NCBI GenBank assembly: GCA_022538095.1
Contig: JAKYXN010000053.1
Location: 1-36,983 of the forward strand
Direction: 5' to 3'
Length of the DNA: 36,983 nt
Source of the DNA: Puniceicoccaceae bacterium K14
Lineage (GTDB): Bacteria; Verrucomicrobiota; Verrucomicrobiia; Opitutales; Opitutaceae
Shown: piece by piece, positions 1-36,983 of the stretch
Layout of the letters: the number at the start of each line of letters is the position of its first letter
How positions within the stretch are numbered: position 1 is the first letter of the stretch
Translations under genes and position numbers: made by a program
Notes under the pieces: generated by a model
Seen by the model: only the letters and a program-made list of their open reading frames with translations
The model's database searches: none
Told to the model about the DNA's origin: nothing

Positions 1-64
1 ATCCATGCTTAACGGTTTCATGGAAGAGGCACCCTAACTGCTTTTTGAGAAAAAGCGCTATTAA

Positions 65-319
65 AATGCGACTATTTTAAAGAAAATTGCTCTAAGAACC
101 TCTATCGATACAGAAGGCTTCGTAACCGCGTTTCTTAAAGATGGAATTCAATTACAAGTCGCTCAAATTCCTCTCGCGAGAGTAGCATTTCAAGATCACC
201 TCGTTCGCTTAGGAGATGGGCATTTTCAATTCGAGGGGCTATCTCAAATCATAAACAGCAACAATGGCTCAAAAACGACCCCCTACTCAACCGGAACGAT
301 TCAACAGGGAGCCATCGAA
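65..319 (+). pseudogene. Upstream in-frame extension with FlgG-like C-terminal module, no start codon
   Basis: From base 65, just after an in-frame TAA at 62-64, the frame runs open into the ATG at 320. Its translation is not random: TSIDTEGFVTAFLKDG, QVAQIPLARV and TGTIQQGAIE line up with the C-terminal module of flagellar rod proteins and with a second copy inside the downstream protein. There is no usual start codon in it. It is therefore either the true N-terminal part of the gene, cut by a frameshift before base 65, or decayed coding DNA. Bases 1-64 show no recognisable coding content. Confidence 0.4.
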
Positions 320-1834
320 ATGCACTATGAAGGAGCAAGCAACAGTAGCCCTAGCCTCAAATTTGATCAAGACGGTTGGTTCCTTCTCGAAGATCCGCTA
401 AGCAAGGAACAGCAAGTATCAAAACGAGTTCGGATCGGCCTCGACGAAAATGGACTCCTTGTAACAAATGATGGATACCATATAATGGGCAAATCCGGAG
501 GGTATTTCGAACATGAGCTTCGTTTACACGAAGACGGTTCCTGGGAGTCTCTTGGTCACTCCGAAACTTTTCTCTCAATCACTGTTCCTATTGGATCAAA
601 CCCATTCTATGCCGACTACGAAACAGAGCTAGAGCTCGTCCCTCTTGTGCAAAACAAACCGATCATTCGATTCGATTACCTCGGCGAACCCGAGCAACCA
701 TATGATTACGAAATTGGGCAGATTTACTACTCGGAAACCGAACCCGGTATAATCGAATCCATAAAAGGATGGCACGCCTTCGGCCTAGAAACACTCGAAC
801 TAATTAACAAAGTTATGGATGCGGCTGCCAAGTTAAACACTTACAACAGAGAAAGGATTTATTTCAGCCTAAATCAGATTCTATACGGACACCCAGATTC
901 CATACGTCTAGCGCCTTCGCGTGTCTCCAATCTAACCACTTCAACAATACAATTCGAAACACCAGCTCTTGTTCATGATTACTACGATGAAATCGCAGAG
1001 GCAATTGGTAAAGATATCTACACTACACTTTTCCCTAATAGCGAGAAGTACCCACATGGTCTACAGCCCAAAACTCAAACAAGTGGACAACCCTACAGAT
1101 CATTCACAGAAGAAATCCTATACGACATTACCTCTGATTTTTCTGCGGACTTTCCAGTATCAGAGTGGATCGACTTAATTCACTCCACTCTGCCTCAAAA
1201 CCAGCAAGAAGCGCTCAACCGGATTGAATCAACCGCAAAAGATCAACTCCCATCAATCGCAAGATATGCGATTAGTGAAGACGGATCAGTCAAAGCATTT
1301 TTAGACAACGGCGATTCAGCGATCGTATCGGTAATCATGGGAATGCATTTCGAATCTCCCGAAAACCTAACACTTATTGAAAGCCAAGAAAGGGCTGCGT
1401 TTCAAAGATTTCTCAAAACCACATCCGCAGCAGAATTGCCTTCAAATGATGAAAATGCATACAACCTTCACTACGCCAGCCCAGATAGGATAGGCTCCGT
1501 ATCATACACATATAATCAAGAAGAACTAGGACCCACCTCACTGATCTCTTGGCACTCCATTCCCGGAATCTCCTATCGAATCGACGGATGGAATGGGGCC
1601 GACGATTTTGTCGAATATAACCTCAACAGTTCAACCAGTCGACAGACCTACCCCGTGCACCTGGATCCCCATGCAGAAAAAGCTTCTCTCTACCAAGTAT
1701 CGCCTCTTTTCAATTTTAACTTTGAAACCGTCCATAGTGACAACACCACACAAACTATGCGTTTTCGAAGTTCCTCAATACGTTACTCAGAAACATACAA
1801 TCAAATCATTCGGCAATCTGAGCCCACTCCCTGA
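320..1834 (+). CDS. Flagellar rod/hook (FlgE/F/G)-like protein, 5' end uncertain
   Basis: I read this as a homologue of flagellar hook/rod proteins, though not a standard FlgE, FlgF or FlgG. Residues about 14-62 have the family pattern: a DGWFLLEDP strand, then LDENGLLVTNDGYHIMG, equivalent to the rod-protein 'D.nG.LVt..Gy.vlG'. Around residues 315-365, ISEDGSVKAFLDNGD followed by F.sPENL resembles the C-terminal module of FlgG. The same reading frame is open upstream back to base 65 and encodes a second copy of that module (TEGFVTAFLKDG, then QIPLAR, then an IQQG..E strand like FlgG's 'l.qG.lE.SNV'). That upstream stretch contains no ATG, GTG or TTG, so the first ATG is at 320, preceded by a plausible AGGGAG. 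Either the gene is a 5'-damaged remnant of a larger multi-module protein or it uses a rare start. No flagellar neighbours are visible. The family call is moderate; function is uncertain. Confidence 0.55.
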   Translation: MHYEGASNSSPSLKFDQDGWFLLEDPLSKEQQVSKRVRIGLDENGLLVTNDGYHIMGKSGGYFEHELRLHEDGSWESLGHSETFLSITVPIGSNPFYADYETELELVPLVQNKPIIRFDYLGEPEQPYDYEIGQIYYSETEPGIIESIKGWHAFGLETLELINKVMDAAAKLNTYNRERIYFSLNQILYGHPDSIRLAPSRVSNLTTSTIQFETPALVHDYYDEIAEAIGKDIYTTLFPNSEKYPHGLQPKTQTSGQPYRSFTEEILYDITSDFSADFPVSEWIDLIHSTLPQNQQEALNRIESTAKDQLPSIARYAISEDGSVKAFLDNGDSAIVSVIMGMHFESPENLTLIESQERAAFQRFLKTTSAAELPSNDENAYNLHYASPDRIGSVSYTYNQEELGPTSLISWHSIPGISYRIDGWNGADDFVEYNLNSSTSRQTYPVHLDPHAEKASLYQVSPLFNFNFETVHSDNTTQTMRFRSSSIRYSETYNQIIRQSEPTP

Positions 1835-1846
1835 GCAAAGAGTAAT

Positions 1847-2299
1847 TTAGGCCATAAATTCGACTAAATGATCCAAGCACGCATTCCACCCCTGCGTGTG
1901 CGGCTCCACTACGTTAGCAGGCAGCTCATGCTTCAGTACTAACTTTGTTCCAGCATCCACCGCTTTCAAATTGATCGTCACTGTACTATCGTCTACGAAC
2001 CCCTCCGAAACCCAAGTAAATACCAAACGATGCGGGGGGTCGATTTCCAAATACTCACCGTGAGGAGCATAGCGCTCTTGCCCATCGCATGTACTCGCTC
2101 CCCCCTCAGGGCCAATCATATTTATAGTATAAGCGCCGCCCACCCGAAAGTCCTGCTCTACTTGGGCACAACCACGCTCCATGCCAAAGAACCATTCGTT
2201 CATTTTTTCTGGCTGTGTCAAAGCTGCGAATACAGCCTCCGGTGAGGCCGATAGCGTACGCTCTATTTCTAAAAGGGAAAAAGTTGAGTCTTCCTTCAT
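1847..2299 (-). CDS. SRPBCC / AHSA1-domain protein
   Basis: A 150-residue START-like (Bet v1 fold) protein of the AHSA1/SRPBCC group, which bind hydrophobic ligands or act as small hydrolase/cyclase-like proteins. The N-terminal strand EIERTLSASPEAVFAALTQPEKMNEWF is the standard opening of the family. The central part has a G.Y..idPP.rLvfTW strand and the C-terminus has the usual long helix beginning HTQGWNACLDHL. The length is normal. Its ATG overlaps the TGA of the upstream ArsR gene by four bases (ATGA), so the two are translationally coupled. ArsR plus AHSA1 is a very common pair in bacteria, and the regulator presumably controls this protein. The ligand cannot be predicted. Confidence 0.9.
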   Translation of the reverse strand: MKEDSTFSLLEIERTLSASPEAVFAALTQPEKMNEWFFGMERGCAQVEQDFRVGGAYTINMIGPEGGASTCDGQERYAPHGEYLEIDPPHRLVFTWVSEGFVDDSTVTINLKAVDAGTKLVLKHELPANVVEPHTQGWNACLDHLVEFMA

Positions 2300-2643
2300 T
2301 TTTTCTTTGGGTCAGCAATATCGTTTTTAAGAAATTCATCCAAGTTAGCGAGGCGCTTCATCCAGAAGCTCGTAAGCTGATTTATAACAAGCTGGGCATT
2401 CTTTAGAGGTTCCGTATTCATCGCAAAACGACGTTGTTTCCCATCGACTCGTCGCGTAATTAATCCCGCTTGTTCCAAGACCTTAAGATGCTTCGATATT
2501 GCAGGACCAGAGACCGGGAAAGGCTCTTTCAACTCCGCTACAGACACATCTGCCTGAGCAATTCGTTCCAACATGCTTCTACGAGTCGAATCCGACAAAG
2601 CATGAAAAATTCGATTTGTCTGCTCCTCGCTTAAGTTAACCAT
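2296..2643 (-). CDS. ArsR-family winged-helix repressor
   Basis: A 115-residue winged-helix regulator. Residues about 8-35 form the first helices (IFHALSDSTRRSMLERI), residues about 45-66 the recognition helix (VSGPAISKHLKVLEQAGLI), followed by a beta wing with TRRVDGKQRRF. It has no metal-binding Cys cluster like that of classical ArsR/SmtB (ELCVCD is replaced by SVAELKEPF), so it belongs to the metal-independent subgroup that is usually paired with an SRPBCC/AHSA1 gene. That partner follows directly with a 4-base ATGA overlap. Regulation is probably autoregulatory from the 53-bp gap to the next gene, but I see no clear operator. Confidence 0.92.
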   Translation of the reverse strand: MVNLSEEQTNRIFHALSDSTRRSMLERIAQADVSVAELKEPFPVSGPAISKHLKVLEQAGLITRRVDGKQRRFAMNTEPLKNAQLVINQLTSFWMKRLANLDEFLKNDIADPKKK

Positions 2644-2696
2644 ACGGTTAATCTTCAGAACAATCGTAAGAGGTCAACTTTTATTTAACCTAGTGG

Positions 2697-5600
2697 TTAT
2701 TTTTGCAGTTCGACTTCATTGAGACTGCGCAAAAATACGGCACCCTCGTCAGACAAATCCAACTTCATACTATCAGGATCAATTTGAGATTCCTGCCAGT
2801 CCCACTCACTCCACTCATGTAAATCGTATGATTTTTCGATGTTGTAATTTATAAGCGGGCTGTAAGGAAAGACTTCATAGACGACTCGTCCACCTTCCTC
2901 GTATATGTCATATGACAATCTCGAACTCGCGTCTGAAGGATCAAAGCCAAGTTCCTCCTCAATTTCATTACTCATCCCGTCCGCGTCCGCATCTTCCCAA
3001 TAATGCCCGAGACCAAAGCCTACAATTTCTTCAGCAGTGAAATACTGCTTAAGCCAATCTTCCATCACTGGCGCTTTAACACCATTCGAAGTGACCTCAG
3101 TGAGCCAAAATTCCTCCGGCCTATTTTCTTTAAAATGATTTTCACCTAGTGTGAACACTGAACCGTTCCGCAACCTTACCAACGTATGGGTTATGCCGCC
3201 CGACACTTCCTCTACTCCATTCAATACAATCTTCCTCAAACTGCCATTGAAAATGTGCCTCCCCAGCGCCCACTCATCATTGTTACCCATCCCCCACAAA
3301 GAGGCATCTTCCATGATAAAAAACGAACGGTCATTACCAGCTTCGATGGATACAACTCCAGAGGATACTAACTCAATGGGACGACTTACAATATTATGTC
3401 GATTTTCGCTTCCTAGCTCAAACTCATCGCTTGATCCCATTCCCCAAAGCGAACCGTCATCCTTTAAAAACAAACTGTGGCTCCAGTTAGAAGAAATATC
3501 AACTACTCCCCCATCGACAATCTCTACAGAATCCGAAAAGTTACTCGTATTACCTCTTCCTAACTGGCCTTGTTCATTATTTCCTCTTCCCCACAAAGAA
3601 CCGTCATGTTTTATGTAAATAAGATGCCTTCCTCCAGCTGATGCCTTAATAACATTCGAGTCTATTTGTATTGGGAAATATATGTCTGTTCCTTCTTCCG
3701 TTAAATTACCGTATCGATTGTCCCCCAATGCCCATAAAGTGCCGTCTTCTTTCAGGAAAGTTGTCAGCGTTCCACCCGCGGAAATTTGAGAAACACCTTC
3801 AGCAAGTATTAGTTGGGGGCTTAGGAAATATCGGTCTGAACCAGGAACCAACTGACTATCGTCGTTCGAGCCAAAACCATAAAGTTTTCCTCCTTCCATA
3901 AGAACAAGCGACGTAGCACCATTTACTGACACTGCCTTAACTCCGCTTAAAAAAACCGGAGCCAAATCAAACCTACTCTCAGTCGTTCCATCCCCCAATG
4001 AACCACTATCATTAAAACCAGCTGCCAACAACAAGCCTGATTCCTTTAGCAAGAAGCTATTACGCAATCCAGCTTCAATACTCTTGACTGGAGTGGGCGG
4101 CACAACCTTCACCATAAACTCCTCAATGCCAAGCCCCCCCTCATCGTCAACCACAGTCAGTTCTACTCTATGTTCGCCTACTGCCAACTCTGTATCAATA
4201 GTTTCACCATAGTATACTTTTTCTTCAATTAACCATTTCCACTCGACAACTAACCAATCGTCACTACTCGACGAAGCATCAAGTTGTACCGCTTCAACTC
4301 CATCGTTATCATAATCCTCATACGTCAGGTTAAGAAGCTCAGCTTCTGGGCGCTCATTATCAGTTTTCTCAAAGGGTTCACGAATCTTAGTATACGACTC
4401 GAAATCGCCATCGAGATCCATGCCGAACACACCACTTGATCCACGTCCTCTTGCCCAGATAGAACCATCGTCTTTAAGTACAATCTCATAATAATAGCCC
4501 GAGACAATATCAAGGACACGGCTAGCAAACACCTCTGTTATCAAAGTCGCGTATCCAGATGCTCCCTCTTCCAGAAACCCTATTGAATACTTACCTAGCC
4601 TCCAAAGCGATTGATCCCGACCGATATAGTAATTTTTGTTCTCTCCAGAGACAGCCGATGTAACGCCATCTGAAATACTCAAACCAAGGTCTGAACTAAT
4701 CTTTCCAAGTTGATACCCATTGTTTTCACCATAACCCCAAAGAGACCCATCTGACTTTACGATAAGGTAACTATCCTCCCCTTCACTACAAGATACCACA
4801 CCCGAATCTATTATTTTTTCAAATCCCGAAGACCTATCCCAATTAATTTCGCCAGCCTTCCACAAAGACCCATCACCCTTTACGACAAGACTACCGGTTC
4901 CACCTGCATACGCCTTCGAAACACCGGAGGGAATCACGACTTGCGGTGTACTTGCAGAGTCAACTTGACCCAAACCAAGCTTGTCAGCTCCATTATAACC
5001 AAAGGCTAGCAACGATCCATCAGTCTTGACAATAAAACTACAAATATCTCCTGCCGAAACATGCATTCCACCAGATTCGATTATTTTAACAGGAACCGAA
5101 CTTCGATCCAGACCTTCAATACCCAATTCACCATACTCGTTCAAACCCATCCCCCATACTGAACCGTCAGTTTTCAGGACAAGTGTATGAGCGTCCCCTG
5201 CTGAAACTTGTATAACTCCAGAATCCAAAACCTGAGTAAATTGAGAAACAGATCTCTTATAGTGCCCCAACCCGAGTTGACCATATTCATTGGAACCACT
5301 GGCCCATAACGCTCCGTCTTCATCCAATAGAAAACAAGTAAAGCTTCCTCCTTCGATATCCACGATCTTCGATACCGCTTTAATAGATATCACGAATTTA
5401 TGAATACTGATTGCACCCGATCCACCTTCAACTCTTAGCTCCACTTCAGTTTCACCCAATGGAAATACTACGTCTACTTTTTCCCCTATTGAGCTCCCTC
5501 CACTCCAGCTCCATATCCAGGACACTATATTTTCTTCTCCAAAAGAAGAGCTTCCATCCAATAGAATAGATTCACTTCCATCGTTATAGGAATCAAGAAA

Positions 5601-6428
5601 AACCTTAGAGCCTCCATAAACAGCAACAACTGAATTATGGTTTCGATACGAGGCGACTATTGGTGATGTCTTATTTAGAGTTTTCGCATTGTCTGCGGAG
5701 TTTTCATTAGACTCACTTATTCCCATAGGCTCCCCATTAAAAGAAACATCAGGATTAGAAAAATAGTTTAACTCCCACCCTGGCCAGTACGCCATGACAG
5801 TTCGAAATTCATTTCTATTCGCCTCAAACCTATACCCATAAGAATAGGGGTACAATCCCCCGCCTTCAGCATTTTCGCGGTCATGAGCAGCTCCCAAGTT
5901 GTGCCCAATTTCATGCAAAAAAACATATCCTGAAATAGAAGCTCTGGCCTCAACGACACTAAACCCAAAGTCTACTTCACCTTCTTCAGATTCAAGAATC
6001 CAAGCAATACCGCTAGTATCCGGATCCGAAGCATCGCGAAAAAGACAAACCAAATCAGCTCCATAGCGGTCTCTTAGTTCGAATATTTCGTCGGCAACTC
6101 CATCTTGATAGGTGATAGCTTCCAAATCATTTCCCATGTCTTCCGGATCTTCGACATAGTCAATTTTTTCAATTCCCATTAAATTTAACCGCAATTCTAT
6201 ACGACTATTCTCCAGGCCTTCATTCGCGCTAGCCATTGTCGCCAGTACATGGGCCTCCATTCCGTCCTTGCCACCATAATACGCCTCTGAATTATCAGTG
6301 TAGCAAATTAGGATATCGATATCCTCTGCCGCTCTACTTGTAATTACGGTGCTAGCCAAAGCAATCGAAATGAGCAGTCGCTGGAGGACCAACCCCAAAT
6401 TTCCACTAGAAAAATTTGTTAGAATCAT
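2697..6428 (-). CDS. Secreted metzincin metalloprotease with PKD domains and two RCC1-repeat blocks
   Basis: A 1243-residue exported protein. Residues 1-34 are a signal peptide ending near SRA-AED. Residues 35-265 are a reprolysin/M12B-like protease: zinc motif HEIGHNLGAAHD at 172-183 (three His, catalytic Glu) and the Met-turn VMAY near 211. A PKD-like beta domain follows (about 270-352), then a block of RCC1 repeats (about 355-680, recurrent 'dGslWg.G.N..GqLG' and 'vs.G..hslvlk'), a second PKD-like domain (about 688-770, LDASSSSDDWLVVEWKW), a second RCC1 block (about 775-1110), and a tail with a calcium-binding-like DADADGMSNEIEEELGFDPSD. RCC1 blades form seven-bladed propellers used for binding. 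The role is probably extracellular or surface proteolysis with the propellers binding a substrate or partner. There is no prodomain; the gene 11 bases upstream appears to supply one. Confidence 0.88.
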   Translation of the reverse strand: MILTNFSSGNLGLVLQRLLISIALASTVITSRAAEDIDILICYTDNSEAYYGGKDGMEAHVLATMASANEGLENSRIELRLNLMGIEKIDYVEDPEDMGNDLEAITYQDGVADEIFELRDRYGADLVCLFRDASDPDTSGIAWILESEEGEVDFGFSVVEARASISGYVFLHEIGHNLGAAHDRENAEGGGLYPYSYGYRFEANRNEFRTVMAYWPGWELNYFSNPDVSFNGEPMGISESNENSADNAKTLNKTSPIVASYRNHNSVVAVYGGSKVFLDSYNDGSESILLDGSSSFGEENIVSWIWSWSGGSSIGEKVDVVFPLGETEVELRVEGGSGAISIHKFVISIKAVSKIVDIEGGSFTCFLLDEDGALWASGSNEYGQLGLGHYKRSVSQFTQVLDSGVIQVSAGDAHTLVLKTDGSVWGMGLNEYGELGIEGLDRSSVPVKIIESGGMHVSAGDICSFIVKTDGSLLAFGYNGADKLGLGQVDSASTPQVVIPSGVSKAYAGGTGSLVVKGDGSLWKAGEINWDRSSGFEKIIDSGVVSCSEGEDSYLIVKSDGSLWGYGENNGYQLGKISSDLGLSISDGVTSAVSGENKNYYIGRDQSLWRLGKYSIGFLEEGASGYATLITEVFASRVLDIVSGYYYEIVLKDDGSIWARGRGSSGVFGMDLDGDFESYTKIREPFEKTDNERPEAELLNLTYEDYDNDGVEAVQLDASSSSDDWLVVEWKWLIEEKVYYGETIDTELAVGEHRVELTVVDDEGGLGIEEFMVKVVPPTPVKSIEAGLRNSFLLKESGLLLAAGFNDSGSLGDGTTESRFDLAPVFLSGVKAVSVNGATSLVLMEGGKLYGFGSNDDSQLVPGSDRYFLSPQLILAEGVSQISAGGTLTTFLKEDGTLWALGDNRYGNLTEEGTDIYFPIQIDSNVIKASAGGRHLIYIKHDGSLWGRGNNEQGQLGRGNTSNFSDSVEIVDGGVVDISSNWSHSLFLKDDGSLWGMGSSDEFELGSENRHNIVSRPIELVSSGVVSIEAGNDRSFFIMEDASLWGMGNNDEWALGRHIFNGSLRKIVLNGVEEVSGGITHTLVRLRNGSVFTLGENHFKENRPEEFWLTEVTSNGVKAPVMEDWLKQYFTAEEIVGFGLGHYWEDADADGMSNEIEEELGFDPSDASSRLSYDIYEEGGRVVYEVFPYSPLINYNIEKSYDLHEWSEWDWQESQIDPDSMKLDLSDEGAVFLRSLNEVELQK

Positions 6429-6439
6429 AAAAAAAGGAG

Positions 6440-7072
6440 TTATCTTTCACCTTCTGAACAGGCTGCGCAAGTGCCGAGGCTAGCGACATCTATTTCCGCT
6501 ATATACATCTTGCTGTTCCCGGCATTTCGTAATTCGTAAGTGGATCCGCCCGGCCCTTCCTTAATACTGCCAGAGACTGCCTCATTGACTAAACCTAAGA
6601 CAACTGAGCTATTCTCTTTCCCGGCGAGCTTACCATAAAACACGCCGCGCCCGTCTCCAACACTCTCATACCTGGTGAGCTCGACCGTATCGCCAAGAAG
6701 GCCGCGAACATCCAATATTCTCGTTTTGCTATCATCCTCTACCCATCCGATCGATAACTCCTTAAGCGACGGCCTAAATTCAACGACCCACTCATTTAGC
6801 TTATGGTTGTGATCATTTTGGCCAAAATCGAGCGGCGTTTCTTCGAAATTCGCGATCGCTTCAAGTTCGTTCAGCGAAACTTCCTCTTTTCCACTTACCG
6901 AAATCGTGTCGATTGACTCGGTAAAGTCGGGCTCTATCTCATTATTTGAAACATCAGCTGCACCCATGCTTACAACGCCGCTCGGCCTATCGAAATATCC
7001 TCTTCTGACAAAAAAAACAGTACCCAACACAATCAAGACCACCAGGGTCGTTCTCCCAAATACCCTATTCAT
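6440..7072 (-). CDS. Exported prodomain-like protein, partner of the adjacent metzincin
   Basis: A 210-residue protein with a single N-terminal hydrophobic segment (residues 8-23, LVVLIVLGTVFFV) that is a signal anchor or signal peptide. The rest resembles the propeptide of bacterial reprolysin-like proteases: beta-rich stretches LNEWVVEFRPSL, GRGVFYGKLAGKENSSVVLGLVNEAVSGSI and YELRN....MYIAEID. In fused zymogens this last part leads straight into the protease domain. Here the frame stops after a CAACSEGER tail, and the protease gene begins 11 bases later in another frame with its own signal peptide. The two Cys in CAAC could serve as a cysteine switch, but this is a guess. It is probably co-transcribed with the protease. 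The homology is judged by eye and is moderate. Confidence 0.6.
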   Translation of the reverse strand: MNRVFGRTTLVVLIVLGTVFFVRRGYFDRPSGVVSMGAADVSNNEIEPDFTESIDTISVSGKEEVSLNELEAIANFEETPLDFGQNDHNHKLNEWVVEFRPSLKELSIGWVEDDSKTRILDVRGLLGDTVELTRYESVGDGRGVFYGKLAGKENSSVVLGLVNEAVSGSIKEGPGGSTYELRNAGNSKMYIAEIDVASLGTCAACSEGER

Positions 7073-7276
7073 TTGAGTAAGCTAATTAGTAGATTCGCCT
7101 ATTCAATTCCAAAAGTACTCTTACTTGGCTATTCTAATACCAATTAACGCTTAAACGGTTGCCGAGCATGACTGCTCAATAGGCTCTCCTGCAGTCGATT
7201 AAGCCTCAACACTATTCGAATAAAGAAAGTATTCTAACTTTCTTGGTGGAGTTGCAACAGCCAGCTTACACCGCCC

Positions 7277-7840
7277 TTAACCACCCAATGCCTCAAACAT
7301 CACAACCGCCTTATTCATCTCGGCGAGAACCTCATCATTAAGAGGTATACAGGCCCCCATATTTCCTTGCTCCATTGATTTGGTGAAGCGCTGCCAAATT
7401 ACCTCAACCTTATTAAGCTGCTTTTCGATTTCACGGTTACATAACCTTGACCCCCTTAAGTCAGACAAAGTTTTCTCGAATAAATTTTGGAGTTTTTGCC
7501 GCTCATTCCGAGAAACCGTACACATTGACTCTTCTAAGTACTCAATGAAATACAGCTTCATTATCCGCTGGGAAATCATTCGCTGCCTGCCAGCAATATT
7601 TATTGTCCGAGTTAGGTCATGCAAGTCGTCCAATGCACTTCGCAGCGAGGTGAGACGTCCCACGGACTCTTCACTTATCCTATTTATCTGGTCTGCCACT
7701 GCTTCAAACGCATACGACTCATTCGTTTCACTACGAGTACGAACAGCTATCACGCCCGCATTTAGAGAGATCATGCGAGCTGTTTTCGCCGACTTCTCAA
7801 TATCATCTATTATTAAATTCAGTTCCTTGCTAATGCTCAT
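7277..7840 (-). CDS. Soluble PilJ/NarX-type sensor-like protein
   Basis: A helical protein of about 187 residues (ATG at 7840; a GTG two codons earlier is possible). The first 60 residues (ISLNAGVIAVRTRSETNESYAFEAVADQINRISEESV) look like the hairpin tip of a methyl-accepting chemotaxis signalling domain, where N and E/Q-rich helices pack. From about residue 80 it has the type IV pilus methyl-accepting (PilJ/NarX) motif INIAGRQRMISQRIMKLYF and a final helix with EMNKAVVMFEALG. There is no transmembrane segment and no HAMP domain, so it is a cytoplasmic, stripped-down version. The order is the reverse of a normal receptor (signalling-like part first, sensor-like part second). It is monocistronic by position. 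The role is unknown, possibly binding a receptor array or a small ligand. Confidence 0.7.
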   Translation of the reverse strand: MSISKELNLIIDDIEKSAKTARMISLNAGVIAVRTRSETNESYAFEAVADQINRISEESVGRLTSLRSALDDLHDLTRTINIAGRQRMISQRIMKLYFIEYLEESMCTVSRNERQKLQNLFEKTLSDLRGSRLCNREIEKQLNKVEVIWQRFTKSMEQGNMGACIPLNDEVLAEMNKAVVMFEALGG

Positions 7841-7846
7841 TTGCAC

Positions 7847-8250
7847 TTCGCTCCAGCAGCAAAATCAATGCCGACAAGAGGAAAGCAAGTATCCTCCAAA
7901 AATCTATCAACCTATTTTTACAATTATGCTTAATATTAGCCTCATCAACGCCCTATTTAGCTCAGATCGCTACACTTTTATTGAATTATATTCAGCCTAT
8001 CTATCAGAAATTTTGATACTAGTGTTCCGAATCTACGATTGGACGCCGGGCAAAAAATTTGACATACTAAGTGACATGAAAAGGAAGCCAATTGTCACGA
8101 TAGCCCAAAAACTTATTTCACTTCTTACACCCACAAAATATGCCAATTGTACGAAGATCTCCAATACTCCACATGCAATGTCTCAAAAGGGTGTAAAAAT
8201 CTGGATCAACGGACGAATTATTTGTATCAAATAGTCCGACCAGAAATCTT
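7847..8250. other. Intergenic region between divergent genes
   Basis: About 400 bases with no gene I can support. A long plus-strand frame runs through it but is antisense to the PilJ-like gene on its left half, and its translation has no domain pattern. The region is AT-rich and must contain the promoters of the divergent PilJ-like and LysR genes. Near its right end there is a short inverted repeat, ATTTGTATCAAAT, listed separately. Confidence 0.6.
8220..8232 (+). promoter_or_regulatory. Inverted repeat just before the LysR gene (possible LysR site)
   Basis: ATTTG-TAT-CAAAT is a perfect 5-bp inverted repeat 18 bases before the LysR start codon. LysR proteins bind interrupted dyads of this sort and are commonly autoregulated. 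The site is short and AT-rich, so chance is a serious alternative. Confidence 0.3.
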
Positions 8251-9129
8251 ATGGAAATTTACCAACTCAAATCATTCGTAGCTGTCGCCGAGGAAAAGAA
8301 GCTGACTCGAGCCGCAGAACGCCTTTTCACAAGCCAACCTGCAGTGAGCGCTCACATAAAATCGCTTGAAGCAGAGCTGGGCGTCACTCTGTTCGCCCGT
8401 ACAGCAAGAGGGATGGAAATCACCGAAGATGGCCAAAAGTTGCTAGAACATTCCCAACAAATCCTTGGAAATGTAAAGGAACTCAACGAACTGGCCAGAG
8501 AGCTCCAAGCACAACCAAACGGTGTCCTTAGGGTGGGGATCAATAGCGGTAGCAACGATCTCAAGCTCGGAAAAATCGCTCAAGCACTGCAACAGCGCTA
8601 CCCAGAGATCCAACTGGATATTATGCATGCCGGCAGTGGCAACATACACAAAGCCATCCTAAATGACGACTTAGACATTGGATTCTTTGAAGGACTGATT
8701 GAATCCCCGCTCATTTCAGGATTAAAAATCGGCAGTGCAGAAGTGCGCATTGTCGGATCAAGGGACTACAAAGAAACCTTCGAATCATCAAACTGGAGCA
8801 GCCTAGAAAAGCTACCCTGGGTATTCAACTCGCCAGAATGCAGCTACCATAGCGAAATTCTACGGATATGCCAGGCAAACGAGCTTACGCTAAATAAACG
8901 CTTCACTATCGATGACGAAACTACCTCTCTCCATTTCGTTCGGAATGGTATCGCAATTTCCCTTACAAATATGTCACTCATTTCTACAGAGTTGAAAAAT
9001 GGCGAGCTAATTGCTTGGAAAGCCTACCGAGGGACTCTCGAACAACATCTCATCTGCTTGAGCAAACGACGTAACGATCGAGCCATAAAGGCATTTACCG
9101 ACGCAACCTGCGAAATTCATAATCTCTAA
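8251..9129 (+). CDS. LysR-family transcriptional regulator
   Basis: A 292-residue LysR regulator of normal length. Residues 1-60 are the winged helix (MEIYQLKSFVAVAEEKKLTR, then SQPAVSAHIKSLEAELGVTLF), and the rest is the periplasmic-binding-protein-like effector domain, starting with the strand GVLRVGIN. The start is the only good ATG ahead of the HTH. The gene ends one base before the rhodanese gene, which is itself six bases ahead of a propeller gene, so all three form one operon and the regulator probably controls its own transcript. LysR beside a rhodanese suggests a sulfur or thiol effector, but that is only inference. Confidence 0.93.
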   Translation: MEIYQLKSFVAVAEEKKLTRAAERLFTSQPAVSAHIKSLEAELGVTLFARTARGMEITEDGQKLLEHSQQILGNVKELNELARELQAQPNGVLRVGINSGSNDLKLGKIAQALQQRYPEIQLDIMHAGSGNIHKAILNDDLDIGFFEGLIESPLISGLKIGSAEVRIVGSRDYKETFESSNWSSLEKLPWVFNSPECSYHSEILRICQANELTLNKRFTIDDETTSLHFVRNGIAISLTNMSLISTELKNGELIAWKAYRGTLEQHLICLSKRRNDRAIKAFTDATCEIHNL

Positions 9130-9130
9130 A

Positions 9131-9529
9131 ATGAACGATCAAATCAAACACTACCAAGACAAGTTAAGATATGAAATAGATTCTTGGGATCTATATTCTT
9201 CAAAAGATCAGGGACAGCCAATCACCGTAATCGACGCCCGTGCCAAGGATGCTTTTAAGGCTTCCCATATCCCAGGAGCAATCAACCTCCCCCACCGAGA
9301 AATGTCCGAAACGACAACCTCGAACCTTAGCAAAGAAATACTATACGTCACTTACTGCGATGGAATCGGATGCAATGCATCGACCAAAGGCGCCCTAAAA
9401 ATGAGCGAGCTAGGATTCCAAGTAAAAGAACTCATGGGTGGCCTCGATTGGTGGATACGAGATGGTTACGCAACAGAAGGCCAAAACGGAACTCCCGGTA
9501 AACAATCAATTCAATGCGGTTGCGCATAA
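9131..9529 (+). CDS. Rhodanese-domain sulfurtransferase
   Basis: A single-domain rhodanese of 132 residues. It shows VIDARAKDAFKASHIPGAINLPH (the CH2A-like start of the domain) and the active loop YCDGIGCNASTKGA, with the expected persulfide-carrying Cys at 76 and a second Cys at 81, then GFQVKELMGGLDWWIRDGY. The second Cys of the loop and the C-terminal QCGCA (two more Cys) could form disulfides or pass on a persulfide. It is cytoplasmic, with no signal peptide. It sits between a LysR gene (1-base gap) and a propeller gene (6-base gap). The function is transfer of sulfane sulfur to a thiol acceptor; the acceptor is unknown. Confidence 0.9.
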   Translation: MNDQIKHYQDKLRYEIDSWDLYSSKDQGQPITVIDARAKDAFKASHIPGAINLPHREMSETTTSNLSKEILYVTYCDGIGCNASTKGALKMSELGFQVKELMGGLDWWIRDGYATEGQNGTPGKQSIQCGCA

Positions 9530-9534
9530 AACCT

Positions 9535-10185
9535 ATGAATTCAATCAAAGAACTAAAACGCCTCCCATCTCCAGCGCTCCTCCCCCAAGCTCTTACTTGG
9601 GATGGAGTCAATTTATGGATGGGGTCGATGGAAACGAAAGAAATTCACAAAATCGATACGGATTCATGGAAATCAATCTGGAGCATCCCCGCTCCCGGGA
9701 CTCCCTACGGTATGGTTTGGAATCAAGGAGAACTCCGAGTGCTCTGCGGAGAAACCTCAGAAGACAATCGGTTTATTCGGAGATTAATCCCAGATCATGG
9801 ATTCGACACTCAATTTTGCATCCCGTGCCCCGATGATACAGGCTCTCAGCTCAGTTACCACCGCAACGAACTTCACGTGAGCCAATGGTACAACCAACAA
9901 ATTCATGCCATAGGGCAAGAAGGCCAAGTAAAGCGAACTCATCTCTCTCCACGTGGAATATGCGGACAAGTCTTCATCGGAAATGTTCTATATCTTGCCA
10001 ATACTAACGACGAAGAAACTGACGAGTACTACTTGAGTCGTTACGATCTGAGTCAAACGGAACCCAAAGCCGAGGATATCGCCCTCATTCCATTCAAGGC
10101 CCGTTCGCTTACGTTTGACGGGACTCATTTTTGGACAAACCACCGCGAGAAACACGAAACGGTATGCTTCGCCAAGCCGGATTGA
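9535..10185 (+). CDS. Beta-propeller-like protein (NHL/SMP-30-like), unknown function
   Basis: About 216 residues using the ATG at 9535, six bases after the rhodanese stop; an ATG at 9514 would overlap that gene and is less likely. The sequence is a series of four-stranded repeats: LTWDGVNLWMGSMETKEIHKID, then YGMVWNQGELRVLCGE, then LSYHRNELHVSQWYNQQIHAI, and finally LTFDGTHFWTNHREK. This is the pattern of Vgb/SMP-30/glutaminyl-cyclase-like propellers, in which the substrate binds on the central axis. There is no signal peptide. The chain is short for a full six-bladed propeller, so it may be a half propeller that dimerises. Its role is probably linked to the LysR-rhodanese pair, but I cannot name a substrate. 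Confidence 0.7.
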   Translation: MNSIKELKRLPSPALLPQALTWDGVNLWMGSMETKEIHKIDTDSWKSIWSIPAPGTPYGMVWNQGELRVLCGETSEDNRFIRRLIPDHGFDTQFCIPCPDDTGSQLSYHRNELHVSQWYNQQIHAIGQEGQVKRTHLSPRGICGQVFIGNVLYLANTNDEETDEYYLSRYDLSQTEPKAEDIALIPFKARSLTFDGTHFWTNHREKHETVCFAKPD

Positions 10186-10219
10186 TCCTCTTCGTTTAGT
10201 ATAAAAAATAAATTTTAAT

Positions 10220-10269
10220 CACAATGAGCCATACCATTCGTATGGCCTGCATTGTGCTCCCTCTTTTTT
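10220..10269 (+). terminator. Long interrupted hairpin with T-tract, terminator or attenuator
   Basis: CACAATG-A-GCCATAC-CATTC-GTATGGC-CTG-CATTGTG forms a 14-bp interrupted stem, and a TTTTTT tract follows at 10264-10269. It would end the LysR-rhodanese-propeller transcript. The next gene's ATG starts only two bases after the T-tract, so the hairpin may also gate read-through into that gene. Confidence 0.75.
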
Positions 10270-10270
10270 C

Positions 10271-11560
10271 ATGATTAGGAGGGATTTTTTAAAAACAGGG
10301 ATCGCCGCTGGGGCAGCAATGACTATTAGCGGAACGATACCGAAAACAAGTGCAGCTACTCAAATTGAGAGTTACAATCGCGAGGGCCAATCGCCCTCGC
10401 AAATAGCGCAAGACGAAGCCTTCTGGAAACGAGTCAGACGCGATTTTGGGCCAGCTCCTGATTTCGTAAACTTAGAATATGGATACTTTTGCCCCGCGAC
10501 ACTCGCAACCCTCGAAGAGGAAATCGCTGGAGGAAGAGAAATAAACTCTCGAGCATCTTTCTACATGCGACGAACCCGCACCCAAGACCTCGAAGATACT
10601 CGCACTGAACTAGCTAAACTTGCGGGAACATCACCAGAAGAACTCTGCATAACCCGAAATACAACAGAGTCACTCAATACCATCATACAAGGCATCGATA
10701 TGGATCCGGGCGATGAAATAGTCTACTCCAATCAAGACTATGGCAGCATGGTTCAAGCCATGAAGCAAAAGGCTAAACGCTTCGGTGTCGTATTAAAAGA
10801 AGTCTCCATCCCTCTCCACCCAAAGAGCGACGAGGAAATTGTCGCAGTATTTGAAAATGCGATAACAAATAAAACAAAACTTCTTCACGTCACCCACATG
10901 ATAAACCTTACGGGTCACGTTTTACCCGTTCGTAAGATTTGCGACATGGCGCACGCCCGTGAGGTCGAAGTCGTACTCGATTCAGCCCACGCCTTTTCCC
11001 ACATTGATTTCAAGATCTCCGAGCTAAACTGCGACTACTTAGGCACCAGCCTCCACAAGTGGACATGCTCACCCGTAGGTCTTGGGCTTCTCTATGTTAA
11101 AAAAGAAAAGATACCAAAAGTATGGGGACTTATGGGCGATGTTATTCGGCCCGAAGATGACATTCGAAAATTGGAGAGAATTGGAACACGCCCTTATAAT
11201 CATATGAGAGGGCTTCGAAACGCGATTCGCTACCACGATGCAATCGGCTCCAAAACCAAACAAGAACGACTCCGCTATTTGAATACTTATTGGACACAAC
11301 ATTTCCGAAATCACGACAGAGTCTACATTAACACACCAGTGGACCCAAATCGCCATGGAGCCATCGCGAATGTGGGCATCCGAGGTGTCGAACCACAAAA
11401 AATCGCAGAGTTTTTCTACAACAAATATTCTATACTCACAGTCGGAATTTCAGGCCACTCAATAGTAAAGGGCGTACGCGTCACACCTGGATTGCCAACT
11501 TCGCTTCGACACCTCCACCTCTTTATCGAAGCCGTCGAAGATGCAGCAAATACCCTTTAG
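10271..11560 (+). CDS. Tat-exported class V aminotransferase (isopenicillin-N-epimerase-like)
   Basis: A 429-residue PLP enzyme with a twin-arginine signal (MIRRDFLKTGIAAGAAMTIS, cleavage probably near TSA-A). The fold-type I class V motifs are present: the phosphate loop TRNTTESLN (about 128-136), DSAH (237-240) contacting the cofactor, and the catalytic Lys 263 in TSLHKW. The spacing and HKW motif match the cysteine-desulfurase / isopenicillin N epimerase family rather than NifS or SufS, which have a mobile Cys loop that I do not see. Tat export means PLP is bound before secretion. Substrate unknown. The start codon lies directly behind a terminator-like hairpin and has no Shine-Dalgarno; the twin-Arg codons AGGAGG lie just inside the gene. 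It converges on the RidA gene. Confidence 0.88.
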   Translation: MIRRDFLKTGIAAGAAMTISGTIPKTSAATQIESYNREGQSPSQIAQDEAFWKRVRRDFGPAPDFVNLEYGYFCPATLATLEEEIAGGREINSRASFYMRRTRTQDLEDTRTELAKLAGTSPEELCITRNTTESLNTIIQGIDMDPGDEIVYSNQDYGSMVQAMKQKAKRFGVVLKEVSIPLHPKSDEEIVAVFENAITNKTKLLHVTHMINLTGHVLPVRKICDMAHAREVEVVLDSAHAFSHIDFKISELNCDYLGTSLHKWTCSPVGLGLLYVKKEKIPKVWGLMGDVIRPEDDIRKLERIGTRPYNHMRGLRNAIRYHDAIGSKTKQERLRYLNTYWTQHFRNHDRVYINTPVDPNRHGAIANVGIRGVEPQKIAEFFYNKYSILTVGISGHSIVKGVRVTPGLPTSLRHLHLFIEAVEDAANTL

Positions 11561-11618
11561 GACCTTACAATATCTAGTTAGAAGTAACAGCCCAGTGCAC
11601 TACAATACCACAACAGCA

Positions 11619-11643
11619 GAAGAATAGGCTATTACTATTCTTC
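11619..11643. terminator. Inverted repeat between convergent genes
   Basis: GAAGAATAG, seven bases, CTATTCTTC: a 9-bp perfect stem placed across the stop codon of the RidA gene, between it and the class V aminotransferase. It has no strong T-tract, so terminator function is only likely by position. Confidence 0.4.
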
Positions 11644-12165
11644 GTCCGCCACCTCAACCACTGCAGAGATTTCCACAGGTGCCCCAAAAGGCAAAGCATT
11701 CACACCTACGGCAAAGCGGGCATGTTTCCCCTTGTCTCCAAAAACTTGAACAAAAAGGTCGCTCGCGCCATTAATAACCAAAGACTGCTTTTCAAAGCCA
11801 TCGATACAATTCACAAAACCCTCAACTTTAACGAACTGCACAACCTTATCCAAGTCACCGATCTCGGCCAACAGAGCAGCGAGCAAAGAGACACCGACTT
11901 TGCGAGCAACTTCATAGCCTTCCTCCACAGATAGGTCCTCACCTAATTTGCCTTTGGCAAATTTACCGTCGGCATCCTTAGCAATCGCTCCCGCAAGGAA
12001 TACCAGATTCCCGGTTCGAACTGCGGGCACGTAATTCGCCACCGGAGCATTCATCTCAGGTAGCTCAATTCCTAAATCGGACAATGCTTTTTTCGTTTCT
12101 GACGCTTTCGCACTAAAAGTAGTCACGACCACAAGTAAAACTGTAACTATATTTCGTATACTCAT
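11635..12165 (-). CDS. Exported RidA-family protein
   Basis: A 176-residue RidA (YjgF/UK114) family protein with an N-terminal signal peptide (IVTVLLVVVTTFSAKAS). The body matches the longer RidA-like subgroup: LSDLGIELPEMNAPVANYVPAVRTGNLVFLAGAIAKD, GKLGEDLSVEEGYEVARK, SLVINGASDLFVQVFGDKGKHAR and VGVNALPFGAPVEI. In true RidA an Arg in the strand ahead of the VGV motif contacts the imine substrate; here HARFAVGV supplies a candidate. RidA enzymes hydrolyse reactive enamines and imines released by PLP enzymes. It starts 3 bases after the stop of a Tat-exported HisC-like aminotransferase, so both probably work in the periplasm together. Exported RidA paralogues are known but unusual. Confidence 0.9.
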   Translation of the reverse strand: MSIRNIVTVLLVVVTTFSAKASETKKALSDLGIELPEMNAPVANYVPAVRTGNLVFLAGAIAKDADGKFAKGKLGEDLSVEEGYEVARKVGVSLLAALLAEIGDLDKVVQFVKVEGFVNCIDGFEKQSLVINGASDLFVQVFGDKGKHARFAVGVNALPFGAPVEISAVVEVADEE

Positions 12166-12168
12166 AAC

Positions 12169-13290
12169 TTATAAGATTATTTTCAATGCTTTATCGAGTT
12201 TCGCCATTTGATCAGGTCGCCCCATGCTGATTCGTAGAAAATTCTGCTCGTAATAGAATCGCGGACTAACCTTCACCCCAAATCCACCAAAGATGGCATC
12301 CGCTACTGCTTTGGAGTCTTTTTCGATAGGAACCAATACAAATGTCGTAACCGAGGGAATCGGTTCATACCCCTTTTCCTTCAATGAGCTAATCGTTTGA
12401 CTTCTCATTTCTGCAGTTCTCTCTCGTACGCTCTTCAGGTAATCCTGATCGTGATACGCTGCCAACGCTGCCTCCAGTGAAACATGGGAACACCCACATC
12501 CAATACCGGTAACATAATAATCACTCAATTCGGCAGCTAATTCCTTTTGACACACTGCATAGCCCACACGCATACCACCGAGACCGTACGCTTTCGAGAA
12601 AGTTCGAAGCACAATTACCGGCATTCCCTCACGCACGCATCTCATCATTGTCAGTTTGTCCACATCGCCCGCAAAATCCAAATAAGCTTCATCAATCAGA
12701 ATTGGGCACCGCTGAGACACACGCTTGCAAAACTCGTAAAGCTCCGAAGTTCCCGCCATCGTACCAACTGGATTTTCAGGATTACAAATATAGACAACCT
12801 GCGTTTCACTCGTAATTGCTTTTTCTATACCTTCTAAATCGATCCCGTGATTGCTAGTCCAAGGAATCTTAACATGCTCTATTCCAAATTTTTTAGCCCA
12901 CATCATAAGCGGGCCAAACGAAGGATCCGAACTCACAATATTACCGCCTCCCAGTCCAAAAACAGAGGATGCGCCCATAATAATATCCGAAGACCCGGCG
13001 CCTAAAATTACTTGATCCACCGATACGCCTTCATGTCGCGCAATCGTAGATTTCAGCCGAGCTTGTCCTCCCAATGGGTATTCTTGAGCATACTGGGAAC
13101 TATCCTTGATCGCTTTGACCGCTAAAGGCGAAGGACCAAATTGATTCTCGTTTATAGAAAGATTTGTGAAGCCATGAGAGCTCTCAAAACTCGCCTTTTC
13201 CGCAGAAGCCTCGTTACCAAAGGAAGCACGGGATAGGTACGTAGCGCCAATGGCGAGAGAGGAATTTTTAATCCAATCGCGTCGTTTCAT
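12169..13290 (-). CDS. Tat-exported HisC-like class I/II aminotransferase
   Basis: A 373-residue fold-type I PLP enzyme with a twin-arginine signal (MKRRDWIKNSSLAIGATYLS). The body resembles histidinol-phosphate aminotransferase: INENQFGPSP (substrate loop), YICNPENPVGT (about 167-177), DEAYLDF (200-206, D and Y contacting PLP), and the catalytic Lys 233 in TFSKAYGLGGMRVGY. The length of the mature part is normal. As an exported enzyme it is unlikely to make histidine; these Tat HisC-like proteins are of unknown substrate. It is followed three bases later by a secreted RidA, which could remove imine by-products. Divergent from the metal-cassette gene at 13448 across 157 bases that must hold both promoters. 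Confidence 0.88.
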   Translation of the reverse strand: MKRRDWIKNSSLAIGATYLSRASFGNEASAEKASFESSHGFTNLSINENQFGPSPLAVKAIKDSSQYAQEYPLGGQARLKSTIARHEGVSVDQVILGAGSSDIIMGASSVFGLGGGNIVSSDPSFGPLMMWAKKFGIEHVKIPWTSNHGIDLEGIEKAITSETQVVYICNPENPVGTMAGTSELYEFCKRVSQRCPILIDEAYLDFAGDVDKLTMMRCVREGMPVIVLRTFSKAYGLGGMRVGYAVCQKELAAELSDYYVTGIGCGCSHVSLEAALAAYHDQDYLKSVRERTAEMRSQTISSLKEKGYEPIPSVTTFVLVPIEKDSKAVADAIFGGFGVKVSPRFYYEQNFLRISMGRPDQMAKLDKALKIIL

Positions 13291-13447
13291 AGTTGGGACA
13301 TCTTTTTAGTTAAAAACACAAAAAGTGCAGTTTCCGTGCCCATATGAGAGGAATGAGTGATTCGCTCTACATTGAGCGCTTAGCAAGCCTGCAAAAAAAG
13401 CGACTTGCAATTCCCCTCTGGGCCATTCAACCAATCGTAAGCTAGCA

Positions 13448-13858
13448 ATGACCTCAAAAAACACAGGAACCCAAAGATTGACGGCAGCCATCGCCATCAT
13501 CTCCATCGCTTTATCAAGCGGGCTTCTTGTTGTCATCATGCAGCTAATCGCATGGACAAGCATGTTCAGCGAGTACAGCCAAGTAGCTTCCTTTTCGGAC
13601 TCCCTCGAACTCACCTTCTCTGGAAATGAAATTTGTGGCATTTGTCTCGTCGCAGACGAAATCCAAGAGGATATGGACGAGACGCTTGACTCCTACCATG
13701 GCTCCAACACTCAGTTTTTGATTCCGCTTCCAAACGGAACGGCGCGAGTCAAAGCGCCCATGCATAGTCGAGCCCCCTACGCGGAAAGCTTTCAACATGC
13801 ACTCAAAGCTATCCCGCCTCCAAATAGTTCCCCGCCGCCTCGAGCCCTTCCGGCTTAA
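13448..13858 (+). CDS. Small CxxC membrane/periplasmic protein of a TonB-receptor cassette
   Basis: A 136-residue protein with one N-terminal membrane segment (residues 11-35) and a periplasmic remainder. The pattern of hydrophobic anchor, a WTSMFSEYSQ helix, ELTFSGNEICGIC (CxxC at 63-66), and a C-terminal proline tail (IPPPNSSPPPRALPA) matches a family of small proteins found ahead of TonB receptors in Verrucomicrobiota. I recognise the pattern but not a firm family name; it resembles DUF2946-type proteins linked to copper. The CxxC is a likely metal or thiol site. The TonB receptor gene follows 227 bases later. Two overlapping minus-strand frames lack such features and were rejected. Confidence 0.7.
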   Translation: MTSKNTGTQRLTAAIAIISIALSSGLLVVIMQLIAWTSMFSEYSQVASFSDSLELTFSGNEICGICLVADEIQEDMDETLDSYHGSNTQFLIPLPNGTARVKAPMHSRAPYAESFQHALKAIPPPNSSPPPRALPA

Positions 13859-14085
13859 CGACGGCATATTTACTAGGCAAACAAGACGAATTCCTGCGCT
13901 TTAACTGAAGCGAGGAACATCGCTTTTCCAATTCAGGCCACAATTCGAGCATGTAGTTACGCATGCCCTACGCTGTCGTTAAGGCCCTTACCTAAGGACT
14001 AATCAAGATCTATTACAAAAGATCACCAGAACTGCCATCTCTAGAGATCGCAGACGAAACGACACATATAAAAACGAATTTAAGC

Positions 14086-16359
14086 ATGAAACACATACTT
14101 TCCATAGGCGTCGCGGGCGCCTTTTATCTCGCATCAGCAGTCACCTCTACGGCCCAAGAATCCGTCGAATTAGAACCCTTTTCAGTCAAAGGCGACGACG
14201 GTCCTTTCATTGATACTCCGCTGGTAGGCAACACTTCTTTCGTCACATCGAGCGAACTGGAAAACATCAACGCAATTAACGTTGAAGACACCATAAAGTA
14301 CCTCCCCAATCTCAATATTCGCAAACGCTACATTGGAGACACCAACGGCGTTACTTCCATTCGAGGACAAAACACCTGGATGACCGGACGTTCTCTCGTC
14401 ACAGTTGATGGAATATTGCTCAGCAATTTTCTACAAACTCGGTGGTCCGGCTCACCTAGATGGTCCGCTGTCTCCGTAGACGAAGTCGAGTATGCAGAAA
14501 TTGAGTACGGCCCTTACTCAGCGTTTAAGAGTGGCAACTCCCTTGGCGGGTCAATCAACCTGGTCACACGAATGCCGCAAGAAAAAGAAGGAACGCTTAA
14601 ACTAAGCTATTTTTCTCAGGACTTTAGCTTATACGGCACAGATGATTCCTATGACGGATACAAGCTATTCGCATCCTACGCAGAACGTGTCGGAAAACTC
14701 AGCCTCTACGCCTTCTACAATCACTTAGAAAACGAAAGCCACCCCCAATCCTACGGTGATGCCACCGCTACCGAAGTCACCGACAGCGATGCTCCAATCG
14801 CAATCGGCACCTACTTTGACATCGACCCAGAAGGAAACAACCGAGCCATCTACAGTTCATATGGACCAGACGAACTCGAACACGATCAATTCAAACTCAA
14901 AGCCCGCTACGAACTCACCGAAGATATCCAAGTCCAATTTTCAGCTACGTATTGGAAAAACGACTCCGAGCAAACAGACAAAGACAGTTACATTACCGAC
15001 GAAGAAGGAAACACTCTTTGGTCTGGAACCTACCAAACAAATGGTTACGAATTCACCGTAAAAGGATCAGACTTCTCAGTAAACCAACGCCAACGCGAAG
15101 ACATCCTCGCTGGGCTCACCCTTGGAGGCACTCTCGCAGAAGATTGGGAATTCGATGTCACCCTCTCCTACTTCGATGTGATCAAAGACGAAAACCGCTC
15201 ATCTAGTCTCAATCCGCTCGACCCAGACTACGACGGCTCGGGCCGCGTCACCTGGTTTGACGACACTAGCTGGCTAACACTCGATGGCAAGATCGGCTCC
15301 AACCAATTCCTCGGAAATGAAAACATCAGCCTATTCGCAGGATATCATTTTTCAGACTACAGTTTAGATCTTCTCCAATCATCTTCCGACGATTGGGAAA
15401 ACGGGACTCGTGACGCCATCCAAAACAACAATGGGGGCGAGTCGCAAATGAACGCGGTTTTCATACAAGCCGGAGCTAAGTTAAACGAAAACTGGCGCCT
15501 AATCGCTGGCGGTCGCTATGAAAAATGGGAAACAAAAAATGGATACTTGCAAAATAGCACCGTAACGGAGTCGCTAGACGGCAGAGATCAATCAGAGTTT
15601 TCTCCAAAGCTCTCATTGGAGTACCAACCAAACGAAAGCTGGAAAGCGACACTCAACCTCGCAAAAGCTTACCGCTTTCCGCTCGTCCCTGAACTTTTTC
15701 AAGGACGAATCGGCAACAGCGGCTTAGAACGCAACAACCCTGATCTTTTACCCGAGGATTCAGAAAACGTAGAATTAAGCTTAACTCACTTAACTGAGAA
15801 TGGTCAGATTCGTTTCACTCTCTTCCACGATGAAGTAAAGGATGCTATATTCAATCTTCTCGATGTAACAAACTCGAGCAATACCTTCAGCTGGTTCCTC
15901 AACATAGACGAAGTCAAAACTGAAGGAATCGAATTCGTCTTCGATCAACGCGCCTTCCTCGTCGAAGCGCTCGATCTTCGTTTTAACGCAAGCTACACGG
16001 AATCGACGATCGAAAAAAACTCAGCGAACACGAGCTTCGAAGGGAACCTGTTCCCAAGAATCCCCAAGTGGCGTATCAATCTTCACGCTACATACAACTT
16101 AAGCGATAACTGGGACCTATCCCTCGGTGGCCGTCACCAGAGTCATAGTTTTAATAATCTGGAAAACGATGACTTTGGCAACAATTACGGCTCTATCAGC
16201 AAGTTTCTCGTTTTCGACACTCGTCTTAGCTATCGTTTTGGAGAAAACAAAAACTCCAGCGTTTCCCTCGGCATCGACAATCTTTTCGACGAGGAATACT
16301 ACGTATCGCACCCGTATCCACAACGCACATTCTTCGTTGAGAGTACGCTAAAATTTTGA
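14086..16359 (+). CDS. TonB-dependent outer-membrane receptor
   Basis: A 757-residue TonB-dependent receptor. A signal peptide (residues 1-23, ending STA-Q) is followed by a TonB-box-like ESVELEPFSV, then the plug domain (about 40-165): VEDTIKYLPNLNIRKRY, SIRGQNTWMTGRSLVTVDGI and YGPYSAFKSGNSLGGSINLVT. The beta barrel then runs to the terminal aromatic residue (STLKF), the assembly signal for BamA. The length is typical. Flanking genes (a CxxC protein upstream, a CxCC propeller downstream) point to a metal, possibly copper, or a metal complex as the ligand; sequence alone does not prove this. Transcription is probably shared with the propeller gene, whose ATG is 65 bases downstream. No riboswitch was recognised in the leader. 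Confidence 0.93.
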   Translation: MKHILSIGVAGAFYLASAVTSTAQESVELEPFSVKGDDGPFIDTPLVGNTSFVTSSELENINAINVEDTIKYLPNLNIRKRYIGDTNGVTSIRGQNTWMTGRSLVTVDGILLSNFLQTRWSGSPRWSAVSVDEVEYAEIEYGPYSAFKSGNSLGGSINLVTRMPQEKEGTLKLSYFSQDFSLYGTDDSYDGYKLFASYAERVGKLSLYAFYNHLENESHPQSYGDATATEVTDSDAPIAIGTYFDIDPEGNNRAIYSSYGPDELEHDQFKLKARYELTEDIQVQFSATYWKNDSEQTDKDSYITDEEGNTLWSGTYQTNGYEFTVKGSDFSVNQRQREDILAGLTLGGTLAEDWEFDVTLSYFDVIKDENRSSSLNPLDPDYDGSGRVTWFDDTSWLTLDGKIGSNQFLGNENISLFAGYHFSDYSLDLLQSSSDDWENGTRDAIQNNNGGESQMNAVFIQAGAKLNENWRLIAGGRYEKWETKNGYLQNSTVTESLDGRDQSEFSPKLSLEYQPNESWKATLNLAKAYRFPLVPELFQGRIGNSGLERNNPDLLPEDSENVELSLTHLTENGQIRFTLFHDEVKDAIFNLLDVTNSSNTFSWFLNIDEVKTEGIEFVFDQRAFLVEALDLRFNASYTESTIEKNSANTSFEGNLFPRIPKWRINLHATYNLSDNWDLSLGGRHQSHSFNNLENDDFGNNYGSISKFLVFDTRLSYRFGENKNSSVSLGIDNLFDEEYYVSHPYPQRTFFVESTLKF

Positions 16360-16424
16360 TCCAGGAAATCAATGGCGGGCAGCTCGTCTGCTCGCCCACT
16401 AATTTTCCACCAAGAATACAAATC

Positions 16425-17603
16425 ATGAAATATTTTTTCCCATTCCTTCTCCTCTTTAGCTCACATCTAAGCGCAGCCCTTCCCTGCTGCACAATCCCAG
16501 AAGACCCGTTTCCCTGGAACGAACAGATCCTAAGCCTCGATGTATACGTTCATCGCCAAACCATTCATATTCTAACATCTAGGTACGACGAAGCGTCCGC
16601 CCAAAATATAATCGAGTATCAGAACTCCAAAGACAGTGGAAAATCGTGGAGCAAATCAACGCGCGTTGACGAAGGGAAGCAAGTCCCCCATGCACGTGGT
16701 CGCGGAACCGACTTTCACCTCGCAGTCACAGATGAAGCAATCACAGCAGTATGGCTCACCAAAGGGACTGGTTTTGGCGAGAGAGGACCATTAGTCGCTG
16801 CACGCTCCACTGACGAAGGCAAAACATGGTCAACAATCCCTACGCCTGCAGATGACAGAACCAACGACGATCACGCCTTCATTGACGTGACAGCAACTCC
16901 CAACGGTGCATTCCACACCGTTTGGCTCGACACACGAAGCGGAGATGGCAAAGGCCTCTACCTCGCCACCTCGAACGACCATGGAGAGACATGGGAATCT
17001 AACGTTTCGATCGATTCCAAAACATGCGAATGCTGCTGGAACACTCTCAAGTCTGATTCCACTGGCGTTCTGTACGCGCTTTATCGCGACACAGAACCCC
17101 GGGACATGGCCCTAGCAAGATCAGTCGACAATGGTAAAACCTGGGACCGCCTTTCCTCGGTAGGTGCCTTTGACTGGCAGTTTATCGGCTGCCCGCATGC
17201 CGGAGGCGGACTCGCAATCGAAGATGCAAGCTCAGAAGCCATACTGCATGCACTTGTATGGACAGGCCAAGATGATCATGCTGGACTCCATTATCTTAAA
17301 GCAAACGCATCTGATCTAGACTGGTCATCCCCACTTCAACTAGGAAGCGATAACGCAAAAGCAGCCGACATAGCTATCAACGACTCTGATCAACTTCTAG
17401 CCACTTGGGTAGAAACAGATGCCAAAGGGTCCACATTAATGTATTCAACATCCAATAACCAAGGTGCTTTCTGGAGTTCTCCGCAAGTCATTGATACGCC
17501 CAACAGTTCACCAAGCCACCCTCGGGTTTTATCAATAGACGATGAGTTTCACCTATTTTGGACGTCTAACTACGGACTTAAACATCTTCAAGTGAGCAAT
17601 TAA
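16425..17603 (+). CDS. Secreted Asp-box (sialidase-like) propeller with CxCC motif
   Basis: A 392-residue secreted protein beginning at the ATG at 16425, which opens a signal peptide (MKYFFPFLLLFSSHLSA-A); a longer frame starting at 16356 overlaps the receptor gene and adds no signal. It has five Asp-box-type loops (SKDSGKSW, STDEGKTW, SNDHGETW, SVDNGKTW, SNNQGAFW), the mark of sialidase/BNR beta propellers. It lacks the Arg triad and Tyr/Glu of true sialidases that I can place. Instead it carries Cys pairs: CC right after the signal (residues 21-22), CECC (201-204), and GCPH (255-258). These suggest soft-metal binding. Together with the upstream receptor and CxxC protein it forms a likely metal-uptake or metal-handling cassette. 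It should be described as sialidase-like, not as a sialidase. Confidence 0.85.
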   Translation: MKYFFPFLLLFSSHLSAALPCCTIPEDPFPWNEQILSLDVYVHRQTIHILTSRYDEASAQNIIEYQNSKDSGKSWSKSTRVDEGKQVPHARGRGTDFHLAVTDEAITAVWLTKGTGFGERGPLVAARSTDEGKTWSTIPTPADDRTNDDHAFIDVTATPNGAFHTVWLDTRSGDGKGLYLATSNDHGETWESNVSIDSKTCECCWNTLKSDSTGVLYALYRDTEPRDMALARSVDNGKTWDRLSSVGAFDWQFIGCPHAGGGLAIEDASSEAILHALVWTGQDDHAGLHYLKANASDLDWSSPLQLGSDNAKAADIAINDSDQLLATWVETDAKGSTLMYSTSNNQGAFWSSPQVIDTPNSSPSHPRVLSIDDEFHLFWTSNYGLKHLQVSN

Positions 17604-17641
17604 CAAGGCTAGTTCAATAGCCTAACCTGACCGCATGGTTG

Positions 17642-17670
17642 CCTGCGAAGCAGGTAGTTTATGCGTAGCA
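17642..17670. repeat. Pair of NNA-loop mini-hairpins
   Basis: CCTGC-GAA-GCAGG (17642-17654) is a 5-bp hairpin around the very stable GCGAAGC core, followed by a weaker TATGC-GTA-GCA. Both have a three-base loop ending in A next to GC, as in the hairpins near 30.1, 31.7 and 35.0 kb. Confidence 0.6.
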
Positions 17671-17806
17671 AAGAACGAAAGACCCGGAATCAACCCTCAA
17701 ATTTCTGCGATATTCTCTAAGCTATTGCTTGGCCGGCAGCATTCCTTTTCTTACTCAGCAAAGGCGCATCTCGCCAGATAAGCGAAATGAGAGGGAAATT
17801 TATTTA

Positions 17807-17826
17807 TTGACTAACTAGTAAGTTAA
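17807..17826. promoter_or_regulatory. TetR operator upstream of its own gene
   Basis: TTGACTAACTAGTAAGTTAA is a 20-bp imperfect palindrome (16 of 20 positions) centred on CTAG, 18 bases before the TetR start. A near-copy, TTTACTAACTAGTCAGTCAA, lies before the OsmC gene. Confidence 0.8.
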
Positions 17827-17844
17827 TTATTTAGCTTATTGAAG

Positions 17845-18429
17845 ATGAGTCCTCGACCGAAATCAGATGCGCGTGATCGTATCATAAATGCAGCCTGCGA
17901 ACTGTTTTACAAACAGGGGTATCATTCGACGTCGGTGGATCAGATCATTGCAGAGTCCAAGGTTTCGAAGCCAACCGTGTACAATTACTTTCCTTGTAAA
18001 GAGGATCTATGCGTCGGGTACTTGGAAGAAAGGACTCGTCGAGAGTTTGAATTAATGGATAAATCGTTCCAAAATTTGAAAACTCCTAGGGAACGCTATT
18101 CAGCAATTATCCGACATGTACGGGATCGCATAAAATCGTGGGAGTATCGAGGGTGCGGATTCATGAACATGCTGGCAGAGATCTCAGATTCGGAGAGTCC
18201 GATTGTCGCCCTTTCCAGGAAATACATCGATGCAAATCGGTCGATGATAGTGTCAGTCGTTCAGGAACTCAAAGACTCGTCGCCGGAATACGCGCACTTG
18301 GACGTCAAGGCTGTGGCAGATGCGTATTATCTGCTTATCTCTGGAGCAATTAGCACCTGCCAAGAATGCCGTCAGGACTGGCCTATCGAACGAGCGATTG
18401 CGGGCATTGAAATATTGCTCAAGCCGTAA
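17845..18429 (+). CDS. TetR-family repressor controlling OsmC-like gene
   Basis: A 194-residue TetR regulator starting at the ATG at 17845; a TTG two codons earlier is less likely. The helix-turn-helix is at residues about 8-54: RDRIINAACELFYKQGYHSTSVDQIIAESKVSKPTVYNYFPCKEDL. The C-terminal effector domain contains several Cys (two in CQEC near the end), which could sense oxidants or electrophiles. A 20-bp palindrome lies 18 bases before the gene, and a second copy lies 23 bases before the OsmC-like gene that follows. So it most likely represses itself and that gene together. The downstream target supports a peroxide or electrophile inducer, by inference. Confidence 0.93.
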   Translation: MSPRPKSDARDRIINAACELFYKQGYHSTSVDQIIAESKVSKPTVYNYFPCKEDLCVGYLEERTRREFELMDKSFQNLKTPRERYSAIIRHVRDRIKSWEYRGCGFMNMLAEISDSESPIVALSRKYIDANRSMIVSVVQELKDSSPEYAHLDVKAVADAYYLLISGAISTCQECRQDWPIERAIAGIEILLKP

Positions 18430-18450
18430 CCTCTTTTTTTGGCTAGTTAT

Positions 18451-18470
18451 TTTACTAACTAGTCAGTCAA
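18451..18470. promoter_or_regulatory. TetR operator upstream of OsmC-like gene
   Basis: TTTACTAACTAGTCAGTCAA matches the reverse complement of the palindrome before the TetR gene, with ACTAG at the core and TCAA at the end. It lies 23 bases before the OsmC start and would block its promoter. Confidence 0.8.
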
Positions 18471-18493
18471 CAAACAAACCATAACACAATAAG

Positions 18494-19063
18494 ATGAACG
18501 TAGAGACAAAAGAACCAAAACCATCCACTTGCAACGGAGTGGATGCAGACGCTTTAAGAGAAACAATTGCATACCTGGGAGAAAATCCAGATTTAGCAAA
18601 CTTCGCTTTTAGAGCTCGTAACGAATGGATTGATGGAAGCCGTAACGAAGCTTCAATAAATACCTTTCACGCACTAGGCGAGGAACATGAGCGACGCCAA
18701 ACTCATTTGATGAAGGCAGACCAACCGGCTTTGATTTTAGGCCAGGATACGGCGCCAAATCCTGTGGAGAACCTTTTAGCCGCACTGAGTAGTTGTATCG
18801 CTACGACAGCCGTCTACCACGCAGCTGCAAGCGGTGAGAAAATAGAAGAGCTAACATCGGAACTGGAAGGGGCAATCGACGTGAAAGGATTTATGGGAAT
18901 TGATCCCGACGTACGCGAAGGCTTCAATCGAATCTCAGTTAAAGTTAAGGCAAAGACATCGGCAGATGAAAAGCGTTTGATGGACTTAATTTCGAAGTCG
19001 CCGGTTCTTGATGTCCTACGAAACGGAACGCAGGTGGATATAGATATCGAAACGAAAGCGTAG
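18494..19063 (+). CDS. OsmC-family peroxiredoxin-like protein
   Basis: A 189-residue OsmC/Ohr-fold protein. The helix motif PNPVENLLAALSSCIATTAVYHAAASG carries the peroxidatic Cys 101. The second, resolving Cys of OsmC and Ohr normally lies in a CPV motif; here it is SPVLDVLRNGT (Ser 169), so the second Cys is absent. The protein probably uses an external thiol for recycling or belongs to the one-Cys subgroup. Its N-terminal part (NFAFRARNEWIDGSRNEASI) is typical of the longer OsmC form. It follows a TetR gene and shares its operator. Its role is the reduction of organic hydroperoxides or handling of electrophiles. A hairpin 22 bases after the stop probably ends the transcript. Confidence 0.9.
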   Translation: MNVETKEPKPSTCNGVDADALRETIAYLGENPDLANFAFRARNEWIDGSRNEASINTFHALGEEHERRQTHLMKADQPALILGQDTAPNPVENLLAALSSCIATTAVYHAAASGEKIEELTSELEGAIDVKGFMGIDPDVREGFNRISVKVKAKTSADEKRLMDLISKSPVLDVLRNGTQVDIDIETKA

Positions 19064-19085
19064 TGGTCATCCGTTTAGCGTTATA

Positions 19086-19115
19086 AAGGAGCAGATGTGA
19101 TAGCATTTGCTCCTT
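19086..19115 (+). terminator. Hairpin after OsmC gene
   Basis: AAGGAGCAGATG, six bases, CATTTGCTCCTT: a 12-bp stem with one G-T pair. It follows the OsmC stop by 22 bases. The T-tract is poor, so it could also work as an mRNA-stabilising end. Confidence 0.6.
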
Positions 19116-19393
19116 CATTATTAGGATTCCTTTTTTCGCGATACACAGGCGCTTCACTCTCAGCCATTATTGTTTAATCACTAGTAAACGATTCCTCTTT
19201 TTCCAGTGCTCACTTCTAGAGGAAGGTCCAATTCGGCAAGTTCGAACGCGATCTATAAACAAGGAAAATTCAGGCCGCATTTAACGAGGAACTAAAAAGA
19301 GGACAAATACCCGCAAGGCAGTGGCTCATTTGTAAAAACTTGGTCAAATCCAAATCTTGACGTCCTGAGGTTCACACCCTAAACCTTTGAGTT
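19116..19393. other. Intergenic stretch before Pmp3-like gene
   Basis: About 280 bases without a gene, repeat or regulatory motif I can recognise. It must hold the promoter of the Pmp3-like gene. Confidence 0.5.
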
Positions 19394-19555
19394 ATGAGCA
19401 TCCTTGAAATCATTCTCGCCATATTCATCCCACCTGTTGCTGTTTTTCTCAGAAAAGGAGCAGGTAAGGATTTGATCATCAATCTAATCCTCTGGATCCT
19501 CCTCCTAGGCATCGGAGGCATCATCCACGCATTTATCGTTCTCTCGAAGAAATAA
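19394..19555 (+). CDS. Pmp3/YqaE-family small membrane proteolipid
   Basis: A 53-residue gene. The translation MSILEIILAIFIPPVAVFLR, a short basic hinge (KGAGKDLIIN), and a second helix LILWILLLGIGGIIHAFIVL match the Pmp3 (UPF0057/YqaE) family: two membrane helices, the FIPPVAVFL signature and the GIIHAF end. These proteolipids sit in the inner membrane and are linked to salt, cold and membrane-potential stress. The length is exact for the family. It is followed 21 bases later by a strong terminator, so it is a one-gene transcription unit. An open minus-strand frame over it is a shadow. Confidence 0.93.
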   Translation: MSILEIILAIFIPPVAVFLRKGAGKDLIINLILWILLLGIGGIIHAFIVLSKK

Positions 19556-19576
19556 GGGGACAAAACGATTTTTTAG

Positions 19577-19606
19577 AACGCGCAGCTTAACACTGCGCGT
19601 TTTTTT
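19577..19606 (+). terminator. Rho-independent terminator of Pmp3-like gene
   Basis: AACGCGCAG, seven-base loop, CTGCGCGTT followed by TTTTT: a GC-rich 9-bp stem with a T-tract directly downstream of the Pmp3-like gene. Confidence 0.9.
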
Positions 19607-19694
19607 ATGCTCCTTGGAAGCGGATTCTACTCGTAAATCGATTCAATCGGCCACTTCCCACACGTTAAAAATTTTCTCGCTCTTGAAGCTTGGA

Positions 19695-20870
19695 CTAAAA
19701 CTCGAGCTCACCTTGTATTGATAAGGACGCATTCACTTTTTTATCCTTAGCAACAGGAGATCTAGCATCATCGCCAAGGTCCTTCCCTTCCCTGCGTTTT
19801 CTATGTTTCTCAGCTGCTCGCTTCCAAGAAGCAATTCGGCTCTTCAAAAAGCTGATTTCAGATTTAACCGATTCCTTTCGGAAGGCCAACTCTTCGGAAA
19901 TCTCATATTCAAGTACGACCTTCACGTCAGGCTTTTTAGAAAACATCCACGCAGGATGCTTGCGTGCTTGGCGAATCTTCCTCTGCACCTCGCGAAGCTT
20001 TAGCCGATGGCGCTCTGCAGCTTGATTTATTCTGTCGATATCCGTCGACGTATCCAAACCATTGATCTCAATATCAATGATCGCCTCGATACGCTGCAGT
20101 TCTTCTACATCGCCAATAGAATAGGCCTCCTGAGTTTCGTGCCACAACTGGTCGAGGCTTTCCTCATCAAACGCAGCGATCTCCTTTCGCTGATCGGGGT
20201 GAAGTTTTCGCACCAAAGATCTATAGACTTTTTTCAGGCCAGGCTTATCCGTATCCGGCTTGGGAGAACTTGCCTGCTCAACGCCCGAACCAATTCCAAA
20301 CCCCTGCTTAAACTTCTCGAATTCCGCCTCGAAGACGGGGTCATCCGCGTCCACTTCATACCCAAACATTTCAGAGAATGCCTGACGGATCCCCTCTTTC
20401 ATGGCATCCATTTCCGAATGGGCCCCATCAGGATCACTCCCAACATTTCCTTCGGAAAATTCCTCCTCAGCAAAGTTATCATCCTCGGCATTCCCGCGCT
20501 CTTCCAGATCTTCCAAATCGAGCATTACCTCTTCATAGCACTCTCGATAACTCAAATCTGAAACGTAATACATCGACTCAACTTCATCAACAAATGTCGC
20601 CTTCTCGTACAATTCACCTTCTAACTCATGAAGGGCGTCAAGGTCCTTTCCAAACCGTTCCCTTTGCCACTGTTCAAACTCCAGTAAATCATTTTTCTCG
20701 AAACGATCCAAGCTACGCTCCGCGGTTCCTAGTTCCTTGAGATACTTGCGGAGCTTCTTTTCCGCCAGCTCTCCCGCACTCTTCCCGTTGCTCAATTCAA
20801 TAGCTTGAGAACGAGCTTCATTCGCAGTCTTTTTCTGTTTTGCCGATCTTTTAGCAGTACGCTTGCTCAC
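19695..20870 (-). CDS. J-domain-like protein with coiled coils
   Basis: A 391-residue, highly charged cytoplasmic protein. Residues about 210-260 resemble a J domain: KKVYRSLVRKLHPDQRKE with the HPD tripeptide at 224-226, then LDQLWHETQEAYSIGDVEELQRI, the usual helix III. It probably stimulates an Hsp70. The flanks are charged helices that may form coiled coils: residues 1-125 (basic, then ELAEKKLRKYLKELGTAERSLDRFEK) and 285-365 (AERHRLKLREVQRKIRQARK). An acidic stretch at about 120-160 separates them. There is no zinc finger or Gly/Phe region, so it is a class C (type III) J protein. It has no operon partner; the client is unknown. It ends with the stop at 19695, close to the Pmp3 terminator region. 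Confidence 0.75.
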   Translation of the reverse strand: MSKRTAKRSAKQKKTANEARSQAIELSNGKSAGELAEKKLRKYLKELGTAERSLDRFEKNDLLEFEQWQRERFGKDLDALHELEGELYEKATFVDEVESMYYVSDLSYRECYEEVMLDLEDLEERGNAEDDNFAEEEFSEGNVGSDPDGAHSEMDAMKEGIRQAFSEMFGYEVDADDPVFEAEFEKFKQGFGIGSGVEQASSPKPDTDKPGLKKVYRSLVRKLHPDQRKEIAAFDEESLDQLWHETQEAYSIGDVEELQRIEAIIDIEINGLDTSTDIDRINQAAERHRLKLREVQRKIRQARKHPAWMFSKKPDVKVVLEYEISEELAFRKESVKSEISFLKSRIASWKRAAEKHRKRREGKDLGDDARSPVAKDKKVNASLSIQGELEF

Positions 20871-21017
20871 GGATAAAAAGCTCTATCAAGCCACCTTCAC
20901 ACTGCAAGGTCTCTAAATGAAATTTTTTTCACACCAACCCTTACTGACTGCGACGACCCCAGAGAAAAATGAATAGCTTTAGATTATAAATTGCGAGTTT
21001 CAGTTTAATCTCAAAAC

Positions 21018-21044
21018 GCACGGCAAACCCCCGTGCATTTTTTT
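21018..21044 (+). terminator. Orphan plus-strand terminator
   Basis: GCACGG, seven bases, CCGTGC then ATTTTTTT. The hairpin faces right but no plus-strand gene precedes it: the nearest gene to its left (J-domain) runs the other way. It may end a small RNA transcribed from about 20.9 kb or insulate the AhpD-like promoter. Confidence 0.65.
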
Positions 21045-21064
21045 GTGAAAAAAAGCCACCATAC

Positions 21065-21091
21065 AGTCACAACTGAGACAGTGATATCGTC
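21065..21091 (+). promoter_or_regulatory. ECF41-type promoter of AhpD-like gene
   Basis: AGTCACA (21065-21071), a 16-base spacer, and CGTC (21088-21091) match the ECF41 promoter TGTCACA-n16-CGTC at 10 of 11 positions with exact spacing. Transcription would start near 21098, giving a 5' UTR of roughly 40 bases before the AhpD-like gene at 21137. ECF41 sigma factors are known to drive carboxymuconolactone-decarboxylase-type genes. Confidence 0.75.
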
Positions 21092-21136
21092 ATACCGATT
21101 GAATTCACATTCACACATTCAACGAAAATATTCTAA

Positions 21137-21649
21137 ATGACATATTCACAAGAATCAGCTGTACAGCAACTTAAGCAATTTGAATCACACTACAACTACG
21201 ACGCGTCTTACCTATTTGACCTATTGAAAGCCAGTCCCAGTGGATTTGAGAAATTTGTGGGCTTTATGCCGCTTTCTCAACACAGAGAGGCAGCCTCTGC
21301 GGAGGCAATATCCATAGCCCACCTCATCGCTACCCAGTCGGCCGACTGTGGCCCTTGCCTAGAGTTAGTCAAAAAAATGGCAATCGAATCGGGCTTATCT
21401 GATGAAATAATTCAGTCGACATTATCCAATGGAGACGTGCTCCCAGATGAGCTCAAACTTGTTCGAAGCTTCGCTATTGCTGTTCTAAAGGATCAAGCTC
21501 TCGATCCAGATTTGCACACAGCGATGATCGAACAATTCGGAGAATCGGCAGTCGCCGAACTCGCGATCACTCTCGCAACCGCCACAGTCTACCCAGTCCT
21601 TAAACGAGGCCTCGGCAAAGCCGTCGGCTGCAACCTCGAGCTGGCATAA
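21137..21649 (+). CDS. AhpD-like / carboxymuconolactone-decarboxylase-family protein
   Basis: A 170-residue all-helical protein of the AhpD/CMD superfamily. The redox motif CGPC is at 71-74 (SADCGPCLELVKKMAIESGLSDEII), the pattern of AhpD-like proteins, in which the CxxC pair is part of a thiol relay for peroxide reduction. The usual His downstream of the second Cys is not obvious here. The ATG at 21137 is the first good start. A match to the ECF41 promoter (AGTCACA-16-CGTC) lies 46 bases ahead, which suggests control by the ECF41 sigma gene 4.4 kb downstream. The next gene, a TetR, starts about 100 bases later on the same strand but has its own operator. Confidence 0.85.
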   Translation: MTYSQESAVQQLKQFESHYNYDASYLFDLLKASPSGFEKFVGFMPLSQHREAASAEAISIAHLIATQSADCGPCLELVKKMAIESGLSDEIIQSTLSNGDVLPDELKLVRSFAIAVLKDQALDPDLHTAMIEQFGESAVAELAITLATATVYPVLKRGLGKAVGCNLELA

Positions 21650-21728
21650 GCCTGCTAAGCTGCCGTGGATCCCTCTCCCGATCCGCGGTATTCTATTTGT
21701 CATAATTGGAATGCATGCTTGACGTTTT

Positions 21729-21742
21729 AAAACGATCGTTTT
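21729..21742. promoter_or_regulatory. TetR operator before second TetR gene
   Basis: AAAACGATCGTTTT is a perfect 14-bp palindrome 11 bases before the TetR ATG at 21754, flanked by TTTT on the left. AAAATGATCATTTT, differing by one symmetric base pair, occurs before the gene at 22373. The site would lie inside the coding region of a longer start at 21706, which argues for the 21754 start. Confidence 0.8.
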
Positions 21743-21753
21743 CTAACCAATGC

Positions 21754-22332
21754 ATGCCACGACCCAGAGAATACGACAGACAAGTTGTACTAGACCGAGC
21801 CTCCGACGTTTTTAGTCGAAAAGGTTTCGAGTGCACGTCCATGTCGGACCTCGTTGAGGCAACTGGCCTGAACACCGCCAGCATGTATAAAGAGTTCGGG
21901 AGCAAGGATGGCCTTTTCGAGGAAGTCCTCGGCAAATACCGGATGAGCCATATTAAAGAGCTTATCAAGCAAATGGAAGCCAAGCCATGCATGGCTTCAC
22001 TCACGTCTTACCTTGAGAATCTTCGAGAATACGCCCGTTCGTCAGAGTTCCAAGGATGCTTGATCATGAACAACCTTGCCGAACGAAACACTGCCAGTGA
22101 CCGCACTATGAGTTGCGTCAGTGAACTCTGTTCTCGACTGGAAGAACTCATAGAAGGCTGCCTCATTCAAGGTCAACATGACGGAGAATTTTCCAAAGAA
22201 AAGGACGCCAAACATACCGCCAACTTCATTCTATGCTTCGTCCACGGACTCGTTCTCTACGCTCGCATGGAAGAACGCCAACGCAACATGCCAGGAATCT
22301 TCGATCAAATTTTCGCAACCTTGAAAAATTAA
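21754..22332 (+). CDS. TetR-family repressor (second)
   Basis: A 192-residue TetR regulator starting MPRPREYDR at 21754. The HTH spans about residues 9-55 (RQVVLDRASDVFSRKGFECTSMSDLVEATGLNTASMYKEFGSKDGLF). The effector domain contains several Cys (CLIMNNLAERN, CVSELCSRL), which may respond to oxidants or electrophiles. A perfect palindrome precedes the gene and a twin precedes the downstream pair (DUF1330-like and AhpD-like genes), so it very probably represses both. The effector is unknown. An upstream ATG at 21706 would place the palindrome inside the gene and is rejected. Confidence 0.93.
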   Translation: MPRPREYDRQVVLDRASDVFSRKGFECTSMSDLVEATGLNTASMYKEFGSKDGLFEEVLGKYRMSHIKELIKQMEAKPCMASLTSYLENLREYARSSEFQGCLIMNNLAERNTASDRTMSCVSELCSRLEELIEGCLIQGQHDGEFSKEKDAKHTANFILCFVHGLVLYARMEERQRNMPGIFDQIFATLKN

Positions 22333-22352
22333 AAAAAAATTTGCCTCGTTTT

Positions 22353-22366
22353 AAAATGATCATTTT
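22353..22366. promoter_or_regulatory. TetR operator before exported small protein / AhpD-like operon
   Basis: AAAATGATCATTTT is a perfect 14-bp palindrome six bases before the ATG at 22373 and differs from the palindrome at the TetR gene by one symmetric base pair. Binding here would directly block transcription or the start of translation. Confidence 0.8.
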
Positions 22367-22372
22367 ATTACA

Positions 22373-22780
22373 ATGAAAAAAACATACAACCTAAAACCAC
22401 ATGCTCGAATTCTATTCGCCGCATTCACTCTGATCCTATTCGGATCCACAAGCAGGGCACTCGCCGAAAACGAGACCCTTTTCATGATCGAGGTACTCGA
22501 TCTTAAAGAAGATGCATCGATCGAAAAGGCCTGGAACTACTTCGACACCATCCAAGCGATAACTGCCAGTCACGGTTTCTTCCCAATCGACTCCTACCGA
22601 GTCAAAAGTAGTAAGCCTGAGAGTGATACAAAACGAATGATCGCTGTCTGGAAAATCGAAGACAAATCAAAGTTCTCCGACCTTATGAACGACCCTCTTT
22701 ACAAGGTAAACATTCCGACACGCGATTCCATTTTCAATCTTGAGACCCGCCAAATGTGGTTCTCAACCCGCCGTCCATAA
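22373..22780 (+). CDS. Exported dimeric alpha-beta barrel (DUF1330-like) protein
   Basis: A 135-residue protein with a signal peptide (ILFAAFTLILFGSTSRALA-E). The mature part ETLFMIEVLDLKEDASIEKAWNYFDTIQAITASHGFFPIDSYRVKS, then MIAVWKIEDKSKFSDLMNDPLYKVN, has the strand-helix-strand-strand-helix order of small ferredoxin-like (dimeric alpha-beta barrel) proteins such as DUF1330 and monooxygenase-like ABM proteins. The mature size is normal for one such domain. It sits in a two-gene unit with an AhpD-like protein 25 bases downstream, controlled by a TetR palindrome. The role is unknown; export and neighbour suggest a redox or small-molecule function. Confidence 0.7.
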   Translation: MKKTYNLKPHARILFAAFTLILFGSTSRALAENETLFMIEVLDLKEDASIEKAWNYFDTIQAITASHGFFPIDSYRVKSSKPESDTKRMIAVWKIEDKSKFSDLMNDPLYKVNIPTRDSIFNLETRQMWFSTRRP

Positions 22781-22805
22781 GAAATTTAATAAACCAATAC
22801 AAAAA

Positions 22806-23360
22806 ATGACAACATTCACAAAACACACCACATCAACTGCTCCTAAAGGATCATCTGAAATACTCGAAAAAGTAGAAGAACGCTACGGTTTCATACCAAA
22901 CCTAGCGGCCTATCTTGCAGAGTCGCCTGCAGCTCTCGGTTCATTAATGAGCCTCGCTCAAGCGTTTGATGCGTCATCCTTCACGGAGCACGAACAACAA
23001 ATCATTCAACTCACCGTTAGCTTGATGAACGGCTGTACTTATTGCAAAACAGCGCACACAGCTCTTAGCCGCAAAGCAGATCTAGACGATGAAACCTTGC
23101 AAGCAACTATAGCCTTTGCCCCACTTCCGGATGCAAAGCAAACTACGCTTCGCGATTTCACCCGAGTCGTTGTTGAAAACAAAGGGCATGTATCCGAAGA
23201 AGAACTTCTCAAGTTTTTAGAAGCTGGATACACCCAAGCTCAAGTCTTCGAGGTTATTCTCGGAATCTCCATGAAGACCTTGACTAACTACTCCAACCAC
23301 TTCACAGGAGCCAAGCCCAACCCAGAATTCATCGCCATGGCAGAACCTGCTACCGCATAA
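22806..23360 (+). CDS. AhpD-like / carboxymuconolactone-decarboxylase-family protein (second)
   Basis: A 184-residue AhpD/CMD protein beginning at MTTFTKHT (22806); an earlier frame start at 22740 overlaps the previous gene and is rejected. It contains the AhpD redox motif CTYC (77-80) followed by His 84 in CTYCKTAHTALSR, the typical peroxidase/proton-relay arrangement, and a C-terminal helix LGISMKTLTNYSNHFTG as in CMD proteins. It reduces peroxides or a related electrophile through a CxxC relay. It is the second gene of a TetR-controlled pair and ends just before a strong bidirectional terminator. Confidence 0.9.
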   Translation: MTTFTKHTTSTAPKGSSEILEKVEERYGFIPNLAAYLAESPAALGSLMSLAQAFDASSFTEHEQQIIQLTVSLMNGCTYCKTAHTALSRKADLDDETLQATIAFAPLPDAKQTTLRDFTRVVVENKGHVSEEELLKFLEAGYTQAQVFEVILGISMKTLTNYSNHFTGAKPNPEFIAMAEPATA

Positions 23361-23380
23361 ATCAAAATTCAAACGTCCAC

Positions 23381-23413
23381 AAAAAGGCAGCCAATTAAAC
23401 TTGGCTGCCTTTT
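23381..23413. terminator. Bidirectional terminator between convergent genes
   Basis: AAAAGGCAGCCAA, TTAAAC, TTGGCTGCCTTTT: a 13-bp perfect stem with A and T ends, so it works in both directions. It separates the AhpD-like gene from the nitronate monooxygenase gene. Confidence 0.9.
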
Positions 23414-23418
23414 CCGTA

Positions 23419-24480
23419 TCATTCCATCGAGGCAATCAGCTCATCCATCAGATTATCAACATTCCTATGCTTTAAGATTGGAGCCACCTGACTTGAATAC
23501 AGAGCCATATAATCTTCGTTTCCAGTCTCAAGGGCTCCTTTTTTTAACGCGGACACTAACCAACTCTGAGCCGGGTAAGGAAGCGCTTCCTTACCTTGTT
23601 CATCAAATTCTTTGATGAAGCCATTTGGTAGAAAACGAGCCAGCCTTCCCGAAAACGCCCGCGACAAAACCGTTCGCTCGTGCTCCTTCGCCAGCAATTT
23701 CCCTCGATGAAGTTCACTTGCACCCGATTCTTCACACGCTAGAAAAGCAGATCCCAATTGAACGGCATCCGCTCCCAGAGAAAAAGCCGCAGACAAACCT
23801 CGACCATCTCCAATACCGCCGGCTGCAATGACCGGTATCTTCAGCGCATCACGAACGAGAGGAATGAGAGCCACAGTCCCCATCAAAGATTCGTCCGAAC
23901 GGTCTATGAACGAAGGCCGATGACCACCCGCTTCAAAGCCAGTAGCCAAAACCATATCCACGCCTGCAGCCTCAATCGCCAACGCTTCCTCTACCGTTGT
24001 CGCAGCGCCAATCGTTGTAATGCCACGCTCACGACACGTCTCCAAAATCGATTTCGATGGGATGCCAAAAACGAAGCTCAAGACATCCGGACGCGACTCC
24101 AACACTGCTTCGATTTGAGATTCGAAGCCGTTACCCGGTTCCTCAAGAAAAGCTGGCGGGGTAACTCCTAGCTTCTCATACAAATGAGAATAGTCTGCCC
24201 GACGCATTTCAAACGCATCGCGTGTCAAGCGTGACATTTCAGAATCACTATCATCTACCCAAAGATTGATTGCGAACGGATTAGACGTCTTAGAACGAAT
24301 GCTCCCCACCAATTCCTCAATCTCGGAGGGCTTCAGCATGTGCGCTCCGAACGAACCGAGCCCACCTTTGTTAGATACAGCCGTCGTCAAACGCACGGTG
24401 GAAAGTCCACCGCCAAACGGGCCTTGTATAATCGGCCATGCAATGCCCAAACGGGAGGCCACTACGCTATCTTTCCACAT
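23419..24480 (-). CDS. Nitronate monooxygenase (2-nitropropane dioxygenase family)
   Basis: A 353-residue FMN TIM-barrel enzyme. It shows IIQGPFGGGLSTVRLTTAVSNKGGLGSFGA at the N-terminus, NPFAINLWV, the central LATGFEAGGHR (with the likely catalytic His), and the FMN phosphate loop IPVIAAGGIGDGRGLSAAFSLGADAVQLGSAFL. These enzymes oxidise nitronates such as propionate 3-nitronate with FMN and O2. The length is normal for class I. It lies 14 bases after the DUF5069 gene and probably forms an operon with it. The electrophile-stress neighbourhood fits a detoxifying role. Confidence 0.93.
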   Translation of the reverse strand: MWKDSVVASRLGIAWPIIQGPFGGGLSTVRLTTAVSNKGGLGSFGAHMLKPSEIEELVGSIRSKTSNPFAINLWVDDSDSEMSRLTRDAFEMRRADYSHLYEKLGVTPPAFLEEPGNGFESQIEAVLESRPDVLSFVFGIPSKSILETCRERGITTIGAATTVEEALAIEAAGVDMVLATGFEAGGHRPSFIDRSDESLMGTVALIPLVRDALKIPVIAAGGIGDGRGLSAAFSLGADAVQLGSAFLACEESGASELHRGKLLAKEHERTVLSRAFSGRLARFLPNGFIKEFDEQGKEALPYPAQSWLVSALKKGALETGNEDYMALYSSQVAPILKHRNVDNLMDELIASME

Positions 24481-24494
24481 AATAAATCCCCTCT

Positions 24495-24992
24495 CTAAGC
24501 AGCTCCACCGAAGCTACAATAGTCATCCAAATCCAGCAATTCGGCCCAACTTTGCGTATCCGTCCTACTCGGACCGATCTCCTTTAATGTCGAAACGTAA
24601 TACTCAAAGAGGTCAGTGTTCGGATGAGGCGATCGCCGCCCCTGATACTCAGTCCACGCATCGATTTCCCACACACCACGTTTAATCGAGCTGTTTTTTT
24701 GTACCCACTCAAGCATTTCTCCGTCATTTTTTCCTGTAGCGACTTGCTCTTGAAGAGCCTCAGGATTCAGACCGACAAATTGCAAGAACAGTTGATCAAG
24801 CGGGCAATTGAAGTGATACTCGCCATTTGTGCTCGCCAGCGTTGCCCGACACTTGTCCAGCAATCGCGGCAATATAGCGAAGCCACCCAATTCGACTCGC
24901 AAGCTACGCGGAGGACGCTTCGTCAAGTCAGGAGCTACTAGCTTACTAGCAGTCTCGTTATTCTCAGAGATTATCGTTTCTTGTGCTTTCAT
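24495..24992 (-). CDS. DUF5069-family protein
   Basis: A 165-residue protein matching DUF5069: APDLTKRPPRSLRVELGGFAILPRLLDKCRATL, then GEYHFNCPLDQLFLQFVGLNP, then DGEMLEWVQKN. This small family is common in Verrucomicrobiota and Planctomycetota, and its biochemical function is unknown. It is all-helical by pattern with no signal peptide. It is followed 14 bases later by nitronate monooxygenase. It is divergent from the HxlR gene; their shared 95-base region contains repeated TTAGTTAC/GTAACTAA half-sites, so HxlR may regulate this pair. Confidence 0.85.
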   Translation of the reverse strand: MKAQETIISENNETASKLVAPDLTKRPPRSLRVELGGFAILPRLLDKCRATLASTNGEYHFNCPLDQLFLQFVGLNPEALQEQVATGKNDGEMLEWVQKNSSIKRGVWEIDAWTEYQGRRSPHPNTDLFEYYVSTLKEIGPSRTDTQSWAELLDLDDYCSFGGAA

Positions 24993-25010
24993 CGCTGCCC
25001 AAAGAAATCC

Positions 25011-25078
25011 ATTAGTTACTAAAGTAAACCTAATTCCTTGACGTAACTAAACAATGAAGTTTCCATTTGGTAACTAAT
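25011..25078. promoter_or_regulatory. Repeated half-sites in the divergent HxlR / DUF5069 region
   Basis: ATTAGTTAC at 25011-25019 is matched in inverse orientation by GTAACTAA (25043-25050) and GTAACTAAT (25070-25078). A TTACT-AA-AGTAA dyad at 25016-25027 overlaps the first. HxlR proteins bind dyads of this type, so these are candidate operators between the divergent genes. A TTGACG at 25038 could be a -35 element. Confidence 0.55.
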
Positions 25079-25087
25079 AAAAATAGA

Positions 25088-25438
25088 ATGGTACCACGTA
25101 GAAAAAACAAAGTAGAAGAGCCACCCGAGAAATGCGCCCTCACAGTTTGCCTATCGATTATAGGAGGTGCTTGGACCCCTAATATCATTTGGTATTTAAG
25201 CAAACAACCACGCCGCTTCAGCGAGCTAAAGAGCGATATCCCTGGCATCTCCGCGAAGATGCTCACCCAGCGACTCAAACGTTTGGAAGCGGATCTCATC
25301 GTGAACCGAAAGGTTATTCCAAGTTCCCCGCCAACCGTCGAATACAGCCTCACCCAGTTAGGCCTAGAACTAAAACCCGCCATCGAAGCCATAGCAGACG
25401 TAGGTCACCGCCTCAAAGCGCTCCGAGGCGAAAAATAG
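25088..25438 (+). CDS. HxlR-family winged-helix regulator
   Basis: A 116-residue HxlR regulator starting at the ATG at 25088 (a TTG at 25067 is possible). It shows the family opening CALTVCLSIIGGAWTPNIIWYLSKQPRRFSELKSDIPGISAKMLTQRLKRLEADLI, with a Cys at the N-terminal position that in some HxlR proteins senses electrophiles such as aldehydes and quinones. The wing follows (RKVIPSSPPTVEYSLTQLG). It is divergent from DUF5069-nitronate monooxygenase across a region with repeated half-sites, and tandem with the ECF41 gene. It probably controls the divergent operon. Confidence 0.92.
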   Translation: MVPRRKNKVEEPPEKCALTVCLSIIGGAWTPNIIWYLSKQPRRFSELKSDIPGISAKMLTQRLKRLEADLIVNRKVIPSSPPTVEYSLTQLGLELKPAIEAIADVGHRLKALRGEK

Positions 25439-25516
25439 CCAAAGCTTCAGGCCATGACAATCAAACACGCCGCGCAACTCTACAGCTAATCCCAACCGCT
25501 TTAAAAAAGATACTCT

Positions 25517-25543
25517 TGTCACACACTCACCCCCTGGATCGTC
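25517..25543 (+). promoter_or_regulatory. ECF41 autoregulatory promoter
   Basis: TGTCACA (25517-25523), a 16-base spacer and CGTC (25540-25543): an exact match to the ECF41 consensus. The expected transcription start is about 25550, only a few bases from the GTG start at 25553. The mRNA would be leaderless or nearly so, in keeping with the lack of a Shine-Dalgarno. Confidence 0.8.
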
Positions 25544-25552
25544 AGAAGTATA

Positions 25553-26455
25553 GTGACTCATAAACACCTCGATAACACGCACTCCCATTTCGTGGACACA
25601 TCTGACTTCCAATCCTACCGCTCCCTCCTCCAGGGCATCGCTTACCGTATGTTAGGCTCAGTATCCGAAGCCGAAGATATCGTACAGGAGACCTACATCA
25701 AATTCTCCAAGCAAAACAAAGACGAGATAAACAATCTCAGATCCTGGCTCGTAACTGTCTGTAGTCGTCTCTCCCTCGATCGCCTCAAATCCGCCCAACG
25801 TCAACGTGAAACCTACGTCGGCCCCTGGCTCCCCGAACCCTGGCTCACCACTGAAGAAAGCCCCGCCGATCACGCCCAAATAGACGACTCTATTTCCACC
25901 GCCCTCCTCTACACTCTCGAAAGGTTATCACCCGGCGAACGCGCTGCCTTTCTCTTACACGATGTTTTTGGATACAGCTTCGACGAAATATCCAAAATCC
26001 TAGAAAAATCCCCTCAAGCGTGCCGCAAACTAGCATCCCGTGCTCGAACTCAGGCCAAAGAAGAAAAGCCACGCTTTGAAACCAACCCAAGCACCCATCA
26101 GAAACTCATCCAATCCTTTCTCGCAGCCATCAAAGAAGGCAACCTCGCAACCCTCGAAGAAATACTAGCCACCGATGTCACTCTTGTCTCCGACGGCGGA
26201 GGCAAAGCGTTCGCAGCCCGCAAGATTTTACACGGCATCCCAACCATCGGAAAATTCTTTATCACCACCTCCAGACAAGCAGCCCAATCCGAAAACACCT
26301 ACGAATACCGCCCCACTTGGTACAACGGTTCGCCCGGGCTCCTTATTTACGAAAACGACATCCCCGTCTCCGCCATCAATCTACTCGTTTCCGAAAACCA
26401 AATACATGGTTTTTATATCCATCGAAACCCTGATAAACTCGCAAGGTTTCGATAA
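25553..26455 (+). CDS. ECF41-type sigma factor (SigJ-like) with SnoaL/NTF2 C-terminal domain
   Basis: A 300-residue ECF sigma factor. Region 2 is at about 24-85 (QGIAYRMLGSVSEAEDIVQETYIKF), region 4 at about 120-170 (LSPGERAAFLLHDVFGYSFDEISKIL), and a C-terminal NTF2/SnoaL-like domain at about 180-300 replaces a separate anti-sigma factor. The three ECF41 hallmarks are present: WLPEP (92-96), DGGGK (214-218) and NPDKL (292-296). In ECF41 the C-terminal domain is needed for activity and also restrains it. The start is GTG at 25553. An exact ECF41 promoter precedes the gene. ECF41 usually sits beside a carboxymuconolactone-decarboxylase, oxidoreductase or epimerase gene; here an AhpD/CMD gene carrying the same promoter lies 4.4 kb upstream. 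Confidence 0.95.
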   Translation: MTHKHLDNTHSHFVDTSDFQSYRSLLQGIAYRMLGSVSEAEDIVQETYIKFSKQNKDEINNLRSWLVTVCSRLSLDRLKSAQRQRETYVGPWLPEPWLTTEESPADHAQIDDSISTALLYTLERLSPGERAAFLLHDVFGYSFDEISKILEKSPQACRKLASRARTQAKEEKPRFETNPSTHQKLIQSFLAAIKEGNLATLEEILATDVTLVSDGGGKAFAARKILHGIPTIGKFFITTSRQAAQSENTYEYRPTWYNGSPGLLIYENDIPVSAINLLVSENQIHGFYIHRNPDKLARFR

Positions 26456-26525
26456 GATAACAAGGTAGAGTGTGTCGGCTCGGCAAACCGCTGAGCCCAT
26501 TTAAGCCAATCACGCATTCCTAAAC

Positions 26526-26555
26526 AAAAAAAACGACTGACCCAAAGGCCAGTCG
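26526..26555 (-). terminator. Terminator of the M56-TonB gene
   Basis: On the minus strand CGACTG-GCC-TTTG-GGT-CAGTCG is followed by a run of eight T. The stem has one mismatch. It lies about 55 bases after the stop of the M56-TonB gene. Confidence 0.8.
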
Positions 26556-26609
26556 CCGGTGAAAAAGCAGCACGGTCTTGTGCCACTGATTCGACCCAGA
26601 AAGCGGGTA

Positions 26610-27893
26610 CTACTCAGGAAGTTTGAATAGGATTCGCTGCCTCACTCGGACATTCACAGCCACACCATCAATTTTTCCAGGCTCCCATTTAGATACGTTA
26701 ATCGCCTCTACAGCAGGATATTCGAATTCGACCGCGGAAGACTGGATCACATCCACATCTCGAACGTCGCCACTTTGATCTATGACAAATACGACATCAG
26801 CATGCCCTTCAATTTTACTCTCTAACAATTCATCCGGATAGGTAGGAGCAACCTGATAAACGGCCTTCGGTATAGTATCCAATTCATTAATATTTCGAAC
26901 CTCATTCTCAGATTGCTCAGACCAACTTAAGCTCGATTGGTAATCAACTGCCAGCAAACTTGAGCCCACAGCAAGCGATGCCACAAGTGTCCATATACTT
27001 AATAATTTCATTTTAGAATCCTTTTCATTTTTGAAGTTAACAATTTCTTCAATACGCCTTTTCAACGGTTTACCTGTAAGCATAGAACTCCACAACAGCT
27101 TGGGTTCAGAAAAAAATCGTGTCGCTTTCAACAAGCAACTAGCGTACGCTTTTCTCTCCTCACCGCCGTTCATCGCTGCCTCGTCGCAGGCACACTCACT
27201 CTCAAGACTAGAGCGAAAATACGCATACCAAAGCAAGGGATGAAACCAGAAGAGACACAACACAAACACTTGAATCGCTCGCCAAAGATTGTCCTTGCGA
27301 TTCCAATGCTCGAGTTCATGCCGCAAAACCGGCCTTAGTTCATTATCAGTTAATGCATTGAAAAACGCATTGTTTATTACGATTCTGGGTCGAAAAATTC
27401 CAATAATTAAAATGGGCGTCGCATTCGTTTTTTCAATACGGATAAATTCGCAAAACCTATCCGCCTCTAGTTCCCGCAACACCCTCCGAATTCTTTTTAG
27501 CGATTCTCCCTTTAGAGACTCTCCTAATAACTTCTCACTTCGCACCCACTCGACAGAATACGCAATCGCAAGAATACAGAAACCAACCGCCCACATAAAT
27601 AGTCCAATAACGAAAATCGAGACCCCCTTTTCTTCTGCTACCAAGATTGCAGATTGATTAACCCAACTATTCAACGACACCCCAATCAGAGAAGGCTCCG
27701 CAAACTGACCCGTATCCCAAAAACTAAGAACAAGGCCAACCGGGAACAAAAACTTCAAAAAAACCAATCGAAGCAACCTTGAGCGAAAAGAGGGACGCTT
27801 TATACGAAAAAGTAAAAGCAGTAGGATAATAATAGATCCAACGATAGTCGACTCGATCAAATGAAGCCCCAGTATTTCAATTACTTGCTTCAT
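26610..27893 (-). CDS. BlaR1/M56 membrane metallopeptidase fused to a TonB C-terminal domain
   Basis: A 427-residue inner-membrane protein. It has N-terminal helices (residues 12-30, 42-58, 90-112), then a cytoplasmic M56 peptidase core with HELEH at 192-196 (zinc ligands and catalytic Glu) and the ECACDEAA downstream motif at 233-240, a helix at 207-224, and a last helix near 298-315. Residues 340-427 form a TonB C-terminal domain: VAPTYPDELLESKIEGHADVVFVID, then AVEAINVSKWEPG. So the sensor's usual beta-lactam-binding domain is replaced by a TonB-like domain. It sits 8 bases after the BlaI gene and should cleave that repressor on a signal reached through the periplasm. The TonB part could sense outer-membrane transport status. 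The signal is unknown. Confidence 0.9.
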   Translation of the reverse strand: MKQVIEILGLHLIESTIVGSIIILLLLLFRIKRPSFRSRLLRLVFLKFLFPVGLVLSFWDTGQFAEPSLIGVSLNSWVNQSAILVAEEKGVSIFVIGLFMWAVGFCILAIAYSVEWVRSEKLLGESLKGESLKRIRRVLRELEADRFCEFIRIEKTNATPILIIGIFRPRIVINNAFFNALTDNELRPVLRHELEHWNRKDNLWRAIQVFVLCLFWFHPLLWYAYFRSSLESECACDEAAMNGGEERKAYASCLLKATRFFSEPKLLWSSMLTGKPLKRRIEEIVNFKNEKDSKMKLLSIWTLVASLAVGSSLLAVDYQSSLSWSEQSENEVRNINELDTIPKAVYQVAPTYPDELLESKIEGHADVVFVIDQSGDVRDVDVIQSSAVEFEYPAVEAINVSKWEPGKIDGVAVNVRVRQRILFKLPE

Positions 27894-27901
27894 TCCTTTC
27901 C

Positions 27902-28303
27902 CTACTTCGACTTATTGGACCCTTCATCATCATCACTATCGATCAACTTCTCAAGTGAATCCAAATCTTCCTTACTCAGTTTCCCACTCTCAAGTAAGTG
28001 TGACACAATCGGACTTGCCACCCCATCCAGAAGACCAACTATGTCATCCACCAAATTAGAAACTAAAGATTTTCGCGAAATAACCGCACGGTAAAGCCAC
28101 GTGTTCCCGATCTTCCGCACTCGCTCCAATCCCCCTTTCGCTTCCAAACGCCCAACAACCGTTTGAAACGTAGTGTACTCTGGCTTGTCTTTGCCACTTT
28201 CAATCGAATCGTGAGCCTCACGGATCGAGAAAGCCTCATCTTTCCAAAAAGCTCGGAGCACTCGCATCTCAAGTCGTGACAATTTTAACGAATCCTTACT
28301 CAT
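27902..28303 (-). CDS. BlaI/MecI-family repressor
   Basis: A 133-residue BlaI/MecI-type winged-helix repressor starting at ATG 28303; a frame opening 24 bases earlier lacks support. It shows LSRLEMRVLRAFWKDEAFSIREAHDSI, then YTTFQTVVGRLEAKGGLERVRKIGNTWLYRAVISR, the core of the winged helix, and a C-terminal dimerisation helix. The wing residues TWLYRAV are typical. The family is inactivated when a cognate M56 protein cleaves it. Its own promoter carries two ACA-TGT-type palindromes 21 bp apart, the usual BlaI operator arrangement, so it is autoregulated. It is followed by its M56-TonB partner. Confidence 0.93.
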   Translation of the reverse strand: MSKDSLKLSRLEMRVLRAFWKDEAFSIREAHDSIESGKDKPEYTTFQTVVGRLEAKGGLERVRKIGNTWLYRAVISRKSLVSNLVDDIVGLLDGVASPIVSHLLESGKLSKEDLDSLEKLIDSDDDEGSNKSK

Positions 28304-28336
28304 TACAATTGTGGTTAATAATACCACATTTGTGGT
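28304..28336. promoter_or_regulatory. BlaI-type operators
   Basis: ACAATTGT (28305-28312) with a GGT extension, and ACCACATTTGTGGT (28323-28336, 12 of 14 symmetric). Their centres are 21 bp apart, two helical turns, on one face. Both contain the ACAnnTGT core recognised by BlaI/MecI proteins and lie right before the repressor's start codon. Confidence 0.75.
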
Positions 28337-28424
28337 TTTGTAAAGAAATATTTCTCATTTCCCTACATTTATCAAAATCAAGCTATCATTTCACGATGCT
28401 CTACTCACCCTACTAAGAACCTCT

Positions 28425-29195
28425 TCACGATAGTCGTCTCTTAGCCACAACCATCCAGTCCCACGAATCCGAAACGGGATTCTCTACGTCTTTGGGATAA
28501 ACAATTCGAGTAATCTCCAAAACCTCAAACTGGTGCGATGCCAGCATCATACGAAGCTCCTGCTTTAAATAATGCTTCGTACGCGTACCATTAACTGAAT
28601 ACACACCTAACTGCAAATCACTCGAATCAGCTTCCGCATGCTGCGTCGCTATTATACTATCAGAACAGCTTTCCCCATCACTCAAACATTGCTCCAATCC
28701 ATTATAAAGTTCCATCTGAGCAGATTCATGCGAAGGCACAACTAACAGTAAGGTTCCTGCGCCTTTCACTTGATTCGTCACCGCTCGCCAGGCCAATAAG
28801 CGATCGCCTAAGTCAGGCATGATCAACACGTTCACGCACAAAGCAAAATCAACGAGGTCAAAAGGTAACCGATCGTTGCACAAATTTATTTTATGAAATT
28901 TAGTATTTTCAAACGAGATACAATTTTCTCGAGCCTGGTTCAATCCAACCTCTGACCAATCACAGGCATCCACATGACCAAACGTCTCCGAAAGTAGCGG
29001 GACAAAATTCCCCACACCACAACCCAAATCAGCCGCACGAACACTCGCACCCAATTTCCGCCCTGCGTTAATTCGCTCTCGAACCAATCCTTCCTTATCA
29101 CGAAAGAACACACTTGTTATTTCTTTTTCATAATTCGCTGAGACCAAATCCCAGTATTTTTCGTTCATTGGCCGTATTTCAGCCTTATCACCCAT
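28425..29195 (-). CDS. Class I SAM-dependent methyltransferase
   Basis: A Rossmann-fold methyltransferase of about 256 residues if it starts at MGDKAEIRP (29195). A TTG 36 bases earlier and an ATG at 29168 are alternatives. Motif I is AADLGCGVGNF, followed by an acidic strand DACDWSEVGL (SAM ribose) and the motif IV-like DFALCVNVLIM. The C-terminal half (TRTKHYLKQELRMMLASHQFEVLEITRIVYP) is the usual substrate-side region of this group. Substrate unknown. It runs the same way as the BlaI unit but is about 90 bases from it and is probably a separate transcript. Confidence 0.88.
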   Translation of the reverse strand: MGDKAEIRPMNEKYWDLVSANYEKEITSVFFRDKEGLVRERINAGRKLGASVRAADLGCGVGNFVPLLSETFGHVDACDWSEVGLNQARENCISFENTKFHKINLCNDRLPFDLVDFALCVNVLIMPDLGDRLLAWRAVTNQVKGAGTLLLVVPSHESAQMELYNGLEQCLSDGESCSDSIIATQHAEADSSDLQLGVYSVNGTRTKHYLKQELRMMLASHQFEVLEITRIVYPKDVENPVSDSWDWMVVAKRRLS

Positions 29196-29316
29196 TTCCA
29201 CGGAGCCAACCCTGTTCAAACTTACCTTCAAAGCAACAGAACAATTGAAAGTTGAATTGATTCTCCGATGAATACCCGTATTCTCTCAATCAACTTTCCA
29301 CAATTCCCCTCATCAC

Positions 29317-29910
29317 ATGCATTCCAGTTCACATTCAACCCTCAAAGGAATTCGATTCTTAGCGTCATTTGCATCCATATTTTTGATACTTTTTATCACT
29401 AGTGCTGATGATAAAGAAAACCTTTATAAGCTTCTACATGATGGCGAGCACTTCGCCATCATGCGACACGCCCTCGCCCCCGGCACGGGCGATCCCGACA
29501 ATTTCCAACTCGACGACTGCAGCAGCCAACGGAACCTTTCCCAAGACGGCCGCAACCAAGCCAAGCAAGTAGGCGAAAAGTTAAAGGCAAATGGAATCGA
29601 AAGTGCTCAGGTCTACTCAAGCCAATGGTGCCGCTGCCTTGAAACGGCAAAACTCCTCAACCTCGGCCCAGTCGAAGAGCTCCCCATAATCAACTCCTTC
29701 TTTCGCAACTTTGCAAACCGCACCCCACAAACCCGTGAGACCATAGAATGGATCAGCGAACAAGACCTATCCACGCCAACCCTCCTAGTTACCCACCAAG
29801 TTAACATCACCGCCCTAATCGGAACCTACCCCGCCTCAGGCGAGATCTTTATTGTTCTCCGTCAACCAAACGGAGACCTCAAGGCAGTGCACTCCATAGA
29901 CACAGATTAG
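29317..29910 (+). CDS. Exported histidine-phosphatase-superfamily protein
   Basis: A 197-residue protein with a hydrophobic N-terminus (residues 13-27) that acts as a signal peptide. It belongs to the histidine phosphatase superfamily (SixA/PhoE-like): the catalytic MRHALAPGTGD motif (RH plus nucleophilic His), RNLSQDGRNQAKQVGEKL, YSSQWCRCLETAKLL with a phosphate-binding Arg, and LLVTHQVNITALIG with the second His. The length is normal for a small member. Its export suggests a periplasmic phosphatase. It is a stand-alone gene; the substrate is unknown. Confidence 0.9.
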   Translation: MHSSSHSTLKGIRFLASFASIFLILFITSADDKENLYKLLHDGEHFAIMRHALAPGTGDPDNFQLDDCSSQRNLSQDGRNQAKQVGEKLKANGIESAQVYSSQWCRCLETAKLLNLGPVEELPIINSFFRNFANRTPQTRETIEWISEQDLSTPTLLVTHQVNITALIGTYPASGEIFIVLRQPNGDLKAVHSIDTD

Positions 29911-30346
29911 AAAAACCCTTGTTTCCCTTATGCTCAAACGTCGTCAGGCACTCATCCGACCTTCTCCAATACAGCGGACGAATCGGGGGACGCGTTTCGC
30001 TTTGCGACAACAGACTGAGCATATTTGAAACTACTGTGCTTTCCTAAATTTAGATTCTAAAACCTGTCATTGCATAGCAATACCTGTGTCTCGCGGAGCG
30101 AGACCCTGACAATTATAAAAACCTCATAGGCACCGAGGATTCTATTATCCTAGGCTGTTCAACTTGCTCGGACCAGTCCCCTTCTCATCATACAAAGAAC
30201 AATATCCACAATCTAATATCCAAGGGGTTGCCTTCACGCGTTTTTTAGCACTTGAGACATTACCTGAGCACTGAAACTCTGCGTAACTCGTAAAGAGAGC
30301 CGCAAACATAACTCTTTGTCCCGCCTTAGGCTAGACGAAAAACATT
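29911..30346. other. Intergenic region with repeat element
   Basis: About 430 bases without a gene I can support. It contains one copy of the 53-bp hairpin element described separately (30061-30113). The remainder has no other recognised feature. Confidence 0.6.
30061..30113. repeat. 53-bp double-hairpin repeat, copy 1
   Basis: AACCTnnnnTTGCATAGCAA, a short linker, GTCTCGCGGAGCGAGAC, and CCTGACAAT. The first hairpin (TTGC-ATA-GCAA) has a 3-base loop ending in A; the second (GTCTCGC-GGA-GCGAGAC, 30088-30104) has a 7-bp stem with a GGA loop. Copy 2 is at 34981-35033. The first arms differ between copies but remain paired. Confidence 0.8.
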
Positions 30347-31375
30347 CTAAGGATTCTGAAAATAATAGAAAGGTTTAAAAACTGCCCACGGTATTTTTCC
30401 TTCAACCATCACAGCAGGGACGACTTCGTAAAATGGGACCTTCCGTTTACCGTAAAATCTAGGCGCCTGTATTCGGAAAAACACGTCATTTCCTTCGATT
30501 TTTATCGATTCCTCGGGCCCCTGTTTTGGAGTTAAAGAAATGTAGTTCAACGCCGAGTGTGGAGTCCTCCGTTCCCCCAGAATTTCAGTAGACCCAGGAA
30601 TTTCTATCGTCGCAGCAAACCATTCTTGCCCTAGATATTCAACCACATAAACCGGATCCTGTGGATCAAACACCTCGACCTCAAGCAAGTACTCAACAGT
30701 TATAGAACCATCCGAATTCCACGTCCATCTTGGAAAATCACAGATAGCTCCCTCAGTTCGCACTCGATAGTCTAAAGCATTCCAATACTCTTCCTCCCCA
30801 GGAAAGGCAGCGGCCGCTATCCCATCTGCAATATATGTATCGAACAAACTCGAATCAACGTTCTGCTTGTCGATTCCGGCAAACCTATGCTCGTTGAAAA
30901 ACGCTATCTTATTTCTTGAATCCAAATCATAAAAAAACAGGTTGAGGTCCACAAATTCTGCATTTCCACACGAGGAAACCAATCCCCCTTCACTGCTTTG
31001 CAAACAGAACGCCAATAAGAATCGGTTGTCTGGTGAAGCAGAGAGCTCAATGACTTGTTGTCCGGCAAAGCCGTCGACTTGGAAACGATCAAGCAGATAC
31101 CGCTTTTCGACCAAAGGATCCGGAGTGATGCTCTCAAATTGCGCAACGCTTAAAACCTGCTGAACCCCAACTGCATAATCGAGATGCTCCTCGAGGTACG
31201 CAAAACGAAAGTAGCCAGGCAAACTATGAGACTGAATGAAATCATCACTCAAATTGTGTTCAAATCGGTCCCAATTATAATGAACTTGGGTAAAAGCTGG
31301 AGCGATCCCTAGAATGCCAACTAAGCAAGCTAGAGTCTTATTCCAAAGTCGTACAGGGCGGATTCCTTTAATCAT
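30347..31375 (-). CDS. Secreted protein of unknown function
   Basis: About 342 residues using the ATG at 31375 (MIKGIRPVRL...), which gives a signal peptide (TLACLVGILGIAPAFT). An ATG eight codons earlier adds no signal. I do not recognise a family. The mature part alternates beta strands and turns (VIELSASPDNRFLLAFCLQSSEG, DLNLFFYDLD, GSITVEYLLEVEVFDPQDPVYVVEY) as in a secreted beta-sandwich or propeller. Two Cys in AFCLQSSEGGLVSSCGN could pair. It is a single gene flanked by repeat-rich intergenic DNA on both sides. Confidence 0.7.
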   Translation of the reverse strand: MIKGIRPVRLWNKTLACLVGILGIAPAFTQVHYNWDRFEHNLSDDFIQSHSLPGYFRFAYLEEHLDYAVGVQQVLSVAQFESITPDPLVEKRYLLDRFQVDGFAGQQVIELSASPDNRFLLAFCLQSSEGGLVSSCGNAEFVDLNLFFYDLDSRNKIAFFNEHRFAGIDKQNVDSSLFDTYIADGIAAAAFPGEEEYWNALDYRVRTEGAICDFPRWTWNSDGSITVEYLLEVEVFDPQDPVYVVEYLGQEWFAATIEIPGSTEILGERRTPHSALNYISLTPKQGPEESIKIEGNDVFFRIQAPRFYGKRKVPFYEVVPAVMVEGKIPWAVFKPFYYFQNP

Positions 31376-32010
31376 ATGCTCATGACAACCCGCCTCCAAC
31401 CCAAGTCAAGACGGAAGAAAAACCATGAAAGACCAGCATCGAAAAGAATCCGACGAAGCGATGAAGTGGAATTTTTCGATGAGGTGAGTATAATTATTTT
31501 TTGGATACATTAATCATTTGTTCACTCCAGGCCTTTCCGTTAAATCCGACAACCCACTCACGCTTAACCATCTATCTCCAGCCCGAAAGAGTCAGTGTAA
31601 GAGTCACCCACCTCCTGAGCCCTAAACATTACCGGTCTCCTGATCGGTCAGGTCATTACATTCCTCTATACAACATCCACGATTTAACATTCGCCATTCG
31701 TAAAAACCTGCCCCAGCTCTAGCTGGGACCATGCCCTCGTCTAGCGAGGATCCAGTGCGCAAAGCACACGATCTTAATTAATAGATGTTTCGTCACCACA
31801 CTCCCACAGTCCGCCGTCCTGTCAACCGTAGCTTTTAGCGAAGGCTGAAGCCCACAAAGCAAAGCACGGATCACCTTCTTTACTACTCACTCCTTTGCTA
31901 CCCAACAACGAGGCAGCGCATTCCCTTGAAACCTCCTCTTCGCAGCAATCATTGAGCACAGCATCACCGTATTCAAAGAAGGCCACAATCAAACGGCTCA
32001 ATATACTACA
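31376..32010. other. Intergenic region with repeat cluster
   Basis: About 635 bases with no convincing gene; short frames here lack domain patterns. It contains the three mini-hairpins at 31712-31767 and leads into the sulfatase remnant. Confidence 0.55.
31712..31767. repeat. Cluster of three NNA-loop mini-hairpins
   Basis: CCCAGCTCTAGCTGGG (31712-31727), CCTCGT-CTA-GCGAGG (31735-31749) and GTGC-GCAAA-GCAC (31755-31767), spaced at about 20 bases. Loops again run NNA-GC (CTA, CTA, AAA). The bases outside the stems differ, so the structure rather than the sequence is kept. Confidence 0.65.
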
Positions 32011-32254
32011 ATTGGACGCCTTATGACCACGGTCGATCTCAACACCCCAACGTGATTTTATAGGCGACAACGAGCCTCTGGCAACGTCATCGAGAACCCG
32101 TACTCCAACGCTCACTCAAAGGATACCCTCTACGAAGGCGGCGTCCCCGTACCACTCGTTGCCGCCGGCCTCGACACTCCACGAAAACGCAAACTCGTCG
32201 GAAGGCGATCTCGCCTTCACTGTCCTCCAAATATTGGCTTCTGCTGACCTATAA
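32011..32254 (+). pseudogene. Frameshifted sulfatase remnant
   Basis: Several plus-strand frames put together give a recognisable type I sulfatase C-terminal segment: IGRLMTTVDLNTPT (frame of 32011), then FIGDN (frame of 32057), then GNVIENPYSNAHSKDTLYEGG and VPVPLVAAGLDTPR (frame of 32080), then a final LAFTVLQILASADL (frame of 32189) before a stop. These match sulfatase motifs 'T.ViFlGDNG', 'H.KgTlYEGGvrvPliaaG' and 'DLf.TiLelAG.D'. Three frame changes and a stop show decay; the N-terminal half with the formylglycine site is not found nearby. An open minus-strand frame over the same bases is its antisense shadow. Confidence 0.7.
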
Positions 32255-32453
32255 GTTAGTATTACCAAAATGCAGGGCCTGACCAGCTCGCACGCTACAA
32301 TGCCAGCCGTAACAACAATTCCATTCATCACGCCCTACCAAAAGCAGAATCAGTATTTGAAAGAACATGTCCTTGAATAACACTCTTCTAAGACGGCGGG
32401 GTAATTATTTTTTCTTTGAGTATTCTCAGCCTTAATTCATTGGGTTAGTTCCT

Positions 32454-33569
32454 ATGAAATATCTCGTTTTAATCCTCTCAATACTCTCACTCACAACCTC
32501 TCTCATTGGCAAATCCGTCGACGTCTATTTCGGCACCAGCGGAAAAGAATCCAAAGGAATCTATCAAGCGAAATTCGACACGGAAAACGGCAAGCTAACA
32601 AAACCCACCTTAGCTGCAGAAATACAATCGCCAGGCTTCTTGGCACAATCCCCAAACCTCAAAACGCTATACGCCGCAGGAAGCCTAGACAACAAACCAT
32701 GCGTAGCAGCCTATCGGATTAAAAACGATGGGAGTATTAGTTTTTTGAATATGATAGAAATTACCGATGGATCCGCTTCACACCTAGGGGTCCATCCTTC
32801 GGGAAAGTTCTTGATCACCGCCCAATACAGAGGCGGTTCAATCGCCCTATTCTCCCTTAATAAAGATGGAAGCTTAAAAGCTCGCGAAACAGTTATCGAA
32901 CATGAAGGAGGTTCCGGGGTCGTTCCCAATCGCCAAAATAGCCCTCACCCCCATTGGGCAGGCTTCTCGCCCGACGGACGCTTCGCGCTCATTCCAGATT
33001 TGGGCCTAGATAAGATCGTGGTCTATCAAGTAGACCTCGACGGCCCTTCTATCAAAAACATCGGATACGGAGAGGCAATTCCAGGAGTTGGCCCACGCCA
33101 CATGCGTTTCTCCGTCGACGGAAAATTCGTTTACCTCTTAAACGAATTCACCTTATCAGTTACTACTTTCGGCTGGGACTCAGAAAACGGAAAGCTAGAG
33201 ACTCTTACGACCGCGCCCGGCTTAACAGAAGAACAAAAAGCCAAGGAAGTATTCAACTCCAGTTCCGAAATCCTGGTCCATCCCAACGGACGTTTCGTTT
33301 ACTCGGGCAATCGCGGCCATGATACTGTTACAGTCTATCGAGCAAACCCTAAAACAGGCGAACTATCCGTTGTTGAGATAGAACCAATTAGAGGTGCTTT
33401 TCCTCGTAACATAAACTTGGATGCAAGTGGGCGATGGCTATTAGCGGCTGGGCAAGATTCTAACACTATTAGCGTTTTCGAGATCGACTCAGACTCCGGC
33501 GAACTGACTTTTCAGCGTAAATCCTCAATTAACGTCCCCACTCCGATCTGTATACTCTTTAACGAGTAA
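32454..33569 (+). CDS. Exported 6-phosphogluconolactonase-like (lactonase-family) seven-bladed propeller
   Basis: A 371-residue protein of the YbhE/Pgl lactonase family with a signal peptide (MKYLVLILSILSLTTSLIG-K). The pattern recurs as FGTSGKESKGIYQAKFDTENGKL, LGVHPSGKFLITAQYRGGSIALFSL, then PHPHWAGFSPDGRFALIPDLGLDKIVVYQ (the HPHW-type motif of the family), GVGPRHMRFSVDGKFVYLLNE and VHPNGRFVYSGNRGHDTVTVY. The length equals a full seven-bladed propeller. Because it is exported it probably acts on a sugar lactone or a different ester outside the cytoplasm. It is a single gene; the sulfatase remnant upstream hints at a former polysaccharide-use locus. Confidence 0.9.
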   Translation: MKYLVLILSILSLTTSLIGKSVDVYFGTSGKESKGIYQAKFDTENGKLTKPTLAAEIQSPGFLAQSPNLKTLYAAGSLDNKPCVAAYRIKNDGSISFLNMIEITDGSASHLGVHPSGKFLITAQYRGGSIALFSLNKDGSLKARETVIEHEGGSGVVPNRQNSPHPHWAGFSPDGRFALIPDLGLDKIVVYQVDLDGPSIKNIGYGEAIPGVGPRHMRFSVDGKFVYLLNEFTLSVTTFGWDSENGKLETLTTAPGLTEEQKAKEVFNSSSEILVHPNGRFVYSGNRGHDTVTVYRANPKTGELSVVEIEPIRGAFPRNINLDASGRWLLAAGQDSNTISVFEIDSDSGELTFQRKSSINVPTPICILFNE

Positions 33570-33735
33570 AAGAATTCGCCAACACCGCTGGCGTTCACTA
33601 GCAGAATGAGAAAAAAGGGTCGGTCCTTAATTATTGAATTTCTAGTATTAAAAAATAGCTACATTTAATACCATTAATTTTCGTGGAAAAGATAGAATAC
33701 TCAGCCCCCATTCCAGCCCTCCTTGAGACATAGAG

Positions 33736-34719
33736 CTACATAGTGTCGTCTACGATAGCCAATCGCCTAGGCTCATACTCGACATCGATACGCCAACGAA
33801 ACGACATCCATCGCAAGACATCGGGTAAAGCGCATATTTCATCATCCCCCATCTCCAATCTCGCTGTCCAGTGGTCTCGCTCTTCTTCCACCTCGACTAC
33901 GAGCTCAAAATAGTCGTCATCATTTTTATCCGGATACATTTCTCTGACCGCTAATTCAAAAAGACTGATTAACTCACTAAATGTTTTGTCGCTTATAGCT
34001 TTCCCCGAAAATGTTATTGTTTTGCTGCTGGCATGCACAGAATCAAGACCCGCCAAAAAATCGGGATCTAACCCACTCCTTAAACGCGCCCAAACGGCTT
34101 CGATAATTACGCCAGAAGCGGTATCCGGATGCATCCAACGATTCCCACACGAACTTAGCAGTTCTTTATTGCCAGACCAAAGTCCAAAACCATTCCGGAT
34201 TCCCATACCCCACCCTAAGTGAAACTGGATCAGATCATCCTTTTGCCTCGTCTCAGTGTAGTTTTTATTTTCCTCCGACATTTCCGAAATAAGCAAATCA
34301 ACCGCTTCATCCAAAGATCTTGGCATTTTGGGAAGTCTCCTCAATTCCACATGTGGCTCCTCCGAACGAACGAATTCAAAGTCAAACAATTCGGATTTAA
34401 GCGATAGCGAATCACCCGATAATTCGTATCCAAACACTAACGGACTATTAAAATCGCTGAGTTCTAAAGAAAATTCATTTCCCAAAACCATAAACGTTCC
34501 CTCGCTCAAATTCTGGATCGCCATTCCCCTATCCGACAATCGCTCGAGCGAACCGTCCGAGCGAAACTCTATTTCCCACCCGACAGAATCTAAAAATCCG
34601 TTTTCTGAAAGGTCCGAAACCGTTTTCCACTTTCCAACTAGTTTTTCATCTATTATCGGGCTTCCAGATAAGGCTCCAAGCATACACACTGCTATCCCCA
34701 ATTTAAGCAAAACGTTCAT
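33736..34719 (-). CDS. Secreted protein with DUF6794-like C-terminal domain
   Basis: About 327 residues starting at MNVLLKLGIAVCMLGALSGSPI (ATG 34719), a signal peptide; an earlier frame start adds only a short extra segment. The N-terminal third (KLVGKWKTVSDLSENG, WEIEFRSDGSL) is a lipocalin-like beta domain. The middle matches DUF6794: MPRSLDEAVDLLISEMSEENKN, DLIQFHLGWGMGIRNGFGLWSGN, and HPDTASGVIIEAVWARLRSG, a widespread small domain of unknown function. The C-terminal part is a helical and beta mix (KTFSELISLFELAVREMYPDKND). No catalytic motif is seen. It is a single gene. Confidence 0.7.
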   Translation of the reverse strand: MNVLLKLGIAVCMLGALSGSPIIDEKLVGKWKTVSDLSENGFLDSVGWEIEFRSDGSLERLSDRGMAIQNLSEGTFMVLGNEFSLELSDFNSPLVFGYELSGDSLSLKSELFDFEFVRSEEPHVELRRLPKMPRSLDEAVDLLISEMSEENKNYTETRQKDDLIQFHLGWGMGIRNGFGLWSGNKELLSSCGNRWMHPDTASGVIIEAVWARLRSGLDPDFLAGLDSVHASSKTITFSGKAISDKTFSELISLFELAVREMYPDKNDDDYFELVVEVEEERDHWTARLEMGDDEICALPDVLRWMSFRWRIDVEYEPRRLAIVDDTM

Positions 34720-35177
34720 TATTCTTACATATGTAGGATTAAGAAAGTAGCAAATCACTCGCATCGAAAAATTTGTTTTTCCAAAATACCCATGACTCTC
34801 GCTCTAATCAAAGCCATCGACGACCAGTTTTCATTTTCCAAATACCGAATCGAAAAAAGGGATCAGCCCCAAATCATTGTAATTGAGAATTATTACATAT
34901 ATAAAACTGTTCTACACGATACTATTTAACCTTCTGAACACCGCCAATAAACGCCATAAACAGACATAAGCATTTTCAAAAACCTATTTGGCCGTAGGCC
35001 AACCTTTGTCTCGTGAAGCGAGACCCTGACAATAGGTCCATCGGTACAAAACGCCTTGCCACTTCATTCCTCACTTATCGCCCCCACTTCGAAGCAACAC
35101 GATGAACTCCCCATAGTCCATCAACGAATCATCAGAGATTGAAATTCAAAGAGCGAAGGAGGCTCACTAGTCACTAC
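34720..35177. other. Intergenic region with repeat element
   Basis: About 460 bases without a supported gene. It holds the second copy of the 53-bp hairpin element (34981-35033). Nothing else recognised. Confidence 0.55.
34981..35033. repeat. 53-bp double-hairpin repeat, copy 2
   Basis: Contains TTGGCC-GTA-GGCCAA (34988-35002, 6-bp stem), a short linker, GTCTCGTGAAGCGAGAC (35008-35024) and CCTGACAAT. It matches copy 1 at 30061 in the second hairpin and right arm, while its first hairpin has different but still paired arms. Confidence 0.8.
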
Positions 35178-35627
35178 TTACACCTCGTTTCTTAGTTTTT
35201 CTATAGCTCTCTCATCTGGGTTATTCATTTTCCAAAGAATATAACCTCTGCGGAAATCAATAGCTCCGTAACCCGGCACCAAATACAGTATTAAGAATAC
35301 GGGGTGCAGCCCAACACTACCAATCAACATTAGTAGAAGAATACCAAGACCAAAAAGCATAAACAGTCCACCGATAATCATTTTGTTGCGACCTTCCTGG
35401 CACAGCTTCTCCGTCTCTTTCTCGGGATCAAAATACAAATACTCCTTCATATCTGATACATTCTCAAGCTCTTCTACCAAACGATCACCTAGCACCGAAA
35501 TCGTTTCCGCCATTGGGAACTTAACGTTCATCGCTTTGATCGCTGCGGCTTCATCATCCGCTACGATTGTCCTTTCCATTTGAGATCCCAACTTAGTAAC
35601 AACCTGCAACCTGTATGTTTTGCTCAT
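35178..35627 (-). CDS. Two-TM membrane protein of unknown function
   Basis: About 149 residues starting MSKTYRLQVV at 35627; upstream ATGs at 35642 and 35657 are possible. The first 85 residues form a soluble domain (LQVVTKLGSQMERTIVADDEAAAIKAMNVKFP) like a small alpha-beta or SHOCT-like module. Two membrane segments follow (GGLFMLFGLGILLLMLIGSVGL and PVFLILYLVPGYGAIDF). It is therefore an inner-membrane protein with a cytoplasmic N-terminus. I do not recognise the family. It has no operon partner. Confidence 0.6.
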   Translation of the reverse strand: MSKTYRLQVVTKLGSQMERTIVADDEAAAIKAMNVKFPMAETISVLGDRLVEELENVSDMKEYLYFDPEKETEKLCQEGRNKMIIGGLFMLFGLGILLLMLIGSVGLHPVFLILYLVPGYGAIDFRRGYILWKMNNPDERAIEKLRNEV

Positions 35628-35773
35628 TGAAGAAACCTTCATAAATGGTCCTTCCATCTTCAAGTATTTTTAGAGTGTCCATGATTCTCGAAGAAAGTGT
35701 TTAACCAATGCGCTCAGTAACAGACAGAGACGGCCTATTTGCTATTTCGGTGAACTCCGTTTAATTCACTTCT

Positions 35774-35956
35774 ATGAAGCTCTTCCTTTGGTTACTATTG
35801 GTTCATCCATATTTACCAGCAGCATCCTTCTATACGCCAAGAAGCAAAAAACTCCCCACGATACTCATAGACACGACTCCGCCCAGCACTGAAATCGACT
35901 TAGTAGACTATCAATTCGACGAGGCAAATACTCGATACCAGGTAATAGCGAGCTAA
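35774..35956 (+). CDS. Possible short secreted protein or remnant
   Basis: A 60-residue frame with a plausible signal peptide (MKLFLWLLLVHPYLPAASF) and a polar remainder. It is short, lies alone between two minus-strand genes and has no domain. It could be a truncated gene or a chance frame. Confidence 0.3.
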   Translation: MKLFLWLLLVHPYLPAASFYTPRSKKLPTILIDTTPPSTEIDLVDYQFDEANTRYQVIAS

Positions 35957-36025
35957 AGGAGAAGCTAGGACTGACCCCCTATCAATCTGATAGATGCAAA
36001 ATAGCATAACCGATTGGGTCCTAAA

Positions 36026-36060
36026 GCGAAAAGCACGACCCAGAAATAGATCGTGCTTCG
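36026..36060 (-). terminator. Terminator-like hairpin after beta-helix gene
   Basis: AAGCACGA, a 12-base loop, TCGTGCTT; on the minus strand it is followed by TTCGCTTT. It lies 27 bases past the stop of the beta-helix gene. The T-tract is interrupted. Confidence 0.55.
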
Positions 36061-36086
36061 CCTCCGAGCAAAATAATCACTTAAGA

Positions 36087-36983
36087 TCAGTCAACAAAGT
36101 GTCCGCCTGTCGCCGCATCTCCACGGGAAAAGCCATCTGTATTCGCCTGAGAGCTGCTAGATCCACTTCCTCGGATCATTCCCCCGTCGAATGCATGGTA
36201 TCCATACCCCCCATTTCCATTCCTTATCGTATTATTCGCTTCGATTGAAGAAACCCCATAAGCTATGAAACCATCGCCTCCATTATTTTGAGCGAGAGCT
36301 CGATCCGCAAAAATGCCCGAACTGGAATGAGTCACAAATCCTCCACCTACATTATGGCTACTTTCCACACTAGATCCGTTCGAACCGTCATTCCATCCAG
36401 CATACACGTATGAGCCGAAAACAGCTTGAATTCCTTCCCGGCCATTGTGGTGGACATATAAGGACGGGGCGCAATCAACGCTAGATCCATTAGCGGCATA
36501 AATACCATCGTACTTAAAACCTCTAATTTCTACGTTTTCTCGAATATGAATAGAACTGGAACGAATTAGGTGAACGCCCCAATGAGCACTGAGATAATTT
36601 CCATCTAAGACGATATTACGAATCGACCCCAAGCGGTTACCATCTTTCAACTGTAAGCCTGTCTCACCTTCAGAAAATGTAACAGTCTTTCCATTACCAC
36701 CTATATGTATTCGATTTCCATTTGGATGGTCCACTTCAATCGTGTCGTAATTAGTGTATACACCCTGAGAAGAGAGTTTAATAGTGACTGTGGCTGTATT
36801 TGAAATGACCTTCAGATCTAGCCAAGACAACGCATCTTGTATAGACTCAAACTCACCTATGACGGTGTTCACGCCTGTAACATCTAGAGTTAACTCACCA
36901 GTTTCATAAAAATGTATCCAAATAGCGGATAGAGTTTTGCAAATAGCTGATTGGCAGCTCATTGTTTCGGCAACCACACTAAA
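36087..36983 (-). CDS. Right-handed beta-helix protein, 5'-truncated by the window edge
   Basis: At least 298 residues, open to the right window edge without a convincing start: the first usable codons are a GTG near 36977 and an ATG at 36962, and the frame continues upstream, so it is probably truncated. The sequence has the stacked beta-helix pattern of polysaccharide lyases, tail fibres and surface proteins: IHIGGNGKTVTFSEGETGLQLKDGNRL, IVLDGNYLSAHWGVHLIRSSSIHIRENVEIRGFKYDGIYAANGSSVDC, ALAQNNGGDGFIAYG, and TIRNGNGGYGYHAFDGGMIRGSG. Rungs with Asn ladders are visible. Function may be carbohydrate binding or cleavage, or a phage-tail-like spike. The C-terminal end (TGGHFVD) is complete. Confidence 0.7.
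   Translation of the reverse strand, partial: FSVVAETMSCQSAICKTLSAIWIHFYETGELTLDVTGVNTVIGEFESIQDALSWLDLKVISNTATVTIKLSSQGVYTNYDTIEVDHPNGNRIHIGGNGKTVTFSEGETGLQLKDGNRLGSIRNIVLDGNYLSAHWGVHLIRSSSIHIRENVEIRGFKYDGIYAANGSSVDCAPSLYVHHNGREGIQAVFGSYVYAGWNDGSNGSSVESSHNVGGGFVTHSSSGIFADRALAQNNGGDGFIAYGVSSIEANNTIRNGNGGYGYHAFDGGMIRGSGSSSSQANTDGFSRGDAATGGHFVD

Follow-up and report, generated by a model that had tools for sequence, protein, structure and literature searches.

In Bordetella, the small exported leader CruR (DUF2946) senses copper through a CxxC motif while the ribosome stalls on a RAPP sequence 45 residues farther on; the TonB receptor under its control is switched off by copper (PMC9426467). 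The arrest has been demonstrated in vitro in a study that also reports RAPP/RGPP leaders before TonB genes across Gram-negative bacteria (PMC12992588); copper-sensing leaders of this kind are already known. The operons headed by cruR typically contain long gaps, and CruR is reported to be unseen in proteomics (PMC9426467). The Bordetella receptor CrtA is described as importing chelated copper with no conserved cysteine or methionine (PMC12914433). The effect of CutF of Rhodobacter is the opposite, as copper promotes expression of the downstream gene (PMC9973294). CutF was initially taken for a stable copper chaperone that hands on the metal, and either deletion of its C terminus (P109EPEGPPPRL118) or a change in its CXXXC motif lowered CutO activity by about 90% (PMC8456105). 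According to a later study, the CutF protein is not detectable, the tunnel takes up about 30 residues, and 17 span the membrane (PMC9973294).

A three-gene cassette in Puniceicoccaceae bacterium K14

The window (the whole stretch of 36,983 nt that was analyzed) is a contig of the 5.7-Mb assembly of Puniceicoccaceae bacterium K14. The ORF list and a domain scan place three co-directional ORFs on its plus strand, at positions 13448 to 13858, 14086 to 16359, and 16425 to 17603. A first-pass annotation of this DNA had named, in this order, a protein with a CGIC motif, a TonB receptor, and a propeller with CECC and GCPH motifs, and all three are found there.

Gene 1 encodes 136 amino acids, with a hydrophobic N-terminal stretch (residues 12 to 36, judged by eye), a CxxC motif, and a PPPR-type C terminus. 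From its ORF coordinates it is separated by a gap of 227 nt (13859 to 14085) from gene 2, which encodes a TonB-dependent receptor of 757 amino acids. The propeller ORF is listed as running from a TTG at 16356 to 17603, but the ATG at 16425, at the onset of a hydrophobic leader, appears from the sequence to be the more likely start; from this codon, gene 3 would encode a β-propeller of 392 amino acids that is probably exported. A 9-bp hairpin between the receptor stop and the propeller start (16374 to 16396, plus strand) is a possible internal attenuator; a hairpin scan of the cassette region found 6 where 5.2 were expected, which is no more than chance. The cassette is flanked upstream by an aminotransferase and YjgF pair on the minus strand and downstream by a TetR and OsmC pair, neither with an evident tie to copper.

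The comparisons that follow suggest that this cassette is probably an operon for copper acquisition, controlled by its leader and including a propeller that binds copper, the assignment to copper coming from gene context.

Gene 1 belongs to a family of probable leader ORFs

A profile built from six small ORFs at propeller loci matched 119 of 150 genomes in the bacterial family to which the window belongs and 97 of 387 in the phylum. For the alignment, 7 of 90 references were first removed as read-through, broken, overlong, or near-duplicate sequences (L056, L077, L084, L096, L098, L100, and L102), leaving 84 leaders with the window's included. The only invariant columns are Q32, M39, T56, C63, C66, and P131. 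C63 and C66 belong to the CGIC of gene 1 (residues 63 to 66, codons 13634 to 13645, plus strand), a candidate copper site on the nascent chain. The CxxC is present in all 84 sequences, and in all of them its last cysteine lies 63 to 78 residues from the C terminus.

The C terminus itself is PPxPPPR-like, with a PP-type tail in 81 of the 84 members; in 71, PPR falls among the last 12 residues. In gene 1, the proline-rich C terminus PPPNSSPPPRALPA (residues 123 to 136, codons 13814 to 13855, plus strand) is a candidate arrest sequence whose codons are also C rich; its tail, ...PNSSPPPRALPA, is written SSPPPRALPA and includes PPPR. Among the top matches and seeds, PPR occurs in the last 12 residues at 44 of 52 loci, against 5 of 476 background ORFs (others of like size from the same loci), a figure biased by the inclusion of the tail in the profile; less biased is the 33 of 40 obtained at further, mostly lower-scoring loci. 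The first-pass annotation had not mentioned the PPPR tail.

Across the family, the dN/dS ratio of the leader is 0.40 overall and 0.30 up to the CxxC, 0.51 in the linker, and 0.26 in the tail, from 103 pairs that are not independent. The linker between CxxC and tail is the least conserved part of the leader despite its narrow length range. Because of this dN/dS pattern and the nearly fixed spacing, the leader ORF is very probably translated, and selection appears to keep the two motifs and their distance. The 78 nt from 13773, at the tail of the window's leader, have a C/G ratio of 2.93, and the tail ratio exceeds 1.5 in just 42 of the 84 leaders; a Rho-site-like C-rich signature is clear in the window and weak across the family.

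Gene 1 had been described as a simple membrane anchor, a description that the comparison does not favor, as the gene resembles leader ORFs of the CutF and CruR type. Like CutF in the cutFOG operon of Rhodobacter capsulatus, it is a small, putatively exported ORF at the head of a probable copper operon, with a cysteine pair in the middle and a PPPR C terminus (PMC8456105, PMC9973294), and three of the features reported for CutF-like ORFs (PMC9973294) are found in it, namely a length below 150 amino acids (136), a PP tail, and a gap to the next gene (227 nt). It differs in having CxxC where CutF has CxxxC, in a spacing about 20 residues longer, in the 227 nt of its gap, and in heading a TonB receptor gene, whereas CutF heads a multicopper oxidase. 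With the CruR operon of Bordetella pertussis, which includes BfrG/CrtA and a PepSY_TM protein, it shares a CxxC leader, a long gap, a TonB receptor, and a third gene (PMC9426467, PMC12914433). The differences are a PPPR tail in place of RAPP, a spacing of about 62 residues against the 45 of CruR, and a third gene that encodes a propeller here and a PepSY_TM membrane protein there. The arrest peptides of the RAPP/RGPP survey are likewise short secreted leaders that end in a proline motif and stand before TonB and copper genes, but their motif, as that survey gives it (PMC12992588), occurs in none of the 84 leaders. The window's leader contains a single RAPY at residues 108 to 111, in a column that is not conserved.

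Assignment of gene 1 to DUF2946 (PF11162) was rejected, none of the 84 members matching at an E value of 0.05; in a profile comparison of the leader family with DUF2946, hhalign gave a probability of 1.8%, with the CxxC alone in common. Of 145 genomes in the phylum, seven carry DUF2946 proper (five above the cutoff), and it is absent from the window's own genome; two of the seven matches (L141 and L146) were left out of the later comparison. The family has no model in Pfam or NCBIfam; a scan of the 84 leaders gave a few single-member matches with E values of 0.01 to 0.05.

The ORFs behind the leaders are of different kinds. Of 85 downstream references, 84 were scanned, one being left out (L013, a propeller), and since taking the longest ORF within 600 nt gave some in the wrong frame, the counts per family are lower bounds. 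A TonB plug was found in at least 46 of the 84, Phenol_MetA_deg in at least 6, a cytochrome c domain in at least 4, and NosL and CusF in at least 1 each. The TonB-copper model TIGR01778 was matched at 1e-30 by at least 13 of the 84; four full-length receptors, chosen for their OprC-like look, score 680 to 737 bits against its cutoff of 472. Several leaders precede genes without an evident copper role, such as those with the N_methyl pseudopilin motif (at least 4 of the 84), which counts against a copper reading. The window's own genome holds a second leader copy (L139, with a PPPPR tail), which heads a Met/His/Asp-rich protein.

These observations also bear on whether gene 1 could be a stable, membrane-anchored copper chaperone that serves the propeller or the receptor and docks through its proline tail. 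This is how CutF was understood at first (PMC8456105), and the CxxC and the hydrophobic stretch of gene 1 would fit. A chaperone, however, does not sit well with a narrow CxxC-to-end distance across a poorly conserved linker or with leaders that precede genes of such different kinds, and for the two relatives the reports describe no protein found (PMC9426467, PMC9973294). The chaperone reading is therefore quite unlikely, and gene 1 is taken below as a leader.

The gene set recurs in related genomes

The propeller occurs in 75 of the 150 family genomes at an E value of 1e-10. Its linkage to the leader was counted over 82 propeller places with E values below 1e-29, with 23 of 105 rows (E values above 1e-24) left out. 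At 36 of these places, in 33 genomes, a leader precedes the propeller by 0 to 8 kb, both being on the same strand; one place has a leader within 8 kb in another arrangement, and at the other 45 any leader is farther away.

Besides the window's own place there are 35 linked places, which were read as 34 regions. In 31 of the 34 regions, the order is leader, one or two TonB receptors, and propeller, and in the other 3 it is leader and propeller. Every one of the 35 propellers in these regions carries both CxCC and CP, and each of the 35 leaders has a PPR tail. The order leader, receptor, propeller is also found at two loci outside the bacterial family (G260 and G119), while at L013 the order is leader, propeller, receptor. 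The three-gene set of the first-pass annotation thus recurs as a unit in related genomes, although its joint recurrence had not been part of that annotation.

The receptor

Gene 2 (14086 to 16359, plus strand) has both a plug and a barrel (Pfam Plug, 1.1e-10; TonB barrel, 9.4e-49), no cysteine, and four methionines. Identity with the OprC type was rejected on a TIGR01778 score of 43.7 bits against a cutoff of 472.45. Receptors of that type have the same leader family ahead and the same propeller behind them in related genomes, but the window's receptor is of another type. Its best NCBIfam scores, all below cutoff, are to the hemoglobin/transferrin (143 bits) and siderophore receptor (135 bits) models. 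It reaches no curated NCBIfam cutoff, that for vitamin B12 included, and no kinship with a sugar or vitamin receptor clade, which would have spoken against the metal reading of the first-pass annotation, came to light at these cutoffs. Searches of the PDB gave no match at 1e-5 for the receptor alone and no matching chain at 1e-8 for a profile of its closest group. Among 45 receptors compared, its seven best matches all stand directly behind leaders, which shows only that the type recurs there, as most of the 45 had been chosen for that position.

The linked receptors number 36, consisting of 35 from the regions and the window's own, with 1 of 37 (the second receptor of L047) left out. Ten of the 36 match TIGR01778 at 1e-60 and nine match the siderophore model at the same threshold. 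The best PDB match of the linked-receptor profile is OprC, followed by CrtA, the profile leaning toward OprC owing to its ten TIGR01778-matching members.

The siderophore matches and the sub-cutoff scores of the window's receptor could be read as signs of a cassette for iron, heme, or some other chelated metal, in which the Cys sites would be structural. The copper company kept by both the leader and the propeller families argues against this, and an iron or heme role is very unlikely. For the copper-acquisition reading, the cargo of the receptor would be copper, and the scarcity of cysteine and methionine in it is no objection, since CrtA imports chelated copper without conserved residues of either kind.

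The propeller has an invariant cysteine cluster and lacks a conserved Tyr/Glu pair

Gene 3 (16425 to 17603, plus strand) matches BNR_2 at 4.1e-13 and has Asp-box repeats. In an alignment of 20 propellers that spans Verrucomicrobiota and Pseudomonadota and includes that of the window, four cysteines are invariant: C201, C203, and C204 of the CECC sequence (codons 17025 to 17036) and C256 of the CPH sequence (codons 17190 to 17198). Three further propellers (L035, L040, and L150), not part of the alignment, have CxCC as well, as do all the weaker relatives inspected (eight ORFs; L024 and L035). The CxxC of gene 1 and the four cysteines of gene 3 exceed chance, being conserved in 84 of 84 leaders and 20 of 20 propellers, respectively. 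The GCPH motif is present in the window and is conserved in part. Its cysteine and its proline (P257) are invariant in all 20, but His258 was rejected as an invariant ligand, being Val in roseobacter and Met in Bacteroidota relatives.

The structure model of the propeller has a pLDDT of 85.4 and a pTM of 0.85. In this model, the CxCC lies in a loop before the strand of residues 207 to 210, and C256 lies in the loop of residues 247 to 261 before the strand of residues 262 to 266, in a block with a pLDDT of 65. By their look these are neighboring inter-blade loops, and the four cysteines are thus probably on one face of the modeled propeller.

A sugar receptor with a secreted sialidase would make the locus one for glycan use. 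GH33 sialidases are six-bladed and require a catalytic Tyr/Glu pair, whereas CylK and the PLL lectins are seven-bladed. Gene 3 is, like the GH33 and BNR proteins, an Asp-box propeller, and Foldseek ranks sialidases first, with an E value of 1.3e-13 to the Porphyromonas gingivalis sialidase. By VIA-align Z score, in contrast, CylK and PLL lectins fill the top rows and no sialidase is found among the 50 rows listed; the sialidase-like fold of the first-pass annotation is thus one candidate of two. Among the 20 aligned propellers no Tyr or Glu is found in the invariant or nearly invariant columns, so that a sialidase function was rejected and no retained catalytic residues of this kind appeared; gene 3 has the CxCC...CP cluster. 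Tyr180 and Tyr289, nearly invariant in the closest 11 propellers, are replaced by Leu and His in the window. With no named glycan-use gene, apart from peptidoglycan genes, in the 14 plasmid loci described below, a role in glycan use is extremely unlikely. The sequence comparison thus agrees with the earlier proposal that this propeller is not a sialidase, and the database label "sialidase" is not supported by it. The Arg and Asp residues that are invariant in the 20 propellers (D96, D169, R171, R221, and D227) could belong to the active site of an enzyme and not to a metal site; the GH33 active site has an Arg triad, to which R171 and R221 may or may not correspond.

Copper genes accompany the propeller on plasmids

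The propeller matched 66 plasmid records, of which 14 loci were read, in Pseudomonadota and Bacteroidota. CxCC is present in all 14 relatives and W...CP in 13, the exception being a short sequence next to a transposase gene. Annotated copper genes lie near the propeller in 13 of the 14 loci; this figure carries no background rate, and the roseobacter plasmid loci are interrelated, so that these are not 13 independent events. In Methylomagnum, CopC adjoins the propeller and amoCAB is nearby. The Roseobacter locus has CopC, CopD, and a multicopper oxidase; that of Pseudosulfitobacter, CusA and a P-type ATPase; that of Adhaeribacter, a copper P-type ATPase; and that of Runella, a multicopper oxidase. 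Annotated copper genes also occur at the loci of Sulfitobacter, Marinovum, Phaeobacter, Roseovarius, Leisingera, and Roseivivax, while the Spirosoma locus has none so named and has DUF326 nearby. The proposal of copper or a similar soft metal in the first-pass annotation gains support for copper from this comparison of gene context.

Since the plasmid propellers keep company with copper resistance genes, the propeller likely serves in resistance in other bacteria, and this company fits detoxification as well as uptake. It raises the question of whether the window's cassette is itself a copper defense, in which the propeller would sequester or pass on excess periplasmic copper and copper would induce the genes through a CutF-type leader. 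The multicopper oxidases, CopC/CopD, CusA, and P-type ATPases beside the plasmid propellers would suit such a role, as would a leader tail that matches that of CutF, a leader through which copper activates (PMC8456105, PMC9973294). Against defense speak the TonB receptor that stands between leader and propeller in the window and in the 31 regions noted above, and the match of ten linked receptors to a copper-receptor model. A defense role at this locus is therefore considered unlikely, and copper acquisition is the reading developed below.

Proposed mechanism

In the proposed copper-acquisition operon, gene 1 would act as a leader ORF of the CutF/CruR kind that controls the genes behind it. 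Its hydrophobic N terminus would bring the nascent chain to the membrane, and the ribosome would slow or stop on the PPPR tail. At this point the CxxC, about 65 residues back, would probably have passed the translocon into the periplasm and could bind Cu(I) there; if the values of 30 tunnel residues and 17 membrane residues hold (PMC9973294), the longer spacing places the CxxC outside the translocon at arrest. Cu(I) on the CxxC would alter the dwell of the ribosome and so set the expression of receptor and propeller.

With an uptake receptor as the second gene, copper is expected to switch receptor and propeller off, as with CruR and opposite to CutF. The sign of the effect could nevertheless go either way, since the tail is that of CutF and the cargo gene that of CruR. 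The receptor would carry a copper complex across the outer membrane, and the propeller, with its four invariant cysteines in two neighboring loops, would then bind the metal in the periplasm. It would thus be a periplasmic acceptor in the slot that the PepSY_TM protein occupies in Bordetella. Several observations stand against this explanation, among them that the window's receptor is not of the OprC type, that the leader has neither detectable kinship with DUF2946 nor a RAPP/RGPP motif, and that its CxxC is some 20 residues more distant from the tail than that of CruR or CutF.

A broader reading is tentative and may well go too far. It holds that the leaders form a PPPR family of copper-sensing arrest peptides, widespread in Verrucomicrobiota, that read periplasmic copper while being exported, through a CxxC about 65 residues out and beyond the translocon, and that their partners form a new class of periplasmic copper propellers with a CxCC/CP thiolate site, filed in databases under "sialidase family protein" and used for uptake or resistance in Verrucomicrobiota, Pseudomonadota, and Bacteroidota.

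Implications

TonB-dependent copper uptake and copper sensing by a nascent chain are both recent findings, which come mainly from a few Proteobacteria. In the open-licence PMC literature, a scope that excludes the supplementary lists of the CutF survey, no account was found of the PPPR leader family, its spread in the phylum, or its CxCC propeller partner, nor any paper that ties "sialidase family protein" to "copper resistance."

With its nearly fixed spacing and its different tail, the leader family is a natural set for testing whether copper sensing takes place in the tunnel, at the translocon, or in the periplasm. If the proposed explanation is true, leader-controlled copper operons would be common in a group for which the PPPR type had no earlier description in the literature searched. 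The propeller would be the third-gene counterpart of PepSY_TM, and a family misannotated as "sialidase" would become a family of copper proteins.

Genes adjoining the cassette and layout of related loci

Two PLP aminotransferase genes adjoin the cassette (10271-11560 and 12169-13290). One product is weakly PvdN-like and the other HisC/PtaA-like, with all scores falling under the curated cut-offs, and both carry N-termini that appear Tat-like by eye. A role of these enzymes in ligand tailoring is possible, though only as a thought. Between the receptor stop and the propeller start lies a GC-rich hairpin of 9 bp (16374-16396), which might set the ratio of receptor to propeller protein.

The locus of genome G362 (L009/L041) encodes three CxCC propellers, two of them in tandem behind a TonB receptor, and upstream of the receptor a 174-amino-acid Cys-rich membrane-type open reading frame that lacks the tail of the leader. 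By eye, the locus further includes genes for a protein of kelch-like type and for a large one resembling CobN. In L196 (G492:C19), two leader-receptor modules are consecutive, the second being closed by a CxCC propeller. On a Methylomagnum plasmid (L039, 289-3100 and 7914-9472), amoCAB, the genes of a copper enzyme, are located approximately 5 kb from a CxCC propeller gene and a CopC gene.

Other genes headed by leaders

The genome of strain K14 contains a second leader (L139, G000:C339, 1111-1584), with a CGGC motif and the tail RPPPPRTELV. It heads a 362-amino-acid protein (1756-2844) that is dense in Met, Asp, and His (MDMDMQM, EMDMSSDMSMDM) and possibly binds copper. Similar proteins of the DSHAPI/DDHAPI...GDH type follow leaders in L127, L129, and L138, as does a related protein in L075. 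In L112, L119, L121, and L122, the leaders precede a protein that is rich in Met, carries the motif PMQGGMxMPM, and is probably exported. The gene sets behind leaders in L101, L102, L114, L116, and L067, judged by eye, comprise cytochrome c with an SCO-like protein, a pseudopilin with a PepSY-like protein, a receptor with a PepSY-like protein, and a NosL-like protein. Such gene sets would link the leader family to copper enzyme assembly.
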